Positions 1 to 64,000 of a DNA stretch of 64,000 nucleotides are shown one piece after another. Source of the stretch: Haloarcula sp. H-GB4 (GTDB lineage Archaea; Halobacteriota; Halobacteria; Halobacteriales; Haloarculaceae); NCBI RefSeq assembly GCF_030848575.1, contig NZ_JAVDDX010000002.1, forward strand, positions 1 to 64,000. Direction: 5' to 3'. The translations under genes were made by a program, and so were the position numbers. Numbering within the stretch: the stretch's first letter is position 1; each line of letters begins with the position of its first letter. Under the pieces are notes generated by a model that saw only the letters and a list, made by a program, of their open reading frames with translations, was not told the origin of the DNA and ran no database searches.

Positions 1-5
1 TGGGT

Positions 6-103
6 GGATCTCGCCAGCCCCAGAAGGGGAAGACGAGATCCGTTCGTGGCTCGGACCGACCCAGGTGGCCGACCGAGCATGCCGACCCGGGCTCGCTGCC
101 CGG
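6..103. other. Three tandem hairpins near the left edge, nature unknown
   Basis: Three stem-loops follow each other: arms 6-13/34-41 (perfect 8-bp stem GGATCTCG/CGAGATCC, with an inner CCCC/GGGG stem at 18-21/26-29), arms 49-54/73-78, and arms 87-91/99-103. This density of local stems suggests a structured RNA or a processed leader, but I could not match it to SRP RNA, RNase P RNA, 5S rRNA or a tRNA. It may continue beyond the left edge. The rest of the stretch to 488 is AT-richer and holds no gene I can support. Confidence 0.3.
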
Positions 104-488
104 TGCGACCTTCGCATTAATTCAGAAGACGGGGGAACATATAAATGAATCGTCTCAGGCTCGCCCTGTGCAGAACACACACGACGCATACGTAACGTGA
201 TGCCGTGACACGCATAACCGCAAGACTGCGACAGGATGTATATAATCCGACGTGTCCTTATATTTGAACTCTGACATAGAGGTCAGCGGCCGGAGGCCAG
301 TAATCCATTATATATCAATCGGGAGGAGTACGAACCTGACGGTAGACAGTCGTAGTGTACCAGACGCTATGCCGAAACAAGCGTCGCGACACCCAGGAAG
401 CTAGCAGTCAGAACAGAGACCAGCGCAGGTCACGATAAAGAATTATCTCAAGGTCGTTGTGAACCAGGACGCGGGTACAGTGGTAAAA

Positions 489-785
489 TTAGGCGGTCAG
501 CGAGTCAATGTGGCCTTCCGAACGGAGCTGGTCGGCGTCTTGCCCCTTGTAGCGCCATTCGATGTTGGCCTTCTCGTCTTGCCAGTCCCACGGTTCGGCG
601 AGAACGATGTCATCCTCGTTAATCCAGGTCCGGAACTTCATCCGACCTGGAATCCGGCCAAGCCGGGTTTCGCCGTCCTCACAGCGAATGCGGACGTGGT
701 TCCCGCCAAGGTGCTCTGTTACCACTGCAAACATCTCGTCGTTTGTAGGCATGCGGAGATTCCGCCGCCCTGAATCGTCGCTCAC
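489..785 (-). CDS. eif1A: Translation initiation factor aIF-1A
   Basis: A 98-residue protein of the archaeal/eukaryotic IF-1A family, which binds the A-site region of the 30S subunit and helps start-codon selection. An S1-like OB fold spans about residues 20-80, with the family's [19 protein letters not shown] and [19 protein letters not shown] segments. I chose the GTG start at 785 ([13 protein letters not shown]), because the family begins there; upstream in-frame sequence would add 28 residues that look non-family. A TATA-like element lies about 25 bases upstream, so the message is probably leaderless. Monocistronic, with UPF0058 upstream in the same direction. Identification is firm. Confidence 0.95.
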
Positions 786-805
786 AACATAAATACGGTC
801 GCCTC

Positions 806-814
806 CCGTATAAG
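806..814 (-). promoter_or_regulatory. TATA box of aIF-1A
   Basis: On the minus strand the sequence reads ACTTATACGG about 25 bases before the GTG at 785. This is the usual archaeal TATA-to-start distance and implies transcription starting at or next to the initiation codon. Confidence 0.5.
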
Positions 815-937
815 TTGTTTGAGAGGCGGGATAGCGTGTACCATGCGACCGACATAGTGGCCGTGTCACGGTAGGAACTGACCAATAGCTATCGGAAGTA
901 GTGAAACGATAAGAACGACTGACGACAGTCCGTCGAT

Positions 938-1174
938 TCAGTCGGCAGTCAACGCCTGCGGTTCGTCAGCTTCCTCGGCCATCGCATCTGTCAGCCCGGA
1001 AGCGAGCGCAAATACTGCTTCCTTGTGATCTGTCTTTGATTTGTGAATCGATGTCGGTTTGACACCAAGGTCAGCGTACAGATCGTGCTCAACACTTGTG
1101 TCCGCTTCGTGTTCGTAGTGGTGTTGTACCTGCGCGAGAAGACTGTGAAGGTGAATGAGTTCTTGCTTCTTCAT
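938..1174 (-). CDS. UPF0058 family protein
   Basis: A 78-residue acidic protein that opens [16 protein letters not shown] and contains the family hallmark [20 protein letters not shown] at about residues 38-58. UPF0058 proteins are short, mostly helical and widespread in haloarchaea, often in several copies; no biochemical role is established. It starts with ATG at 1174. The distance of about 150 bases to aIF-1A downstream makes co-transcription uncertain. Family call is confident, function unknown. Confidence 0.85.
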
Positions 1175-1693
1175 TAGTATACAATCTTATGACGTGGAGG
1201 GTAATAGTACTACCTTGCCAACGACTCACACGTAGCTGTCGTTCGGATGCAAAGCCCATCGATCTTATGTATAGATATAAAGGCGGTTATCGGTGTGTAA
1301 GCGTCTGTACCCTGAGTTTTACCGTAGTCCATAATATTCTAATTTTTCGCACTAATATTAAACACGGTAGTGAATAGCAGTTGTGACTAGTTTTCATCAT
1401 TATCGGCTAAAGAGTATTGATTGGGTTATCGACCTGTGAAAGGCTCTCAATCATAAAAGACCACGCAATATATTAGCTATCGAACACTTCATGCCTACTG
1501 AGTACGTACCTGTAGTCGTAATGAATTGGAAGCACCCACGAGACAAGACTGCGGCTATGGCGAAACAGGAAGAAGCAAACAGCGGGACGAAGTGGTCATT
1601 CATCGCGGCGCTGATGACTGCTGCATAAGGACTCTCTCATCGTTCGGGACTGGACTCCATAGCGACGGGTCTGTGCATCGCTGACAGGGACGG
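1175..1693. other. AT-rich intergenic region
   Basis: About 520 bases that are clearly richer in A and T than the surroundings. It separates UPF0058 from the end of the pilus operon. The only coding candidate is the 35-codon frame at 1521-1628. I see no tRNA or repeat. The base composition would fit promoter or terminator sequences or an old insertion. Confidence 0.5.
1521..1628 (+). CDS. Possible 35-residue small protein
   Basis: An ATG-initiated frame of 35 codons that reads MNWKHPRDKTAAMAKQEE, then a short hydrophobic end (WSFIAALMTAA). It lies in otherwise non-coding DNA just past the pilus operon, on the opposite strand. The sequence is basic at the front and weakly hydrophobic at the back, unlike typical haloarchaeal acidic proteins. 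I do not recognise it. It could be a true miniprotein, the truncated front of a lost gene, or chance. Confidence 0.2.
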   Translation: MNWKHPRDKTAAMAKQEEANSGTKWSFIAALMTAA

Positions 1694-2449
1694 TTAGGAG
1701 ACAGTGCGGATATCGACTGTCGTATTATGGAGGACAGCGCGGCTGATGCCTGTACACTGATACGTGTGTGGTTCCGAATGGTCCGACCAGTTTGATAGTT
1801 CCTGCTCAAATAGGCGGTGCCACGCATCTGGGTACGCAGTCTCCGAGACGTTGATCGAGACGGTTGTAGCAGATGGCGGCTTACCAGCCTGTGGCGAAAC
1901 GAGCGTCTTGTTCTGGACGGTAGTCTCGATTGTGACGCGACTCGACGACGAGAAATCCGTCTGTCCGTCAAGCGAGAGGACGGAGAGGTATGCGCTGCCG
2001 CTATCGGGGGTACACCGAAAGCTAGGTTTCCGTGAGACGACCAGTCCCTCCTGCTGGACCCGGTACACTGCACCACTGGTGTAGACGATATCGGTCCCCG
2101 AGTCAGTCTCCCGGATGAACGCTCCGGCTGAGATATTCGTTGACTGTCCGTCAACAGTTACATTCAGCGTTGACGCCTGGATGGAGAGCCCGTGGCCCTG
2201 GAGTTTCATACTCGTGGTCCGCCGTGGGGCGCCGCCCTGAATGTGGTCGCCCGTAGTCTCCGCGAACCCGATCATCGACGTTTCGGCGACATCAGTTGTC
2301 GCCCCCTGTTGAATAGTATCGAATGCCCCGAGTCCACCGAGCGTCACCAGCGCAATGCCGGTGATGATGATACTGAACGTGAGTGTAAACGCCAGCAGAT
2401 CAGACACACCACGGTCGTGACCGTCTTGTCTTGACAGTGGCGAGATCAT
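1694..2449 (-). CDS. Pilin-like secreted protein, last gene of pilus operon
   Basis: A 251-residue protein whose N-terminus carries a prepilin-type signal: charged leader, RG at about 13-14, then VSDLLAFTLTFSIIITGIALV. Prepilin peptidase PibD would be expected to cut after the glycine. The rest is a beta-rich, Ser/Thr-rich extracellular domain with several Asn-X-Ser/Thr sites. It belongs to a haloarchaeal family of unknown function (I believe the DUF7289 group, number not certain). Its start overlaps the previous gene by four bases, so it is translationally coupled within the pilB-pilC operon. Likely a minor pilin or pilus-associated protein. Confidence 0.75.
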   Translation of the reverse strand: MISPLSRQDGHDRGVSDLLAFTLTFSIIITGIALVTLGGLGAFDTIQQGATTDVAETSMIGFAETTGDHIQGGAPRRTTSMKLQGHGLSIQASTLNVTVDGQSTNISAGAFIRETDSGTDIVYTSGAVYRVQQEGLVVSRKPSFRCTPDSGSAYLSVLSLDGQTDFSSSSRVTIETTVQNKTLVSPQAGKPPSATTVSINVSETAYPDAWHRLFEQELSNWSDHSEPHTYQCTGISRAVLHNTTVDIRTVS

Positions 2450-2910
2450 CCACGTGTCACCTCCATGCAGTCGGCCGACGCATTGTACGAGACGGCCAGT
2501 GGCCCGCTGGAGACAACAGACGGACAGACATTAGTTTCATTCTCAAATCGGACGACAGCGTATCGATTCAGTCCTGATGCGTTTACGTACACGCGCGTTC
2601 GATATGTGTCTGCAGCAACCTCGACGTTGTACGACTGGTCAGCGATCCGCTCCGGATACGTCGCACGAAACGACACTGTCGAATTGAGAGACTCAGTGTC
2701 GAACGCATCCAAGCGAATCAGGTCGCGCGCGATACCATCGCCGACGTTCTCCAGCGCTTCCTCTGTCACGCGTTCACGCTGTGAATCGACCATCTGGCTC
2801 CCGCCGATGAGAAGGCCGGTCACCAGCAGCGACGTGATGCCGATAGTGAGCGCCTGCGTGACCGCGGGCGAGACGCCACGGCTGTCAGACAGGAGACGAT
2901 CGAGGTTCAT
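2446..2910 (-). CDS. Minor pilin-like protein
   Basis: 154 residues. The N-terminus has the canonical haloarchaeal pilin motif SRGVSPAVTQAL followed by a hydrophobic helix (TIGITSLLVTGLLIGG), as in PilA proteins, with cleavage expected after the glycine at about residue 12. The mature part has a helical stalk (QRERVTEEALENVGDGIARDL) and a small beta domain with two cysteines near the C-terminus, possibly a disulfide. Four-base overlaps with both neighbours mark it as part of the pilus operon. Probably of the DUF7266 type; minor pilin or assembly primer is my inference. Confidence 0.8.
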   Translation of the reverse strand: MNLDRLLSDSRGVSPAVTQALTIGITSLLVTGLLIGGSQMVDSQRERVTEEALENVGDGIARDLIRLDAFDTESLNSTVSFRATYPERIADQSYNVEVAADTYRTRVYVNASGLNRYAVVRFENETNVCPSVVSSGPLAVSYNASADCMEVTRG

Positions 2911-3827
2911 CCGTCGTCCACCTCCACGAGGACTGTTCGGTTGTAGCTCGCAGATGGTGTGTCATAGGTCGTGTCTATGGCAGGGACGACGGGATACGGC
3001 GCGGTATCTCCGGAATCATAGCTCGTGCTTGGGAAGGTCCCGATGGCCGCAAAGCGGTAAGTACCATCGGCTTTCTGACCTTTGCTTATATTAATGATGT
3101 AAGGTGGCTCGGTTACATCGCTGAATGTTTTGAACCCACTCCCTTGGTTACATGTTCCGGCAACAAGATTGACGCTCAGGTCTTTGGCACCAGGTCCGGA
3201 GTTCGGGACGGAACAGACAGGTGTATCCGACCCCGGAGTACTATCCCGAATAGTTACTGTCTTGTCTCTAATTGGTCCGGTTCCGGTAAGTGAAACTTCT
3301 AACGCCCACCAGTTACCGTTACTGCCTGTCACGGTAATGTTAAATGGAGTTCCCTTGTCATGTCCTTCAGTGAAATTAAAATTGAAGACAGCAATACGAC
3401 TGACGTTCTTGGCCACAACCCACTCCTTCGGCTTTGAGCCTCCGTTCGGGTCGTCAATCTCACTGGCCGAAGTCTGGCTCGTCTCATTGCCAAGCGACGC
3501 CGATTCGTTCAGCGTCGCGTTGAGATAGGTGCCGCCACTGCTTGCGACAACCCGGTTGTGTGTCCGCGTGTAGTTCTGGAGCGCGTTCTCGTATCGCTTC
3601 TCAAATCCATCAAGGTCATCGCCCCGCGTTTGGGCCGCAAGTCGTCCAAAATCCCGCTCAACAGAGGCTTCTCGGTCAGCTGACCGCTCGATAGTGTTTG
3701 CACTTCCAGTGGTCGTGATACCGTCGGTGACAGCGAGACTGTGGGCAAACAGTATCGTACTGAACACGACGATAGCGATGGCAATGCCACCGACCAACAG
3801 CAGTTGTCCGCGCTCGTTGGCTACCAT
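2907..3827 (-). CDS. Pilus-operon protein with pilin-type N-terminus
   Basis: 306 residues. It opens MVANERGQLLLVGGIAIAIVVFSTILF, a short charged leader with RG then Q and one hydrophobic helix, resembling a prepilin signal. The long extracellular part has several Asn-X-Ser/Thr glycosylation sites and a cysteine pair (about residues 212 and 237). Haloarchaea-specific family (DUF7261-like, number uncertain), unknown function. It overlaps the preceding gene by 7 bases and the following one by 4, so it is translated as part of the pilB-pilC operon. Local GC is lower around 3050-3420, where codon use is less biased than in neighbours. Confidence 0.75.
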   Translation of the reverse strand: MVANERGQLLLVGGIAIAIVVFSTILFAHSLAVTDGITTTGSANTIERSADREASVERDFGRLAAQTRGDDLDGFEKRYENALQNYTRTHNRVVASSGGTYLNATLNESASLGNETSQTSASEIDDPNGGSKPKEWVVAKNVSRIAVFNFNFTEGHDKGTPFNITVTGSNGNWWALEVSLTGTGPIRDKTVTIRDSTPGSDTPVCSVPNSGPGAKDLSVNLVAGTCNQGSGFKTFSDVTEPPYIINISKGQKADGTYRFAAIGTFPSTSYDSGDTAPYPVVPAIDTTYDTPSASYNRTVLVEVDDG

Positions 3828-4387
3828 ACGACCAGACGCACCTCCACGACGTTGTAGACGATAGAGTCGGGCTCTGCATCGGGGGCGAAATACCCGCTGA
3901 CGGTCGAGAGAGACGGGCCGGTGCCGCTGCAGTCGCCGATTCGGGTGGGCATATCGTCGGTCAGCGTCACCGTTTCAGTTGCAACGGCTGCATCAGCCGG
4001 CCGCTCGGCGACGTTTTCGTCTGATTCCTGCGAGACGAGGGTCGTCTGGCGTGCACCTGAGTCCGAGTAACTGAAGTAAAGATTGTACTGTTCTCCCTGA
4101 CGGTCGAAAGTCCGGTTCAACATCAGCTCGAACTCGGTGGAGCTGCCCGTCTGGTTACCGTTGAGTGTCGGTGTTCCGACGCTGTAACACGCCGTCGCGT
4201 TGTGCAGCGCTCCGGTTTCTGCTGCCAGTGATAGCGTGTCGCTCGCGCGGGTTTCCAGTGCCGCGGTCCGCTGCTGGGCGCCGGTCTGGAACGGACCGGT
4301 GTCGACTGCCGACAGGCCGTAGACGGTCGCTGTCACAACGACGATAGCCGCGAGGACACCTTCTAGCGTGTAGGCTTGGCCACGCAT
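3821..4387 (-). CDS. Pilus-operon protein with pilin-type N-terminus
   Basis: 188 residues from the ATG at 4387, two bases after the stop of the gene before it; a GTG nine bases further upstream is possible. The N-terminus MRGQAYTLEGVLAAIVVVTATVYGL has RG directly after the start and a single hydrophobic helix. The outside domain has two cysteines (ACYSVG and GDCSGTG) that could pair. DUF7288-like haloarchaeal family. It belongs to the pilB-pilC operon and overlaps the next gene by 7 bases. Probably a minor subunit or surface component; role inferred from context. Confidence 0.72.
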   Translation of the reverse strand: MRGQAYTLEGVLAAIVVVTATVYGLSAVDTGPFQTGAQQRTAALETRASDTLSLAAETGALHNATACYSVGTPTLNGNQTGSSTEFELMLNRTFDRQGEQYNLYFSYSDSGARQTTLVSQESDENVAERPADAAVATETVTLTDDMPTRIGDCSGTGPSLSTVSGYFAPDAEPDSIVYNVVEVRLVVW

Positions 4388-4389
4388 CG

Positions 4390-4926
4390 TTACCACACCC
4401 TAACGACAAGCCAGCAGACTGGATCGCACTGGCCGGTTGCGTTGGTCAGTTTCACCACGCGGGATGTCATCGCAACGTTGTCTCGACTGGCGACATCGGG
4501 CCCCCAAGCGAGTCGCTGGCCGTGGTCATCGACTGCCGGGTCCCGTGTCCCTGCTTCGAGCGATGACGCATTGACGACGGTTACATTGAGTGATGCGTTT
4601 GTCCGGCGTTGTGTTGCGGTGTTGAGGCCGGCGTTCGATTTCAAGCTACTAAGCGTGCCGCCGTGGCTGGCGTTATCCTTGTTGAGGGACTCGTTGATCC
4701 CACCGCTCGTGTTGTAGCGAATGAAGTTCCGCGCCCCCTCAACCGAGTGGTTTTCGACAAGGTACGTTGCTGCCCTGTCCGCAATTGGTTGGTTACGCTG
4801 TACATCTGGGGATTCGTACACGCCGATCGCACTACCTTGTACGAAGGCCAAGACCCCGATTATCGTCACGAGCAGGACGCTCACCCCTACGGCGAAGTCC
4901 TGCGGTGTTTGTGCTCTTGTATCCAT
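4390..4926 (-). CDS. Pilus-operon protein with pilin-like helix
   Basis: 178 residues from the ATG at 4926 (MDTRAQTPQDFAVGVSVLLVTIIGV); a GTG nine bases upstream would add three residues. RA-Q replaces the usual RG before the hydrophobic helix, so cleavage by prepilin peptidase is plausible but less certain. The outside domain is rich in Asn and has two cysteines close to the C-terminus (QCDPVCW). DUF7287-like haloarchaeal family. First of the small genes after pilC, separated from it by 58 bases. Likely a minor pilin-like part of the same machine. Confidence 0.72.
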   Translation of the reverse strand: MDTRAQTPQDFAVGVSVLLVTIIGVLAFVQGSAIGVYESPDVQRNQPIADRAATYLVENHSVEGARNFIRYNTSGGINESLNKDNASHGGTLSSLKSNAGLNTATQRRTNASLNVTVVNASSLEAGTRDPAVDDHGQRLAWGPDVASRDNVAMTSRVVKLTNATGQCDPVCWLVVRVW

Positions 4927-4984
4927 ATCCCACACACCCTATTTGTTATCTGATACGTCCGCCATCGAGCCGCGAAAGGGGCCG

Positions 4985-7021
4985 CTATCCCACGGCAATC
5001 CACACCACCAGTGCAATCGTCGACAGGACGACTGCGAACTTGACGCCTGCGACGAGCTTCACTTCCCGAATGTAGCCAGCGATAAACGACGACAGCAACG
5101 CCTGCAGCGTCACTGCGTGGAAGAACAGCATCGACAGCAGTTCCGTGTCGACGCTGCCGCCGAATCCACCGCCTGGCGCGCTCGAACTACTTGACCCGGA
5201 GGCCTGCGTCGCCAGTCCCGACATCACATCGAGGAACTGTGTCTTCAGCAACGCCATCACGCCGAGCAACGTCAGGTACGTCATCAGGATGATGACCGTC
5301 TGCATCCGCGTCCGGGACTTTCGCTCCCGTTCGATGTCGTCTTGATTCTCCGAGGCCTGGGCAGCCGTCGAGAGCACGTCCTGAATCTGGCTGGAGGCTT
5401 CCTGTGCCTCTGCGATGAGCTTGACTGTCCGTGCCAGTCGTGGGACGTTGTACTTGTTGTTAAATTCCCGGAGCGCGTCTTTCAGGCTCGTTCCGTAGTT
5501 GACCTTTGCGTGGATGGTCTCGAACTCCTCGGAGAGCTTTCCGGAGGACGTCTCGGAGACCACCTTGACCGACTCTAGCAACGTCATCCCGGTGTCGTTG
5601 GCTGATGCGAGCTTCCGGAGGTTTTCGGAAAGTTTCCCGATGATTGCTTTCCGAGAGCGCTGGTTCCACTCGTAGAAAATCATCAGCGGAATGAAGTTGA
5701 GGTACATCGGGACATACACCCAGAAGAACGTCGAGCGAACCGGGACAGCGATCATCCCGTCCAGCGATAACGGGGCCCAGCCGATGACGATAGCTGCGAC
5801 GACGGCAAGGATTGACAGCGGCACCGTCAGCCACAGCACCAACAGCGGATGGTCACGGAAGAACAGGTCAGGCCGTGTGAGGATGGCGAGGAGTTCGTGG
5901 GTCCCCTCCCGACTCTTGATCCGGTCGAAGACGCTGTAGGTTCCCGTGTAGCTCTCGATGAGCCCGAGGTTGAACACGCCGACACCTTCGTCGACAACGA
6001 GTTCCTTCTCGCCGGGGCTTGAGCGCAGATAGCCGTCCCCGATTGAGTCCTGTGTAACAGTCGAAACGAGGACGAGAAAGCCCAGGCCGGTCAGGGGAAT
6101 CAGCCCGTATACGGTCCCGTAGATAAGCGATTGCTGTGCGTTCCCCATCATCGACATGATGACCAGAATGATGATGAGAAGCAGTGGGAACAGCGAGAGC
6201 GTCATGTACATCTCGCCGAACAGTTCCAGCGTCTCCAGCATCTTCTCCTGTTCCTGCCGGGCGGTTCGCATGTGTTTTTCCTTCTGGTCTTCAAGGAAGG
6301 AGGTCATGTCCCCGCCGGAATTAATGATAGAGAGCATATCCGTCAGGAACTGGGACAGTTCGTCTGAGGGTGTCTGGAGCGCCTGGTTCCGGACAGCGGT
6401 CCGGTAGTCGGTATCAAAATACTCCGTCTCCAGCACAATAGACTGGAACTCTTTTGCAACCTCACCGTACGTGTCTTCGGCCTTCCCCATCGACTGCAGA
6501 ATTTCAAGTTGGTTGAGCCCACCCACGGACAGCGCATACATGAACGAAATCGAGTCGGAAAGTAGGACGTTGATTTCGCGCTCGCGCGCGCTCGCGCGGA
6601 AGTACGGAATCGAGACCAGCGACCCAAACCCAATACCGAATCCAATGGCGCCGAAGACGAAGCCGGTCACGATAACGAGAAATGGGAGTTTCAGCATGGT
6701 GAGAATCTCTGAGACGCCCTCGGATACCGGAATCCCGATGAGCGTCGGCGCTTCCCCACCGGCAAACAGCAACTGGACCAGCAGATACCCGAGGAACGTG
6801 CCGACGAGCCACAGCGCCAAGCCGGCGATGACACCGACCGCAAGTGCGCGTGCGAGGAACATCTCAACGTTGTCGGCCATCCGGGCCTCCGCGAGTTTGT
6901 TCTCGACGCTGTTTACGAAGTCGCCCTCGTCGTCGAACACCATCTGGTACGCCGGGTAGAACGTGTCACCGAGCGCACCGCCGCTGCCGACCTGTTGCTG
7001 ACTCGGTGTATCGAGGCTCAT
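4985..7021 (-). CDS. pilC: Type IV pilus / T2SS-F-type membrane platform protein
   Basis: 678-residue integral membrane protein with two T2SSF-type domains, one in each half (cytoplasmic helical bundles near residues 150-270 and 455-600), and transmembrane helices around 55-90, 112-140, 270-322, 390-430 and at the C-terminus. Proteins of this type (TadB/TadC, PilC, FlaJ/ArlJ) form the membrane platform on which the ATPase drives pilin insertion. The double-domain length is typical of haloarchaeal PilC. Its start overlaps the pilB stop by four bases. Equivalent to the pilB3-pilC3 type loci of Haloferax; the exact paralogue number is not determined. Confidence 0.9.
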   Translation of the reverse strand: MSLDTPSQQQVGSGGALGDTFYPAYQMVFDDEGDFVNSVENKLAEARMADNVEMFLARALAVGVIAGLALWLVGTFLGYLLVQLLFAGGEAPTLIGIPVSEGVSEILTMLKLPFLVIVTGFVFGAIGFGIGFGSLVSIPYFRASAREREINVLLSDSISFMYALSVGGLNQLEILQSMGKAEDTYGEVAKEFQSIVLETEYFDTDYRTAVRNQALQTPSDELSQFLTDMLSIINSGGDMTSFLEDQKEKHMRTARQEQEKMLETLELFGEMYMTLSLFPLLLIIILVIMSMMGNAQQSLIYGTVYGLIPLTGLGFLVLVSTVTQDSIGDGYLRSSPGEKELVVDEGVGVFNLGLIESYTGTYSVFDRIKSREGTHELLAILTRPDLFFRDHPLLVLWLTVPLSILAVVAAIVIGWAPLSLDGMIAVPVRSTFFWVYVPMYLNFIPLMIFYEWNQRSRKAIIGKLSENLRKLASANDTGMTLLESVKVVSETSSGKLSEEFETIHAKVNYGTSLKDALREFNNKYNVPRLARTVKLIAEAQEASSQIQDVLSTAAQASENQDDIERERKSRTRMQTVIILMTYLTLLGVMALLKTQFLDVMSGLATQASGSSSSSAPGGGFGGSVDTELLSMLFFHAVTLQALLSSFIAGYIREVKLVAGVKFAVVLSTIALVVWIAVG

Positions 7022-9510
7022 TCGCTATCTGCCTCCGCACCAGCCTTCGGAACGAACTGGCCGAAGTCGATGCTGTCCTCGTCAGCGCTCTCATCGGAAT
7101 CGTCCATCAACGCTGAGACAATATCCGGCGTTTCGCGGCTCTTGTAGGTGTTGAACAGTGGTTGGGCGTTGTCAAGCACCTGCTTGGTCTCCTCGACCAT
7201 TTCCGGCGGCGCGTCCGGTCTGGGTACCATCTCCTCTTTTTCCGGGTCGATATCGATCTTGACAGATTCCATCTCCCGGAGGTCCTCAAGTGACAGTTCG
7301 AGCTGGTCGTTGGCAATGAGCGTGAGAATGGTGTCGGGGTCGTTGATGAACGCTTGGATGGTCGCCGCGACCTGCGTGTAGGTGTTCAGCCCCTTCTCGA
7401 TGAGGTACGCGAGTACGACCTTGCGCTTGAACAGCTCCTCATCGAGTTTCTCCTGGGTCCAGCCGCGGTCGAACTTGATCTCTTCAAGTGTGTTCGAGTT
7501 CCCCATCTGGATGTACTCATCCGTCTCGGCTCGCCACTCGTACACGTCCCGGACGTTGATTTCGTCGTTCTCGGCGGAGTATTCGTTGATTTCAGTCAGG
7601 GACTTGTTTCGGCGAACCTTGTTGCCGTCGACCCGGGTCTGGGTCTGAATCGACACCAGATCCAGCGCCGTAAACAGCGTCTTCGAGACATTGATCGGTT
7701 CGGTGGTGAACCGCTTGATGACCTCGCCGACTGAGTCGGCGTGGAAGGTAGTGTAGGTGGTGTGCCCAGTCGACATGACCTGGAACAGCGTCCGGCCTTC
7801 CTCACCACGGATCTCACCCATGACGATGTAATCCGGACGCTGACGTAGCGCGGCCTCCAGCAGGTCGAACTCGTCGACATCACCCTTGTCGTCCTCACCG
7901 AAAGAGGGACGTGTGACGCTTGCCACCCAGTTCCGCTGTGGCAGTTCGACCTCGCGTGTGTCCTCGATGGAGACAATCTTGGAGTTTGATGGGATGAACA
8001 GCGAGACAGCGTTCAGGCTGGTCGTCTTCCCCGAGGCGGTACCGCCAGCGAAGATGAGGCTCTTGTTGTTCTCGATACAGAGCCAGAGGAACGCCATCTC
8101 GTCCAGCGAAAACGTGTTCCAGTTGATGAGATCGATCGGCGTAAAGGGGACATCCTTGAACTGCCGGATAGTGTAGTTTGTCCCGTGGTCGGACACCTCC
8201 CGACCCAGTGTCAACTGGGCACGTGACCCGTCCGGGAGCGTCGCATCGACCTGTGGCTGACGCTTCGAGATACCCTTCCCGGACCGCTGTGCGAGCTTCA
8301 CGACGAAGTCGTCGAGTTCCCCTTTGCCGTGTTCGACGTTCGAGATAATCTGCTCGTAGTCGGTGTGATAGACGAATACCCGAGAGTTATACCCGTCACA
8401 GGAAATGTCCTCTACGTTGATGTCGTGTTTGACGCCGTCGATGCGGGCGTAGCCAACGAAGTCCCGCTTGAGCATATACAGCAGCTTCTCAACCTGATAC
8501 TCGTTTAGCTTCGGGTCGTCGTCTTGGAGGATAGACGGTTCGGGACGTGTCGAAATGCCGGAGAGTTGTCCTGCAGTTTCACTTTGTGTTTCCTCGTCCA
8601 GTCCGAACAGTTCCTTGACCTGTCCGAGAACGCTCTCTTCGCCGCTACTGGATACTGAGCCGTTGTAGAGGTCGTATCGCGAGAGGAGTTGTTCGGCCTC
8701 CCGCTGGATAACCTGTGCCCGGTCAGCGTCAGTCCCCTGAACGATCACGTCGTCCTCAGAATACTTGATTGCGGTCTTGAGTTTGCCCGAGAGAAACTCC
8801 CGAAGGTCGATCTCGATATCTGTGAGATACGGCTCAATGACGTAGTATTTCTTCTCGTTCTCTTTCCGTGAATGGAAGATGATAACGCAGGCGTATGGCT
8901 TGTTGACCCAGTACCGCTCCAGTTCGTTGAAATGAGATTTCTTCGACTGGGGAACGGCTTTTTCCAGATCGTAGCGGTTGACGACGGTTGTGTGGCCATC
9001 CCGTGTCGAGAAGAACTCGTCTTCGTCCAGCTCCGGGTTCACGTCGACGGTGTTTTGATCGACGTACTCGTGCAGTTCACTGGCGATATCTTCGGCGGCA
9101 GACAGCTTGTTTTCCGTGTGTTCGGGGTCGAAGTTCAGGTACTCGCTTGCATCAAACGGGATGACTTCACCGTCACTGTCACGGGGGAGACTACCGTCCT
9201 TATAATAGTACTCCTGTTTGAAATGCTCCCACGTGTAGATGTCTTTCGCGACTGGTGTCGTGGTTGGGTCGAGATACGCTTCGAACGGCGCTTGCAGTGT
9301 TTTACCCGCACTCGCCGCGTCTTCGAGTCGCTGACTGAGTTCTCTCGGCTCGAATCCGAGGTACACACTTCGGTCGAACCGCCCCCCATCGTGTACCTCT
9401 CGCCGGAGATCGTCCCATGTGTATTCGCCGACCCGTACAGGCTCGTCAGTCAGGGCCCCCCCACTGTTGACCTGCTCTGACTCACCTCCCCCAGTATCAT
9501 CGATAGCCAT
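7018..9510 (-). CDS. pilB: Type II/IV secretion system (pilus assembly) ATPase
   Basis: 830 residues. The C-terminal half is a VirB11/GspE-type hexameric ATPase: Walker A GGTASGKTTS near residue 490, Asp box region SIEDTREVELP, Walker B-like PDYIVMGEIRGEEGR, and His box STGHTTYTTFHADS. The long haloarchaeal N-terminal part contains a tandem repeat of a roughly 60-residue unit (YTWDDLRREV... and YTWEHFKQEY..., both running into a FEP/FDP and LE/LSAAED segment). The acidic C-terminal tail is haloarchaeal. It is the first gene of a seven-gene operon and powers assembly of the pilin-like proteins encoded downstream. The intergenic region before it (9511-9647) should hold the promoter. Confidence 0.93.
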   Translation of the reverse strand: MAIDDTGGGESEQVNSGGALTDEPVRVGEYTWDDLRREVHDGGRFDRSVYLGFEPRELSQRLEDAASAGKTLQAPFEAYLDPTTTPVAKDIYTWEHFKQEYYYKDGSLPRDSDGEVIPFDASEYLNFDPEHTENKLSAAEDIASELHEYVDQNTVDVNPELDEDEFFSTRDGHTTVVNRYDLEKAVPQSKKSHFNELERYWVNKPYACVIIFHSRKENEKKYYVIEPYLTDIEIDLREFLSGKLKTAIKYSEDDVIVQGTDADRAQVIQREAEQLLSRYDLYNGSVSSSGEESVLGQVKELFGLDEETQSETAGQLSGISTRPEPSILQDDDPKLNEYQVEKLLYMLKRDFVGYARIDGVKHDINVEDISCDGYNSRVFVYHTDYEQIISNVEHGKGELDDFVVKLAQRSGKGISKRQPQVDATLPDGSRAQLTLGREVSDHGTNYTIRQFKDVPFTPIDLINWNTFSLDEMAFLWLCIENNKSLIFAGGTASGKTTSLNAVSLFIPSNSKIVSIEDTREVELPQRNWVASVTRPSFGEDDKGDVDEFDLLEAALRQRPDYIVMGEIRGEEGRTLFQVMSTGHTTYTTFHADSVGEVIKRFTTEPINVSKTLFTALDLVSIQTQTRVDGNKVRRNKSLTEINEYSAENDEINVRDVYEWRAETDEYIQMGNSNTLEEIKFDRGWTQEKLDEELFKRKVVLAYLIEKGLNTYTQVAATIQAFINDPDTILTLIANDQLELSLEDLREMESVKIDIDPEKEEMVPRPDAPPEMVEETKQVLDNAQPLFNTYKSRETPDIVSALMDDSDESADEDSIDFGQFVPKAGAEADSE

Positions 9511-9647
9511 TGTTATTCATCTCCCGTTAGGCAGGAAAAAAGTTTATCCCCGCTAACTGTCGCTGAAAAAGAGTTTCCGGCTGTTCGTATCACGGTCTCC
9601 TTACGGTAGTAAGTGGACCATACTGAATGTTTCGCCGACCCTAATTG

Positions 9648-10793
9648 TCAATCAAGGAACGACTCAATCCGAGCCATCGCCTCTTTGAGATCGTCGAGAC
9701 CCGTGGCGTAGGACACTCGCAGGTGGCCTGACCCACCCTCACCGAATGCGGTTCCGGGGACTACCGCGACCCGTTTTTCCTGAAGCAAACTCTCGGCGAA
9801 CTCACCGGCATCGTCCCAGGGGCATTCCGGGAACGCGTAGAACGCTCCGGCCGCTGGGAAGCAGTCAAGTCCCATCTCTTCGAAGCGCGTGAGGACGTAC
9901 TTCCGTCGGCGGTCGTACTGCGCGGCCATCTCCGTGACCTCGGCGCGGCAGTTGTCGAGCGCCTCGATAGCGGCGTGCTGGGCTGTCGTCGGGGCCGAGA
10001 GCATCGAATACTGATGGATTCGGTTCATCGCCTCAATGGCCTTCGGCGGGGCCATCGCGTACCCCAGTCTGAACCCTGTCATCGCGAACGCCTTCGAGAA
10101 GCCATTGAACACGACGGTCCGCTCACGCATCCCAGGGAGGGTAGCGATAGACGTGTGATCGTGTTCATACGTGAGGTCGGCGTAGATCTCGTCGGCGAAC
10201 ACGAGGAGATCGTTTTCGCGGCAAAAGGCCGCAACATCCGCCATCTCCTCGGCTGTCATCGTCGCTCCGGTCGGGTTGTTCGGGAAACAGTACACGAGCG
10301 CGTCAGCCTCCGCCGCACCGGACGATTCCAGCACTTCTCGGGTGAGCTTGAACTCGTCCTCTGCGCGTGTCGGAACGTCGATAACGTCGATGCCGGCGAA
10401 CGTCGCACCAGGGACATACGAGACGTAGCAGGGCTGGGCGATAGCGATTGAGTCGCCGGGGTTTAGCAGTGCCCGAAACGCGAGATCCAAACCCTCGCTC
10501 GCACCCGCCGTGACGAGGATTTCCTCATCAGGGTCGTACTGCAGGTTGTGCGTCGCCGCTTCGTAGTCCGCGATGCGTTCTCGGAGCTCCCGTTTCCCGC
10601 GGTTGGCGGTGTAGGAGGTCTGGCCGCGTTCAAGCGACGCGATAGCGGCTTCACGAGCCGACCACGGGGCCGAGAAATCCGGTTCGCCGACCCCGAGAGA
10701 GATGATGTCGTCCATCTCCTCGGCCAGTTCAAAGAACCGTCGGATGCCCGAGGGCGGCACGCTGTCGACTCTGTCTGCTGGCTCGAACGTCAT
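9648..10793 (-). CDS. aspB3: PLP-dependent aminotransferase (class I/II, AspB type)
   Basis: 381 residues, usual length for fold-type I aminotransferases. Visible motifs: LGVGEPDFSAP near the N-terminus, NNPTGA, DEIYADLTYE, and the PLP-binding lysine in NGFSKAFAMTGFRLGYA. It transfers amino groups between amino acids and 2-oxoacids in the cytoplasm. It follows the Lrp gene with an ATGA overlap. In Halobacterium, LrpA1 and the aminotransferase AspB3 form such an operon and LrpA1 regulates it; I assign the symbol from this arrangement, not from an alignment. Substrate (aspartate or aromatic/other) cannot be fixed from sequence. Confidence 0.85.
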   Translation of the reverse strand: MTFEPADRVDSVPPSGIRRFFELAEEMDDIISLGVGEPDFSAPWSAREAAIASLERGQTSYTANRGKRELRERIADYEAATHNLQYDPDEEILVTAGASEGLDLAFRALLNPGDSIAIAQPCYVSYVPGATFAGIDVIDVPTRAEDEFKLTREVLESSGAAEADALVYCFPNNPTGATMTAEEMADVAAFCRENDLLVFADEIYADLTYEHDHTSIATLPGMRERTVVFNGFSKAFAMTGFRLGYAMAPPKAIEAMNRIHQYSMLSAPTTAQHAAIEALDNCRAEVTEMAAQYDRRRKYVLTRFEEMGLDCFPAAGAFYAFPECPWDDAGEFAESLLQEKRVAVVPGTAFGEGGSGHLRVSYATGLDDLKEAMARIESFLD

Positions 10794-11284
10794 GGTGAGA
10801 CAGACAGCCGGTCGTCGTCGTCGTGATCGTCAAACTCCATCCCCTGCTCCTTGTACGACTCCATGATATAGTGGGTTACCGTCTGCGTAATCTCGGGGAT
10901 CGGCGCGATTTTGTCGCTGATGAAATGCGACACTTCGCGCATCGAATCGCCCTCAACCTCCAGGTCGAAGTCGTAGTCACCGCTGACGAGGCGCAGCGAA
11001 GTCACTTCCGGGAACTTCGCGATCCGGTCAGAGATATCGTCGTAGCTGGTTTCACGATCCAGCGTGACGTTAAGTTCGACAGTTGCACGAACGCGTTCCT
11101 CGTCGCTCTCGACCGCGTTCCAGTCGACGACTGCTTGGTAGCCGCGAATGATACCTGCCTCCTCGAATTCGTCAATGGTCTCGGCTACCTCGCTCTCGGA
11201 GTAATCGGTCAACCGAGCGATGTCCTCGGTCGTGTAGCGAGCGTTCTCTCGTAGCAGGTCGAGTATCTCGCGGCGACTGCTCAT
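10790..11284 (-). CDS. lrpA1: Lrp/AsnC family regulator (LrpA1-like)
   Basis: 164 residues from the ATG at 11284 (MSSRREILDLLRENARYTTEDIARL). An N-terminal winged helix (residues 1-60, with TDYSESEVAETIDEFEEAGIIRGYQAVVDW) is followed by an alpha/beta RAM ligand-binding domain with VTSLRLVSGDYDFDLEVEGDSMREV. Such proteins form octamers and sense amino acids. The stop overlaps the aminotransferase start, so both are on one message, which fits autoregulation and control of the partner gene. A nine-codon upstream extension exists but is not family-like. Confidence 0.88.
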   Translation of the reverse strand: MSSRREILDLLRENARYTTEDIARLTDYSESEVAETIDEFEEAGIIRGYQAVVDWNAVESDEERVRATVELNVTLDRETSYDDISDRIAKFPEVTSLRLVSGDYDFDLEVEGDSMREVSHFISDKIAPIPEITQTVTHYIMESYKEQGMEFDDHDDDDRLSVSP

Positions 11285-11401
11285 ACAGTGCCAGCGGAGT
11301 GACGCGGACAAAAGCCTTGCTCAATAATGAGAGGAAGTCACATCATTCGAGTGGAAATGCACCAGACAGTTTTAGTATCTCTGCCGGTTAGGTGTCGATT
11401 A

Positions 11402-11734
11402 ATGTTCGAAGAGGGTGGTCAACGGGCTGATTCTGACACAGGATGGGCGCATGTCGCGAACCACGACAAGGCGGCAACAGTTATCGACACGATACTCCGC
11501 CTCGATGTGGACGAGACGTATACGAAAACGGCCCTGAGCGAGGCTGCCGGCGTGCCGCTGAAGACGCTATATCTTGATGGGACGCTTGAAGAGCTGGTGA
11601 CAGTGGGGCTGCTAGAAAAACACGAAGCGGAGGGAGAAGAGACGCTGTTCTCCGTCGATGACGGGAGTGCAGCGTTCGAGGCAGCGAAAGCCTTCGATAC
11701 CGCGGCAGCGACATCCAGCGACGTGGACAGTTGA
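11402..11734 (+). CDS. Small winged helix DNA-binding protein
   Basis: 110 residues from ATG at 11402 (MFEEGGQRADSDTGWAHVANHDKAA). A single helix-turn-helix domain spans about residues 25-80 (IDTILRLDVDETYTKTALSEAAGVPLKTLYLDGTLEELVTVGLLEK), followed by a short acidic/Ala-rich tail. It resembles haloarchaeal winged-helix repressor-like proteins of unknown target. It is transcribed away from lrpA1; the region between (11285-11401) must hold both promoters. Upstream in-frame codons (from 11327) lack family character and were not used. Confidence 0.7.
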   Translation: MFEEGGQRADSDTGWAHVANHDKAATVIDTILRLDVDETYTKTALSEAAGVPLKTLYLDGTLEELVTVGLLEKHEAEGEETLFSVDDGSAAFEAAKAFDTAAATSSDVDS

Positions 11735-11761
11735 GCGAAAAGCGACGATCACAGAAGTCAG

Positions 11762-11848
11762 CCTATAGTAACAATTGATACGATGTACGCACCAATCGCA
11801 CTGCAATCGTGCGATCGGGTGTGCATTACCTTTCAATGGCTACTATAG
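11762..11848. repeat. 87-bp imperfect palindrome, MITE-like
   Basis: The outer arms are CTATAGTAACAATTGA (about 11763-11778) and, inverted, CTATAGTAGCCATTGA (11833-11848), matching except for a 3-base core. The symmetry continues inward: GCACC-AATCGCAC against GCACACCCGATCGCAC, with a small central loop. The whole gap between the winged helix gene and the thioredoxin-like gene is therefore mostly one palindrome. It has no coding capacity. A non-autonomous transposable element remnant is the best guess; a bidirectional terminator is the alternative. Confidence 0.55.
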
Positions 11849-11889
11849 CGTCCGTGGACTTTTAGCGGCGACAGTCGTAGCGGAAGGCG

Positions 11890-12480
11890 ATGGTTTCACT
11901 CGATTCGGAGTCCGACGTGCTCGGACGTGGGGACGAAGCACCGACGTTCGAACTGCCAGGAGCGGACGGGGCAACATACTCACTGTCGGATTTCGTGGAC
12001 AAAGACGCACTACTGGCCGTGTTTACGTGCAACCACTGTCCATACGCGAAAGCGAAGATTGGTGAGCTAAACCGCCTCGCGACGGAATACGACGACCTTG
12101 CTGTCGTCGGGATCAATGCTAACGACCCCGAGGAGTACCCCGACGACTCCTTCGAGCGGATGCAGGAACTCGTCGAACGCGGGGAAATACAGTACGACGC
12201 GTATCTATTCGATGAGTCTCAGGGCGTCGCAGCCGCGTACGGCGCCCGCTGTACCCCCGACCCGTTCCTGTTCCAGAACGACAGTGGGACGTTCAAACTG
12301 GCGTACCACGGTCGCCTCGACGACGCACCGAACCCGGACGACGAACCAAGCGAGCGGGAGATGGCCACCCACGTCGAAACGTTGCTCGATGGCGACCAGA
12401 TTACGGCGGCTGAGAAACCGTCCAGAGGGTGCTCGATAAAATGGAAGCCCGGTAACGAACCGGCCTACTGGAATGTCTGA
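11890..12480 (+). CDS. Thioredoxin-like / AhpC-TSA family protein
   Basis: 196 residues with a thioredoxin fold: EAPTFELPGADGATYSLSDF, then FTCNHCPYAKAKIGEL with a CNHC redox motif near residues 50-53, AVVGINANDPEEYPDDS, and a cis-Pro-type region (ARCTPDPFLF). This matches the soluble thioredoxin family protein related to ResA/AhpC found widely in bacteria and haloarchaea, with predicted thiol-disulfide exchange or peroxide reduction in the cytoplasm (no signal peptide seen). Ends with the family tail RGCSIKWKPGNEP. It starts shortly after the palindrome and appears monocistronic. Confidence 0.85.
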   Translation: MVSLDSESDVLGRGDEAPTFELPGADGATYSLSDFVDKDALLAVFTCNHCPYAKAKIGELNRLATEYDDLAVVGINANDPEEYPDDSFERMQELVERGEIQYDAYLFDESQGVAAAYGARCTPDPFLFQNDSGTFKLAYHGRLDDAPNPDDEPSEREMATHVETLLDGDQITAAEKPSRGCSIKWKPGNEPAYWNV

Positions 12481-13023
12481 TTAGGACGGCCCGGCGTGAG
12501 CAAGGGCCACGAGACGAGTGCGTTGTCCAGAGTGAACGTGGCCATACGCAGACGTGTTCCGAATGAGGATGATCTATTTGCGAGTGCCTTCATAGTAGTC
12601 AAACACTCGTCACCAGAGCCAGTAGAGAAGTCTAAAATGTAGTTGTTCTAGCGACGTATCGTAAAAACGGTTCCCGGCGAGCGGTCGACTGAAACCACGC
12701 TCTGACTATCCGGGCTGCTACACCCGATGTTAGATTTCGTCCAGCGATTCGAACCCGCTCCAGCATTCACAGTCGAGGTCGTCGATAGACGTGACTTCGT
12801 CCGGGAGCGAACTTATCGGCATTCCGTCGTCAAACTCATCACACTCCTCTATGTGAATAGAAAAGTCGCTACTCGACATGATTGGCATAGTCGATATTAC
12901 GGCGTAGCATCGCAAAAATCCTCGGACTTGGGCCGGTCTGGAATGTGCACTAGAGGCTATGTACGGAGAGAGCCGAGACAGACACTGTCTCATGTTCAAG
13001 CAGTACTTATCAAAGGTTACCGT
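12481..13023. other. Intergenic region with one possible small gene
   Basis: About 540 bases between the thioredoxin-like gene and the DUF7504-like gene. GC drops compared with the flanks. The only coding candidate is the minus-strand acidic frame at 12730-12879. In 12481-12729 I see no gene, tRNA or repeat. Confidence 0.5.
12730..12879 (-). CDS. Possible small acidic protein
   Basis: A 49-residue frame starting MSSSDFSIHIEECDEFDDGMP, very acidic, with Cys at positions near 13, 37 and 39 (DLDCECWSG). Acidic composition is what haloarchaeal proteins show, and it is unusual for chance frames, so I keep it. The alternative start MPIMSSS adds three codons; a longer upstream frame is not acidic. 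No family recognised. The Cys pattern could bind metal, but three cysteines are not enough to claim it. Confidence 0.4.
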   Translation of the reverse strand: MSSSDFSIHIEECDEFDDGMPISSLPDEVTSIDDLDCECWSGFESLDEI

Positions 13024-14121
13024 ATGTCAAGGGAACGCTTATTTGTTGATGGCTTTATGGTTCCAGATACGATACAGTACGCAATGAACTCCGGGAGTGG
13101 GACAGTGGACCAGCCTCTGGAAGAGGCTACGTCCGTATTAGTGCTGGCACGCGATTCAAGCGACGCCGAACGAGAGGGGTGTGCCGGGTTCCTGGCTGAG
13201 CAGGAGGTCAGTAACTCGAAGGCAATCTGTGTCACGGTGTCTGAATCCCCAGATTCGCGCCTCTCGCTGTGGCAACAGCACCTCGACGACGAGATGCCCG
13301 AAGAGGCGATCATCGTCGACGCCGGCAGCGAGTTACCGGCGACCTCACAGGCAGCAGCGTCTGGCGCATTTCCCTCATTGACGCTTGATACCCTTCCTGC
13401 GACAGTGGCGCCGATAGACATCAGCACGACCGTCTCCCGCCATCTCGGTCGGCTGGAACAGGCAGATACGCCGCTGCTTCTGTGCTTGCATTCTCTTACT
13501 GGGCTGCTTGAGTCCTGGGAGCGTGACCGCGTCATCGCGCTGGTGACAGCATTGAACCGGCAATGTGCCGAGATAGACGTCTCGAGCCACCACCACATGG
13601 ACCCGGAGGCCCATACCGAAGAGACAGTCGAGATGTTTCGGCCGCTGTATGATGTCGTGTACGAGTATCTCCCGGACCACGGCTGGACCGTCACGGCGTC
13701 GCAAGACGCAGAGGAGACGCCGACGTTTCGGGATACCGTCACCCCACCCGGCGGCGTGAAGAAGGGCGACCCGGAGGAGCCAGAAACGATTCCGATACCG
13801 TACTCGTTTGATCAGGTCTTGGAACTGATCTCCGCTGCGCGGCGACGAAGTCTCCTGTATCACCTGAAAGACCGGTCAGACGCCGAGGTCCCGCTGGACG
13901 ACCTCGTCGACCGCATCTACGAGCGTGAGAAGGCTATCCCAGCCAGAACGACGCCGAAGTCACGTGACGAAGTGGGGGTGTCGCTGGCACACAATCACCT
14001 TCCGCGTCTGGACGATCTGGGGATTCTCTCGTACGAGACAGCAGACAATAGTGTTGAGTACTACGCCAATCCTGCGCTGGAATCCGTAATTCAGTACGTC
14101 GAACGCCTCGAACTCGGCTAG
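13024..14121 (+). CDS. DUF7504/DUF7344-type haloarchaeal protein
   Basis: 365 residues from ATG at 13024 (MSRERLFVDGF); starts at 13057 or 13084 are also possible, and the longer open frame upstream does not look coding. The N-terminal two-thirds resemble the RecA/KaiC-like domain without a Walker A found in haloarchaeal DUF7504 proteins (SVLVLARDSSDAEREGCAGFL, then LLCLHSLTGLLESWERDRVIALVTALNRQC). The C-terminal part (about residues 255-360) is a winged-helix-like module of the DUF7344 type (QVLELISAARRRSLLYHL ... NHLPRLDDLGILSYE). A signalling or transcription role is likely but unproven. Family numbers are from memory. Confidence 0.75.
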   Translation: MSRERLFVDGFMVPDTIQYAMNSGSGTVDQPLEEATSVLVLARDSSDAEREGCAGFLAEQEVSNSKAICVTVSESPDSRLSLWQQHLDDEMPEEAIIVDAGSELPATSQAAASGAFPSLTLDTLPATVAPIDISTTVSRHLGRLEQADTPLLLCLHSLTGLLESWERDRVIALVTALNRQCAEIDVSSHHHMDPEAHTEETVEMFRPLYDVVYEYLPDHGWTVTASQDAEETPTFRDTVTPPGGVKKGDPEEPETIPIPYSFDQVLELISAARRRSLLYHLKDRSDAEVPLDDLVDRIYEREKAIPARTTPKSRDEVGVSLAHNHLPRLDDLGILSYETADNSVEYYANPALESVIQYVERLELG

Positions 14122-14171
14122 TTCCGGTCCGGACCCACTCGTTTATGTTGCCGCTACCGGCATAGCCTGAT

Positions 14172-14840
14172 ATGGACGAAACCCCGCTCCCGAGAGTGAC
14201 AGAGCAGTTCGCCCGTACACTGACGCCAACCAGCGATGCAATCATAGATGAGATGGACGCCAAAGCCGACCGAGAAGGATTTCCGACAGTCGGTCCCGCA
14301 GTCGGCGGGTGGCTCCGCCTCGTCGCCCGGATGGTCGACGCCGACCGCGTCTTCGAGTTTGGCTCCGGCTTCGGCTACTCTGCGTACTGGATGGCCCCTG
14401 CCGTCTCCGACGATGGACAGATTGTTCTGACCGAGATCGACGCCGACGAACTCGAAGAAGCCCGCGAGTTCCTCGACCGCGGCGGGTTCGCCGCACGGGC
14501 CACATTCGAGCACGGTGACGCAATCGAAACCGTCGAGAACTACGACGGCCCGTTCGACGTGGTGCTCATCGACAACGAGAAACACCGTTACGTGGAGGCC
14601 TTTGAGGCAGTCCGGGCGAAAGTACCGGTCGGTGGGGCCGTGATCGCTGACAACATGATCGAGGCCGGGCCGCTGGAGTTCGAGGCGGTACAGGCGTTGC
14701 TGGCTGGCGAGGACATCGACGCCAACGAAACAAGTCGCGGTATCGCTGCGTATCTCGAACGCGTCGGCGACGACCCGGCGTTCGAGACAGGACTGTTACC
14801 GCTCGGTGAGGGCGTTGCTGTGAGCGTCCGTGTGGAGTGA
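14172..14840 (+). CDS. O-methyltransferase family 3 protein
   Basis: 222 residues with the class I SAM-dependent fold of the COMT/CCoAMT type: motif I VFEFGSGFGYSAYWMA near residue 58, acidic ribose-binding EID at about 98, VLIDNEKHRYVEAFEAV, and GGAVIADNM. These enzymes methylate hydroxyl groups of small molecules; the substrate here is unknown. The N-terminal helix region (RVTEQFARTLTPTSDAIIDEM) is typical. Free-standing between the DUF7504-like gene and cheC, 50 bases after the former. Confidence 0.85.
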   Translation: MDETPLPRVTEQFARTLTPTSDAIIDEMDAKADREGFPTVGPAVGGWLRLVARMVDADRVFEFGSGFGYSAYWMAPAVSDDGQIVLTEIDADELEEAREFLDRGGFAARATFEHGDAIETVENYDGPFDVVLIDNEKHRYVEAFEAVRAKVPVGGAVIADNMIEAGPLEFEAVQALLAGEDIDANETSRGIAAYLERVGDDPAFETGLLPLGEGVAVSVRVE

Positions 14841-14940
14841 GCAAGCGGTATCGACACGCTCCGATTCTCGCTGACGAAAATGCGGGTGCATAGCTTATGT
14901 ATGAGGGCACACAACTCAGCGGCAACGCTGGTCCTAACGA

Positions 14941-15543
14941 ATGAGTCTGATGATAGATATTCGGAAGCTCGGGTTGTTCAATCAGATGGCTAAAGAAGGC
15001 GGTAACACCGTTGCGAACCACCTTAGCCAGATGACTGGGATGGAGACAGAGATGGAGATCACGAAGATCAACTTCATCGATATCCCGGATATCAAAACAC
15101 ACGTCGGCGACGAGAAACAGATCGGTATCAGTATCGAAATGGTCGAAAAGCCCCACGGGCACATCCTGTTCCTGTTCAACGCCGCCAGTGCGAAGGACCT
15201 CGCCACCGGGATGATCGGCGACATGGGTGAGACAGACCCCAACGCGAGCGGCTTCACCGACATGGAACGCTCGGCGATTCAGGAGATCGGCAACATCATG
15301 ACCAGCGGCTTCATCGACGGCTGGGCGAACGTCCTCGATACCACCATCGACATCTCAACGCCGAACTTCACGTTCGGCCCGGGGAGTGGGATGGTGGACC
15401 AGCTCGTCGGCGACCGAGAGAACGAGATGGCGCTGATGTTCGACTCCCGTGTCCACGCACTGGAATCCGACATCAACGTGAAGGTGTACACATTTCCGGA
15501 ACTCGAAGAGCTGGTCGACCTGATGCAGGAAATCGAAGTGTAA
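14941..15543 (+). CDS. cheC: CheC-family chemotaxis protein
   Basis: 200 residues. The second half holds the CheC signature MERSAIQEIGNIMTSGFIDGWANVL (residues ~103-127), with the acidic/Asn pair used for CheY-P dephosphorylation; the matching motif in the first half is degenerate (GLFNQMAKEGGNTVANHL). CheC proteins adjust chemotactic signal decay and in archaea act near the archaellum switch. No other che gene lies nearby, so it is an orphan paralogue. An AT-rich leader of about 100 bases precedes it. Confidence 0.87.
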   Translation: MSLMIDIRKLGLFNQMAKEGGNTVANHLSQMTGMETEMEITKINFIDIPDIKTHVGDEKQIGISIEMVEKPHGHILFLFNAASAKDLATGMIGDMGETDPNASGFTDMERSAIQEIGNIMTSGFIDGWANVLDTTIDISTPNFTFGPGSGMVDQLVGDRENEMALMFDSRVHALESDINVKVYTFPELEELVDLMQEIEV

Positions 15544-15645
15544 ACGGTCCGAAGTTATTCTAGCGGCGGGAACTGCGGATGAACTGCTTGTCCTTCATAA
15601 AAGATTTAGCAGTGTTTCTTGTACCGTGGGCCCTTCCATCATGAT

Positions 15646-17298
15646 ATGCCAGGAGGCAGCCCGCAAACTCTACGACCGTTCCTGTGGCGTGCAGAAACAC
15701 TGTATCCGGACACAGAGGTCGTCTCTCGTACCCACGAGGGTATCGTCCGCCGCGACTACGCCGAATCTGTCGAACGGACGGCACAGTTAGCGAACGCGAT
15801 CGAGGAAGCCGGCTATGGCGACGGCGAACGACTCGGGACGTTCTGTTGGAACCACAGCCGTCACTTCGAGACGTACTTCGGGGTACCCGGAACCGGTGCG
15901 CAGCTACACACTATCAATCCGCTCCTGCCCGACGAACACATTCAGTATATCGTCAGCGACGCACAGGATGAACTCATTTTCGTCGACGAGTCGCTCCTCC
16001 CGAAACTCGAGGGTGCCGCCACCGATGATCCCGAGTCCTTCGAGACGGTCGAGCAGTTCGTCGTCATGAGCGAGTCTGTTCCGGACACGGAGCTTGATGC
16101 CGTTGCCTACGAGTCGTTCATCGCCGACCAGCCGACGGAGTACGACTGGCCCGAACTGGAGGAGGACCGCCCCGCCGGTCTCTGTTACACGTCCGGCACG
16201 ACTGGGCGGCCGAAAGGCGTCGAGTACACCCAGCAGATGCTGTGGAGCCACACAATGGCGATTCAATCACCACAGGGGATCCCACTCGACGACGACGACG
16301 TGATGATGCCTGTCGTCCCGATGTTCCACGTCAACGCGTGGGGACTCCCATTCTCAGCAACTGCCGGCGGGGCCAAGCACGTCTACCCCGGCCCACAGCC
16401 GGAGCCGGCGGACCTTGCGAAGCTCATCGAAGAGGAGGACGTCACCGTCACTGCCGGCGTCCCGACCGTCTGGCTGGGACTGATGGAGTACATCAAAGAG
16501 AACGATGTTGACCTCTCCTCGCTTGAGCGTCTCATCGTCGGCGGAAGCGCCGCACCGGAGGCGATGATCCGGTTCTTCGACGACCGCGACGTGGAACTTG
16601 TCCACGCCTGGGGGATGACCGAGACGGCCCCGGTGGGTGCGGTGGCGTCCCTGCGGAGCGACCTAGAGGACGCCGACTATCAGACGCAACTGGACAAGCG
16701 CTCGAAACAGGGACTCATCACGCCCGGGCTGGAGTTCCGTGTCATCGACGACAACGGCAACGAGGTCCCGCACAACGGCGAGGACTTCGGCGAACTCCAC
16801 ATCCGCGGGCCATGGGTAACGACAGAGTACTTCAAGCGACCGGAAGCAAACGAACAGGAGTTCGAGGACGGCTATCTGAAGACTGGCGACGTGGTGTCCG
16901 TCGACGAGGACGGCTACATTAAGATCGTCGACCGGGCAAAAGACGTTATCAAGAGCGGCGGGGAGTGGATCTCTTCGCTCGAACTGGAAAACGAACTGAT
17001 AGCCCACGACGACGTGAACGAAGCGGCAGTCATCGGTGTCCCCCACGAGCGCTGGCAGGAGCGCCCGCTCGCCATGATCGTTCCGACGGCCGACGCCGAC
17101 GAGGAGACGCTTGGCGATGAACTCCGGGAGTACATTCTCGACTCCTACCCCAAGTGGTGGGTCCCGGATAACTTCGTCACTATCGACGAGGTCCCGAAGA
17201 CGGCAACTGGAAAGTTTGACAAAAAGTCGCTCCGCGACGAGTACGCCGACGAATCGCTCGTCGAGGGCCGCGTCCCTGACGACGCCGCGCCGGAATAG
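15646..17298 (+). CDS. Long-chain acyl-CoA synthetase (AMP-forming)
   Basis: 550 residues from ATG at 15646 (MPGGSPQTLRPFLWRAETLYP). AMP-binding P-loop YTSGTTGRPKGVEYT near residue 185, adenine region VHAWGMTETAPVG, the YLKTGDVVSVDEDGYIKIVDRAKDVIKSGGEWIS core, and the C-terminal catalytic lysine in KTATGKFDKKSL. It activates fatty acids to acyl-CoA via acyl-adenylate. Closest in style to the medium/long-chain (FadD/AlkK) ligases. An acyl-CoA dehydrogenase lies close by on the same strand, suggesting a beta-oxidation pair separated by a lipoprotein gene on the other strand. Confidence 0.92.
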   Translation: MPGGSPQTLRPFLWRAETLYPDTEVVSRTHEGIVRRDYAESVERTAQLANAIEEAGYGDGERLGTFCWNHSRHFETYFGVPGTGAQLHTINPLLPDEHIQYIVSDAQDELIFVDESLLPKLEGAATDDPESFETVEQFVVMSESVPDTELDAVAYESFIADQPTEYDWPELEEDRPAGLCYTSGTTGRPKGVEYTQQMLWSHTMAIQSPQGIPLDDDDVMMPVVPMFHVNAWGLPFSATAGGAKHVYPGPQPEPADLAKLIEEEDVTVTAGVPTVWLGLMEYIKENDVDLSSLERLIVGGSAAPEAMIRFFDDRDVELVHAWGMTETAPVGAVASLRSDLEDADYQTQLDKRSKQGLITPGLEFRVIDDNGNEVPHNGEDFGELHIRGPWVTTEYFKRPEANEQEFEDGYLKTGDVVSVDEDGYIKIVDRAKDVIKSGGEWISSLELENELIAHDDVNEAAVIGVPHERWQERPLAMIVPTADADEETLGDELREYILDSYPKWWVPDNFVTIDEVPKTATGKFDKKSLRDEYADESLVEGRVPDDAAPE

Positions 17299-17352
17299 GG
17301 GGAGTGCGAGCGTCTCCAGCGAGCAGTATCGGTGACCGGACGCCAATAACGG

Positions 17353-18126
17353 TTACTGGACGCCAGTGACAAGATTCCGAACTTCGGTCCGGTAGGCATC
17401 GGGCTGGAGTCCGAGATCGACATCGACGGTGACCGTGATTCCATCACTCAGGTCGTTTTCAACGACCTGCTCGAAGTTCTGTGCCGGGTACGCGCCCCCA
17501 GATATGATGACGAAATCGCCGTGATGCCAGACGGCGAACATCGCCGAGATGTCGATATCGCTGGCTGGTATCTCGACGGCCTCGTCCTCGGTCACGTCGA
17601 AGGAAATCCCTTCGAATGGGTACACAGCGGACAGTTCCACCGTCTCAGCTGTCTCACCGGTGTCAACATTGATTCTCCCTTCACCGGATTTCTCGATGTC
17701 GGTCAGCCCCTGTGCTTCCATCTGCTGTTCGAAGCTGTCGCGGGCATTTGTTCTGACTTCCGCCAGCAGTTCCTCGCGGCCCACACCAGCTGGGAGATTA
17801 TCGAGATTCGGACTGAAGTCCACTCGCGTGGCAAAAAACACGGAGAGCGCGGTCTGGACTTGGTCAAGGGTTCGGTTGGCGACACGCTCCTGTAGTTGTT
17901 CGTCGACATACTGGACCGTACTGGAGACAGCCTCAACCGAAACCGGGCCATAGCTTCGGTCGAACACTGTCTCCGAGGACTGGTCCGTTTGCGTCCAGCC
18001 ACCATCGTTCAGTTGCGCTGTCGGAACATCCGGTGGCGGTGCCTCGGCTGCGGCCAGAAACGAACATCCCGCAAGCCCGGCGGTTCCAAGGGTTGCTCCG
18101 GCAAGCAGGTAGTCTCGACGATTCAT
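17353..18126 (-). CDS. Tat-type lipoprotein of unknown function
   Basis: 257 residues from ATG at 18126 (MNRRDYLLAGATLGTAGLAGCSFLAAAEA). The twin-arginine and the LAGC lipobox predict Tat export and lipid anchoring at the outer face. The mature domain alternates amphipathic helix (RVANRTLDQVQTALSVFF) and beta strands, and resembles haloarchaeal DUF6517-like lipoproteins only in general layout. The reading frame extends 37 codons upstream but without family character. It is convergent with the acyl-CoA synthetase and divergent from the acyl-CoA dehydrogenase. Confidence 0.75.
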   Translation of the reverse strand: MNRRDYLLAGATLGTAGLAGCSFLAAAEAPPPDVPTAQLNDGGWTQTDQSSETVFDRSYGPVSVEAVSSTVQYVDEQLQERVANRTLDQVQTALSVFFATRVDFSPNLDNLPAGVGREELLAEVRTNARDSFEQQMEAQGLTDIEKSGEGRINVDTGETAETVELSAVYPFEGISFDVTEDEAVEIPASDIDISAMFAVWHHGDFVIISGGAYPAQNFEQVVENDLSDGITVTVDVDLGLQPDAYRTEVRNLVTGVQ

Positions 18127-18252
18127 GCCCGAGGAAGGCCATAGCCATGCAAAAGCGTGCTGGCCGATTATCAGCGGTTTTCGGGAAACAACTATGACGG
18201 TGTTTGGCAGAGTTCCACGGAGTATATGAGTACACAAACCATGATAATTCCC

Positions 18253-19407
18253 ATGGATCTGCTATCCGAGAAACTCGTTCCGGAACACGCACACGAGGTC
18301 AAGGAAGAGGCTCGGGAGTTCGCCGCGGAGCACATCGAGCCAGTCGCGGGTGAGTACTACGCGTCCGGGGAGTACCCCTGGGATGTACTCGAAGCGGCAA
18401 CGGAGGCTGGACTCGTCGCACAGGATATCGGCGAAGAGTGGGGCGGGAGCGGCTACGACCTCCAGCAGATGCTTGCGATGGCAGAGGAGTTGTACAAAGC
18501 CGACGCAGGGATCGCGCTGACAATCCAACTCGCCAGCTTCGGGGCGGAGATCGTCGAGGACCACGGCGCAGACTGGCAGAAAGAGGAGTTCCTTGAGCCC
18601 GTCGCCGCCGGCGATCAGCTTACCGGTCTCGCCGTCTCCGAACCGGAGACGGGGAGCGACCTCGCCGGGATGACGACGGCCGCCGAGAAAGACGGTGACG
18701 AGTGGGTGATTAACGGCGAAAAATACTGGATCGGCAACGGCGTCGAGGCGGACTGGGTGACGCTGTACGCCAAGACCGGTGACGACCCGAACGACCGCTA
18801 CGGGAACTACTCGATGTTTATCGTTCCGACGGACGCCGACGGCTACCACGCCGAGCACATCCCTGAAAAGATGGGCTTCCGGGCGTCCAAGCAGGCCCAC
18901 ATTGTGCTCGATGACTGCCGGATTCCGGAAGAGAATCTGGTCGGCGTGGAAGGGGCCGGCTTCTATATGCTCGCTGAGTTCTTCAACCACGGCCGCGTCG
19001 TCGTCGGCGGACACGGCCTCGGTCTGGCCGCGGCAGCCATCGAGGAAGCATGGGAGTTCGTCCACGACCGCGAAGCCTTCGGCAAGACCGTCGACGAATT
19101 CCAGGCGGTCCAACACAAGCTGGCCGATATGCAACTCAGCCTCCAGTCCGCCCGGACCCTCACCTGGCACGCGGCTGAGCGCGTCGCCAATCAGGAGAAC
19201 TCCGGCTACTGGGCCGCATTGGCAAAGACCAACGCGACCGAAGCCGCGATGGACTGTGCGGAGAAGGGGATGCAACTCCACGGTGGGCGATCCGTGCTGA
19301 CAGAGAACCGCATTTCCCGCGTGTACCGCGACGTGCGGATTCCGGTCATCTACGAAGGAGCCAACGACATCCAGCGGAATCTCATCTACAACCAGGCACC
19401 GATGTAA
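18253..19407 (+). CDS. Acyl-CoA dehydrogenase
   Basis: 384 residues from ATG at 18253 (MDLLSEKLVPEHAHEVKEEAREF); ATG at 18241 would add four residues. Motifs: GLAVSEPETGSDLAG (FAD/substrate region, about residue 125), FMVVG-equivalent hinge HGRVVVGGHGLGLA, and the C-terminal RVYRDVRIPVIYEGANDIQRNLI with the catalytic glutamate in YEG. It oxidises acyl-CoA to enoyl-CoA and passes electrons to ETF. Divergent from the lipoprotein gene, with about 125 bases between them for both promoters. Next to the replication-box field downstream. Confidence 0.93.
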   Translation: MDLLSEKLVPEHAHEVKEEAREFAAEHIEPVAGEYYASGEYPWDVLEAATEAGLVAQDIGEEWGGSGYDLQQMLAMAEELYKADAGIALTIQLASFGAEIVEDHGADWQKEEFLEPVAAGDQLTGLAVSEPETGSDLAGMTTAAEKDGDEWVINGEKYWIGNGVEADWVTLYAKTGDDPNDRYGNYSMFIVPTDADGYHAEHIPEKMGFRASKQAHIVLDDCRIPEENLVGVEGAGFYMLAEFFNHGRVVVGGHGLGLAAAAIEEAWEFVHDREAFGKTVDEFQAVQHKLADMQLSLQSARTLTWHAAERVANQENSGYWAALAKTNATEAAMDCAEKGMQLHGGRSVLTENRISRVYRDVRIPVIYEGANDIQRNLIYNQAPM

Positions 19408-19469
19408 CGGCGAGAGGTCAGTCACTCACTGCCGATTGATTGCGTCGCAAACGACGTGTTTTTCTGGGG

Positions 19470-20218
19470 TACACCACCCTTCGAGTGTTCTTTGTGGAAT
19501 TTGGCTGGCTAGCTATCACTACGACAGCAGTACACTACTGGACAGTCTGTACAGCCCGGAGAGACCAGACAGACAGGTCATTATGCTCCTGTACGAAGTC
19601 CATGCGAGTGATACCGAGTCGGTACACCACCCTACAAGTGTTCTGACATCACCGGACAGTCGACCTGACACCCTCATACAAGTGTTCTACCACCACCCTG
19701 CAAGTGTTTCCAGTTCGACTACAACTGGACCAGAACGGTGAACACGTGTTCACACACCACCCTGCAAGTGTTCGGACGGAAGGTGTGTGAGCATCTGAAA
19801 TGTCCGAAAACACCATGCTGCAAGTGTTGTTGTGGCGTTGTTTGGAGTTCTGATGCGACCTTGCACACCACCGTGCAAGTGTTTCACGCACTGATTGAGG
19901 TAGGTGAGAATACGCCGAAACACCACCCTGCAAGTGTTCCAAAACGGCCGTTTTGGGCGGTTTTTCCGTCAGATCAGGGTTCACACCACCCTGCAAGTGT
20001 TTTCGAAACGGAATACCGTCGAGCTGTGGTAGAAACGGGTGAACACACCAGTCTGCAAGTGTTCTACACACTGCAGCGGGGGACAGATACCAGATAACCA
20101 CCTGTATGTACTCCTCTTTCACTGTCTATTGTGGGGACACACACCACCCTGCAACTGTTCTGGACGCCACAATAGAGAGACCGCCGCTGGACACACACAC
20201 ACCACCGTGCAAGTGTTC
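19470..20218 (+). repeat. Field of about twelve origin-box repeats downstream of cdc6
   Basis: Unit consensus ACACCACCCTGCAAGTGTTC, all in the same direction. Copies: 19471, 19624, 19668 (degenerate), 19690, 19754, 19810, 19865, 19920, 19983, 20045, 20141 and 20199 (each 20 bp from the start given). In the central block the spacing is 55-63 bp. The gaps between units are unrelated to each other. The whole 835-bp gap from 19408 to 20242 is otherwise non-coding. The same unit flanks the AT-rich region on the other side of the gene, in inverted pairs. In Haloarcula hispanica an ORB-rich region downstream of cdc6E was reported to repress oriC2, probably by titrating Cdc6E. Confidence 0.88.
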
Positions 20219-20242
20219 TGGCGTGTGAGCCGACGGGGGTGG

Positions 20243-21571
20243 CTACGTGAACTGCCAGAGGTTCTGTTGCTCGTCGTCAGTAGTGTCCGGTGCCTCGAAC
20301 TCAGTCGCCTCGTCTTCCAGGTAGTGTTCGAGAATCCCGTTGACGTTGCTCGGTACGGCATCGCTGTAGGAGGACTGGAGTGCAGCGTTGATGATGTCGG
20401 TCGGGTCATCGGTGACCTCGTAAATGTACTTGCGGCCGCCCTTACGACCGAGATTGCGTTCCGCAGAGCGGACCAGCCCCTGCATCGAAAGCTGGTCAAG
20501 GAACTCGTAGATCTTCCGCTCGGATTTCACGCGGCGACCGCTCGACTCCGCAATCGAAGAATAGAGATTGTAGATCCGCTTCGTTGACGCCTCGTGTTTC
20601 GGCTCGATAAGTGCGAGCGTCGTCGCGAGATAGGTCAGCGCCTGCTGTGAACTCAGATCGTGTTCGAAGTAGTCAAGCAGTTCGTCGGTTTCGATGGTGT
20701 CTGTTGCCCGTCGTGTATGCGCTTCCGTCACACCATCTGCACCCTCCATCCGCGCGTACTCCCCAGCCTTTTCGAGGATTCGGAGTCCCTGCCGAACGTC
20801 ACCGCGTTCTTGTGCAGAGAAGGCCGCTGCTAGCGGGACGACGTCTTCGCCGAGCACGTCCTCCCGGAACGCAATGTCAGCGTAGTAGCCCAGAATGTCG
20901 CGAAGTTCGGTCGCGTCGTACGGGCCGAACTTGATCTCTCGCTCCCCCAGCGTTGATTTCACCTTGGGTTCCAACACGTCAACGAACTTGAGGTCGTTCG
21001 AGATACCGATGAGCCCAACCTTTGCATCGGTGATCGGCGTATTCTCGTTCGCTTCAGCTCGCGGCAGTTCGTAGAGAAAGTCGTTCCGTGCGTCCGCTGG
21101 AATGTTGTCAATCTCATCCAGAATTATCAGAACGTTCCCGCCCACAGCCTCTATCTCTTCGTAGAGGAACTCGAAGACGCTGTCAGTGCTGTAGCCACTC
21201 TCCGGGAGCTGGTTCTCAGGATCCCGGAACTCGTTGACGAGCGTATTTACCAGTGCATACGCCGACCGATAGTTCCGGCAGTTAATCGGACCGACAACGG
21301 TGAGCGGGATATCCTCAGCCTCGGCTTTCTCTTCGAGTTTGTCCCGTACCCACTTCGTGACGGCAGTCTTGCCGACCCCTGTTGGACCGTAGACGAAAAC
21401 GTTGTTGGGGTCGTGGCCGACGATGACGTCCTGAAGCGCGTTGATGTAGAACTCGATCTCTTCGTCGCGGTGGAAGATCGTATCCGGCGTGAACGTATCT
21501 TTTTTCAGCGGTTGCTTTCGTTCGAAGATCGCATCAGTCCCATCGAACGGGTTCTCGTTCACGTCGACCAT
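20243..21571 (-). CDS. cdc6E: Orc1/Cdc6 origin-binding initiator
   Basis: 442 residues from ATG at 21571 (MVDVNENPFDGTDAIFERKQPL). AAA+ ATPase domain with Walker A VYGPTGVGKTAV near residue 62, Walker B VLIILDEIDNIP, sensor 1 GISNDLKF and the arginine-rich sensor 2 region ERGDVRQGLRILEKAG; C-terminal winged helix (about 340-420: RKIYEFLDQLSMQGLVRSAERNLG). It recognises origin boxes and loads the MCM helicase. Both flanks carry box repeats, so it is an origin-linked initiator. The symbol rests on likeness of the locus to oriC2-cdc6E of Haloarcula hispanica, not on alignment. A TATA box sits about 27 bases before the start. Confidence 0.9.
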   Translation of the reverse strand: MVDVNENPFDGTDAIFERKQPLKKDTFTPDTIFHRDEEIEFYINALQDVIVGHDPNNVFVYGPTGVGKTAVTKWVRDKLEEKAEAEDIPLTVVGPINCRNYRSAYALVNTLVNEFRDPENQLPESGYSTDSVFEFLYEEIEAVGGNVLIILDEIDNIPADARNDFLYELPRAEANENTPITDAKVGLIGISNDLKFVDVLEPKVKSTLGEREIKFGPYDATELRDILGYYADIAFREDVLGEDVVPLAAAFSAQERGDVRQGLRILEKAGEYARMEGADGVTEAHTRRATDTIETDELLDYFEHDLSSQQALTYLATTLALIEPKHEASTKRIYNLYSSIAESSGRRVKSERKIYEFLDQLSMQGLVRSAERNLGRKGGRKYIYEVTDDPTDIINAALQSSYSDAVPSNVNGILEHYLEDEATEFEAPDTTDDEQQNLWQFT

Positions 21572-21593
21572 CGTATCCCATCTTTTGAGTGAC

Positions 21594-21604
21594 TGTATAT
21601 AAAA
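21594..21604 (-). promoter_or_regulatory. TATA box of cdc6
   Basis: Minus strand reads TTTTATATACA about 25-30 bases before the ATG at 21571, implying a nearly leaderless message. A degenerate box copy (ACCACCGTTCAAGTGTTT, 21611-21628) lies directly upstream of the TATA element. Confidence 0.6.
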
Positions 21605-21654
21605 CCAGTGACCACCGTTCAAGTGTTTCAAGTGTTTTCACGTCGGGAAGTCAC

Positions 21655-21674
21655 ACACCACCCTGCAAGTGTTT
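21655..21674 (+). promoter_or_regulatory. Origin recognition box, left
   Basis: Unit ACACCACCCTGCAAGTGTTT, preceded by further CA alternation, in the same direction as the downstream field. Confidence 0.8.
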
Positions 21675-21777
21675 CTCCGATTCCACTCGAAAACAGCCAC
21701 GAGCAGTCTGCTACACCGATATCTGACCTAGCGTACTTGACTCCTGCGATTCTTCATTCTCTGGCCATAGAACAGAT

Positions 21778-21825
21778 CTAGAACTAGAATATAATCTTAT
21801 ATCTTATGGTATATGAAATTTTGTC
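21778..21825. other. AT-rich presumed duplex-unwinding element
   Basis: The lowest-GC run near the origin, a series of TATA/ATAT words (for example AATATAATCTTATATC) between the two inverted boxes. No reading frame crosses it. Position between inverted origin boxes is the reason for the call. Confidence 0.65.
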
Positions 21826-22007
21826 TGGCTAATGTTGGACAGCAGATTCTATAGAACCTAGACTAAGGGCGCTCTATAGCGTCTAAATCTGTATATAACT
21901 GTCTTGACTCGATCACATAGTCTCGACGGGACAGAACAATCTTCCGTTTATTTAAGTATGGCCAAGTGGCTCCACCCCTCCCCACCCCCCACCCCTGCAA
22001 ACTCCGA

Positions 22008-22028
22008 GAACACTTGCAGGGTGGTGTG
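22008..22028 (-). promoter_or_regulatory. Origin recognition box, right, inverted
   Basis: Reverse complement of the unit (GAACACTTGCAGGGTGGTGTG), followed by TGTGTGGG. A C-rich tract with runs CCCC lies on its inner side, matching the G-rich stretch usually found next to haloarchaeal origin boxes. Confidence 0.8.
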
Positions 22029-22183
22029 TGTGGGTCCTGCTCTGCCACGAACATTTTAGTATAAAAGCACCTCGATGTCTATACGGCATGAAACCCCATT
22101 CCACAGCGAAACGCGGGTGATGCATCAGGCCAGCCCACTGCACATGGCACCGTCTTTACTTTGTGACAGTCCGTAGACATCGT

Positions 22184-22981
22184 ATGGACGACCTCGCAGT
22201 GACATCCGTTGACCGGGGCCGCGTACAGGCTGACCGAAACTTCGTCGTCGACGGATACAGCGTCGCAACGGCCTCGCACCGCAACCCGGAGCACGAGTAC
22301 GAAACGTACGTTGTGTGGAACCTCGTTATCGAAACACCGGAGCTAACGGTCCTCTGGGACACCGGCTCTCACCCGGAGGCCGGCGACGGGTACTGGCCGA
22401 CCCCGCTGTACGAGGCGTTCGCACACGTCAATGCCGCCGAGCATCCTTTGCCAGCAGATCTCGAAGACGCAGGCTACAGGATCGACGAGATCGATGCAGT
22501 CGTGATGAGCCACCTGCATCTAGACCACGCCGGCGGCCTGCGCAACTTCGCGGGAACGGACGTGCCGATCTACGTCCACCGCAAGGAACTCCCATACGCG
22601 TACTACAGCGCCAACACGGACGACGGCTCTATCGCCTACCTCGCCAGTGATTTCGATCGCGACCTGAACTGGGAGATCGTCTACGGCGACAGCTATCACC
22701 TCACTGACGGTATCGAACTGCTTCACCTCCCCGGCCACACGCCCGGGCTCATGGGTGCATTCGTCGACCGTCCGGACCGGCCGCTCCTCGTCGTCGGCGA
22801 CGAAGCCTACGTTGAGGCGAACTACGCAGGACAACCCATGGCGACGAGTCTCCTGTGGAACAACGGCGCATGGAAGGAGAGCCTCGAACGGTGTCGCGAC
22901 CGCCAGCGTGCCACAGGGGCTGAAGTGCTGCTCGGACACGACCTTGCGGTGTTTGAGAATGTATCCGGCACGACGGACTGA
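22184..22981 (+). CDS. MBL-fold hydrolase, N-acyl homoserine lactonase type
   Basis: 265 residues from ATG at 22184 (MDDLAVTSVDRGRVQ). The metal motif HLHLDHAGG is near residue 108, followed by HLPGHTPG near 180, an aspartate in VVGDEAYVE, and a late histidine in VLLGHDLAVF. This pattern fits the AiiA/AttM-like lactonase group that opens the ring of acyl-homoserine lactones or other lactones. True substrate is unknown. It reads away from the origin region and has about 155 bases before it that contain the right box edge. Confidence 0.82.
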   Translation: MDDLAVTSVDRGRVQADRNFVVDGYSVATASHRNPEHEYETYVVWNLVIETPELTVLWDTGSHPEAGDGYWPTPLYEAFAHVNAAEHPLPADLEDAGYRIDEIDAVVMSHLHLDHAGGLRNFAGTDVPIYVHRKELPYAYYSANTDDGSIAYLASDFDRDLNWEIVYGDSYHLTDGIELLHLPGHTPGLMGAFVDRPDRPLLVVGDEAYVEANYAGQPMATSLLWNNGAWKESLERCRDRQRATGAEVLLGHDLAVFENVSGTTD

Positions 22982-22999
22982 GACGCGGCCCGCATCAGG

Positions 23000-23182
23000 T
23001 CAGTCCGAGACAGCGACGAGCGTCCGGCGCTCCCCGTCATCGGTCGCCACGATCCATTGGTCGTCGTGACGCTCGATAACGGCCCAGACGCCCAAAAGGA
23101 GGTGTAAATCCAGTTCGAGACCGTTGACGCGCTCCCCAGTCTCTTGGATACAGAATTCTTGGGACTCAGCAATGTTCGTCAT
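23000..23182 (-). CDS. Small hypothetical protein
   Basis: 60 residues, acidic, opening MTNIAESQEFCIQETGERVNGLELDLHLLLGVWAV and ending in a short beta-like segment (WIVATDDGERRTLVAVSD). The amino acid use fits a true haloarchaeal gene. It lies 69 bases after the DICT-domain gene in the same direction, so the two may share a message. No family recognised. Confidence 0.55.
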   Translation of the reverse strand: MTNIAESQEFCIQETGERVNGLELDLHLLLGVWAVIERHDDQWIVATDDGERRTLVAVSD

Positions 23183-23251
23183 GTCACAGGCGAGACGGGA
23201 GCCAACGGCGAGCCGTGATAATGGTCGTGTTGCCCGGTTCGAACGCAGCGT

Positions 23252-23971
23252 TCACTGTTCGAGATAGCCGTACGTCTCCTCCAGATAGTCGATGATCCAG
23301 TCGACCGTGGACTCGTCGTAGGTCCAGAAGCCGTAGAACTCGCGCGGTTCGCGCTCCTCGGCCAGCAGGGCGCACTTCTGGGTTGGGTCACCGCCGCCGT
23401 CGAACACGACGAACCACGAGTCGGCAATCTCGTCCGATCGTTCCAGATGCAGCGAGAACGTACTGTACTCGGGCGGCTCGATGTCGGGGACAGCATAGGC
23501 GTGAACGTCCACATCGGTCTCGCCAAGCCGTTCGTAAAGGTCGAGTTCGCCCTGAAGCGTAGACAGCGTCTGAAAGCCGGCATGTAACGTTCCCTGCCCC
23601 ACTCGCCACGCGCGGTCCTCGATTTCGCGGGACGCGGCGGTCATCCGCTGGATTGACCATGAAGTGAACATGGTCTCGTCGAGGTGGTCGAGAATCGACA
23701 CGTACGGGCTGTTATCGCGCGTGATGTACTGTCGACCTTCGTTGAGCGAGTCTGTGAACGAGTTGAGGCTCGCGGCCGCGATGACTTCTGTATCCTCGCT
23801 GAGGGTGATAAACTCGCCCGGTCGCCCGCTCTCAGTCTGCTCGGTCTGAACGTGGACATTACGGTCCGCGAAGCGCTCGCGAAGGTCTTCGGCCGCTGTC
23901 GGCCCAGCGTTAAAGATAGTCAGCGTCTTCTGATGGTCCTCGACGCCGGTGATGAGTTCCGTTAACGACAT
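23252..23971 (-). CDS. DICT sensory domain protein
   Basis: 239 residues from ATG at 23971 (MSLTELITGVEDHQKTLTIFNAGP); a GTG eight codons upstream is also open. The DICT (diguanylate cyclase and two-component associated) domain covers the first half, with EFITLSEDTEVIAAASLNSFTDSL. The second half has a conserved haloarchaeal segment including SWFVVFDGGGDPTQKCALLAEEREPREFYGFWTYD. DICT domains are presumed light, redox or small-ligand sensors; in haloarchaea such stand-alone proteins are common and often lie next to regulators. Function is inferred from the domain only. Confidence 0.8.
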   Translation of the reverse strand: MSLTELITGVEDHQKTLTIFNAGPTAAEDLRERFADRNVHVQTEQTESGRPGEFITLSEDTEVIAAASLNSFTDSLNEGRQYITRDNSPYVSILDHLDETMFTSWSIQRMTAASREIEDRAWRVGQGTLHAGFQTLSTLQGELDLYERLGETDVDVHAYAVPDIEPPEYSTFSLHLERSDEIADSWFVVFDGGGDPTQKCALLAEEREPREFYGFWTYDESTVDWIIDYLEETYGYLEQ

Positions 23972-24239
23972 CCTCGACTGTACATCGGTATTCACCGTGT
24001 TAGTCGTTGCGGGAGGGAGTTACGCTACTTACTAGTAGTGGCTGACACGTGCGGCTCAGGCGGAGATATTGACCCTGTGAATATGTCCCAACAGTGACGA
24101 ACCCCCATTTCGAAAACGGCAATCTGAGGTGCCTGAGACGAAAGATAACGATTAATGAGTGGTTACATAGTGGAAAATCTTTAGTCATGGCCCCCCAACG
24201 GAATGGTACGGCACCAGAGCTGGGGCCGAGGATTTCACA

Positions 24240-26138
24240 ATGACAGACAACGAACTAATCTGGCGAATCGCCGGTGGTTCCGGTGACGGAATCGACTCGA
24301 CAAGCCAGAACTTCGCGAAGGCCTTGATGTGGTCGGGGCTGAACGTGTTCACACATCGTCATTACCCGTCGCGTATCCGCGGCGGCCACACGTACGTAGA
24401 GGTACGTGCGAAGGACGAACCGGTACAGTCTCGCGGGGACGGCTACAACTTCCTGCTCGCACTGGGTGACTCGTTCGCCCGGAACCCGCAGGAAGAGGCC
24501 TACTACGGCAAAGAAGAGCTGAAACCGCTGTACGAGAACTTCGACGACCTCCGAGAGGGTGGCGTTCTCCTCTACGACGAGGGACTGCTCGACGACGAGG
24601 ACGTCGACGAGATCGGTCTCGAAGAGGCCGCCGAGGAGAACAACTGGCACGTCGTCCCGATGGACCTCCGCGGCATCGCCAAGGAGCACGGCCGCGAGAT
24701 CATGCGGAATACGGCCGGTATCGGCGCGACCGCAGCCATTCTCGACATCAGCACCGACGAGTTCGAGAAGCTCATCAAACAGAACATGAGCGGCGACATG
24801 CAGGAGGCGAATCTTAACGTCCTGCACGACGCCTACGACGCCGCCAGCGAACTCGATGTCGACCACGACATCGAGGTTCCTGAGGACTCCCACGACGAGG
24901 AGCAGGTCATTCTCTCGGGCTCGAACGCCATCTCCTATGGCGCAATCGACGAGGGCTGTCGCTTCATCTCGGGCTACCCCATGACTCCGTGGACCGACGT
25001 GTTCACGATCATGTCACAGCACCTGCCCGCGTTCGGCGGGATCTCCGAACAGGTCGAAGACGAGATCGCGGCCGCCGCACTGGCGCTCGGTGCGTCCCAC
25101 GCTGGCGTGAAAGCCATGTCCGGGTCCTCCGGTGGTGGCTTCGCGCTGATGTCCGAACCGCTCGGACTGGCAGAGATGACCGAGACGCCGATCGTGCTGG
25201 TCGAAGCGATGCGAGCCGGCCCCTCGACGGGAATGCCGACCAAGCCCGAGCAGGCTGACCTTGAGCACGTCCTGTACACGTCACAGGGCGACTCCGCCCG
25301 CGTCGTGTTCGCACCGGCGAACATCCGCGAGTGTTACACGCAGACACGCTCGGCGTTCCGCATCGCCTACGAGTACCAGATCCCGGCTATCGTCATCTAC
25401 GACCAGAAGATCCAAGGCGAACTCCGGAACCTCCCGGCCAGCCACTTCGACGAGGAACCGAACGCCGACCCCGGATCGGTCCTCACCGAAGAAGAGATTC
25501 AGGACGCAGCACACCACTCCTCCGGGAAGTTCCAGCGGTTCCTTCACGAACCCGAGGACGGCTCGAACGTCAGCCCGCGCTCCGTGCCGGGCCAGAAGGA
25601 CGGCCGTTTCCTCGCGACGGGCAACGAGCACAACCCATCGGGCCACATCAGCGAGGACCCCGAGAACCGCATCGCCCAGATGAACCGTCGACTCAACAAG
25701 CTCGACGACATTCGTGCTGATCTGGACGAGAACACGTCTCACCAGACCTATCACGGACCCGAGGACGCCGACTACGGCATCCTCGTGTGGGGCAGCCAGC
25801 AGGGGACCGTCTTCGAGGCCGTCGACCGACTCAACGAGAACGGCCATTCCGTGAAGGCGCTTGGCGTCTCCGACATGGCCCCGTACCCGAAGGAGGAAGT
25901 CTCCGAGTGGCTCGAATCAGTCGACGAGGCGCTTGTCGTCGAGATGAACGCGACGGCCCAGTTCCGCGGTCTGACCCAGAAGGAACTCGGCAAGTACGGC
26001 GACAAGATGTCGAGCCTCCTGAAGTACAACGGCAACCCCTTCGAGCCCGCCGAGATCGTCGACGGGTTCGAATCCAGCATCGACGGCGAGGAACTCGCCG
26101 CGAGCAACATGAAGTACGTACCCGCGGCAGGTGACTAA
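24240..26138 (+). CDS. porA: 2-oxoacid:ferredoxin oxidoreductase alpha subunit (pyruvate type)
   Basis: 632 residues. The N-terminal gamma domain (about 1-190) shows WRIAGGSGDGIDSTSQNFAKAL and HYPSRIRGGHTYVEVRA; the alpha domain (about 210-600) shows SGSNAISYGAIDEGCRFISGYPMTPWTDV and GGGFALMSEPLGLAEMTETPIVLV. With the beta subunit it converts pyruvate (or another 2-oxoacid) plus CoA to acyl-CoA, CO2 and reduced ferredoxin, the haloarchaeal replacement for a pyruvate dehydrogenase complex. Lengths 632/312 match the pyruvate enzyme of Halobacterium better than the shorter 2-oxoglutarate one; that is why I propose por. Three bases separate it from porB. Confidence 0.8.
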   Translation: MTDNELIWRIAGGSGDGIDSTSQNFAKALMWSGLNVFTHRHYPSRIRGGHTYVEVRAKDEPVQSRGDGYNFLLALGDSFARNPQEEAYYGKEELKPLYENFDDLREGGVLLYDEGLLDDEDVDEIGLEEAAEENNWHVVPMDLRGIAKEHGREIMRNTAGIGATAAILDISTDEFEKLIKQNMSGDMQEANLNVLHDAYDAASELDVDHDIEVPEDSHDEEQVILSGSNAISYGAIDEGCRFISGYPMTPWTDVFTIMSQHLPAFGGISEQVEDEIAAAALALGASHAGVKAMSGSSGGGFALMSEPLGLAEMTETPIVLVEAMRAGPSTGMPTKPEQADLEHVLYTSQGDSARVVFAPANIRECYTQTRSAFRIAYEYQIPAIVIYDQKIQGELRNLPASHFDEEPNADPGSVLTEEEIQDAAHHSSGKFQRFLHEPEDGSNVSPRSVPGQKDGRFLATGNEHNPSGHISEDPENRIAQMNRRLNKLDDIRADLDENTSHQTYHGPEDADYGILVWGSQQGTVFEAVDRLNENGHSVKALGVSDMAPYPKEEVSEWLESVDEALVVEMNATAQFRGLTQKELGKYGDKMSSLLKYNGNPFEPAEIVDGFESSIDGEELAASNMKYVPAAGD

Positions 26139-26141
26139 CCT

Positions 26142-27080
26142 ATGAGTGCATTCTCAGCAATCAACGAAGAACGCGAAATCGAGCGCGACGAGTTTACACC
26201 CGGCATCGAACCCCAGGCGACCTGGTGTCCGGGCTGTGGCGACTTCGGCGTCCTCAAGGCGCTGAAGCAGGCCATGCCGGAAGTCGGCAAGAACCCCGAC
26301 GAGGTCGCGCTGTTCACCGGTATCGGGTGTTCGGGGAAGCTCAACAGCTACTTCAACAGCTACGGCTTCCACACCATCCACGGCCGCTCGCTGCCCGTCG
26401 CCCGGGCCGCGAAGCTCGCCAACCCTAACCTCGAAGTCATCGCAGCCGGTGGGGATGGCGACGGCTACGGTATCGGTGGGAACCACACCATCCACACGGC
26501 TCGTGAGAACCACGATATGACGTATATCGTGTTCAACAACGAGATCTTCGGGCTGACAAAGGGCCAGACATCCCCGACATCGCCGAAGGGCCACAAGTCA
26601 AAGACACAGCCCCACGGCTCGGCGAAGTCGCCGATCCGCCCCCTGTCCCAGCAGCTCAACGCCGGCGCGACCTACATCGCCCGGACCGCGGCTGTCAACC
26701 CGAACCAGGCAAAGGAAATCATCGCGGAAGCCATCGAGCACGACGGCTTCGCACACATCGACTTCCTGACCCAGTGTCCGACCTGGAACAAGGACGCGAA
26801 ACACTACGTCCCGTACACGGACGTCCAGCAGTCCGACGAGTTCGACTTCGACGTCTCGGACCGCGCGGAAGCCGCCGAGATGATGCGAAAGACCGAGGAG
26901 CGACTGTACGAGGGCGAAGTGCTCACCGGTCGGATGTATATCGAAGACGAGCGCCCGTCCTACGGCCAGGAGAAGCGCCAGATCGGTGAGATGCCAGAGG
27001 AACCGCTCGCAGAGCGGTACTTCGACGAGGACGCCGAGTGGGAGCGGACCTACGACAACCTCCTCGAACACCACAAATAA
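26142..27080 (+). CDS. porB: 2-oxoacid:ferredoxin oxidoreductase beta subunit (pyruvate type)
   Basis: 312 residues. TPP- and Fe-S-binding subunit: TWCPGCGDFGVLKAL near residue 26, IGCSGKLNSY, and the TPP/Mg motif GGDGDGYGIGGNH followed by YIVFNNEIFGLTKGQTSPTSPKG. It holds the thiamine pyrophosphate and carries out decarboxylation. Directly behind porA with a three-base gap, so one operon. An Lrp-type regulator gene follows after about 85 bases. Confidence 0.82.
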   Translation: MSAFSAINEEREIERDEFTPGIEPQATWCPGCGDFGVLKALKQAMPEVGKNPDEVALFTGIGCSGKLNSYFNSYGFHTIHGRSLPVARAAKLANPNLEVIAAGGDGDGYGIGGNHTIHTARENHDMTYIVFNNEIFGLTKGQTSPTSPKGHKSKTQPHGSAKSPIRPLSQQLNAGATYIARTAAVNPNQAKEIIAEAIEHDGFAHIDFLTQCPTWNKDAKHYVPYTDVQQSDEFDFDVSDRAEAAEMMRKTEERLYEGEVLTGRMYIEDERPSYGQEKRQIGEMPEEPLAERYFDEDAEWERTYDNLLEHHK

Positions 27081-27164
27081 CGCTCGCTGCCGGACTACGG
27101 ATACCCCCCGAACGTGGGTTTCTGGTTCGGAAGATATTTTTTCATGCACCGAAAAGATTAGTCC

Positions 27165-27593
27165 ATGAGTGCCGAGTCTACGGAGCGTCGAATCCTGTCG
27201 GTCCTTGAAGAGGACGCACAGGCCTCGTACGCAGAAATCGCGGAGCGAGCGGAGGTATCGAAGCCGACAGTCCGGAAATACATTCAGAAACTCGAAGAGG
27301 AGGGCGTCATCGTCGGCTACTCCGCCGATGTCGACCCGAAGAAGCTGGCGGGCCAGTCGATTGCACTAGTTGGGATCGACATCGCGAGCGACTGCTACGT
27401 TGAGGCCACGCGGAACCTCAAAGAGATTCCGGAGATGGAGGAGCTGTACACGTCTAGCGGCGACCATATGCTGATGGCAGAAGTTCGGGCGATGGATGGG
27501 GACTCGCTGGCGGACGTGATCGAAGACAAAATCCTCGCCCTTGACGGCGTTACCGCCGCGCATCCGTCGTTTCTGCAGGAACGGCTGAAGTAA
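27165..27593 (+). CDS. Lrp/AsnC family regulator
   Basis: 142 residues: N-terminal winged helix (RRILSVLEEDAQASYAEIAERAEVSKPTVRKYIQKLEEEGVIVGY) and C-terminal RAM domain (SIALVGIDIASDCYVEATRNLKEIPEMEELYTSSGDHMLMAEVRA). It sits just behind porAB on the same strand, which suggests it senses an amino acid or nutrient state linked to this step, but it has its own leader with an AT-rich element at about 27131-27140. It is a different paralogue from the Lrp at 10790-11284. Confidence 0.85.
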   Translation: MSAESTERRILSVLEEDAQASYAEIAERAEVSKPTVRKYIQKLEEEGVIVGYSADVDPKKLAGQSIALVGIDIASDCYVEATRNLKEIPEMEELYTSSGDHMLMAEVRAMDGDSLADVIEDKILALDGVTAAHPSFLQERLK

Positions 27594-27597
27594 CGGG

Positions 27598-27602
27598 TTT
27601 TT
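27598..27602 (+). terminator. Oligo-T termination signal after lrp
   Basis: A T5 run directly after GC-rich DNA behind the Lrp stop codon. Archaeal transcription ends at T-tracts, helped by aCPSF1. Confidence 0.35.
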
Positions 27603-27628
27603 AGACGCTCCAGTGCTGACTGCACGGT

Positions 27629-29344
27629 ATGCTTTCTCGGCTGGTGCTCGGACTCGGGCCGACGGCCGCGGACCTTCTCGACGCGATTAGCGACGCCCGC
27701 GGCGAGCTGGCAGTCGTGACCCGGGATGAGCACCGTGCTGAAACGCTCCGGGCGGACGGTATCAACGTGCTCGAAGCCGACCCGGCCGACCCGTCTGTTC
27801 TCGCCAACCTCGACCTTCACCCCGAGAGCGTCATCGTCGCTAGCGAGGATCCCGAACAGAACGCCGACACGACAACGGCTGCCCGCGACTGCTTTCCCGA
27901 CGCGTTCCTCCTCGCATACGCCGGCCGCGGCGCGACAGCCGACCAGCGCGACCGACTTGACAGCGTGGCGGACCGACTGGTCACACCGGAGGCCGTCGTC
28001 ACCGGCTACGTTACCCAGTCGGTCGGTGACGAGGGAACGCGGGCCAGACAGCTCCATCAGGTTCTCCGGGACATTGACGACCATCTCGCTGTCGTCACGC
28101 ACGACAATCCCGACCCTGACGCGATTGCCAGCGCTGTCGCCCTCGGCGCGCTCGCTGAACGAGCTGACTGCGAGGTGACGCTCTGTTACTACGGGGAGAT
28201 TTCCCATCAGGAGAACCGGGCGTTTGTCAACCTCCTCGAATTCGACCTCCGGAACCTCGATGCCGATTCACCGGACGAACTGGAAGCGTTCGACGCGTTC
28301 GCACTAGTCGATCACTCCAGAGCCGGTGTCAACGACCAGCTCCCGCCGGAGACTCCCATCGATATCGTTATCGACCATCATCCGCCACGCGTTCCGATCG
28401 AAGCCCGCTTTGTCGATCTTCGGAGCGGCGTCGGGGCGACGAGCACACTGCTAGTCGACTACCTCCAGCGGTTCAACGTCGACATTCCAACACACATCGC
28501 AACGGGCCTGCTGTTTGGTATCCAAGTCGACACGAAAGACTTCCGGCGGGAAGTCGCTGCCGCGGACTTCGAGGCCGCCGCGCATCTTGTGACAAACGCC
28601 GACATGGCGACGCTCCAGCGCATCGAAGACCCGAGCGTGAGCCCGGAGACGCTGTCGGTCATCGGCCGCGCGATTGCGAACCGTGACCAGGAAGGGTCAG
28701 TGCTTCTGACCGGCGTCGGCGAGATCAGTGACCGGGACGCGCTCGCGCAGGCGGCTGACAGGTTACTCGACCTCGAAGGCGTCCAGGCGACGATGGTGTA
28801 CGGCGTCGTCGATGGGACGATATACGCATCTGCTCGGGCACGTGGGGCGGATATCGACCTTGGCGAGGCGCTGCGGGATGCCTTCGGACAGATCGGGTCC
28901 GCCGGCGGTCACGCCGATATGGCGGGTGCACAGATTGATCTAGGGATGATCACCGTCGACGACCGCGAGGAATCGCTGGAAGAGATTGTCCGCTCTATCG
29001 TCTCAAATCGGTTTCTCGACGCGATCCAGTCGCGGTCCCACCGGCTGCTCGGACGTGTCTATGCCCGCGCTGACTACGACGTGGCCGCGTTCACGGAGTC
29101 GACGGCGCTTAGTCAGGACAGCGAAGACACCCCAGCGACGGCCGAAGGTGCATCTGGGGAGTCTGGCGACGACAGCACAGCGGACTGGAACAGCGATGTG
29201 ATGTTCCTAGAGAACGGTGACGAGGGCAGTGGCGGCGAGTCAAAACAAGCGGATGACGCGGCTGATCCGACGGACGACGAGACAGAACAAGGAGAGGACA
29301 GCCCGGAAACACTCGTCGAACCCGACGACAGCGAACCGCTGTAG
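27629..29344 (+). CDS. NAD-binding plus DHH phosphoesterase protein
   Basis: 571 residues in three parts. Residues 1-130 resemble a Rossmann-type TrkA-N domain (LVLGLGPTAADLLDAI), residues 140-330 a DHH domain with THDNPDPDAIASAVAL, FALVDHSR and IDHHPPRVPI, and 350-480 a DHHA1 domain with GSAGGHADMAGAQIDL. The final 90 residues are acidic and low complexity. Proteins of this build are haloarchaeal/archaeal relatives of RecJ and nano-RNase/c-di-AMP phosphodiesterases. Substrate is not known. A CBS-domain gene follows, which may respond to adenylates. Confidence 0.85.
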   Translation: MLSRLVLGLGPTAADLLDAISDARGELAVVTRDEHRAETLRADGINVLEADPADPSVLANLDLHPESVIVASEDPEQNADTTTAARDCFPDAFLLAYAGRGATADQRDRLDSVADRLVTPEAVVTGYVTQSVGDEGTRARQLHQVLRDIDDHLAVVTHDNPDPDAIASAVALGALAERADCEVTLCYYGEISHQENRAFVNLLEFDLRNLDADSPDELEAFDAFALVDHSRAGVNDQLPPETPIDIVIDHHPPRVPIEARFVDLRSGVGATSTLLVDYLQRFNVDIPTHIATGLLFGIQVDTKDFRREVAAADFEAAAHLVTNADMATLQRIEDPSVSPETLSVIGRAIANRDQEGSVLLTGVGEISDRDALAQAADRLLDLEGVQATMVYGVVDGTIYASARARGADIDLGEALRDAFGQIGSAGGHADMAGAQIDLGMITVDDREESLEEIVRSIVSNRFLDAIQSRSHRLLGRVYARADYDVAAFTESTALSQDSEDTPATAEGASGESGDDSTADWNSDVMFLENGDEGSGGESKQADDAADPTDDETEQGEDSPETLVEPDDSEPL

Positions 29345-29351
29345 GCGAGCC

Positions 29352-29357
29352 TTTTTT
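29352..29357 (+). terminator. Oligo-T signal after the DHH gene
   Basis: T6 tract eight bases past the stop codon of the DHH gene and before the CBS gene start, so the two genes may be transcribed separately. Confidence 0.35.
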
Positions 29358-29382
29358 GCTGTCGGTTGAGAACTCCGTGCCG

Positions 29383-30174
29383 ATGGAGGACTCGAATCGG
29401 CCGACGGTCGGAGACTATATGACACGCGAGGTTGCCACCGTCGAACTCGATGACACCGTCGGGGAGGTCGCCCGACGAATCGCCGATAATGACCACTTCA
29501 GCGGGTTTCCGGTGACTGACGGTCGCCGTGTTGAGGGGTTCGTCAGCGCGCGCGACCTGCTGCTCGCAGAGGACCATGAGCCGATGTTCCGCGTGATGAC
29601 CGACGACATCCTTGTCGCGCACCCGGACATGGCCGTGCAGGACGCAGCGCGCGTTATCCTGCGGTCGGGTATCCAGAAACTCCCGGTTGTCGACGACGCT
29701 GGCCACCTCGTCGGGATCATCTCAAACGCCGACGTGATCCGCTCGCAGATCGAGCGGGCGACACCGGGCAAAGTAGACAAGCTCGGCCGGACGCTCGAGA
29801 ATATCCACGGGATCACGACACACGAAGGCCGCCGTGAGGTGGACCTCGATGACCTGACGCCAACACAGACAACTGTGTACGCCGACGAACTCGAAGGCCG
29901 GGTGTACGAACTGGAACGGGGACTGGCGGAACCACTCGTCGTCATCGACAACGGCGGAGACCTCCTGCTGGCGGATGGCCATCACCGCGTGAAAGCCGCT
30001 GCTAGACTCGACATCGACGAGATGGACGCCTACGTCATCGTCCTCGACGAGACGGTCGAACTGGGGATGGCCGAGACGGCCGCAGACTCCGACCTAGAGT
30101 CAATCGACGATATCGAGGTCGTCGACTACGCGCACCACCCGCTCGTCCAGACGACAGAACGACTCCAAGACTAG
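29383..30174 (+). CDS. CBS-pair plus ParB-like nuclease domain protein
   Basis: 263 residues from ATG at 29383 (MEDSNRPTVGDYMTREVATV). Two CBS repeats occupy residues 10-130 (VTDGRRVEGFVSARDLLL and IQKLPVVDDAGHLVGIISNADVI). Residues 140-235 form a ParB/Srx-like domain with LEGRVYELERGLAEPLVVIDNGGDLLLADGHHRVKAA. CBS pairs usually bind adenosine nucleotides; ParB-like domains bind nucleotides or act on phosphates. The combination recurs in archaea, with no assigned reaction. It follows the DHH gene with 38 bases between. Confidence 0.82.
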   Translation: MEDSNRPTVGDYMTREVATVELDDTVGEVARRIADNDHFSGFPVTDGRRVEGFVSARDLLLAEDHEPMFRVMTDDILVAHPDMAVQDAARVILRSGIQKLPVVDDAGHLVGIISNADVIRSQIERATPGKVDKLGRTLENIHGITTHEGRREVDLDDLTPTQTTVYADELEGRVYELERGLAEPLVVIDNGGDLLLADGHHRVKAAARLDIDEMDAYVIVLDETVELGMAETAADSDLESIDDIEVVDYAHHPLVQTTERLQD

Positions 30175-30249
30175 TCCCCAGCGGTGTGACTGACGGTAGC
30201 ATCCCTCGTTGCCCGAACCTTCTTACTAAATCATGACATACACCGCAGT

Positions 30250-31953
30250 ATGTTCGACGAGTCAGACCTCCAACGCATCCGCGAGCAGAAAGACGAGTGG
30301 GAAGCCGAGACGCTGGACCCCGTGCTGGACGCCTACGGCGAACGCAAAGAACAGTTCGCAACGGTATCAAACCTCGATGTAGACCGGCTGTACACGCCAC
30401 GTGACGTGGATGACCTCGATTATGAGGAAGACATCGGCTTCCCCGGCGAGGAGCCGTTCACACGCGGTGTCTATCCGACAATGTACCGCGGCCGGCAGTG
30501 GACGATGCGACAGTTCGCGGGCTTCGGGACCGCTGACGAGACCAATGAGCGGTTCCACTACCTCATCGACGAAGGCCAGACCGGGCTCTCGACGGCCTTC
30601 GATATGCCGACGCTGATGGGGATTGACTCTGACGACGTGATGGCCGACGGCGAGGTGGGCAAGGAGGGTGTTGCCGTCGACACGCTTGCCGACATGGAGC
30701 GACTGTTCGACGGCATCGATCTCGGGGAGGTCTCGACATCGTTTACCATCAACCCCAGCGCTCCCGTCATCTATGCGATGTACATCGCGCTGGCCGACCA
30801 GCAGGGCGTCCCACGCGAGGAAATCCGTGGGACGCTCCAGAACGATATGTTCAAGGAGTTCATCGCACAGAAGGAGTGGGTAATTCCGCCGGAGCCGTCG
30901 CTGAAGCTCGTCACCGACACCATCGAGTTCGCCAGTCAGGAGACGCCGAAGTTCAAGCCCATCTCGGTGTCGGGGTATCACATCAGGGAGGCCGGCTCGA
31001 CAGCCGTACAGGAACTCGCGTTCACCCTCGCGGACGGCTTCGCCTACGTCGAGGACTGCTTGAATCGCGGGCTTGAGGTCGACGAGTTCGCCCCACAGCT
31101 CTCCTTTTTCTTCAATTCGCACAACTCCATGTTCGAGGAGATCGCGAAGTTCCGCGCAGCCCGGCGTATCTACGCCCGCGTGATGGACGACTGGTACGAC
31201 GCGGAGGCCGACGCGAGCAAGCAACTGAAGTTCCACACCCAGACCGCCGGACAGTCACTGACCGCCCAGCAACCGCTGAACAACATCGTCCGCGTGACGA
31301 TTCAGGCCCTCGCTGGTGTGCTGGGCGGGACCCAGAGCCTGCACACCAACAGCTTCGACGAGGCGCTGGCGCTCCCGTCCGAGCAGGCCGTTCGCGTCGC
31401 GCTCCGGACACAGCAGATCATCGCGGAAGAGTCGGGGGCCGCCGACATTGTCGACCCGATGGGCGGCAGTTTCGCCATCGAGTCACTGACCGACGAGGTC
31501 GAAGAAAAGGCAATGGCCTACATCAATCATATCAGAGACGAACTCGGCGACGGGTCGGTCCGCGACGGCGTCATTCAGGGAATACAGGACGGCTATTTCC
31601 AGCGTGAAATTCAGGACGCCGCCTACGAGTACCAGCAGCGCGTCGAGAGCGAGGAAGAAGTCATGGTCGGCGTCAACAAGTACACCGTGGAAGAGGACAC
31701 CGAACCCGAGATTCTCACCGTCGACGAGGACGTACAGGAACGCCAGCGAGACAAGCTCGCGACGGTCAAGGCAGAGCGAGACGACGCGGCCGTGGAAGCG
31801 GCCCTCGACGAACTGCAGCAAGTGATTACCGACGGCGGGAACGTCATGCCCGTCATCATCGACGCGGTGAAAGCCTATGCGACGATGGGCGAGATCATGG
31901 CTGTCTTCGAGGCAGAATACGGGAGCTATCAGGAGACGGCAAGCGTCGCGTGA
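30250..31953 (+). CDS. mcmA: Methylmalonyl-CoA mutase large subunit (no B12 domain)
   Basis: 567 residues, covering the (beta/alpha)8 substrate-binding domain of acyl-CoA mutases: RGVYPTMYRGRQWTMRQFAGFGTA, TAFDMPTLMGIDSD, SVSGYHIREAGSTAVQELAFTL and HTQTAGQSLTAQQPLNNIVRV. It rearranges methylmalonyl-CoA and succinyl-CoA in propionate and acetate assimilation. The C-terminal B12-binding DxHxxG domain is absent, so a separate small subunit encoded elsewhere must supply cobalamin. This is the usual archaeal split form. A TATA-like AT run is seen about 25 bases before the start. Confidence 0.93.
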   Translation: MFDESDLQRIREQKDEWEAETLDPVLDAYGERKEQFATVSNLDVDRLYTPRDVDDLDYEEDIGFPGEEPFTRGVYPTMYRGRQWTMRQFAGFGTADETNERFHYLIDEGQTGLSTAFDMPTLMGIDSDDVMADGEVGKEGVAVDTLADMERLFDGIDLGEVSTSFTINPSAPVIYAMYIALADQQGVPREEIRGTLQNDMFKEFIAQKEWVIPPEPSLKLVTDTIEFASQETPKFKPISVSGYHIREAGSTAVQELAFTLADGFAYVEDCLNRGLEVDEFAPQLSFFFNSHNSMFEEIAKFRAARRIYARVMDDWYDAEADASKQLKFHTQTAGQSLTAQQPLNNIVRVTIQALAGVLGGTQSLHTNSFDEALALPSEQAVRVALRTQQIIAEESGAADIVDPMGGSFAIESLTDEVEEKAMAYINHIRDELGDGSVRDGVIQGIQDGYFQREIQDAAYEYQQRVESEEEVMVGVNKYTVEEDTEPEILTVDEDVQERQRDKLATVKAERDDAAVEAALDELQQVITDGGNVMPVIIDAVKAYATMGEIMAVFEAEYGSYQETASVA

Positions 31954-32027
31954 CTGTCAGATCACACGCTCCACTGTCGCTTTAACCACTGTTTCAAAGG
32001 ATGAAGTGACCCTTCCATCATTCCCTT

Positions 32028-33431
32028 TCACGCACACTGATACGACCCGAGCTGTTCCCGGTCAACGGATTCGGGTCCGCTCAGGTTCGTCGACTCGGTC
32101 AGGAAGATCAACTCCACGCGTTCCATCGTGTCGTCGTGGCTTTGATTCCACCGGGAACACAGATACGTTGCGAGCGACCGTCGAAGACTGGGTTCGTGAC
32201 GGGCTGTCCCGAGGAACTTCTTCCAGCGCTGGTTCGGGAACCGGTCGGACACCTCCGGCGGCCGAGAGAGATTGACTGTTTCCCCGGTAAGCGCATCGAC
32301 CCGGTTCCCGGACTCCAGAGGTGCCGGGGCCGCGTACCACCACGTTTCCTGTGGTGGATCTGGCGCGAACATATTCCAGCTCCGGTCCTCGATTCTGTCC
32401 GGCGTCCCCGTCGGTGCGGCAACGAAGCCGACCGCGACAGCGTTGAGAAGGACAATCGCGACGATACCGAGCACCGCTAGCGACTGTGTCGTCGTAGGGA
32501 ACCAGGCCTGCGGGGGACCTGTCGCGGACTCCGGCCACCGCGGGCGCAATGCTTCGATAGCGGTGGGCCAGCGATCCGCGAGCGCGTCCCAGAACGACGG
32601 CGGAAAAAACAGGACCAGTCCGAGAATCGAGACGAGCGGGAACACGCCAAGAAGGAACGAGAGTGCGATACAGATATGGGCGGTAACGAACGCCACGACC
32701 AAGCCTGTCCGATATCGCCCGGTCCAGATGAGCAACAGCGGGGACCCAACGAGCAAGCCGAGCCAGAGCCAGTTCCCCAGTACCAGCGCCGGGTCCCAGC
32801 CCGCGACCACGTCACCGGCGCGGACAGTGAGATGATCCAGTTGGAACACGTACCGTACCGCAGTGCCACGGTGCCAGTACGTACCGCGAAACTTTATCAG
32901 GCTGTTCGTCACGTACACGGCCAGCACTTGCAGGAGGATGCCTGCAGTGCCGGCGGTGGCGACCCGTGTCGCAGACTCTGGCAGCTCATCGTCCCAGCCA
33001 CATCCGAGCGGAAGCAGGAGACTCCAGAACAGCAGCCGGCGAAGCAGTGTATCGCCGGCATTGAGGACGACGGGGTTCCGAAGCTGTATTGAGACGAGCA
33101 AGATGAACGCGATGCCCGCGCTCAGGCGAGGGCGGTAGCCGACAACCAGCGCCACTCCTGCAAGCGCCGTCAGTCCGAGGGCCACCAGTGGGAGCCAAGC
33201 AGCCCCCGAGACAGCAAGCGGTGACATGTCTCCCAACACCGGATACAGTTCAGTCAGTGTTGAGCGTGGGAGCACGCCGCTATCGGTGTAAAACGCGCCG
33301 AGATCCGACCACCGCAGAGCGATGTCGGCGAGGAGACACAGCCCAAGCGCCACTCTGAACGCTGCGAGCGCACGTCGGTCGATAGCGATTCGGCGGGCTA
33401 GCCACTGGTGGAGGGCAAATTCGGGACGCAT
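32028..33431 (-). CDS. HTTM domain membrane protein
   Basis: 467 residues with multiple hydrophobic helices across residues 20-330. The horizontally transferred transmembrane (HTTM) domain, related to vitamin K-dependent gamma-carboxylase, is recognisable from RRALAAFRVALGLCLLADIALR, FYTDSGVLPRS, and IKFRGTYWHRGTAVRYVFQLDHLTV near residue 180-205. The C-terminal 130 residues are outside the membrane (MFAPDPPQETWWY region). The role in haloarchaea is unknown; the lysine used by carboxylases cannot be judged without alignment. Alone on its strand, convergent with the mutase gene. Confidence 0.82.
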   Translation of the reverse strand: MRPEFALHQWLARRIAIDRRALAAFRVALGLCLLADIALRWSDLGAFYTDSGVLPRSTLTELYPVLGDMSPLAVSGAAWLPLVALGLTALAGVALVVGYRPRLSAGIAFILLVSIQLRNPVVLNAGDTLLRRLLFWSLLLPLGCGWDDELPESATRVATAGTAGILLQVLAVYVTNSLIKFRGTYWHRGTAVRYVFQLDHLTVRAGDVVAGWDPALVLGNWLWLGLLVGSPLLLIWTGRYRTGLVVAFVTAHICIALSFLLGVFPLVSILGLVLFFPPSFWDALADRWPTAIEALRPRWPESATGPPQAWFPTTTQSLAVLGIVAIVLLNAVAVGFVAAPTGTPDRIEDRSWNMFAPDPPQETWWYAAPAPLESGNRVDALTGETVNLSRPPEVSDRFPNQRWKKFLGTARHEPSLRRSLATYLCSRWNQSHDDTMERVELIFLTESTNLSGPESVDREQLGSYQCA

Positions 33432-33597
33432 CTGTGGGGAGGGCGACGAGACACCGACTTGATGTCTCGTAGCTGACTAGGAGCCGATTATCAGTCGTAT
33501 TAAATTAAAGTAACGGAACATAGGAATCAGGCAGCAGAAGGCCGGAAAAGGGTACTATCAGTCGCTTATACAGCAGCGTATGATGTCACACCGCCCC

Positions 33598-33867
33598 TCA
33601 GGAACTGGCTGCGTCGTCAATTCGCTCGGAGACGTACACGACGAGGCCAAGCAACACGCCAAGGACGATGCCGATAGTGACAAATCCGTAGATAGCGACG
33701 CCAAACGGCGTCGGTGGCAGTGCGATCACACCGAACAGTTCCGGTTCGAGGTCTTCCGGTCGGATACTACCGAGTACGAATCCCATCACACCGGCAAGAA
33801 CAACAATCGCAACGTACAGGCGAAGGACAATTTGCTGCCCGGATCTGGCCTCGACTTGGTCGCTCAT
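33598..33867 (-). CDS. Small two-helix membrane protein, DUF7520-like
   Basis: 89 residues with hydrophobic helices at about 14-35 (IVLRLYVAIVVLAGVMGFVLG) and 52-80 (FGVAIYGFVTIGIVLGVLLGLVVYV), separated by an acidic, Pro-rich loop (RPEDLEPELFG). It matches a haloarchaeal family found next to terminal oxidase genes (DUF7520 by memory). Its neighbours are a 30-residue membrane protein and cytochrome oxidase subunit I, so an assembly or accessory role is likely, not shown. Confidence 0.7.
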   Translation of the reverse strand: MSDQVEARSGQQIVLRLYVAIVVLAGVMGFVLGSIRPEDLEPELFGVIALPPTPFGVAIYGFVTIGIVLGVLLGLVVYVSERIDDAASS

Positions 33868-33925
33868 GTGAGAACAACGGTTCGGAGACGATTAGCCTTT
33901 TTCACTTCCACGCCGTAGCTATCCT

Positions 33926-34018
33926 ATGTCACAGAAGGAGCTACTGTTTCTCGTCTTGACCGGAATCGCGCTCATGATGTTCGTGACGGCTATGGTGCTT
34001 GTTTCCGGGGCAAGCTAA
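33926..34018 (+). CDS. 30-residue single-helix membrane protein
   Basis: Short frame ATG to TAA that reads MSQKELLFLVLTGIALMMFV then TAMVLVSGAS: a polar front and one transmembrane helix. It lies on the opposite strand between the DUF7520-like gene and coxA, and ends 66 bases before the coxA stop. Tiny hydrophobic subunits are known in haem-copper oxidases (such as CbaD or CydX-like peptides), so it could be part of the oxidase. I judge it real because of the clean helix and the location, but no family was matched. Confidence 0.6.
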   Translation: MSQKELLFLVLTGIALMMFVTAMVLVSGAS

Positions 34019-34084
34019 TAGGTACTGTCAGTTCGGTTGTGGCTACGAACGAAAAGAAGCAGGCGAAAACAGAATTTGGGACGC

Positions 34085-35869
34085 TTACGAGTCGTCTTGT
34101 TCTTCCTGGCCGCCGTCAGCAAGCAGCGACGGGTCCTTCTCCGGCTCCTCAGCTTTGAGCTGCTCGTCGAACCACTGGAACTCGCGGTCCAGCATGCCGT
34201 CGCGTTCGAGGTTCCACGGGTCGCCGTCCTCGACCTTCGGGCCCTCAAGCCAGGACTGGACGATGTTCCAGACAAAGAACAGCTGACCGATGAACAGGAT
34301 GAGCGCACCGACGGTCGCCAGCTGATGGAACGTCGAAACCTGCGTCAGCGGTGCGATAGCACCGTCAAACTGGTAGGTGGCGTACCGCCGTGGCATTCCC
34401 AGGTAGCCCAGTGCGAGCATTGCGAAGAACGTGATGTTGGTTCCGACCATCGAGAACCAGAAGTGGGCCTTCCCGAGGGTACGCTGGTACATCCGACCAG
34501 TGAACACCGGGAACCAGTAGTAGATGCCAGCGAAGGCCGCGAATCCGATGGCACCCATCACGATGTAGTGGAAGTGACCCACGACGTAGTAGGTGTCGTG
34601 CAGGATCAGGTCGACAGGGATGGAGGCGAGGAAGACACCCGTCACACCGCCGAGGATGAAGTTCGAGACGAAGCCGATACAGAACAGCATCGGCGTCGTC
34701 AGGCGCAGGCGGCCGTTCCACATCGTTGTGATCCAGTTGAACGTCTTGACTGCACTCGGTATTGCGATAGCCAGCGAGACAGCCATGAACGACGCCCGGA
34801 GCCGCGGGTCCATGCCCGTCGAGAACATGTGGTGAGCCCAGACGCCGAAGGACAGCACGCCGATTGCGAGCGTCGAGTAGACGACGAACTTGAAGCCGAA
34901 CAGCTTCCGGCCCGAGAACTTCGGCAGGATGAGGCTAACCAGTCCCATCGGCGGCAGGACGAGGATGTACACCTCTGGGTGGCCGAAGAACCAGAACAGG
35001 TGCTGCCACAGTAGCGGGCCGCCACCTTCGACGGCGAAGAACGTCGTCGCGAGGTTCCGGTCCAGTAGCAGCATCACGATTGCGCTCCCCAGTAGTGGGA
35101 AGGCGAACAGGATCAGGGCGGACTGGGTGAGAATCGTCCACGAGAAGATGTCGAGATTCGCCCAGTTGACCTCCTCGTCGCGCTCCGTGAAGATGGTCGC
35201 GATGAAGTTGATCGCCCCCATCGTCGCTGCAACACCCGAAAGGTGTAGCCCCAGAAGCATCAGGTCGACACCAGGGTTCGCCTGCTCAACGGACAGCGGC
35301 GCGTACATCGTCCAGGCCGTCCGGGCCGGTTCGATCATGTTGTCGGTTACCGGCGCGAGGAAGAACCCTGCCCAGATTAGGAGTGCGGCCGGCGGGAGAA
35401 GCCAGAACGCAATGGCGTTGATACGCGGGAACGCCATATCGTCAGCCCCGATGAGCAGCGGGATGAAGTAGTTCGCGAACGCCGCGATGATGGGCGTCCC
35501 GAACAGGAACAGCATCGTGATACCGTGACTCGTCAGGATGGAGTTGTAGGCATTGTTGCTGAGGATGGCCCCTCCGGGCGTAACGAGCTGGAGGCGGATG
35601 AGCATCGCCATGATGCCGCCCACGGCGAATGCGATGACCGCGTACACTCCGTACAACAGACCGATATCCTTGTGGTCGACAGTTGTTAGCCAGCGAATGA
35701 TACCTGCGGGTTTCTCACGGTTGATGACTGCCGCCTCGTCACCCGTGACGGCCCCGCCACCCGCGAGCGGCGTATACGAACGCCAGTTCTCGACACGGGT
35801 GAGAAGCGCGGCGACGCCGACGAGGAGGACGGCCATCAGCCCCGTCAGCACAATATCTCCTGCTACCAT
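34085..35869 (-). CDS. coxA: Cytochrome c oxidase subunit I (A1-type haem-copper oxidase)
   Basis: 594 residues, twelve-helix catalytic subunit of a terminal oxidase in the cytoplasmic membrane. Visible: low-spin haem histidine in SHGITMLFLFG, GHPEVYILVLPPMG with the proton-channel glutamate that defines A1-type enzymes, copper-B histidines in WAHHMFSTGMD, and HDTYYVVGHFHYIVMG near the C-terminal haem ligands. It reduces oxygen to water and pumps protons. Subunit II is not in this window. The minus strand has a TTTGATAAT element about 27 bases before the start. Small membrane genes on both sides (DUF7520-like, DUF6684-like, DUF7541-like) appear to form its module. Confidence 0.95.
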   Translation of the reverse strand: MVAGDIVLTGLMAVLLVGVAALLTRVENWRSYTPLAGGGAVTGDEAAVINREKPAGIIRWLTTVDHKDIGLLYGVYAVIAFAVGGIMAMLIRLQLVTPGGAILSNNAYNSILTSHGITMLFLFGTPIIAAFANYFIPLLIGADDMAFPRINAIAFWLLPPAALLIWAGFFLAPVTDNMIEPARTAWTMYAPLSVEQANPGVDLMLLGLHLSGVAATMGAINFIATIFTERDEEVNWANLDIFSWTILTQSALILFAFPLLGSAIVMLLLDRNLATTFFAVEGGGPLLWQHLFWFFGHPEVYILVLPPMGLVSLILPKFSGRKLFGFKFVVYSTLAIGVLSFGVWAHHMFSTGMDPRLRASFMAVSLAIAIPSAVKTFNWITTMWNGRLRLTTPMLFCIGFVSNFILGGVTGVFLASIPVDLILHDTYYVVGHFHYIVMGAIGFAAFAGIYYWFPVFTGRMYQRTLGKAHFWFSMVGTNITFFAMLALGYLGMPRRYATYQFDGAIAPLTQVSTFHQLATVGALILFIGQLFFVWNIVQSWLEGPKVEDGDPWNLERDGMLDREFQWFDEQLKAEEPEKDPSLLADGGQEEQDDS

Positions 35870-36037
35870 AGTCGTTCTTCAGGACTGGGACATTATCAAA
35901 GGGTCGATTCCTGCAGCAACGACCATAAAATACGGCTCCCATCCAGCATTACAGCTTCAGAAATAAGGGACCACTCACACTGCCGTCTGGTGTCAATAGC
36001 GGTCGGTCTTCGAAACGGTCCGTCTGAACCTATCTGC

Positions 36038-36289
36038 TCAGTCTTCGTGACCCAGTTCGCCGCTCTCTTTCTCGGCGTTCTCGACCGCCTTCCCCGCGTA
36101 GTAGGTCAGGACAGCGAGCAGCAGGAACATCGAGATAATCAGTGCGAACTGCAGCCCGGAGAAGACGGGATCGGTTCCGAACGCCGGGAACGCGGCGAAC
36201 GCGACGATGAAGAAGAAGAGGATCCCGAGCGGGATGACGTTCACGGTGAGGTCGAGCAGGGTATCTTTTTCGAACCCGAACAGTGCCAT
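36038..36289 (-). CDS. Small membrane protein, DUF6684-like
   Basis: 83 residues with two hydrophobic helices (LTVNVIPLGILFFFIVAFAAF and LQFALIISMFLLLAVLTYYAG) and a charged C-terminus (AVENAEKESGELGHED). This family accompanies haloarchaeal cytochrome oxidase loci (DUF6684 by memory). It precedes coxA in the same direction with about 170 bases between. Probably an oxidase accessory subunit or assembly factor. Confidence 0.75.
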   Translation of the reverse strand: MALFGFEKDTLLDLTVNVIPLGILFFFIVAFAAFPAFGTDPVFSGLQFALIISMFLLLAVLTYYAGKAVENAEKESGELGHED

Positions 36290-36351
36290 GCCTGCTCGTT
36301 AGAACAGGCCAGTAAATAGAGTGTTGGTTTCCGAATCGGGTAGTGCCCGTC

Positions 36352-36747
36352 TCAGGCCGCGGTCTGTTCCATAACTGAGGCGACGCCGCCCATTGCGATC
36401 ATCACAGCACCCGCCGCGGCGACAGCCACCAGCCGAGTGAAGAGTGGCCCGGTCCCAACGTTCGACAGCGCGATATCACCGACCGGAACCTGCCAGAGTG
36501 TAAACGCAACAGCGAGGACAATGAGAACGACGCCTACACCCAGCAGGGTTGGCCACGGCCGCCCCACATACCCAGACTCTGTGAGGATACCGGCGATACT
36601 ACCGCCAAACAGTATCAGCCCGAAGACGGCCACTGGAAAGAGTCCGACGAACACGCCGATCTCTGACAGTGCTAATCCCAGTGCAACGAACAGCGGCCAC
36701 GGACTTGCAGTCGGATACTGGTCGCTTAGTCCCGGCTCCTCTGCCAT
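36352..36747 (-). CDS. Four-helix membrane protein, DUF7541-like
   Basis: 131 residues from ATG at 36747 (MAEEPGLSDQYPTASPWPLFVALG). About four hydrophobic helices (WPLFVALGLALSEIGVFVG, VAVFGLILFGGSIAG, PTLLGVGVVLIVLAVAF, LVAVAAAGAVMIAMGG). The upstream in-frame sequence is not family-like. It lies 62 bases before the DUF6684-like gene in the same direction and so probably belongs to the oxidase operon. Family by memory (DUF7541), function unknown. Confidence 0.72.
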   Translation of the reverse strand: MAEEPGLSDQYPTASPWPLFVALGLALSEIGVFVGLFPVAVFGLILFGGSIAGILTESGYVGRPWPTLLGVGVVLIVLAVAFTLWQVPVGDIALSNVGTGPLFTRLVAVAAAGAVMIAMGGVASVMEQTAA

Positions 36748-36836
36748 ACCTATACTTCGGTTCGAATCATCATATGTCCATCGGACCGCGCCCGTGGGCA
36801 CAAACTATTTGTCCACCATCCGGCTTGGTGGGAGTA

Positions 36837-39362
36837 ATGAGTACACGCACGGTCGAACGGGTCGATGGCTGGGAGTCGGTTCCGTTCGACGGCGGGTTCG
36901 CGGGCCTACGGGACCTCGCCGGGCAGGAGTTCTCCGGCGCGGTCATCGCGGGTCCGACGCGCCTGTTCATGTTGAACGGGACCGTCGTCGGCGTCCTCGA
37001 CGGCACCATCGATGATTTCGAGGACGCGTCGGGAACAGCCAAGCGGTCACCGCACGAGGCGTTGCCACTGCTTGCAGTGATGCAGGAACGCGCCGACGAG
37101 GTGAAAGCACAGTACTACACCGAAGACACGGCGCTTGCAGAAGTCGACCAGACGCTGTCGAGCGGTAACTTTACCGGCTTTATCGAACTCTCCGAGAACG
37201 TCCTCTCGGGCGACTACTACACCGTCTACCACCAAGGCCGCTCGATGAGCGTCGCGTGGGTCGGCAACTCTGACAACCTCATCACCGACGACGAGGCGTT
37301 CGACACGGCCAACGACGAGGTCGGCATCTACGAGGTCATGCCGGTCGACATCGAGCCGATCGAGATTCCGGAACCGCCGGAAGACGACACGGAGGAGCAG
37401 TCAGCGGACCCGGCGGCCACCGGCGTCGATCCGCTCGACGCTGGCGGCGAGACGGCTGTCGCCGACGTACCAGCCGACGAAGGTGCGATAGACAGCACGC
37501 CGACAGATACGGCGGCACCAGACGAACCGACACCACAGGACGATGCCAGCGACGAACTGGCGGACCCCGTCGGAGATACCGAAACCGATGGAACCCACGC
37601 TGCTGGACAGACACAGACCGCAGCAGAGTCGACACCGGACCGCGGCACTGCAACCAGCGGCCCACCGGGGTCGAAAGCCGCCGGTGCGAATCCGGGCCGG
37701 TCCCGCCGTCGTTCCGAGTCGGATGAGCAACCGGATGTGGACGAGAAGCCGAATGCGGACAGCCGGCCGGACAACAAAGCGACAGACCGGGCGACGACAG
37801 ACACCGATACCGCGACACAGACGGAACCTGATTACGAGGCCACTGAACAGGAGGCCGGAGTGAGCGAGACTACCGGGGAGACCGAGCCGAAACCATCGAC
37901 GACTAAGCCATCACGGAAACAGGAATCCCAGCACGCCAGCGCTCGAAGCACCCCGGCACAGAGCGATCAGGCGGCTTCGGCAGACCGTCGCGCCGAACCG
38001 GAAGACCAGAAATCGACACAGAACCCCGAGCCACAGCCGTCCCAGACACAGTCCGGGACTGGAGCGGCAACGCCGACGCCAGAGACCGGTTCTGGCGGGT
38101 CAAGTGCGGATCTGGAGACGCGCTCGGTACCGTCGCTGGACCCGAACAAGTCCGGCGGTGCGCAGGAAAGCACAGCCACCAGCGTGTCTCCCACGCAGAC
38201 GCCGCCAACAGGTGGGCAACAGGCATCGAAACCGCGACGCGACCAGCCGGCCCAGAACGACCCGACGCCGTCGACGGAATCCAGCGTGCAGGGACCAGCA
38301 CCGGCTCAGGAGAGCCATAGCGCACCTGCGAAAGACCCACAGCCGGGCGAGACGCCGCAGTCCCAGCCGTCGACAGGGGATCAGCGACAGCCGCCTACCG
38401 GCGAAGAATCGACACCGCGCGAGCGGGAGCGTGTGGCAGAACTCGAGTCCGAACTCGAACAGCGAGCCGAGACGGTGTCGGAACTCGAATCCGAACTCAC
38501 GGATCTGGAGGCAACGAACCAAGAGCTTCGGGATGAGCGCGACCGTCTAGAGGCGGAGCTAGCCGATGCACGGGATGAGATCGACCGGCTGGAGGAGCAA
38601 CTCGACGAGCAGAACGACACCGCCGCAGGTAGCGCCCGGCTCAGCGCCGGCGAGGCGATAAACGGGACGAACCTCTTCGTCAGGTACGACTCGAAGGGCA
38701 AAGCGACGCTGGAAGAAGCCAAGGACGGCGAGGCGAGCCGCGAGGAAGTCGAGGCGAACCTACGGCTGGAGTATCACACGCAGTTCGAAGCCGAGGGAGC
38801 CACGGTCAACGGGACGCCCTTCGAGGAGTTCCTCGAAGACAGCATCCAGTACCGCTTCGTCAACTGGCTCATCCGGAACCTCCTCTATGAGATTCGTGAC
38901 ACCGGACACGCGGGGGCGATGAAAGACCTCTATGAGGGCCTTCCAGCTATCGACCGCGCCGAACTGAACGGCAACGTCACGGTGACCTACACGGAGGACG
39001 GCCAGGAGAATCGCTCGCAGGAACGGTTCGACGTGGTCGTCCGCGACCGGATGGGGAACCCGCTGGTCGTCGCCAACATCAACGATTCGCGCGAACCGGC
39101 CTCCGAGGGACAGATGTCTGACCTCATCCGGAACGCAGAGCGGGTCGGCAACGCCTCTGGGTCGCTTGCGTCGGCGTTTCTCGTCACGAGCAGTTTCTTT
39201 GAGCCGGGCGCACTCGAAACCGCCGAAGAAGCCACCTCTAGCGGGCTGTTCAACCGCGATAAGCGGAAGAGCTTCGTGAACCTCTCGCGCAAAGAGGGCT
39301 TTCACCTCTGTCTGCTAGAAGCGAGAAACCAGGAGTTCCACCTGGCGGTCCCGGAACTCTGA
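36837..39362 (+). CDS. Large acidic protein with conserved ends, low-complexity linker and coiled coil
   Basis: 841 residues from ATG at 36837 (MSTRTVERVDGWESVPFDGG). Residues 1-170 are a conserved haloarchaeal domain (FSGAVIAGPTRLFMLNGTVVGVLDG, then NFTGFIELSENVLSGDYYTVYHQG). Residues about 180-525 are Pro/Thr/Asp/Gln-rich and disordered. Residues about 528-594 are a strong coiled coil (heptads such as VSELESELTDLE). Residues 605-841 form a second conserved domain (NGTNLFVRYDSKGKATLEEA, VVRDRMGNPLVVANIND, FHLCLLEARNQEFHLAVPEL), nuclease-like in flavour (possibly restriction-endonuclease fold), which is inference. I believe it is the DUF7527 family. Starts divergently from the DUF7541-like gene. 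Confidence 0.75.
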   Translation: MSTRTVERVDGWESVPFDGGFAGLRDLAGQEFSGAVIAGPTRLFMLNGTVVGVLDGTIDDFEDASGTAKRSPHEALPLLAVMQERADEVKAQYYTEDTALAEVDQTLSSGNFTGFIELSENVLSGDYYTVYHQGRSMSVAWVGNSDNLITDDEAFDTANDEVGIYEVMPVDIEPIEIPEPPEDDTEEQSADPAATGVDPLDAGGETAVADVPADEGAIDSTPTDTAAPDEPTPQDDASDELADPVGDTETDGTHAAGQTQTAAESTPDRGTATSGPPGSKAAGANPGRSRRRSESDEQPDVDEKPNADSRPDNKATDRATTDTDTATQTEPDYEATEQEAGVSETTGETEPKPSTTKPSRKQESQHASARSTPAQSDQAASADRRAEPEDQKSTQNPEPQPSQTQSGTGAATPTPETGSGGSSADLETRSVPSLDPNKSGGAQESTATSVSPTQTPPTGGQQASKPRRDQPAQNDPTPSTESSVQGPAPAQESHSAPAKDPQPGETPQSQPSTGDQRQPPTGEESTPRERERVAELESELEQRAETVSELESELTDLEATNQELRDERDRLEAELADARDEIDRLEEQLDEQNDTAAGSARLSAGEAINGTNLFVRYDSKGKATLEEAKDGEASREEVEANLRLEYHTQFEAEGATVNGTPFEEFLEDSIQYRFVNWLIRNLLYEIRDTGHAGAMKDLYEGLPAIDRAELNGNVTVTYTEDGQENRSQERFDVVVRDRMGNPLVVANINDSREPASEGQMSDLIRNAERVGNASGSLASAFLVTSSFFEPGALETAEEATSSGLFNRDKRKSFVNLSRKEGFHLCLLEARNQEFHLAVPEL

Positions 39363-39371
39363 GAGAGAAGC

Positions 39372-39677
39372 TTAACCTTCGATTTCGGCCGCGTCTTCGA
39401 TCTTCATACCTTCGAGCTTATCGATGATTTCGTCGACCTTCTCGTCGAGGTCGTCAACGAACTCACCGGTCTGTTCGGTCGTGATTGCGCCCTGGCTGGA
39501 GGGCTCGATGAGGTTCTCCTCTTCGAGAACGCGCAGGGAGTACCGCACCTTGTGGTGCGGGTAGCCGGTTTCGTTGGACATCTTCACGATACCGATAGGC
39601 TCGTTCTCAATAACCATGCGAAGCACCTGCAAGTGGCGCTCCAGCATGTCAACTTCCTTTTCAAGCCTGTCTATCAT
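39372..39677 (-). CDS. Winged helix protein, archaeal-type
   Basis: 101 residues from ATG at 39677 (MIDRLEKEVDMLERHLQVLRMV). A winged helix fills residues 15-70 (ENEPIGIVKMSNETGYPHHKVRYSLRVLEEENLIEPSSQGA), then an acidic helix (DDLDEKVDEIIDKLEGMKIEDAAEIEG). Highly conserved in haloarchaea, of unknown target. TATA-like TTTAAATACC about 27 bases before the start on the minus strand suggests a leaderless message. Divergent from purA across 178 bases. Confidence 0.78.
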   Translation of the reverse strand: MIDRLEKEVDMLERHLQVLRMVIENEPIGIVKMSNETGYPHHKVRYSLRVLEEENLIEPSSQGAITTEQTGEFVDDLDEKVDEIIDKLEGMKIEDAAEIEG

Positions 39678-39696
39678 GGCAATTGTTAACTTGTGT

Positions 39697-39710
39697 TTGC
39701 GGTATTTAAA
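39697..39710 (-). promoter_or_regulatory. TATA element of the winged helix gene
   Basis: Minus strand CTTTAAATACCG placed about 25-30 bases from the ATG at 39677, the usual spacing for a leaderless archaeal gene. Confidence 0.5.
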
Positions 39711-39855
39711 GGTTCTCCCTCGGGTAATCGCTACAACGTTGATACGTTTGAACAGGGGTGTCTTAAAACCGTCGTAACGGTTCACATGGGTACTGCTCAC
39801 GAGCGTAAATTCCGGACCGTAATCTGTTTATCACGGTGGCTGGAAGGTGCGTGCG

Positions 39856-41232
39856 ATGACCGTAACCATCGTCGGCTCACAGCTCGGCGACGAAGGGAAG
39901 GGCGGCATCGTCGACCTGTACGGCGACGACGTAGATGTCGTCGCGCGCTATCAGGGCGGCGACAACGCCGGTCACACCGTCGTCCACGAGGGCGAGGAGT
40001 ACAAGCTCTCGCTAGTTCCGAGCGGAGCCATCCGCGGCAAGGTCGGCGTCCTCGGCAACGGGTGCGTCGTCAATCCGCGAACGCTGTTCGACGAGATAGA
40101 CACGCTCCAGGAACGCGGCCTCGACCCGGACGTTCGCATCGCCGAACGAGCACACGTCATTCTCCCGTTCCATCGCGTGCTCGACGGTATCGAGGAAGAA
40201 CTAAAAAGCGAAACAGATGACGAAGTCGGGACGACGGGCCGGGGTATCGGCCCGACCTACGAGGACAAGGCCGGCCGCCGCGGCGTCCGCGTCGGCGACC
40301 TGCTCGATCCGGACGTACTCCGAGAGCGCCTCGAATACGTCGTTCCGCAGAAGCGAGCCGTCGTCGAGGACGTGTACGACCTCGATATCGACGAACTTGA
40401 CGACCCGGCTGCTTTCGACGTGGACGCCATCTTCGAGGAGTTCCGCGAGTTCGGCCGTCGTTTCGAGGCCGAAGACATGACCGTCAATGCTGGGGCCTTC
40501 CTCAGCGCGACCATCGACGAGGGCCAGAACGTCATGCTCGAGGGTGCACAGGGGACCATCATCGACATCGACCACGGGAACTACCCCTACGTCACTTCCT
40601 CGAACCCGACGGCCGGCGGCGCGGCAACCGGGACCGGACTCAGCCCCGGTGTTGTCGGCGACGGCGAAGTCATCGGGATCGTGAAGGCATACCTCACCCG
40701 GGTCGGGAGTGGCCCGCTGCCGACCGAACTCGGCGGCGTCGTCGGCGATACGCCCGGCTACGACGAGCAGGGCGAGGGCGAAAACGAGGAGCTGGCGAAC
40801 TACATCCGGGAAGAAGGCGGCGAGTACGGTACCGTTACCGGGCGGCCACGACGCGTCGGCTGGCTCGACCTGCCGATGCTGCGCCACTCTACGCGCGTCT
40901 CCGGCTTTACCGGCATCGCCATCAACCACCTCGACGTACTCGCCGGCCTCGATGAAGTGAAGGTCGGCCACACGTACACGCTCGATGGCGAGGAGCTGGC
41001 GTCGATGCCTGCGACCACCGAGCAGTGGGCCAAGTGCGAGGCGAACTTCCGGTCCTTCGACGGCTGGCCGGAGGTCGACTGGGCAGACGCCGCCGAAGAG
41101 GGGTACGACGCACTCCCCGAGAACGCGAAGGCCTACGTCGAATACATCGAATCCGAACTCGACACACCGGCCTACGCCATCGGTGTCGGTCCCGGCCGCG
41201 GCGAAACTATCGTCCGCGAACAGCCGTTCTGA
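39856..41232 (+). CDS. purA: Adenylosuccinate synthetase
   Basis: 458 residues from ATG at 39856 (MTVTIVGSQLGDEGKGGIVDLYG); a GTG three codons earlier is open. GTP-binding GSQLGDEGKGG, IMP-binding GGDNAGHTVV, GRGIGPTYEDKAGRRGVRVGDL, EGAQGTIIDIDHGNYPYVTSSNPTAGGAATGTG, and the late GRPRRVGWLDLP. It makes adenylosuccinate from IMP and aspartate in AMP synthesis. About 30 residues longer than the E. coli enzyme, with acidic insertions near residue 310 (DEQGEGENEE), a halophilic feature. Confidence 0.96.
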   Translation: MTVTIVGSQLGDEGKGGIVDLYGDDVDVVARYQGGDNAGHTVVHEGEEYKLSLVPSGAIRGKVGVLGNGCVVNPRTLFDEIDTLQERGLDPDVRIAERAHVILPFHRVLDGIEEELKSETDDEVGTTGRGIGPTYEDKAGRRGVRVGDLLDPDVLRERLEYVVPQKRAVVEDVYDLDIDELDDPAAFDVDAIFEEFREFGRRFEAEDMTVNAGAFLSATIDEGQNVMLEGAQGTIIDIDHGNYPYVTSSNPTAGGAATGTGLSPGVVGDGEVIGIVKAYLTRVGSGPLPTELGGVVGDTPGYDEQGEGENEELANYIREEGGEYGTVTGRPRRVGWLDLPMLRHSTRVSGFTGIAINHLDVLAGLDEVKVGHTYTLDGEELASMPATTEQWAKCEANFRSFDGWPEVDWADAAEEGYDALPENAKAYVEYIESELDTPAYAIGVGPGRGETIVREQPF

Positions 41233-41345
41233 GCGGCTCTTCTCTCGGATTCGGCGTTTAAATACTCACGTATCCCTATCCAGCGATGGGGCCATATTAC
41301 TGGGAGAGCGGCAGACTTTTGCGACCGCCGGTCTTGGTCGAATGT

Positions 41346-41540
41346 ATGAAAGAGGACCTGATGGAAATTATTTGCTGCCCTCTGGACAAGCACGACCTCG
41401 ACCTCGAAGTGACGGAGCGCGACGACGGCGAGATTCTGTCGGGCGAACTCACCTGTACCGAGTGTAGCGAGACGTTCCCCATCGAAGACGGCATTCCGAA
41501 CCTGCTTCCGCCGGACATGCGCGACGAGGCACCGGCCTGA
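41346..41540 (+). CDS. trm112: Trm112-family methyltransferase activator
   Basis: 64 residues from ATG at 41346 (MKEDLMEIICCPLDKHDLDLEV). The Zn-ribbon pairs CCPLD and CTECSETFPIEDGIPNLLP are the Trm112/UPF0434 signature. Trm112 is the small obligate partner that stabilises several tRNA, rRNA and translation-factor methyltransferases; in Haloferax many partners are known. No methyltransferase gene sits next to it here, as is usual. Confidence 0.85.
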   Translation: MKEDLMEIICCPLDKHDLDLEVTERDDGEILSGELTCTECSETFPIEDGIPNLLPPDMRDEAPA

Positions 41541-41543
41541 ACC

Positions 41544-41550
41544 TTTTTTT
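41544..41550 (+). terminator. Oligo-T terminator after trm112
   Basis: A run of seven T after the TGA at 41538-41540, followed by GC-rich sequence that leads into the next gene at 41574. Confidence 0.5.
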
Positions 41551-41573
41551 CCTCGCCCCGCGGAGTCACGTCC

Positions 41574-42137
41574 GTGCCTGACTCCCTGCCCGTGCACCTC
41601 AATCGGACGGACATCCACAGCCTGGAGGTTCCACACGAGTTCGACGCGACAGGGAGTTTCGACGTACAGCTAGTCAACCACGGCGAGGCGCTGCACGTCC
41701 ATCTCCACCTCGACGACTCGCTCTCTTCGGTCGCGTCGCTCGATGCCACGAACCATCACGTGCGGGCCGAAACCGATCGATTGGCCAGAGTGACCATCGA
41801 CGGTGACGGACCAGTCCGTGGCAAGCTGAAGGTCGTGACTGGATACGGCGCCGAGACTCGATACATCGACATTTATATCCCGGAAGGCGGGACGGAGAAC
41901 GAACCGGTCATCGTCGACGAGGAACTGTCGAAGCCACAGCCGAAACCGGCGACGGACTCAGAACCCGGTCTCGAAGATCTGTCTTCGGGACCGATACTGG
42001 CGGCTGGCGGTTTCACGGCTCTGATTGCGGGACTCATCACGATAATACTCACTGAAAGCATGCTGCTGACCGTCGGTGCCGTACTCGCGGTCACAATCGT
42101 GCTTGGACTCCTGTTAGTCGCCCTTCGCTCGTCCTGA
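41574..42137 (+). CDS. Membrane-anchored beta-domain protein, DUF7524-like
   Basis: 187 residues with a GTG start. The front 105 residues are beta-rich and free of signal peptide (LPVHLNRTDIHSLEVPHEFDATG, HVHLHLDDSLSSVASLDATNHHV, VTGYGAETRYIDIYIPEGG). After an acidic, Pro-rich linker two transmembrane helices end the protein (GPILAAGGFTALIAGLITIIL and LLTVGAVLAVTIVLGLLLVAL). It appears to be a haloarchaeal family (DUF7524 by memory), no function known. The T-tract before it implies separate transcription from trm112. Confidence 0.7.
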   Translation: MPDSLPVHLNRTDIHSLEVPHEFDATGSFDVQLVNHGEALHVHLHLDDSLSSVASLDATNHHVRAETDRLARVTIDGDGPVRGKLKVVTGYGAETRYIDIYIPEGGTENEPVIVDEELSKPQPKPATDSEPGLEDLSSGPILAAGGFTALIAGLITIILTESMLLTVGAVLAVTIVLGLLLVALRSS

Positions 42138-42147
42138 AGCCCCGTTA

Positions 42148-43224
42148 CTACTCCGTCTCGACGCCGCCGAGGTTCCCCTCGTCGTCGAACAGCTTCGCCC
42201 GCAGGAACCGTGCACGGTACCGATTGGCTCCCTCGTAGATGTCTGCTTCACGGATATCGTCTGCCTCGCCGTCGGCGACGGCATCGATAATGGCTTCCAA
42301 CTGTTCTTTCTCGCTAGGTGTGAGTTCGAACTCGTAGGTCTGGCTCGTCTCGCCCTCGAGTTTCGTCCACTGGCGTGCGCCGGCGATGACGAGCGAGCAG
42401 GGTTCACGGCAGGGGAATTTCCCCGAACCGCCGTCAACATCGAGTTCCGTCTCGTCGTCGTACTGCCACTCCCGGCGCTTGAGACACTGAGAGTCGTCAC
42501 AGCAGGCTTCGGCGACCCAGTTGACGTGTTCGTAGCCGTCGCCGCGGTCCCAGGTCTTGACGACGCCGTAAATCCCGGTCTGTCGGTCAACGGTGTCGCG
42601 CCAGTGGCTCACGTCCAACTCGCCCTCGCGCTCACGGTGCCAGTTCGAAATCGTGGCCGGATAGAAGAAGTCCACCGTCTGGACTAGTTCCGTCGGCTCG
42701 AGTTCGGGAAACACCCAGCCAGACTGGAGAGTGGGGGCTGTTTTCAGCGGGCGGTAGCGGTCACGGTCGTCGTGTTTGGCGAGGGTACGAGCGTCCAGTG
42801 GGTCGTCGTACGCGTCCAGCGAATCGGCGTCTGTCCCTGCGTCGTCGACGTGGCGGAGGTCGTATACCCGCTCGTCGTCCTCGTCCAGTGTCACGGTAAT
42901 CGAGAGCTCACCCCACGTCGTCGTCAGCCCCGCTCGTAACTGGTCGTATCGGTCCGGAATCGGCGTCGACTCGGCATTTTCGAGCCACCGGAGATACGCC
43001 CAGCGAGGCTCCGCCTGTGGCGCTTTTGCGTGCCAGAAGTACCAGTTCGAGATGTACTCGGGGTACGACGCGGCCAGGCCATCGAGGTCCGCGATACTCG
43101 TAGCCTCTGACTCCGCTGTCGTCTCGACGGCGTAGCGTCCACCCTCGACCGCTGCCTCGATACCGTCGAACGCGATACCGTCCGACGCTGCCTCGGCGAA
43201 CGCCTCGACATGGGTGTCGTCCAT
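42148..43224 (-). CDS. DR2241-type iron-sulfur protein
   Basis: 358 residues. The middle region has VDFFYPATISNWHREREGELDVSHWRDTVDRQTGIYGVV and a cysteine cluster ACCDDSQCLKRREWQ ... GKFPCREPCSLV (about residues 240-280) that fits the DR2241 4Fe-4S domain. In haloarchaea this protein is linked with CbiX-type chelatases, a likely role being a partner in siroheme or heme d1/cobalamin handling. CbiX itself lies at 45513-46394 on the same strand with two plus-strand genes in between. C-terminal helices end the protein (SEKEQLEAIIDAVADGEADDIREAD). Confidence 0.78.
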   Translation of the reverse strand: MDDTHVEAFAEAASDGIAFDGIEAAVEGGRYAVETTAESEATSIADLDGLAASYPEYISNWYFWHAKAPQAEPRWAYLRWLENAESTPIPDRYDQLRAGLTTTWGELSITVTLDEDDERVYDLRHVDDAGTDADSLDAYDDPLDARTLAKHDDRDRYRPLKTAPTLQSGWVFPELEPTELVQTVDFFYPATISNWHREREGELDVSHWRDTVDRQTGIYGVVKTWDRGDGYEHVNWVAEACCDDSQCLKRREWQYDDETELDVDGGSGKFPCREPCSLVIAGARQWTKLEGETSQTYEFELTPSEKEQLEAIIDAVADGEADDIREADIYEGANRYRARFLRAKLFDDEGNLGGVETE

Positions 43225-43375
43225 ACCGCCGCCGTAGGTGTCGCACCGGGAAAAGTCGCCTGTTCCGGCAATCGGAGTGAAGATAGTTCCAGATTCGGTA
43301 GGATTATATTTTACAAGAACAGTAGGTGATTTATGATGTTTTGTCGGGGGCGGCCCGTGTCCGGAGGTGGAGGCT

Positions 43376-44404
43376 ATGGACTGGCCGACTGACCGAGGGT
43401 TACAGGTCCGAATGGCGGCTGCTGTCGTCCTCGTGGCACTCCTCCCGGTGGGGTTCGTCTACGCGGGCCTTGCAGTCGTGAACACGGCCGGAATATGGCT
43501 GGCGAAGCTGGCCACCGACTGGGTGCTGGCCGGCGAGTTCTACATCAAGCCGTGGCTGGTCGCTGGCGCCGTCATGCTTGGATTCGCCACGCAGTTGGCC
43601 GTGGGCGACACCATCGCCCTGCGGGCGCTGGACGCTCGCCCCGTGGGTCCCGACGACGAATCCGGGCTGGTTGAAAACGTGACACGGCTGGCGCAATCGG
43701 TGGACCTTCCGGCACCGGCAGTCGCCATCGCGGACAGCGACGTGCCGAACGCATTCACCGTCGGTCGGAGTCCCGACAGCGCCACGCTGGTGCTCACGAC
43801 CGGACTGCTCGACGCACTCAACGCCGACGAGCGCGACGCCGTTATCGCCCACGAACTCGCTCACATCAAGAACCGCGACGCGACCGTGATGTCGCTTTCC
43901 TACCTGCTCCCGACACTAACCTACAGCCTCGCAGCCAGCACCCTGGGCCTCCTCCAGGCCATTCCCGGTGCCTTCACTGGCTTCCGACATACCGACAGCG
44001 ACAGCGCCCGGAGCCTCTTACTCGGCATCTTTATCCTGACAGTCAGTGCCTTATTGACGCTCGCTGTCTCCGTCGTGTTCTGGCTCGCCAGTTTCACGCT
44101 GTTTCGCGTGCTCTCGCGGTACCGCGAGTACGCCGCAGACCGCGGGGCCGTCGCTATCACCGGCGACCCTGCGGCGCTCGCCAGCGCACTGGCAACCATC
44201 GACGACAAAATGGCGGCGGCCCCGGACCACGATCTCAGGGCGCAAGACGGTGGTCTCGACGCGCTCTACATCGCGCCAATCGACGAGACACAGTTCGCAG
44301 ACGCGCCTAATTTCGTTGCCAACGACGTGCTCCCCGAGACCCATCCACCGACCGAGGCGCGCATCGAACGACTGGAGGCGATGGCCACGGGGGGACCGAC
44401 GTGA
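43376..44404 (+). CDS. htpX: HtpX-like M48 zinc metalloprotease
   Basis: 342 residues from ATG at 43376 (MDWPTDRGLQVRMAAAVVLVAL). Zn site HELAH in DAVIAHELAHIKNRDATVM near residue 160, with the downstream glutamate ligand in YREYAADRGAVAITG. Transmembrane helices at about 12-35, 55-75, 180-200 and 215-245 place it in the membrane, where HtpX degrades misfolded membrane proteins. GTGA overlap with the following propeller lipoprotein gene indicates one operon. Confidence 0.9.
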   Translation: MDWPTDRGLQVRMAAAVVLVALLPVGFVYAGLAVVNTAGIWLAKLATDWVLAGEFYIKPWLVAGAVMLGFATQLAVGDTIALRALDARPVGPDDESGLVENVTRLAQSVDLPAPAVAIADSDVPNAFTVGRSPDSATLVLTTGLLDALNADERDAVIAHELAHIKNRDATVMSLSYLLPTLTYSLAASTLGLLQAIPGAFTGFRHTDSDSARSLLLGIFILTVSALLTLAVSVVFWLASFTLFRVLSRYREYAADRGAVAITGDPAALASALATIDDKMAAAPDHDLRAQDGGLDALYIAPIDETQFADAPNFVANDVLPETHPPTEARIERLEAMATGGPT

Positions 44405-45516
44405 CGGAGTACAGCCGCCGAACGGTTCTTACGGGCCTGACCGGCGTTGTCGGGTCGCTCGCCGGGTGTGGCTATCGCCCCGGCCCGGGCGACAAGAAGT
44501 GGGAGACGGCTGATGACGGCGGCCGGCTGGTCACGCTGGTGGATGAGACGCTGTTCGAAGTGACGTTCGATGCGACGCGCTTCCTTGACGACTACCCGGT
44601 AGGCGCTGTTGCTCGATACACACTCGCTGATGGGGCCAGATTGGGTCGCTTCGAGTTCAAGGGCGTAGCTACGGACTGGGCCAGCGACGGAGCCCACCTA
44701 TACGTGGGAACGGAAGCCAGCCGCGTCGTCGCGGTGGCCGGCGACGGACGAGCCTGGACCGAAACCGTCGACCACCCAGTAGCCAGTGTCGCCGCCGCTG
44801 ACGGCCACGTATACGTCGGGACCGACGGCGGCGACCTCATCGCCTTCGACGGCGAGAGCGGCGCCGAGCGGTGGTCGAAGTCGCTTCCTGTCCCCGCCGA
44901 CCCATCCAAGAGCGACCTGCCGACAGTCGGTGCGGGACACGGCGGACTCGCCGTCGACTGGGGGACCAGCGAGGAGTACCGACTCAACGTGTACGCCCCA
45001 GACGGTTCGGTTCTGTGGGACCAGACTCTCCAGCGGAGCCTCAACGGCCGGCCGCACGTGCGCGGCGACACGGTTTACGCCCGCTCGGAATACCTCCAGG
45101 CGTTCAACCGCGACTCGGGGACGCGCCGCTGGGTCACCGAAGACATTACCACCCCGGATGGACCGTTGTGGTTCAGCCGTGACGGCGAAATCGTCTACAT
45201 TCCCGATCGCAACGCCCTGATAGCGATTGCCACCGCCGACGGCGAAGAACTGTGGCGGTTCAATGATGAGCGGTTGGCGGCCATGGAGCGAGGGCGAAGC
45301 GAATTCGACATAGATCTTGGGGCAACGGGCGCGGTCCCGGCCCCGGACGGCGGGTCAGTGTTTCTCAACACGAAGCACCACGGGCTGTTTCAGTTTGGGA
45401 CCGACGGCACTCTCCGCTGGCACGAACCTCGTCTCGACTTCAGTTTTCTCTATGCAGTTACCGAGGACACCATAGTCCACTCGGGGACCGAAGCACTCGT
45501 CGCTCGCTACCGCTAG
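44401..45516 (+). CDS. PQQ-like beta-propeller lipoprotein
   Basis: 371 residues, GTG start in a four-base overlap with htpX. The N-terminus SRRTVLTGLTGVVGSLAGC carries a twin-arginine and lipobox, so it is probably exported by Tat and lipid-anchored. The rest is a seven- to eight-bladed propeller of PQQ-like repeats (GHVYVGTDGGDLIAFDGESGAERWS, then DRNALIAIATADGEELWRF). No enzyme active site is apparent. In this context it may be an envelope assembly factor like BamB, but that is analogy only. Ends four bases into the stop of convergent cbiX. Confidence 0.82.
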   Translation: MTEYSRRTVLTGLTGVVGSLAGCGYRPGPGDKKWETADDGGRLVTLVDETLFEVTFDATRFLDDYPVGAVARYTLADGARLGRFEFKGVATDWASDGAHLYVGTEASRVVAVAGDGRAWTETVDHPVASVAAADGHVYVGTDGGDLIAFDGESGAERWSKSLPVPADPSKSDLPTVGAGHGGLAVDWGTSEEYRLNVYAPDGSVLWDQTLQRSLNGRPHVRGDTVYARSEYLQAFNRDSGTRRWVTEDITTPDGPLWFSRDGEIVYIPDRNALIAIATADGEELWRFNDERLAAMERGRSEFDIDLGATGAVPAPDGGSVFLNTKHHGLFQFGTDGTLRWHEPRLDFSFLYAVTEDTIVHSGTEALVARYR

Positions 45517-46394
45517 TCCCCAGCGGCAGTAGTGCCCCCGCCGGTCTCCTCACGCACCTGCTCGATGGCGCTGCTCACATCTGCGCCCGCGTCGGCGGCC
45601 CGTTCGAGCACCACATCAGCCATTAGCGGCTCCGTCCCGACCGCGCCGGCGTACCAGATATCGTGGCCTTCGACGGTGGTCGGCACGTCGTAGCCCGTCC
45701 GGTAGTCGTCGGTCAGGCCCATGTCCTCGGGGATGTCCTCCTGCGTGTGGAAGCCGTCGGCGATGAACAGCGGGACGACGACGATGTCGTCGCTCTCGAA
45801 GTAGTCCGCGACGTCGTCGACCTCGGGGTCCTCGTCCATGAACAGCGACTGCACCTCGTCAAAGCGGTCCCGGTCGCGGATGCGGTCAGCGTGGTACTGG
45901 ATCGCCTTCGCGGAGTTCTCGTTTCGCTCGGTGCCATGGCCGACGACCGCGAGGCCGAATCCCTCGCCGACACCGGGGTCACCGGTGACGGACTCGGCCC
46001 GCTGGACGATGACATCGCTCATCGAATCGTGCGTTCCGACCGGGCCGCAGTAGTGGACCGTCTGGTCCGTGTCCTCGGCGGCCAGCGTCGCGTTGGTCGC
46101 GCTCGTCCCGTCGGAGTTCCACAGCTCGGGGTCCCAGTCTTCCAGTCGGAACTCCCGGGGGATGACCTGCTCGGTGAAATAGCCCTCCGAGATGAACAGC
46201 GGGATCAGATACACCTCGTCGGCGTCAACGGTCCGCAGCGCCTCCCGGAACGACGGTTCCTCCTTCCAGAAGGACTCACGGACCTCAGCGAACGCGTCGG
46301 TCGCCCGAATCGTGTCCGCGTGGTCGTAGGTGGGCGTACTCGACTCGGCGTTCAGATGGGAGCCGTGAGCCGCGATAACGAGTGCTTCGTCCAT
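45513..46394 (-). CDS. cbiX: Sirohydrochlorin cobaltochelatase, CbiX type
   Basis: 293 residues with two CbiX/SirB-like halves: VIAAHGSHLNAESSTPTYDHADTIR and, near residue 150, AVVGHGTERNENSAKAIQYHADRIR, each with the metal-binding histidine after (V/A)xHG. The halves also repeat IPLFISEGYFTEQVIPREF and VPLFIADGFHTQEDIPEDM. It inserts cobalt (or iron) into sirohydrochlorin for cobalamin or siroheme. Starts upstream of a small membrane gene in the same direction. DR2241-type protein lies on the same strand 2.3 kb away. Confidence 0.9.
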   Translation of the reverse strand: MDEALVIAAHGSHLNAESSTPTYDHADTIRATDAFAEVRESFWKEEPSFREALRTVDADEVYLIPLFISEGYFTEQVIPREFRLEDWDPELWNSDGTSATNATLAAEDTDQTVHYCGPVGTHDSMSDVIVQRAESVTGDPGVGEGFGLAVVGHGTERNENSAKAIQYHADRIRDRDRFDEVQSLFMDEDPEVDDVADYFESDDIVVVPLFIADGFHTQEDIPEDMGLTDDYRTGYDVPTTVEGHDIWYAGAVGTEPLMADVVLERAADAGADVSSAIEQVREETGGGTTAAGD

Positions 46395-46508
46395 ACTTAC
46401 CGGTTGGTGCGAGCCGTCCTTAGGGCCTTCGTTGGTCTGTCCGGCTAGCCGGCAGGCTGTGTAATGGGAAGCCGCGAAAGTATGTCGTTGCCGACCGATT
46501 CCACCTAG

Positions 46509-46667
46509 TCACAGCCCGAACAGGAGGACGTAGAACAACAGTCCGGCGGCTGCCAGCAGTGCGGCGTGTCCCAGCGCGCCGGCGACCACGACGAGGCCAC
46601 CAATAACTCGTTCCGCCGTTTCTAGGGGCTGTCCGAACACTTGCCGTTCACGTTGTGCAATAGCCAT
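46509..46667 (-). CDS. 52-residue single-helix membrane protein
   Basis: ATG at 46667, TGA at 46509-46511. It opens MAIAQRERQVFGQPLETAER, then one or two hydrophobic stretches (VIGGLVVVAGALGHAALL and AAAGLLFYVLLFGL). Haloarchaeal-type codon use with GC-rich third positions and a good ATG support it. It lies directly before cbiX in the same direction (114 bases between) and may belong to its message. No family recognised. Confidence 0.6.
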   Translation of the reverse strand: MAIAQRERQVFGQPLETAERVIGGLVVVAGALGHAALLAAAGLLFYVLLFGL

Positions 46668-46882
46668 TGTCCTTCCCTCACGTAGAGAGTGAGCGTCCAG
46701 AGGGACAATCCCCCCTGACTGTTCTCACTTGCTGGGAGCAGTCCACAATTCTGCGGGTTCAGCACGTCCGTAGAGTGGGTATCACGGGGCGATGTGAGGC
46801 TTGCAGCTAACTGTCCAGTGGCACCGCGTTCCCTCGTGCCTGATAGAACCGCTTTTGCCCGCGCCGGTCGTGCCTGCCGCCA

Positions 46883-47368
46883 ATGTCACTCGCAGCCGCG
46901 ACCAGAGACGCCGTCCGCGAGCGCCCGTTCCTCTACGACGCACTTCGGGCCGGCGTCGTCAACTACACGGCCGCCGCACGCACGCTCGACATCGAGGGTG
47001 AGGAAGAAGCGATCGCGACTGCGCTCCGTCGGTTCGCCGAGGAATTGCCTGCCGGCTCGCCACACGACAGCGACGCCAGAGTCTCGATGCAGAGCGGGCT
47101 TGGGCGGGTCGAATCATCCGACGCGGAGTCAGCTATTGTCCTCGAAGTCGCGGACACCGCCTTCGCCGAGGACGCTGGCTCGCTGACAGCCGTCATCGCC
47201 ACGGGTGACCTTGCTCCGGCGGCACTCAGCGAGGTGCTGGGACGGCTACGAGCAGCGGATGTCTCCGTCGACGCTGCCGGTGTCACCGACGACGCACTCG
47301 TCGTGGTGGTGAGCCGCCGTGCGGGGCCTGACGCGCTCCGAACAGTCGAAGCTGCAGTTCAAAAGTGA
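46883..47368 (+). CDS. Hypothetical protein, DUF7523-like
   Basis: 161 residues: an N-terminal helical segment (RDAVRERPFLYDALRAGVVNYTAAARTLD) like a small helix-turn-helix, then an ACT-like alpha/beta region (AVIATGDLAPAALSEVLGRLRAADVSVDAAGVTDDALVVVVSRRAGPDAL). This build is seen in a haloarchaeal family (DUF7523 by memory). An amino-acid-sensing regulator is possible. It precedes cysS by 47 bases on the same strand. Confidence 0.7.
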   Translation: MSLAAATRDAVRERPFLYDALRAGVVNYTAAARTLDIEGEEEAIATALRRFAEELPAGSPHDSDARVSMQSGLGRVESSDAESAIVLEVADTAFAEDAGSLTAVIATGDLAPAALSEVLGRLRAADVSVDAAGVTDDALVVVVSRRAGPDALRTVEAAVQK

Positions 47369-47415
47369 GCCGGCTTCCGACGGCTTAAAGCGGGCGGACA
47401 CAGTTCTCCCGGGTA

Positions 47416-48894
47416 ATGACGCTTCGTGTGACGAACACGTTGACCGGTGAGAAAGAGCCCTTCGAGCCGCGCGACCCAGACTCCGTGTTGCTGTACTACT
47501 GTGGGCTGACGACCTCCGACCCGCCCCACCTCGGCCACGCGCGCGGCTGGATCCACGTCGATGTGATGGCCCGCTGGCTCGACTATCTGGGCTATGATGT
47601 CCACCACGTCGAGAACCTCACCGACGTCAACGAGAAGATCGTCGCTCGGGTCGGCGAGGACGGCGACAGCGAGGCCGACGTGGCCCGCCACTACGTCCAG
47701 CAGGCCATCGACGATATGCGCTCGCTCAACCTCGGCCGCGCGGAGGTGTACCCCCGCGTCTCGGAGCACGTCCCGGAAATTATCGACCTTGTCGAGCGAC
47801 TCGTTGAGCAGGGCCACGCCTACGAGCAGAACGGCTCCGTCTACTTCGACGTGACAAGCTTCGAGGACTACGGGAAGCTCTCGAATCAGTCCGTCGACGA
47901 TATCGAATCACAGGGCGCAGACACCGAAGGAGAGAAGCGACACCCTGCAGACTTCGCGCTCTGGAAGGCCGGCGGCGTCGACCCGGCAGACATCGCCGAA
48001 CATCAACATCCCGAGGCCGCACCCGCCGAAGAAGCCTGCCAGACCGCTCAGACATGGGACTCGCCGTGGGGCGAGGGGCGACCCGGCTGGCACATCGAGT
48101 GTTCGGCCATGTCGATGGCTCACCTCGACGAATCCATCGACATCCACGTCGGCGGGCAAGACCTTGTTTTTCCCCACCACGAAAACGAGGTGGCCCAGAG
48201 CGAGGCCGCGACCGGCCAGCAGTTCGCGAAGTACTGGCTCCACGTCCGCCTGCTGGAAACCGAGGAGGAGAAGATGTCCTCCTCGCTTGGAAACTACTTC
48301 ACCGTCGCCGATGCCGTCGAGGAGTTTGGCTCCGACGTACTCCGAACCTTCCTGCTGTCGACGGCCTACACCTCGCGGGCGACCTACAGCGACGAGACCA
48401 TCGCGGAGGCCGAAGAGCGCTGGGACCGCCTTTCCCGTGGCTATGAGCGCGCGGTCGAGGCCTGCGATGACGTGGATGCCTACGCGAAGGTGGCCGACGA
48501 GACGCTCCGCGACGCTGTTGAGGACGCCCGCTCGGCGTTCGAAGCGGCAATGAACGACGACTTCAATACACGGGAAGCGATGACCGCACTGCTAGACCTG
48601 ACGGCCGCAGTGAACTCCCACCTGGATGCCCACGAGCAACGGGACTACCAGGGGCTCCGCCACACCGTCGAAGTGTTCGAGGAACTCGGCGGCGGCATCC
48701 TCGGACTGGCGTTTGGCGACGACAGCAGCGGTGACGTATCGCTGGCGGGTGATGTTGTCGACCTGGTCCTAGCCATCCGAGAGCAGGAACGGGACGCTGG
48801 AAACTACGAGCGCGCTGACGAACTCCGGGACGAACTCGAAGCGCTCGGTGTCGAGGTGCAGGACACCGACGATGGGCCAACTTATCGGCTCTGA
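47416..48894 (+). CDS. cysS: Cysteinyl-tRNA synthetase
   Basis: 492 residues, class I synthetase. HIGH-type motif PHLGHARGWIHVD near residue 35, zinc site cysteines in YCGLTTSDP and WHIECSAMSM with a downstream HHENE, and KMSSSLGNYF near residue 285. C-terminal DALR-like helical domain (LDLTAAVNSHLDAHEQRDYQGL). It charges tRNA-Cys with cysteine in the cytoplasm. Length is near the bacterial 461 with acidic insertions (EGEKRHPADF region). Probably co-transcribed with the DUF7523-like gene. Confidence 0.96.
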   Translation: MTLRVTNTLTGEKEPFEPRDPDSVLLYYCGLTTSDPPHLGHARGWIHVDVMARWLDYLGYDVHHVENLTDVNEKIVARVGEDGDSEADVARHYVQQAIDDMRSLNLGRAEVYPRVSEHVPEIIDLVERLVEQGHAYEQNGSVYFDVTSFEDYGKLSNQSVDDIESQGADTEGEKRHPADFALWKAGGVDPADIAEHQHPEAAPAEEACQTAQTWDSPWGEGRPGWHIECSAMSMAHLDESIDIHVGGQDLVFPHHENEVAQSEAATGQQFAKYWLHVRLLETEEEKMSSSLGNYFTVADAVEEFGSDVLRTFLLSTAYTSRATYSDETIAEAEERWDRLSRGYERAVEACDDVDAYAKVADETLRDAVEDARSAFEAAMNDDFNTREAMTALLDLTAAVNSHLDAHEQRDYQGLRHTVEVFEELGGGILGLAFGDDSSGDVSLAGDVVDLVLAIREQERDAGNYERADELRDELEALGVEVQDTDDGPTYRL

Positions 48895-48968
48895 AGCGGA
48901 AATAGATCGCTTCTGAACGCGTACCGACTGCCTTCTGTAGTTCGGCTAACACCTTGAACGGCCATGTA

Positions 48969-48977
48969 TTTTATATA
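48969..48977 (+). promoter_or_regulatory. TATA box of the lipoprotein gene
   Basis: TTTTATATA centred about 27 bases before the ATG at 49001; the spacing predicts a leaderless or very short-leader message. Confidence 0.6.
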
Positions 48978-49000
48978 TTGGACACAGTGTAGGGACAACA

Positions 49001-49642
49001 ATGCGAAAGGGGATACTCATGTTTCTTGTCGGGATACTCGTCGTCTCGTCGGGCTGTACCGGCCTGATAACCGGAGAGACGGTAGAGTTCGACTCCGCAC
49101 CGGCAACAGTCAGCGACAGTGCGCTCGATGAAACCGGCTACGAGCAGTCAATGGCAGACGAACAGACAATTGAGCGGACGGTCACCGTCGCTGGTCAGGA
49201 GCGGACTATCCGCGTCACGAACCACATCCGACAGTACCGGCGCGGCCTTGACCTCGGGCCGGTCGGTGAGGTCAACGCTGGCCGGTTCATCGTCTTCTCG
49301 ACGCCCAGCGCCAGTGTGGCCGGACAGACACTGAACCCCGCCGCAAGTTGGTCCAACGAACGCCTCGTCGAGGAAGTCGCCAGCCGAAACGACCAGATCA
49401 ATGACGTTCAGTCCGAGCGTAACCGCACGGTGGAAGCGCTGGGCGAGTCCCGTGAGGTGGCTGTGTTTTCCGGCACGACGGCTATCGAAGGCCAGAATGT
49501 CGATGTCCTGATCCACCTCACGAGCTTCGAACACGAGGGCGACGTGGTCGTCGCCGTTGCCGTCTACCCTGAGCGACTTGACGACAGCGAAGGGCCGCGC
49601 GTCGATACGCTGCTCGGCGGCCTCTCGCACTCGGGCAACTGA
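49001..49642 (+). CDS. Lipoprotein, DUF6517-like
   Basis: 213 residues. The lipoprotein signal MRKGILMFLVGILVVSSGC has a Sec-type core and lipobox VSSGC. The mature domain includes EFDSAPATVSDSALDETGYEQS, TVAGQERTIRVTNHIRQYRRGLDL and a late beta region (TTAIEGQNVDVLIHLTSFEHEGDVVVAVAVYP), which matches the DUF6517 haloarchaeal lipoprotein layout. No function known. It has its own strong TATA box, so it is expressed independently of cysS. Confidence 0.78.
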   Translation: MRKGILMFLVGILVVSSGCTGLITGETVEFDSAPATVSDSALDETGYEQSMADEQTIERTVTVAGQERTIRVTNHIRQYRRGLDLGPVGEVNAGRFIVFSTPSASVAGQTLNPAASWSNERLVEEVASRNDQINDVQSERNRTVEALGESREVAVFSGTTAIEGQNVDVLIHLTSFEHEGDVVVAVAVYPERLDDSEGPRVDTLLGGLSHSGN

Positions 49643-49685
49643 CTGCGGGGACACTGTTTTCTTTCGGGCCAGTGATGACGGAGGC

Positions 49686-49856
49686 ATGAATCGGCTGTTT
49701 GTCGCCGGAGTGGTGCTCACGCTTGCCGGCATCGTCGGCTACGCCGTCGGGACGAGCGTCGCCTATCCCGGCCGGTCTGTGTCAGTGACGGCGGTGATGG
49801 TTGGGTTGACTGTGGTTGCCGTCGGCCACGCCGCGCCGACGGAGGGCACGACGTGA
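49686..49856 (+). CDS. 56-residue membrane protein upstream of corA
   Basis: ATG at 49686. Two hydrophobic stretches (MNRLFVAGVVLTLAGIVGYAVG and VTAVMVGLTVVAVGHAA) around a short polar turn, typical of small haloarchaeal membrane proteins. Its TGA overlaps the GTG start of corA by four bases, so both are translated together. A CorA-associated function is possible; no family recognised. Confidence 0.7.
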   Translation: MNRLFVAGVVLTLAGIVGYAVGTSVAYPGRSVSVTAVMVGLTVVAVGHAAPTEGTT

Positions 49857-50830
49857 TTTCCGCAGTGGTGTACGCCGACGGACAGGCGATAGAGCACGAG
49901 GATCTAGCAGCCGCCCGAACGGCTGACGGAACGACGTGGGTTCACGCCACCGACGTGACCGCCGATGAGGTTGAGGCCGTCAGTTCCGCCTTCGACCTCC
50001 ACTCACTGGCTATCGAAGACATCAAGAACGATGTCCGGGCGAACGTCCAGGAGTTCAACGCTTACACGTTCGTACTCGTCAAATCTGCGTCGCTTACGCC
50101 CGGCGATACGACGTTCGACAAGGAAGTGAAAACAACGCCGCTTGGCCTGTTTGTCGGCTCCGACTGGGTCGTAACGCTGTCGACAGGCGCCGTCCCGTCC
50201 GTCCAGCGCGTGATGGACGCTGTCGGCCGCGGGGACGAGCGACTCCTCCATCGTGGCCCGGATTTTACTGCCTACCGGGTCATCGATGTCATCGTTGACG
50301 CGTATTTCGATCTGCTGGACGAGATCGAGACTGATATCGAACAGATCGAAGAAGAAGTGACCACTTCCACCGATATCGAGACACTCGAACGGATCAACGA
50401 CGTCCGGCGCGACCTGCTATCATTTCGCAAGCAGGTCTGGCCGGCACGGGAGGCGATTGGCGTGCTCGCCCGTGGCGACCCCACACAGATCCAGCCACAG
50501 ACGGAGAAGTACTTCCGGGACGTGTACGACCATCTGGTCCAGATTGTCGACCTGACCGAGACCTACCGCGACTTGGTGGCGGGGGCGCGGGACATATACT
50601 TGAACACAGTGTCCCAGTCGACAAACGAGGTGATGAAAGTGCTGACCGTCGTCGCGACGATTTTTATCCCGCTGACCTTCGTCGTCGGCGTCTACGGGAT
50701 GAACTTCGCCGACAGCCCGTACAATATGCCGGAACTGGGCTGGGCGTTCGGCTATCCCGCGGTGATGATCGGGATGGCGATTGTCGTCGGTATCTTGCTC
50801 GCTCATTTCCGCCAGCGAGACTACCTATAA
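49853..50830 (+). CDS. corA: CorA-type magnesium/cobalt transporter
   Basis: 325 residues with GTG start. A large cytoplasmic N-terminal domain with long helices, then two C-terminal transmembrane helices with the diagnostic YGMNF in FVVGVYGMNFADSPYNMPELGWAFGY. CorA forms a pentamer that takes up Mg2+ or Co2+. The C-terminus (HFRQRDYL) is standard. It is coupled to the small membrane gene before it and its stop overlaps the stop of the convergent TctA-like gene by six bases. Confidence 0.93.
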   Translation: MISAVVYADGQAIEHEDLAAARTADGTTWVHATDVTADEVEAVSSAFDLHSLAIEDIKNDVRANVQEFNAYTFVLVKSASLTPGDTTFDKEVKTTPLGLFVGSDWVVTLSTGAVPSVQRVMDAVGRGDERLLHRGPDFTAYRVIDVIVDAYFDLLDEIETDIEQIEEEVTTSTDIETLERINDVRRDLLSFRKQVWPAREAIGVLARGDPTQIQPQTEKYFRDVYDHLVQIVDLTETYRDLVAGARDIYLNTVSQSTNEVMKVLTVVATIFIPLTFVVGVYGMNFADSPYNMPELGWAFGYPAVMIGMAIVVGILLAHFRQRDYL

Positions 50831-52051
50831 CGCCAGCGGGACGAGTAACACCCCCATCAGGGTCGCCCGGCGGGACCCGAACCGCGGCGGGAGATGTCCG
50901 ACCAGTGTGGCGGCTCCGAACGCTCCGATACCAACGAGGCCGGCGAAGAGTGCGGAGAGACAGACGAGGACTGCAATCACCGACAACGAGAGGTATGTCG
51001 GGTCCAGTCGGCCGACAATTCGGAGGTACCGGTCGCCCAGTGTCGGGACGAGTATCGCGCCAGCGACGGCAGCGATGGCGACCGCGGCGAGCAGCGCTGG
51101 AAGGATCAGCGGGACTTCGGCCCGGTCGAGCGCGACAAGGACACCGGTTCGGGGCGTCCCGAGCGAGATGAGCGCGAACAGTGCAAAGACTGCCGTCGCC
51201 GTATTGACGCCACTCGTCGTCACGATGAACGCCCGTGGCCCACGCTCGGCGACAAGCCCCAGTGCCAGTGTGGCCGCGATGGCGCTGGAGACGCCCGGAA
51301 TGTAGCCGACAGCGCCGCCACAGAGGGTCCCGACACCCGCGAGAACGCCGACTGTTCGCCGCGGCGTCGTCACAGTCGCGTCGGCTTGTGGCGGGACGCC
51401 CTCTCCCCCGATAGCCGCCAGAAGCACCGGTGCGCCGAACAGCCCCGAAAACAGTGGGACCAGTACGTCCGACACAGGCAACGCGCCGGTTACCGGCGCA
51501 TTTAGCAGACCGATGCCGAGCAGCCCGCTGGCGGTGAGTGAACACGCAGCGCCGACCTGCTGGCGGCGGCCACGTTCCGTGATCACGAGCAGGATGGCGA
51601 CCCCAGCGAGTAGCACCGACAGCCACGGCCGGAGTAGCGGGTACACACGCTTCATTACGAGCGTGAGCGGAACCGCGAGCGGGGCGGCAAACACCACGGC
51701 CAGCCCACTCCCCAGCGCCGATAGGCGAAGCGCCTCCCGACCGCGGCCCTCGATGACCAGCTGGTGGCTCGGCAGCGCACTGGCGGCCATCGCCGGGTCG
51801 GGCACACCCAGTGCCAGCGCCGGAATCACGTCGAGAAAGGTGTGTGTCACGCCGGCCGCCAGCATTGCGACGCCGACGTAGAGCCGCGGCCCGGGCAAAC
51901 TGCTCGCCACCGCGGCGAGCAAGAGCGCAAATGTGTTGGCGTGTAACCCCGGAACGAGCCCGCTGAGCGTTCCCAGTCCGACCCCTGCCCCGATCGCTGT
52001 GAGGAGGGCGAGCGTCGCTGTCGGGTCAGCGGCAGGAAGTCCCGGAAGCAC
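50825..52051 (-). CDS. TctA-like (DUF112) permease
   Basis: 408 residues from a GTG at 52051, very hydrophobic with about ten helices. The TctA signature GTLSGLVPGLHANTFALLLAAV near residue 25 and a second related segment GYIPGVSSAIAATLALGLVAERGPRAFIVTTSGVNTATAVFALF suggest an internal repeat. TctA proteins form the membrane part of tripartite tricarboxylate transporters, but this one is shorter than the usual ~500 residues and has no TctB or TctC gene beside it. It may work alone. Substrate unknown. Confidence 0.8.
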   Translation of the reverse strand: MLPGLPAADPTATLALLTAIGAGVGLGTLSGLVPGLHANTFALLLAAVASSLPGPRLYVGVAMLAAGVTHTFLDVIPALALGVPDPAMAASALPSHQLVIEGRGREALRLSALGSGLAVVFAAPLAVPLTLVMKRVYPLLRPWLSVLLAGVAILLVITERGRRQQVGAACSLTASGLLGIGLLNAPVTGALPVSDVLVPLFSGLFGAPVLLAAIGGEGVPPQADATVTTPRRTVGVLAGVGTLCGGAVGYIPGVSSAIAATLALGLVAERGPRAFIVTTSGVNTATAVFALFALISLGTPRTGVLVALDRAEVPLILPALLAAVAIAAVAGAILVPTLGDRYLRIVGRLDPTYLSLSVIAVLVCLSALFAGLVGIGAFGAATLVGHLPPRFGSRRATLMGVLLVPLAL

Positions 52052-52103
52052 ACTGAGGCGTGGTCCCGTTCCCGTACTTGAACTTCCGCGACGCGCGGCC
52101 CGG

Positions 52104-52262
52104 CTAATCTTCTACAGCGTGGTGTGGCCCTACTGGGCCGTGTTCGGGGCAGGTCCCAGCGATAGGAGTGGCGTTGAGACAGCAGTGCCGGCTGTCGGTC
52201 GCAACCAGTCCTGTCGAGAGTTCGCTCCCGCAGAGGCGACAGCGCAGGTCCGACTCAGCCAT
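52104..52262 (-). CDS. Small Cys-rich (zinc ribbon-like) protein
   Basis: 52 residues from ATG at 52262 (MAESDLRCRLCGSELSTGLVATDSRHCCLNATPIAGTCPEHGPVG). Two CxxC/CC pairs plus a CPEHG segment look like a treble-clef or zinc ribbon. It lies 52 bases before the TctA-like gene on the same strand. No family recognised, but the Cys spacing is unlikely by chance. Confidence 0.55.
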   Translation of the reverse strand: MAESDLRCRLCGSELSTGLVATDSRHCCLNATPIAGTCPEHGPVGPHHAVED

Positions 52263-52330
52263 ACGTTCGCTTCCGACCGAAGCCCCCTGAATCTGGCGAG
52301 CTTTTTGGTGTGCCGGCCATTCGTACACAT

Positions 52331-53548
52331 ATGAGCAACGAGTCCCGGAAGTCGGCCGGGTTCAAGGACCGAACCCCGGTAACGACGGCCAGGGAGACGC
52401 TGCTGGACGCAGTGTCCCCACACGGACGGACGGAGCGTGTCCCGCTGCGCGATGCCGACGAGCGCGTCGTCGCGGGTGAAATCACTGCCGAGCGAGCGGT
52501 GCCCCACTACCGGCGGGCGGCGATGGATGGCTTCGCTGTCAGAGCCGAAGACACGTTCAGCGCGAGCCAGCGGTCCCCGGCATCACTTCGGGTCGATGAG
52601 GCGGTGACAACGGGCACAGCGGCCCGCGTGCACACGGGCAGCGAACTCCCGGCGGGTGCCGATGCTGTCGTGATTGTTGAGGAGACCGAGGTGACCGGCG
52701 ACAGTGTCACGGTGTTCGATGCGGTCGCTGGCGGGGAGAACGTCGCCCCTGTCGGCGAGGATGTGGAGCAAGGGCAGACGCTGTACGAGGACGGCCACAG
52801 GCTCCGTCCGTCGGACCTCGGATTGCTGAAATCTGTCGGGAACGACACTGTCGAGGTGTACGAGCGACCGACTGTCAGCGTGATTCCGACCGGGGAAGAG
52901 CTGGTGCAGGACAACCCTGACCCGGGGGAGGTCATCGAGACGAACGGCCAAACCGTCACGCAGTACGTCGAGCGCTGGGGTGGCGACGCGACGTACCGCG
53001 ACATCGTCACTGATGACATCGATGCGCTTCGGGCCGCCATCACGGACGATCTGGACCATGACCTCGTCGTGACGACCGGCGGGTCCTCCGTCGGCGAGCG
53101 CGATCTGCTGCCGGAGGTCGTCGACGGAATCGGCGAGGTGCTGGTCCACGGCGTCGCGCTGAAGCCGGGCCACCCGGTGGCGCTCGGCGTAGCCGAGGGG
53201 ACGCCGATTCTGATGCTTCCGGGCTATCCGGTCGCCTGCATCGTCAACGCAGTCCAGTTCCTCCGACTGGCGCTCCGGCGGGCCGGCCACCTCCCGCCGA
53301 CCGACCCACCCACGACCGAAGCCGAACTGACGCGGAAAATCGCCAGCGAGCCGGGGACCCGAACATACGCGCGGGTGGAACTACACGACGAGGGCGAGCA
53401 GACGACCGCGACGCCGACGCGGGCCAGCGGGTCGGGCGTCCTCTCAAGCGTCGCGCTCGCCGACGGCTGGGTCGTCGTGCCGGAATCTGTGGAGGGGTAC
53501 GACGCCGGTAACACCGTGGCCGTCGAGGACTGGGAGTGGTCACAGTGA
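52331..53548 (+). CDS. moeA1: Molybdopterin molybdotransferase MoeA
   Basis: 405 residues from ATG at 52331 (MSNESRKSAGFKDRTPVTT). MoeA motifs in order: RRAAMDGFAVRAED, LPAGADAVVIVEETEV, RPTVSVIPTGEELV, VTTGGSSVGERDLL, GVALKPGHPVALGVAEGTPILMLPGYPVACIVNAVQFL. It inserts molybdate (or tungstate) into the adenylylated pterin. Its end overlaps a second MoeA gene by four bases (GTGA), an arrangement common in archaea, where the two paralogues may serve Mo and W or different steps. Confidence 0.93.
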   Translation: MSNESRKSAGFKDRTPVTTARETLLDAVSPHGRTERVPLRDADERVVAGEITAERAVPHYRRAAMDGFAVRAEDTFSASQRSPASLRVDEAVTTGTAARVHTGSELPAGADAVVIVEETEVTGDSVTVFDAVAGGENVAPVGEDVEQGQTLYEDGHRLRPSDLGLLKSVGNDTVEVYERPTVSVIPTGEELVQDNPDPGEVIETNGQTVTQYVERWGGDATYRDIVTDDIDALRAAITDDLDHDLVVTTGGSSVGERDLLPEVVDGIGEVLVHGVALKPGHPVALGVAEGTPILMLPGYPVACIVNAVQFLRLALRRAGHLPPTDPPTTEAELTRKIASEPGTRTYARVELHDEGEQTTATPTRASGSGVLSSVALADGWVVVPESVEGYDAGNTVAVEDWEWSQ

Positions 53549-55425
53549 GTGACCGCCGCGAGTTCCGCGATCTGGCCTCGCCCGAGGAGGCACACGAGGT
53601 CGTTGCGGGCCTCGACGTCGACCCCGAACCTGAGAGCGTTCCCCTTGCGGACGCCCGCGACCGCGTGCTCGCGGAGCGGATCGACGCCGGCATCGACGTG
53701 CCGGGGTTCGACCGCGCGAGCATGGACGGCTATGCCGTCCACGCCAGAGACACCTTCGGGGCTGACGAGGCTGACCCGGTAACGCTGTCAGTCGCCGGGG
53801 AGGTCCACGCGGGCGAGGAGCCCGACGTAACCGTTGAGCCGGGTTCACTCGCCGAAATCTCGACCGGCGCGGTGATGCCCCCCGGCGCGGACGCCGTCGT
53901 GATGGTCGAGCGAACGACCGAGACTGACGACGGGGTCGAGATACGCACGTCCGTCGCACCCGGAGACAACGTGATGCTCGCCGGCGCGGACATCGCGGCT
54001 GGGGCGCGCGCGCTCGGTCCCGGAACGCGCATCACACCGCGCGAAATTGGACTCCTGTCGGCGCTGGGCGTCGACGAGGTCCCGGTGCGTGGCCGGCCAC
54101 AGGTCGGCATCCTCTCGACCGGTGATGAACTCGTCCGTCCCGGAGACCCGCTCGACAGCGCCGCCGGCCAGATTTACGACGTGAACAGCTACACGCTGGC
54201 GGGCGCGGTCGCGGAGGCCGGCGGTGACCCGGTGATGTATCCACACGCTGGCGACGACTACGAGGAGATGGAGCGGCTGCTCCACGAAGCAGCCGACGAG
54301 TGCGACCTCGTCCTCTCGTCAGGGTCGACCAGCGCCAGCGCGGTCGACGTCATATATCGCGTCATCGAGGAGCGGGGCGAACTCAGGCTCCATGGCGCCG
54401 CTGTCAAACCCGGCAAGCCGATGCTCGTGGGCACTATCGGTGACTCGGCGTACGTTGGTCTGCCGGGGTATCCAGTGTCGGCACTGACCATCTTCCAGAC
54501 CTTCGTCGCCCCGGCAGTTCGGGACGCCGCTGGTCGGGACCCGCCACAGACAGCAACGGTATCTGGCACGATGGCAGTTCAGGAACGCTACGGCGAGGGG
54601 CGCAGGCGCCTCATGCCGGCCGGGCTGGTCGAGGACGAGACGGGGTCGCTGCTGGTCTACCCCGTCGACAAGGGCAGCGGCGCGACGACGAGCCTCGTCG
54701 ACGCCGACGGCTTTGTCGACGTACCGCCGGGGACGGACTACCTTGCCGAAGGGGAGACGGTCGACGTGACGCTGTTCTCTCCGGCAGTCAGGCCGCCGAC
54801 GCTCTTGGGAATGGGTGAGGACGACCCGCTCCTCTCGCGCCTGCTCGACACGATCGGCCGTCCGCGGTATCTCCCGCTCGGGTCTACCGAGGGACTCCGC
54901 CGTCTCGGCAACGGCGTGCCCGATGTCGCCGTCGTCGCAGGGCCGGCCGCAAATGACCACGACGCGGCCGACATCGGCGGCTGGCGGCGCGAGTGGGGGC
55001 TGGTCGTCGATGCCGATGCTGACGTAGCCGGCCTGAGCGACCTCATCGACGGTGACTACCGCTTCGTCAACCGCGACACCGCCTCCGGACTGCGCCGGAG
55101 CTTCGACGACGCGCTTGATGCCCTCGGCGAGGACCGGGGCGTCAGCCGCACCGAAGTTATCGATGCTATCGATGGGTACGAACTCACGACAAAAGCCCAC
55201 GAGAGCCCCGCTCGGAAGGTCCTAGCAGCTGATGCGGACGTGGGTCTCGGCCTTCGCGCCACGGCAGCGAAACTCGACCTCGGGTTCGTCCCGCTCGGGA
55301 CCCAGCCGGTTCGGGTGCTCGCGAACCCGGATCGACAGGAGAAAGACAGCGTCGGTGCGCTCGCCGAGGCGCTCAAGGACCTCGACCCACTACTTAGCGG
55401 GATGGCTGGGATGGAACCGCAGTGA
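53545..55425 (+). CDS. moeA2: MoeA fused to a periplasmic-binding-protein-like domain
   Basis: 626 residues from GTG at 53545. Residues 1-395 are MoeA-like (RASMDGYAVHARDTFGADEADPV, MPPGADAVVMVERTTE, RPQVGILSTGDELVRPGDPL, VLSSGSTSASAVDVIYRVIEE, GAAVKPGKPMLVGTIGDSAYVGLPGYPVSAL). Residues about 410-626 resemble the PBP-like domain of molybdate/LysR-type regulators (GSTEGLRRLGNGVPDVAVVAGPAANDHDA, DADVGLGLRATAAKLDLGFVPLGTQPVRVL). This second domain may sense molybdate or tungstate. Fusion is known in archaea. Translation is coupled to moeA1. Confidence 0.9.
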   Translation: MSDRREFRDLASPEEAHEVVAGLDVDPEPESVPLADARDRVLAERIDAGIDVPGFDRASMDGYAVHARDTFGADEADPVTLSVAGEVHAGEEPDVTVEPGSLAEISTGAVMPPGADAVVMVERTTETDDGVEIRTSVAPGDNVMLAGADIAAGARALGPGTRITPREIGLLSALGVDEVPVRGRPQVGILSTGDELVRPGDPLDSAAGQIYDVNSYTLAGAVAEAGGDPVMYPHAGDDYEEMERLLHEAADECDLVLSSGSTSASAVDVIYRVIEERGELRLHGAAVKPGKPMLVGTIGDSAYVGLPGYPVSALTIFQTFVAPAVRDAAGRDPPQTATVSGTMAVQERYGEGRRRLMPAGLVEDETGSLLVYPVDKGSGATTSLVDADGFVDVPPGTDYLAEGETVDVTLFSPAVRPPTLLGMGEDDPLLSRLLDTIGRPRYLPLGSTEGLRRLGNGVPDVAVVAGPAANDHDAADIGGWRREWGLVVDADADVAGLSDLIDGDYRFVNRDTASGLRRSFDDALDALGEDRGVSRTEVIDAIDGYELTTKAHESPARKVLAADADVGLGLRATAAKLDLGFVPLGTQPVRVLANPDRQEKDSVGALAEALKDLDPLLSGMAGMEPQ

Positions 55426-55592
55426 CGGAATCGGCTTGAACGCGCAGACTTCCGTCAAGAATACGCTACCGTCCTGCAATGGACTGCCACGTGCCCGCGC
55501 TTGCAGGTGACACCGAAAGCGCAAGTCGTGGCGATTGGCGGCTCTGGCAACCTGAAGGGCTAAAGACGAGCAAGGCTGAATAGGTCACAGCG

Positions 55593-56816
55593 ATGGCTGA
55601 CACACCGGTTGCCAACGACCCTGAGGCCCCGTTTCGGTTCGAGTACGACCCCGCGACGCTCCGATACGCCCCTGACGCCGTGCGGTCGCTGGGTGCGGAA
55701 TTGGACGAGCAGGGCTACGACCGCGCGCTGGTCGTCTGTGGCACTACCGTCGGTGAGACGCCGGCCGTGATGGACCCTGTTCGGGACGGACTCGGTGACC
55801 GACTTGCCGGTATCTTCGCCGAAACAACGCCAGCCAAGCGGCTCGGCACTGCTTACGACGGGCTCGAACGTTTCCGCGAGGCTGACGCCGATTGCCTCGT
55901 GGCCGTTGGCGGCGGGAGCAGCCTCGACGTGGCAAAGATCATCAGCGTCCTCGCGGCGACTGACCGCGACTCGGCCGCTGTCGGCCAGGCGTTTGTCGAC
56001 TCCGGAACGATAGCTGTCCCCGAAGCAGAGCTGCCGCCAATTATCGCCGTCCCAACAACGCTGGCCGGCGCTGACCTCTCTATTGTCGCCGGGGTCACGG
56101 CCGCACCTGACACCTGCACTGTGAACGAGCCTGTCAGTGGTGGTGTTGGCGATCCGAAGCTGATGCCTGCTGCCGCCTGTTACGACCCCGAACTGATTGC
56201 GACGACGCCGCGGTCGGTCCTCGCAGCGTCGGCGATGAACGGCTTCGACAAAGGCACCGAGACGCTGTACGCGGCCAACGCGACCCCGATAACTGACGCC
56301 ACAGCGTCGCGCGGCCTCGGTCTTCTCACAGAAGGCCTGCTCGCGTTCGGTAACGATGACGACGACCCGTGGGTGTATCAGTCGATCACGCAGGGAATCA
56401 TGCTCGTCCAGTACGGCATCTCACGGGCCGACGGGACGACACTCTCGCTGATCCACGCCCTTGGCCACGGACTAACCCGGACATACGAGGTCCAGCAGGG
56501 CGCGGCCCACGGAGTCATTGCTCCGCACGCGCTCTCGTACCTCTTCGAGCAGGTCGACGGTCGGCGGTCGCTCCTGGCTGACGCACTCGGCGTCGGTGAT
56601 ACTGACGACCCCGGTGCTGCAGTCGTTGACCGAGTCAGTGAGGTGGTGACGACGCTCGGACTGCCGACACAACTCCGGGACGTAGCCGGCCCCGACCGGG
56701 AGGAATTTCCCGAAGTCGCCGACGCCGTCCTTGAAGACGACTTCATGGCGAACGTCCCGCCGGGGCTGGAGCCAACCAGAGGGGATATTGTCGGTGTGTT
56801 AGAGTCTGCTTGGTAG
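55593..56816 (+). CDS. Iron-containing alcohol dehydrogenase family protein
   Basis: 407 residues. NAD-binding GGGSSLDVAKIISVL near residue 108 and metal ligands in MNGFDKGTE (residue ~215 Asp) and SLIHALGHGLTRTYEVQQGAAHGVIAPHAL (His-x3-His and a later His) match the type III Fe-dependent alcohol dehydrogenases or glycerol dehydrogenase-like enzymes. The substrate is unknown. About 165 bases of non-coding DNA precede it; no operon partner. Confidence 0.9.
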   Translation: MADTPVANDPEAPFRFEYDPATLRYAPDAVRSLGAELDEQGYDRALVVCGTTVGETPAVMDPVRDGLGDRLAGIFAETTPAKRLGTAYDGLERFREADADCLVAVGGGSSLDVAKIISVLAATDRDSAAVGQAFVDSGTIAVPEAELPPIIAVPTTLAGADLSIVAGVTAAPDTCTVNEPVSGGVGDPKLMPAAACYDPELIATTPRSVLAASAMNGFDKGTETLYAANATPITDATASRGLGLLTEGLLAFGNDDDDPWVYQSITQGIMLVQYGISRADGTTLSLIHALGHGLTRTYEVQQGAAHGVIAPHALSYLFEQVDGRRSLLADALGVGDTDDPGAAVVDRVSEVVTTLGLPTQLRDVAGPDREEFPEVADAVLEDDFMANVPPGLEPTRGDIVGVLESAW

Positions 56817-57072
56817 CGACCTGCAGAGGGCAGCATATGCCAGTGGCTATGGAGAGAGCGGCAGACACAGCATACCGCGCGAGCAGAGCGAGCGCGGTTT
56901 CACTTCTCGCGACCAGCGGGAGCGAGAAGGTCGTTTTTAGCGTAGATTTTTGCGAGCCGAGCGGGACCCATGGTCCCGCTGGCCGTGCGAACGGGCCATC
57001 CGGCCCGTGAGAAGAGAGCCCTCCCGCAGCGCCGGCGGCGCGAGGAAGGGCGACGAGGTAAAAAGGTCCTTT
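56817..57072. repeat. Intergenic palindromes between alcohol dehydrogenase and NDH-2
   Basis: 256 bases with low-complexity GC words and several perfect inverted repeats: CGGGACC-CAT-GGTCCCG, GGGCCATCCGGCCC, and CTCGCGACC with CGGGAGCGAG. Both flanking genes end here (convergent), so the hairpins could serve as terminators. A T-rich stretch (GTTTTTAGCGTAGATTTTTGC) lies between them. Common in haloarchaea as intergenic sequence; no gene. Confidence 0.45.
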
Positions 57073-58242
57073 CTACATGTCAGGCCAGGCCTTGGCGGCC
57101 CGACCGACGCCAGTAACATCGTTGATCCAGCGGGCGGCGATAGCCTTTTTCAGCAGTTTCGCGGGCATCCCGCCGAAGGTTTCGATCGGCATGTTCACCA
57201 CGTCGTGGGCGACGGCCTTCTCGCCAACCGAAACGACCGTACCCTTGTCCTTGTGGGTCCACGTCTTCAGCGGCTGGCCGCGCACGGCGCGAGCGAGGTT
57301 CTCGCCCGCGACTTCGGCGGCTTGCCAGGCGGCCTGAGCGGTCGGCGGAGCGGGCTGGTCGCCCGGCTGGTCGATCAGTGCCGAGTCGCCGATCGCGAAG
57401 ACGTGTTCGTCCTCGGTCTGGAAGTTCCCTTCCGCGTGGACGCGGTGGTTGCGCTCGTCCTTGTCCAGATCGACCTCTTGCATGCAATCGCGCCCGGTGA
57501 TGCCGCCCGTCCAGACCAGCACGTCGTAGTCCAGTTCGTCCTCGTCGCCGATATAGACTGTCTCCTCGTCGACTTCGCCGATGAACTCCCCGCATTTGAT
57601 GTTCACGTCGGCGGCTTCCAGACGCTTGCGAAGGGCGCCCTGGAGTTCCGGGTCGCTGTTTGGCAGGACCTGGTCGAGACCTTCGACAAGGTGAATATCG
57701 ATTGGCGCGTTGTGTTCGTCACGGAATTCGGCAACCTCGCCGGCGGTCTGGATGCCGGAGAGACCGGCGCCACCGATGACGATCTGCGCCGGGTCGTTTG
57801 TGGAGGCTTCACGAGCGGCTTGCTGGATCTTGTCGTGGATTTTGAGGGCGTCGTCGAGGCTCTTGAGCGTCAGCGCGTGCTCTTCGAGGCCGTTGATGCC
57901 GAAGAAGGCCGTCTGGGAGCCCAGCCCAACGAGCAGGTAGTCGTACTCGACAGCATCGGAGTCGGCGAGGTCCACTTCCTGGGTGTCGGTGTCGATACCA
58001 ACGACCTCGTCCTGAATGAATGCGGTCGAGGGCTGTTTGATTTCGTGGACGGGGATGGCGATATTCTCCTGCACGCTCGGGTCCCGGATGCAACGGTGGG
58101 ACTCGTGTAGGACCAGATGATAGTCCGTCTCAGAAATCCACGTAACATCAACGTCCATCTGACCGTCTAGCTCGTCCTCGAAACTCTTTATTGCCCCCGC
58201 GCCGGCATACCCCGAACCGAGCACGACCACGTTCTCTGTCAT
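57073..58242 (-). CDS. ndh: Type II NADH dehydrogenase (NDH-2)-like oxidoreductase
   Basis: 389 residues. FAD-binding GxGxxG in VVVLGSGYAGAGAIKSFE, NAD-binding VIGGAGLSGIQTAGEVAEF near residue 168, and VFAIGDSALID near 285, all typical of the NDH-2/sulfide-quinone reductase group. The C-terminal PxxKLLKKAIAARW helix is amphipathic and could anchor it to the membrane. It passes electrons from NADH to the quinone pool without pumping protons. Lack of the Cys pairs of sulfide-quinone reductase favours NDH-2. Confidence 0.85.
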   Translation of the reverse strand: MTENVVVLGSGYAGAGAIKSFEDELDGQMDVDVTWISETDYHLVLHESHRCIRDPSVQENIAIPVHEIKQPSTAFIQDEVVGIDTDTQEVDLADSDAVEYDYLLVGLGSQTAFFGINGLEEHALTLKSLDDALKIHDKIQQAAREASTNDPAQIVIGGAGLSGIQTAGEVAEFRDEHNAPIDIHLVEGLDQVLPNSDPELQGALRKRLEAADVNIKCGEFIGEVDEETVYIGDEDELDYDVLVWTGGITGRDCMQEVDLDKDERNHRVHAEGNFQTEDEHVFAIGDSALIDQPGDQPAPPTAQAAWQAAEVAGENLARAVRGQPLKTWTHKDKGTVVSVGEKAVAHDVVNMPIETFGGMPAKLLKKAIAARWINDVTGVGRAAKAWPDM

Positions 58243-58512
58243 AGGGCACTCTCCGAAGTCATTAGATACAAACCCTTTGGAATCGGTCTACGGCTCCGCT
58301 GTTGTCCTCGCATACTGACTCACGGTCGTGACTCAGGCTCCTAAGTTTGCAGTCGCCTTCGCTCACCCTGACAGGCGAAAACAGTTCCTACTGTTCCTGA
58401 AAACCCCTCCTAATCGTCTATGCACTGATTCAGGCCGTCGCTTCCAGTAGGTCAATTGAACAGGGGACAGGGCAGCCGGGGCCAATATGCACTACGACGG
58501 TTGTACTGCTCG

Positions 58513-59208
58513 TCAGGGCTGTCCGGCGCAGGGGCGGCCGGGCTCATTTGGTGCGGCCCACGTAACGGCGTTGTGCAAGAGCTTCTGGACGACTGGCTGG
58601 TGGTACACTGGGAACGTCTCGTGGCCGGGTTGGAAGTAGAATATCCGTCCTGCATCACGGTAGTAACAACACCCGCTGGGAAACACTGTGCCGTCGTCAC
58701 ACCAACTTACAGTCACCAGGGTGTCCGGTATCGGCAGATCGAACCCCTTTCCGTAGATCTCGGCACGTTCGAGTTCGAACTCCTCGGGCAGTCCGTCGGT
58801 AATGGGATGGCTCGTTTCGACGAACCAGACGGACTCGCGCTCGCCCTCTTCGCGCCAGCGCAGGGTGCCAGTCCCCCCCATGAGCACCTCGAACGGCTTC
58901 GACTCGTGACTTGAGTGGAGCGGGATAAATCCCATCCCGTCACGGACGGCCTGCTCGATGCGGTTTGCAGTCGCATCGCTGACAAGGTCATGCGCGACAT
59001 CGCCCCACCACAGTAACACATCCGTTTCGGCGAGTACCTCTTCGGTTAGTCCGTGGGCTGGCTCATCGAGAGTCGCTGTCTGAGCGGTGTGGCCGTACGA
59101 AGCAAGCGCCTCAGCCAGCGTCGTGTGGATCCCGTTGGGGTACATTGCCTTGGCCGGGCCTGTCGCCCGTTCGTGATGGTTTTCGTTCCACACGGTGACT
59201 GCAACCAT
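58513..59208 (-). CDS. ThuA-like domain protein
   Basis: 231 residues from ATG at 59208 (MVAVTVWNENHHERATG). Class I glutamine-amidotransferase-like fold of the ThuA (trehalose utilisation) family: YPNGIHTTLAEALASYGH, DVLLWWGDVAHD, FIPLHSSHESKPFEVLMGGTG, YKG-equivalent IYGKGFDLPIP and FYFQPGHETFPVYHQPVV. No catalytic triad is obvious. Sugar or polyol metabolism is the usual context in bacteria, but the neighbours here give no such link. Region 58243-58512 between this gene and ndh shows no gene. Confidence 0.83.
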   Translation of the reverse strand: MVAVTVWNENHHERATGPAKAMYPNGIHTTLAEALASYGHTAQTATLDEPAHGLTEEVLAETDVLLWWGDVAHDLVSDATANRIEQAVRDGMGFIPLHSSHESKPFEVLMGGTGTLRWREEGERESVWFVETSHPITDGLPEEFELERAEIYGKGFDLPIPDTLVTVSWCDDGTVFPSGCCYYRDAGRIFYFQPGHETFPVYHQPVVQKLLHNAVTWAAPNEPGRPCAGQP

Positions 59209-59438
59209 ACAAGAATACACTGAATAACCGGAGAAAAATATGCCTACTCGCTCCTAGCGTAACCGCGCCACAGGAAATAGTGGTGAGGGACACACCTTGG
59301 CGCGGAGACCGATAGTTCTGGGCAGGTGTCAGTGTGCGATATCGGACTGAGTTTCTCGTTGTGGGTTCCAAAAGATGGATTCCGGCTACCCGCACAGGGG
59401 TAGTTATTAGCCGACAGCGACCGAAATCCCGACAAGAT

Positions 59439-59813
59439 ATGAGCGATTCACCGGAGAAGCTCTCCGTCTGGTGTGCCGGCGAGGACTGGTGTCCTATAAC
59501 CACGACGGCGTCGCTTATCGGGAAGAAGTGGCACCCCGTTATCATCCACCGATTGCTTGATAACGGCCCCTCAGGGTTTAATGAACTCAAAGAGAACGTC
59601 GATGGAATTTCGTCCAAAGTGCTCTCTGACAGCCTCGAAGACCTGCAGGAGAAGGGGCTCGTCGACCGCGAAGTAATCAACGAACAGCCGTTTCGCGTCA
59701 ATTACTCGCTCACCGAACACGGGGAGTCACTGGAGTCCGTGATCACCGAAATGGCAGCGTGGGGCGAGACCTACCTGCAGGAACCGACAGAGGCCGACGA
59801 GCCCGCAGAGTAG
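59439..59813 (+). CDS. HxlR-family transcriptional regulator
   Basis: 124 residues from ATG at 59439 (MSDSPEKLSVWCAGEDWCPITTTASLIGKKW). Winged helix with the HxlR signature WHPVIIHRLLDNGPSGFNELKENVDGISSKVLSDSLEDLQEKGLVDREV. Two cysteines near the N-terminus (WCAGEDWCP) might sense redox or electrophiles, as in related YodB/HypR proteins. It reads away from the ThuA gene across about 230 bases that must carry both promoters, so it could regulate it. Confidence 0.87.
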   Translation: MSDSPEKLSVWCAGEDWCPITTTASLIGKKWHPVIIHRLLDNGPSGFNELKENVDGISSKVLSDSLEDLQEKGLVDREVINEQPFRVNYSLTEHGESLESVITEMAAWGETYLQEPTEADEPAE

Positions 59814-59857
59814 GTAGCAGGCAATCCCTTTTGTTGCTGCCCGACAAACCTTCGTGT

Positions 59858-60268
59858 ATGCCTGTTACTTCGGACGCCGAACTCCGAGAGATCCTCGAAC
59901 GTGACCGTGTCGCCGTCGTTGGGTGCTCAACCAGCCCCGGCAAGGATGCACACGAGATTCCGAAGTACCTCAGCAAGCAGGGGTACGAAGTGATTCCGGT
60001 CAACCCCTTCGCGGACGAGATATTCGGGCAGAAGGCCTACGACTCACTGGCAGAGATCCCCGGCGAAATAGACATCGTTGACGTGTTCAGGCCGAGCGAC
60101 GAGGTCAGCGACATCGTCGACGCGGCTCTGGAACGCGACGACGACGCCGTTATCTGGCTTCAGCTTGGAATCCACGACGACGAAGCCGTCGAACGCGCCG
60201 AGGCGGCCGGCCGTCAGGTCGTTCAGGATCGCTGTATGAAACCGACCCACCAGCAACTGATGGGGTGA
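59858..60268 (+). CDS. CoA-binding domain protein
   Basis: 136 residues from ATG at 59858 (MPVTSDAELREILERDRVAVVGCSTSPGKDAHEIPKYL). The Rossmann-like CoA_binding fold is shown by VAVVGCSTSPGKDAHEIPKYLSKQGYEVIPVNPF and later AVIWLQLGIHDDEAVERAEAAGRQVVQDRCMKPTHQQL. These stand-alone proteins (YccU type) may bind CoA for storage or regulation. Follows the HxlR gene by 44 bases on the same strand. Confidence 0.85.
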   Translation: MPVTSDAELREILERDRVAVVGCSTSPGKDAHEIPKYLSKQGYEVIPVNPFADEIFGQKAYDSLAEIPGEIDIVDVFRPSDEVSDIVDAALERDDDAVIWLQLGIHDDEAVERAEAAGRQVVQDRCMKPTHQQLMG

Positions 60269-60340
60269 GTCGACGGAGGGCTGTCGCGGACTACGCTGCT
60301 CGATGTGAGAACGGTGTCCGCCGGTCCGCTATATGTGGCG

Positions 60341-60724
60341 TCAGTCCGGATTATTTCTGCGCGCTGGTGGCGTCTTCGACATGACCTTCCCCCACTTCGA
60401 ACGGTTATCCGCGACCTGTCGATAGGCCCGCTCACGGAACCGTTCGTAGTCCTCGAACTGCCGGAGGAACGAGACCAGCGGCCGCGCAGGCTTCCCAAGC
60501 TCGGTGTATGTAAGTGCGGTTTCGATGGACTCTCCGCAGGAATACACGTCTTCCTCGGTCACCAGATGCGAACAGGACTCGTAGTCGTCTGGGAGTCGCT
60601 CCAGCAGGTCGTCGCCGAGCTCAGAGAAGCCGACGATTTCGAGATCGGACCGTTCGTCGATGAAGTCCGCCCACCACGTACAGAAGCCGCAGTCGTCGTC
60701 GTAGACGAGCGTTGCGTCGCTCAT
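60341..60724 (-). CDS. DCC1-like thiol-disulfide oxidoreductase (DUF393)
   Basis: 127 residues from ATG at 60724 (MSDATLVYDDDCGFCTWWADFI). The DxxCxxC motif DDDCGFC near residue 10-15 defines the DCC family of thioredoxin-fold proteins. Further cysteines at ESCSHL and YSCGES. It probably reduces or forms disulfides; no partner is identified. The in-frame upstream sequence is not family-like. Divergent from bolA. Confidence 0.85.
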   Translation of the reverse strand: MSDATLVYDDDCGFCTWWADFIDERSDLEIVGFSELGDDLLERLPDDYESCSHLVTEEDVYSCGESIETALTYTELGKPARPLVSFLRQFEDYERFRERAYRQVADNRSKWGKVMSKTPPARRNNPD

Positions 60725-60833
60725 ATTCGATCTACGCACCCGAGGCACAAACACCTGTGGTTCAGCCGGCAGAGATTGACAGCCGGTGGCCGCGACGCCA
60801 ACTGTTTTGCCCGCCGCTCTCTTCAGAGCGCGT

Positions 60834-61076
60834 ATGGACGAAGATGCGGTCGCCGAACTAATCGAGGAAACGCTTCCGGAAGCACAGGCGATGGTCACCA
60901 CACCACGGGACCCCGACGACGACAAACACTACGCCGTACGCGTGGTTTCGCCAGCGTTCGAAGGAGAATCGCTGGTTGACCAGCACCAGCTCGTCCACGA
61001 CGCGCTGGGGGACCATCTCACCCGCGACATTCACGCTATCGAGCTGACAACGCTGACGCCCGAGGAAGCCGAGTAG
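60834..61076 (+). CDS. bolA: BolA family protein
   Basis: 80 residues from ATG at 60834 (MDEDAVAELIEETLPEAQAMV). The BolA core is FEGESLVDQHQLVHDALGDHLTRDIHAIELTTLTPEE, with conserved histidines (HQLVHD) that can ligate an Fe-S cluster. BolA and monothiol glutaredoxins form a shared [2Fe-2S] complex and take part in iron-sulfur cluster delivery and iron sensing. Next to a monothiol glutaredoxin on the same strand, 65 bases apart. Confidence 0.85.
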   Translation: MDEDAVAELIEETLPEAQAMVTTPRDPDDDKHYAVRVVSPAFEGESLVDQHQLVHDALGDHLTRDIHAIELTTLTPEEAE

Positions 61077-61141
61077 TCAAGTCCCGGCGGCGTGGCTCAC
61101 CCCGTCGGTACGTCTTTATTCCCGACCCCATTAGTGATGGT

Positions 61142-61480
61142 ATGGCATTCGAGCCCGAAGAACTCTCACCAGAAGAGGTCACGGACCAGGTAGACAGCGT
61201 CATCGAGGACAACGAGGTCGTGCTGTTCATGAAAGGTAACGAGCTGATGCCACAGTGTGGCTACTCGAAGAAGGCCCTCGCACTGCTGCAACAGCACCGC
61301 GACGACATCGAGACAGTGGACGTGCTCAAGGCCACCGATGCCTATCGAGAGGCGCTAGAGAGCCACAGTGACCGTGAGACGATTCCACAGACGTTCGTCG
61401 ACGGGGAGTTCATCGGTGGCAGTGACATCCTCGAACAGCTCGACGAGCGCGGCGAACTTGCACAAAAAGTCGGCCAGTAA
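61142..61480 (+). CDS. grxD: Monothiol glutaredoxin (Grx4/GrxD type)
   Basis: 112 residues. Motif PQCGYSKKALALL near residue 39 (one cysteine where CGFS is typical), LFMKGNELMPQ before it, IPQTFVDGEFIGGSDIL later. With the CGYS motif it should bind a [2Fe-2S] cluster with glutathione or, in haloarchaea, gamma-glutamylcysteine. It follows bolA and is probably co-transcribed with it. A small acidic protein gene of the opposite strand ends directly behind it. Confidence 0.88.
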   Translation: MAFEPEELSPEEVTDQVDSVIEDNEVVLFMKGNELMPQCGYSKKALALLQQHRDDIETVDVLKATDAYREALESHSDRETIPQTFVDGEFIGGSDILEQLDERGELAQKVGQ

Positions 61481-61504
61481 GCTCGGCCGGAAGTGGCGGC
61501 GTGG

Positions 61505-61684
61505 TTACTCCTCGTCTTCGTCTTTCATGTCGCCGAGTTTGTCGACGAGGTCGCTCGTGGTCGCCTCTGTCTCGAAGGAAACCGACCCGTCGTGGTCGTT
61601 CTCGTGGACCGCAACACCCTCGCTGTCGTCCGCGTCTACGTCGTTGTCCTTCTGTTCGGATTCATCGTAGCTACCAAAGCCCAT
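61505..61684 (-). CDS. DUF5786-like acidic small protein
   Basis: 59 residues (MGFGSYDESEQKDNDVDADD...), highly acidic, with a C-terminal segment TSDLVDKLGDMKDEDEE. The opening MGFGSYDESEQ is characteristic of the haloarchaeal DUF5786 family. Role unknown. It converges with grxD and overlaps no other gene. Confidence 0.8.
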   Translation of the reverse strand: MGFGSYDESEQKDNDVDADDSEGVAVHENDHDGSVSFETEATTSDLVDKLGDMKDEDEE

Positions 61685-61858
61685 ACAAATACAACTCGCA
61701 GTCGCACACTAAAATTCGCCGGTTCTCGCCGAGACACGACTCTACAGTGACATAGCGAGACAAGCAAAGGTTCTTTACCATGCTTGCACTCCCGCTAGAT
61801 AACGGCAGTCGAGAGCCGTGGTTTTACCGACGGCTATCGGGCCTCCATCTCCAAACTT

Positions 61859-63781
61859 ATGAGTTCCGCAGACGAGACACTTGATAGAATCAAAGCACAG
61901 GTCGAAGAAGAGACACCGGACGACATCGAAATCGAATCCGTCGCGTTCGAGGGACCGGAATTGGTTATTTACACGCCGGACGCGCAGACGGTCGCCAACC
62001 GCGACGGCATCGTCAGAAACCTCGCACAGACGCTGCGTAAACGAATCAACGTTCGCCCCACGCAGGAAGCCCTCGTCCCGCCAAACGAAGCCCGGTCTCG
62101 AATCACGCAGACGATTCCAGAGGACGCCGGTGTCCAGAATCTGGATTTCGATCGGCAGACCGGTGAGGTGTTTATCGAGGCGGAAAAGCCCGGTCGCGTC
62201 ATTGGCCGTCACGGGGCGACGCTGGACGAGATCTCCGCCTCTGTCGGGTGGACGCCCGAAGTCGTCCGGACGCCACCGATGGAGTCTTCGACTGTCTCGA
62301 ACGTCCGGAACTACCTCAAGCAGGAACGCGAAGAACGGCGGGACATCCTCCAGCGCGTCGGTCGCCAAATCAACCGTCCCACCACGAGCGACGAAGACTG
62401 GGTTCGGCTTACCACGCTCGGCTGCTGTCGCGAGGTCGGGCGCGCCGCGTTCATCCTCTCGACGCCGGAGTCCCGCATTCTCATCGACTGTGGCGACAAG
62501 CCGGGCGCCGAGGGCGAGGTCCCGTACCTCCAAGCGCCCGAGGCGCTCGCCGCGGGGCCGAATTCCCTCGATGCCGTTGTCCTAACACACGCACACCTCG
62601 ACCACTCCGCGCTCATTCCTATCCTGTTCAAGTACGGCTACGACGGGCCGATTTACACGACCGCGCCGACGCGAGACCTGATGGGCCTGCTCCAACTGGA
62701 CTACCTCGACGTGGCCTCTAAGGAGGGCCGCACCCCGCCCTACGAGAGCCAGCAGGTCCGAGACGCGCTGAAACACACGATTCCGCTGGAGTTCGGCAAT
62801 GTCACCGACATCGCGCCGGACATCAAGCTCACGATGCACAACGCCGGCCACATTCTGGGCTCGGCGGTGTGTCACTTCCATATCGGTGAGGGGCGGTACA
62901 ACGTCGCCTTCTCCGGAGATATCCACTACAAGGACACCCGTCTGCTCGATGGCGCTGTCAACGACTTCCCGCGGGTCGAGACGCTCGTGCTGGAGTCGAC
63001 CTACGGCGGCAAAAACGACTACCAGACTGACCAGTCTGACTCCGAGCGGGTTCTCAGGGACGTCATCAACGAGACCTACGAGAACGACGGCAAGGTGCTG
63101 ATTCCGGCGTTCGCCGTGGGGCGGTCCCAGGAACTCATGCTCGTCCTCGAAGAGGCGATGCGAAAGGGCGACATCCCGACGATGCCGGTGTACCTCGATG
63201 GGATGATTCGGGAGGCGACAGCCATCCACACCGCGTATCCAGAGTACCTCCGGGACGACCTCCGCCAGCGCATTCTCTACGAGGACGAGAACCCATTCCT
63301 CGCCGAGCAGTTCGAACAGGTCGACGGCGGCGACGAGATGCGACAGGACATCGCCGACGACGAACCGGCAATCGTCCTGACCACCTCCGGGATGGTCACC
63401 GGCGGCCCCGTGATGTCCTGGCTCCGGCTGCTGGGTAGCGAGCCGGACAACACGATGGCCTTCGTCGGCTACCAGGCAGAAGGAACTCTTGGCCGCCAGA
63501 TCCAGCGTGGCCAGGACGAGATTACCCTCGGCGACACGAGCGGGCCACGCGCCGAGCGGGTGAGCCTCAGGCTCAACGTTGAGACGGTCGATGGCTTCTC
63601 CGGCCACGCCGACCGACAGGGGCTTGAGTCGTTCGTCGAGACGATGCACCCGCGACCGGAGAAGATCCTCTGTGTCCACGGCGACGCGTCCACGACGAAC
63701 CAGCTCTCCTCTGCGCTGTACCAGAAGTTCAACATGCGGACCCACAACCCGAAGAACCTCGAAACGTTCCGGCTGTCCTGA
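61859..63781 (+). CDS. cpsf1: aCPSF1 ribonuclease / transcription termination factor
   Basis: 640 residues. Residues 1-150 hold two KH domains (KPGRVIGRHGATLDEIS, after an archaeal-type KHa region). Residues 180-390 are a metallo-beta-lactamase domain (LIDCGDKPGAEGE, HAHLDHSALI), and 390-580 the beta-CASP insertion (ALINGS-like region; GGDEMRQDIADDEPAIVLTTSGMVTGG), ending with VHGDAS and FSGHADRQGL. This is the universal archaeal FttA/aCPSF1 that cleaves at U-rich 3' ends and ends transcription. Zinc ligands are intact. Monocistronic. Confidence 0.94.
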   Translation: MSSADETLDRIKAQVEEETPDDIEIESVAFEGPELVIYTPDAQTVANRDGIVRNLAQTLRKRINVRPTQEALVPPNEARSRITQTIPEDAGVQNLDFDRQTGEVFIEAEKPGRVIGRHGATLDEISASVGWTPEVVRTPPMESSTVSNVRNYLKQEREERRDILQRVGRQINRPTTSDEDWVRLTTLGCCREVGRAAFILSTPESRILIDCGDKPGAEGEVPYLQAPEALAAGPNSLDAVVLTHAHLDHSALIPILFKYGYDGPIYTTAPTRDLMGLLQLDYLDVASKEGRTPPYESQQVRDALKHTIPLEFGNVTDIAPDIKLTMHNAGHILGSAVCHFHIGEGRYNVAFSGDIHYKDTRLLDGAVNDFPRVETLVLESTYGGKNDYQTDQSDSERVLRDVINETYENDGKVLIPAFAVGRSQELMLVLEEAMRKGDIPTMPVYLDGMIREATAIHTAYPEYLRDDLRQRILYEDENPFLAEQFEQVDGGDEMRQDIADDEPAIVLTTSGMVTGGPVMSWLRLLGSEPDNTMAFVGYQAEGTLGRQIQRGQDEITLGDTSGPRAERVSLRLNVETVDGFSGHADRQGLESFVETMHPRPEKILCVHGDASTTNQLSSALYQKFNMRTHNPKNLETFRLS

Positions 63782-63796
63782 ACGCCGGACGGCGGT

Positions 63797-64000
63797 TCAG
63801 TTCTCTTCTGAGAGATTCAATCCGGCAAACAGCCGCGCCGAAATCACTTGCTCGACGATATCGACAAGCACGGTGTCGTCGCTCGTGTAATCGGCAAAGA
63901 TGCCAAGCGGTACTTCGCCGCCGGCCATCTCGCGGTGTCCCCCTGCGCTCCCCACGTCACCTAGGGACTCACTCAGAACGTCACCAATGTTGACTCGGGA
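63797..64000 (-). CDS. DHH phosphoesterase, C-terminal part (runs off the edge)
   Basis: 68 codons from the window edge to the TGA at 63797-63799. The visible sequence SAGGHREMAGGEVPLGIFADY is the DHHA1 domain hallmark, close to the one in the DHH gene at 27629-29344. The tail (VISARLFAGLNLSEEN) ends without an acidic extension. It is convergent with aCPSF1. Start and full domain layout lie beyond 64000. Confidence 0.75.
   Translation of the reverse strand, partial: SRVNIGDVLSESLGDVGSAGGHREMAGGEVPLGIFADYTSDDTVLVDIVEQVISARLFAGLNLSEEN

Follow-up and report, generated by a model that had tools for sequence, protein, structure and literature searches.

The stretch of DNA analysed here (64 kb of Haloarcula sequence, hereafter the window) raises the question of why the gene of an archaeal replication initiator, cdc6E, should be followed by a dozen of the boxes that its product is predicted to recognise, all of them in a single direction and behind the gene.

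An array of origin boxes behind cdc6E

Scanning of the window with ACACCACCCTGCAAGTGTTC returned twelve copies with at most four mismatches each, lying between 19471 and 20218 and all (12/12) on the + strand, which are predicted to be Cdc6E origin-recognition boxes (ORBs). The boxes start at 19471, 19624, 19668, 19690, 19754, 19810, 19865, 19920, 19983, 20045, 20141 and 20199, with start-to-start distances of 153, 44, 22, 64, 56, 55, 55, 63, 62, 96 and 58 bp. An earlier reading of the letters alone (the sequence-only reading) had described about twelve one-direction copies in 750 bases 3′ of cdc6, spaced by 55-63 bp in the centre; the scan agrees with the number and the direction, and the measured distances with the spacing to within 1 bp. 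The array comprises an outermost box 1 (ACACCACCCTTCGAGTGTTC, 19471-19490, +), a rigid part formed by boxes 2-5 (19624-19773, +), boxes 6-10 (19810-20064, +), a CAACTG variant as box 11 (20141-20160, +) and box 12 (20199-20218, +), about 25 bp off the cdc6E stop codon. Box 5 is adjoined by a perfect palindrome (GTGAACACGTGTTCAC, 19738-19753) composed of two inverted half-boxes.

Apart from the array and the origin boxes, no site with four or fewer mismatches was found in the window; Markov-simulated sequence (4 x 64 kb) likewise gave none at this threshold, and 0-1 sites with five mismatches. The whole 4.19-Mb genome holds just two further sites with three or fewer mismatches, while a genome-wide search with the reversed pattern as control gave none. 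Solitary three-mismatch boxes of identical sequence (AGACCACCGTGCAAGTGTTG) occur in similar short surroundings at G000:C6:49494-49513 and G000:C11:1465-1484, and are probably part of a repeated gene or element.

The array occupies an 835-bp gap between the 3′ end of cdc6E and that of a convergent acyl-CoA dehydrogenase gene (18157-19407, +), and because it sits between two 3′ ends, it contains the promoter region of neither. Other identities were also considered for the repeats: a CRISPR array was ruled out, as the repeats vary and the spacers are orthologous between species, and a structured RNA was discarded, as no Rfam match was obtained in the window.

The gene itself (20243-21571, -) encodes an Orc1/Cdc6 initiator of 442 aa with AAA+, Cdc6 lid and C-terminal winged-helix regions. 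A TATA-like element (TTTTATATA, 21596-21604, -), conserved in the alignment, lies 25-33 bp 5′ of the ATG, and 4 bp upstream of it stands a weak box with five mismatches (21609-21628, +), followed by a truncated copy (about 21623-21636). The position of this promoter-adjacent box is conserved in other genera, in which it lies at about -56 to -79, and its placement suggests that it is likely an autorepression site. Beyond it lies oriC2, with a near-side ORB (21655-21674, +), a presumed unwinding region (21750-21970) and an inverted far-side ORB that matches perfectly (22008-22027, -). The presumed unwinding region is 62% AT with a 100-bp peak of 67%, and 21751-21870 ranks among the most AT-rich 100-bp windows within the 64 kb. 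The inverted pair of the same box around an AT-rich origin, claimed in the sequence-only reading, is thus present, with the weaker + box at 21609 in addition. Directly inside the far-side ORB, a C-rich tract (CTCCACCCCTCCCCACCCCCCACCCC, 21970-21996) is conserved in most Haloarcula and may correspond to the G-rich enhancer of oriC1.

Orthology with oriC2D and inheritance of single boxes

A comparable element has been described in Haloarcula hispanica, in which oriC2D (722 bp, 11 boxes) lies directly 3′ of cdc6E (Wu et al., 2014, PMC3936714). This region has no ARS activity alone and is not part of the minimal origin; it cuts the copy number of oriC2 plasmids both when placed in cis and when acting in trans from the chromosome; two boxes give an intermediate effect on an oriC2 plasmid; and its deletion was obtained only when oriC2 was also removed (PMC3936714). 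The negative control was attributed by the authors to a mechanism 'likely via Cdc6E-titrating' (PMC3936714). Among the genomes compared here, G007 matches the published figures of oriC2D exactly, with 11 boxes in a 722-bp gap, from which it is inferred to be H. hispanica, and every one of its boxes pairs with one window box in the alignment. By this alignment, the window array is the box-by-box orthologue of oriC2D, flanked by the same pair of genes at the corresponding position, and a further member of an element type already described, as the sequence-only reading had surmised from its likeness to the H. hispanica control element. The flanking genes, the box and the direction are shared, 11 of the 12 window boxes are individually orthologous, the 12 array boxes and three boxes at the origin follow the same consensus, and the Cdc6E encoded directly 5′ of the array is 99-100% identical. 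The window species is a different one, with an extra outer box at 19471; this box 1 and its flank are missing in H. hispanica and H. amylolytica, while its sequence is identical in 10 of 14 genomes.

The trans effect also bears on a reading in which the array is a polar replication-fork barrier or a transcription insulator between convergent genes. Polar barriers typically show a uniform direction, and the array does lie between two 3′ ends; nevertheless, a negative effect in trans argues against mechanisms confined to cis (fork barrier, transcription block), replication of the H. hispanica chromosome proceeds in both directions from oriC1 and oriC2, and the same box direction recurs in other genera and on plasmids, which together make this reading highly improbable.

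Arrays are present in all 15 Haloarcula-type genomes that have Cdc6E (97-100% identical), including those of H. sebkhae, argentinensis, japonica, amylolytica, mannanilytica, salina and vallismortis, and in G020 the array is split. Alignment with other Haloarcula genomes, which the sequence-only reading had proposed, shows over 14 genomes that the boxes are conserved and that the spacing is inherited with small indels. Mean identity over 13 species amounts to 0.946 in boxes against 0.667 in spacers (0.932 against 0.629 over 14 genomes, when H. salina is included), and insertions fall at one place in the boxes as against 15 in the spacers. Between the window and H. salina, the spacers have dropped to an identity of 0.34, near the level of unrelated sequence, while the boxes retain 0.83.

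Conservation extends to the peculiarities of single boxes. Box 9 is identical in 14/14 genomes, GGT/AGT replaces ACC in box 10 of 12/14, and the deviant C at position 15 of box 11 (CAACTG) is retained in 14/14. Since deviant bases are kept per box across the genus, they are inherited variants and not decay, and the alignment indicates that the boxes are under selection one by one, not merely as a box type; each is probably used at its own strength. The earlier statement that CAAGTG is almost invariant and the ACCAC tail variable was only half right: over the 14 genomes, little or no change is seen at CACC (2-5), T10, C12, A14 and TGTT (16-19), deviation at position 15 is essentially confined to box 11, and variation falls at positions 1, 6-9, 11, 13 and 20. 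The distances of 44, 22 and 64 bp within boxes 2-5 are constant in nearly all genomes that retain these boxes. Among the longer spacers, the one between boxes 4 and 5, which contains the 16-bp palindrome, has the highest identity (0.80). A test for phasing of the boxes to the DNA helix gave no signal at 10-11 bp. The two puzzles left by the sequence-only reading, shared spacing and shared deviant bases, are thus explained by the age of the boxes, each of which has been passed down separately across the genus.

Direction, growth and plasmid relatives

Beyond the main Haloarcula set, 14 outgroup loci with Cdc6E 67-86% identical (among them loci from Halobellus, Halorubrum, Natribaculum, Natrinema and H. 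pelagica, and not fully independent of one another) carry 2-10 downstream boxes each at varying spacing, and all 66 of these 66 boxes are oriented like the near-side origin box. For each Cdc6E homologue, down to 67% identity, the origin and the array share the same box type. Over all arrays compared, box number ranges from 2 to 13 and spacing differs between genera, from about 20 to over 150 bp.

Such uniformity might suggest a positive element, in which the array extends oriC2 as an arm and channels Cdc6E towards the unwinding region, which every box faces; the 66 outgroup boxes and all Haloarcula downstream boxes do share the orientation of the near-side ORB. However, the region lowers oriC2 activity in H. 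hispanica, and tandem duplication alone predicts a common direction, and this reading carries very little probability.

Growth by short tandem duplication is the best explanation of the uniform direction, and the array would have expanded in this way from a single ancestral box near the stop codon. Births of this kind are visible in H. amylolytica, in which a 21-bp duplication added one box, and in G020, in which a 44-bp duplication added one; the Halobellus array is regular, at 46-47 bp. A common tandem-repeat unit was sought in the window array and rejected, similarity outside the 20-bp boxes being 0.27 against 0.25 in shuffled sequence, a slight excess only; any duplication there must thus be old. 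The direction may also be maintained in part by selection against boxes that face each other, since such a pair would look like an origin.

Insertions have interrupted several arrays. The interrupting element is of IS1595 type in G020 (L059 end / L010 start), where TATTGTTGA is duplicated at its ends, of IS630 type in a plasmid array of Natrinema gelatinilyticum (L109 7412-9199) and an IS605-type tnpB in G095 (L095 985-2614). All three retain boxes on both sides, so contiguity is unnecessary for retention.

Initiator boxes behind other haloarchaeal cdc6 genes have likewise been reported (Wu et al., 2012, PMC3528665), in lower numbers and in some cases for other Cdc6 types with other box sequences; the oriC2 homologue of Halorubrum lacusprofundi has three downstream boxes (PMC3936714). 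In the genome of the window, five of nine other cdc6 genes (L099, L100, L101, L104, L106) carry 1-4 boxes of their own, different type downstream. These are oriented like the near-side box at four of the five loci and oppositely at L101, which breaks any universal direction rule for cdc6 genes. Plasmids of H. pelagica, Natribaculum breve and Natrinema gelatinilyticum carry relatives, and none were found in viral contigs. The plasmid relatives agree with a published proposal in which the chromosome captured oriC2-cdc6E, and suggest that copy control of a plasmid was the first role of the array.

Restraint of oriC2 by a probable Cdc6E sink

The array is probably best understood as oriC2D, a cis-linked sink for Cdc6E that limits the firing of oriC2. 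In this scheme, Cdc6E from the adjacent gene would spread over about 15 sites per chromosome copy, 12 of them in the array, and most of it would be held at the array, where no unwinding region exists; the best array boxes have the same sequence as the best origin box. Once oriC2 fires, the leftward fork would reach the array within 2.5 kb and double the sink at once, with the result that free Cdc6E would drop and re-firing be delayed. The weak box at the cdc6E promoter would fill last and probably repress the gene. Titration is supported by the H. hispanica genetics and the orthology with oriC2D, together with the conservation of boxes over spacers, the box type common to origin and array, the near-absence of the boxes from the rest of the genome, the lack of helical phasing, the retention of boxes around transposons and the births of boxes by duplication; no Cdc6E binding data for these arrays were found in the literature. 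Certain features argue against a plain sink, for which the direction need not be fixed, deviant boxes need not be conserved one by one, and neither the rigidity of boxes 2-5 nor the conservation of the spacer between boxes 4 and 5 is required.

The rivals that matter are inactivation and handcuffing. According to the former, Cdc6E on the array would be driven to ATP hydrolysis or otherwise switched off, so that active and not free Cdc6E is lowered. The model is E. coli datA, likewise a cluster of initiator boxes outside the origin that restrains initiation, which was first named a titrator and is now described as acting by datA-dependent DnaA-ATP hydrolysis (PMC4585315). Ordered, individually conserved boxes with a rigid 44/22/64 block would suit such a defined complex. 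However, datA combines five DnaA boxes with an IHF site, a partner that is required at a fixed spacing, whereas the array has 12 boxes, adjoins both the origin and the initiator gene and lacks fixed overall spacing, box number and spacing vary widely between genera, and insertions are tolerated. Compared on box spacing alone, the array is free and unphased overall, with rigidity in boxes 2-5 and conservation of the box 4-5 spacer. The intermediate effect of two boxes in H. hispanica is also as expected of a graded sink, and inactivation is considered unlikely.

Handcuffing, in the style of iteron plasmids, would have Cdc6E on the array pair with origin-bound Cdc6E, either within one molecule or between sisters, and thereby block unwinding. 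Iterons of theta plasmids usually lie inside the origin and are helically phased. The array resembles them in being a set of same-direction repeats, each about 20 bp long, next to the initiator gene, in the incompatibility of oriC2 plasmids with the wild type and in having plasmid-borne relatives that recall iteron systems, and such pairing could act in trans. It differs in lying behind the gene with spacings that do not follow whole helical turns, oriC2D in H. hispanica is outside the minimal origin and dispensable for origin activity, and evidence for bridging by Cdc6 is lacking; handcuffing is thus regarded as quite unlikely.

Apart from the plain sink, it is conceivable, at a tentative level, that the array is a ladder of individually tuned sites derived from a plasmid copy-control module, which counts initiators per chromosome; occupancy would begin at the strong array boxes, pass to the origin and reach the weak promoter box last. 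If true, having to recognise some 15 tuned sites would contribute to freezing the sequence of Cdc6E, which is strongly constrained. Between the window and 12 species, pN is 0-0.003 at a pS of 0.30-0.48 (pN/pS 0-0.006), and in H. salina 0.014 at a pS of 0.56; the ratio is 0.04-0.08 for Cdc6A, the oriC1 initiator, in the same species (0.11 in H. salina) and 0.015-0.14 for neighbouring genes. This near-frozen state is unexpected, since H. hispanica can lose Cdc6E without a reported growth defect (PMC4441112).

The present analysis adds the cross-genome conservation of boxes over spacers, the direction pattern, the transposon-split arrays and the births of boxes by duplication. The archaeal initiator sink that has been studied is not peculiar to one strain; it is present throughout Cdc6E-bearing Haloarcula, and arrays also accompany Cdc6E homologues of other genera, as well as plasmid-borne ones. 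Titration, inactivation and handcuffing have long been debated for DnaA of E. coli, and the natural variants of the array (2 to 13 boxes, split arrays, deviant boxes) could serve to separate them.
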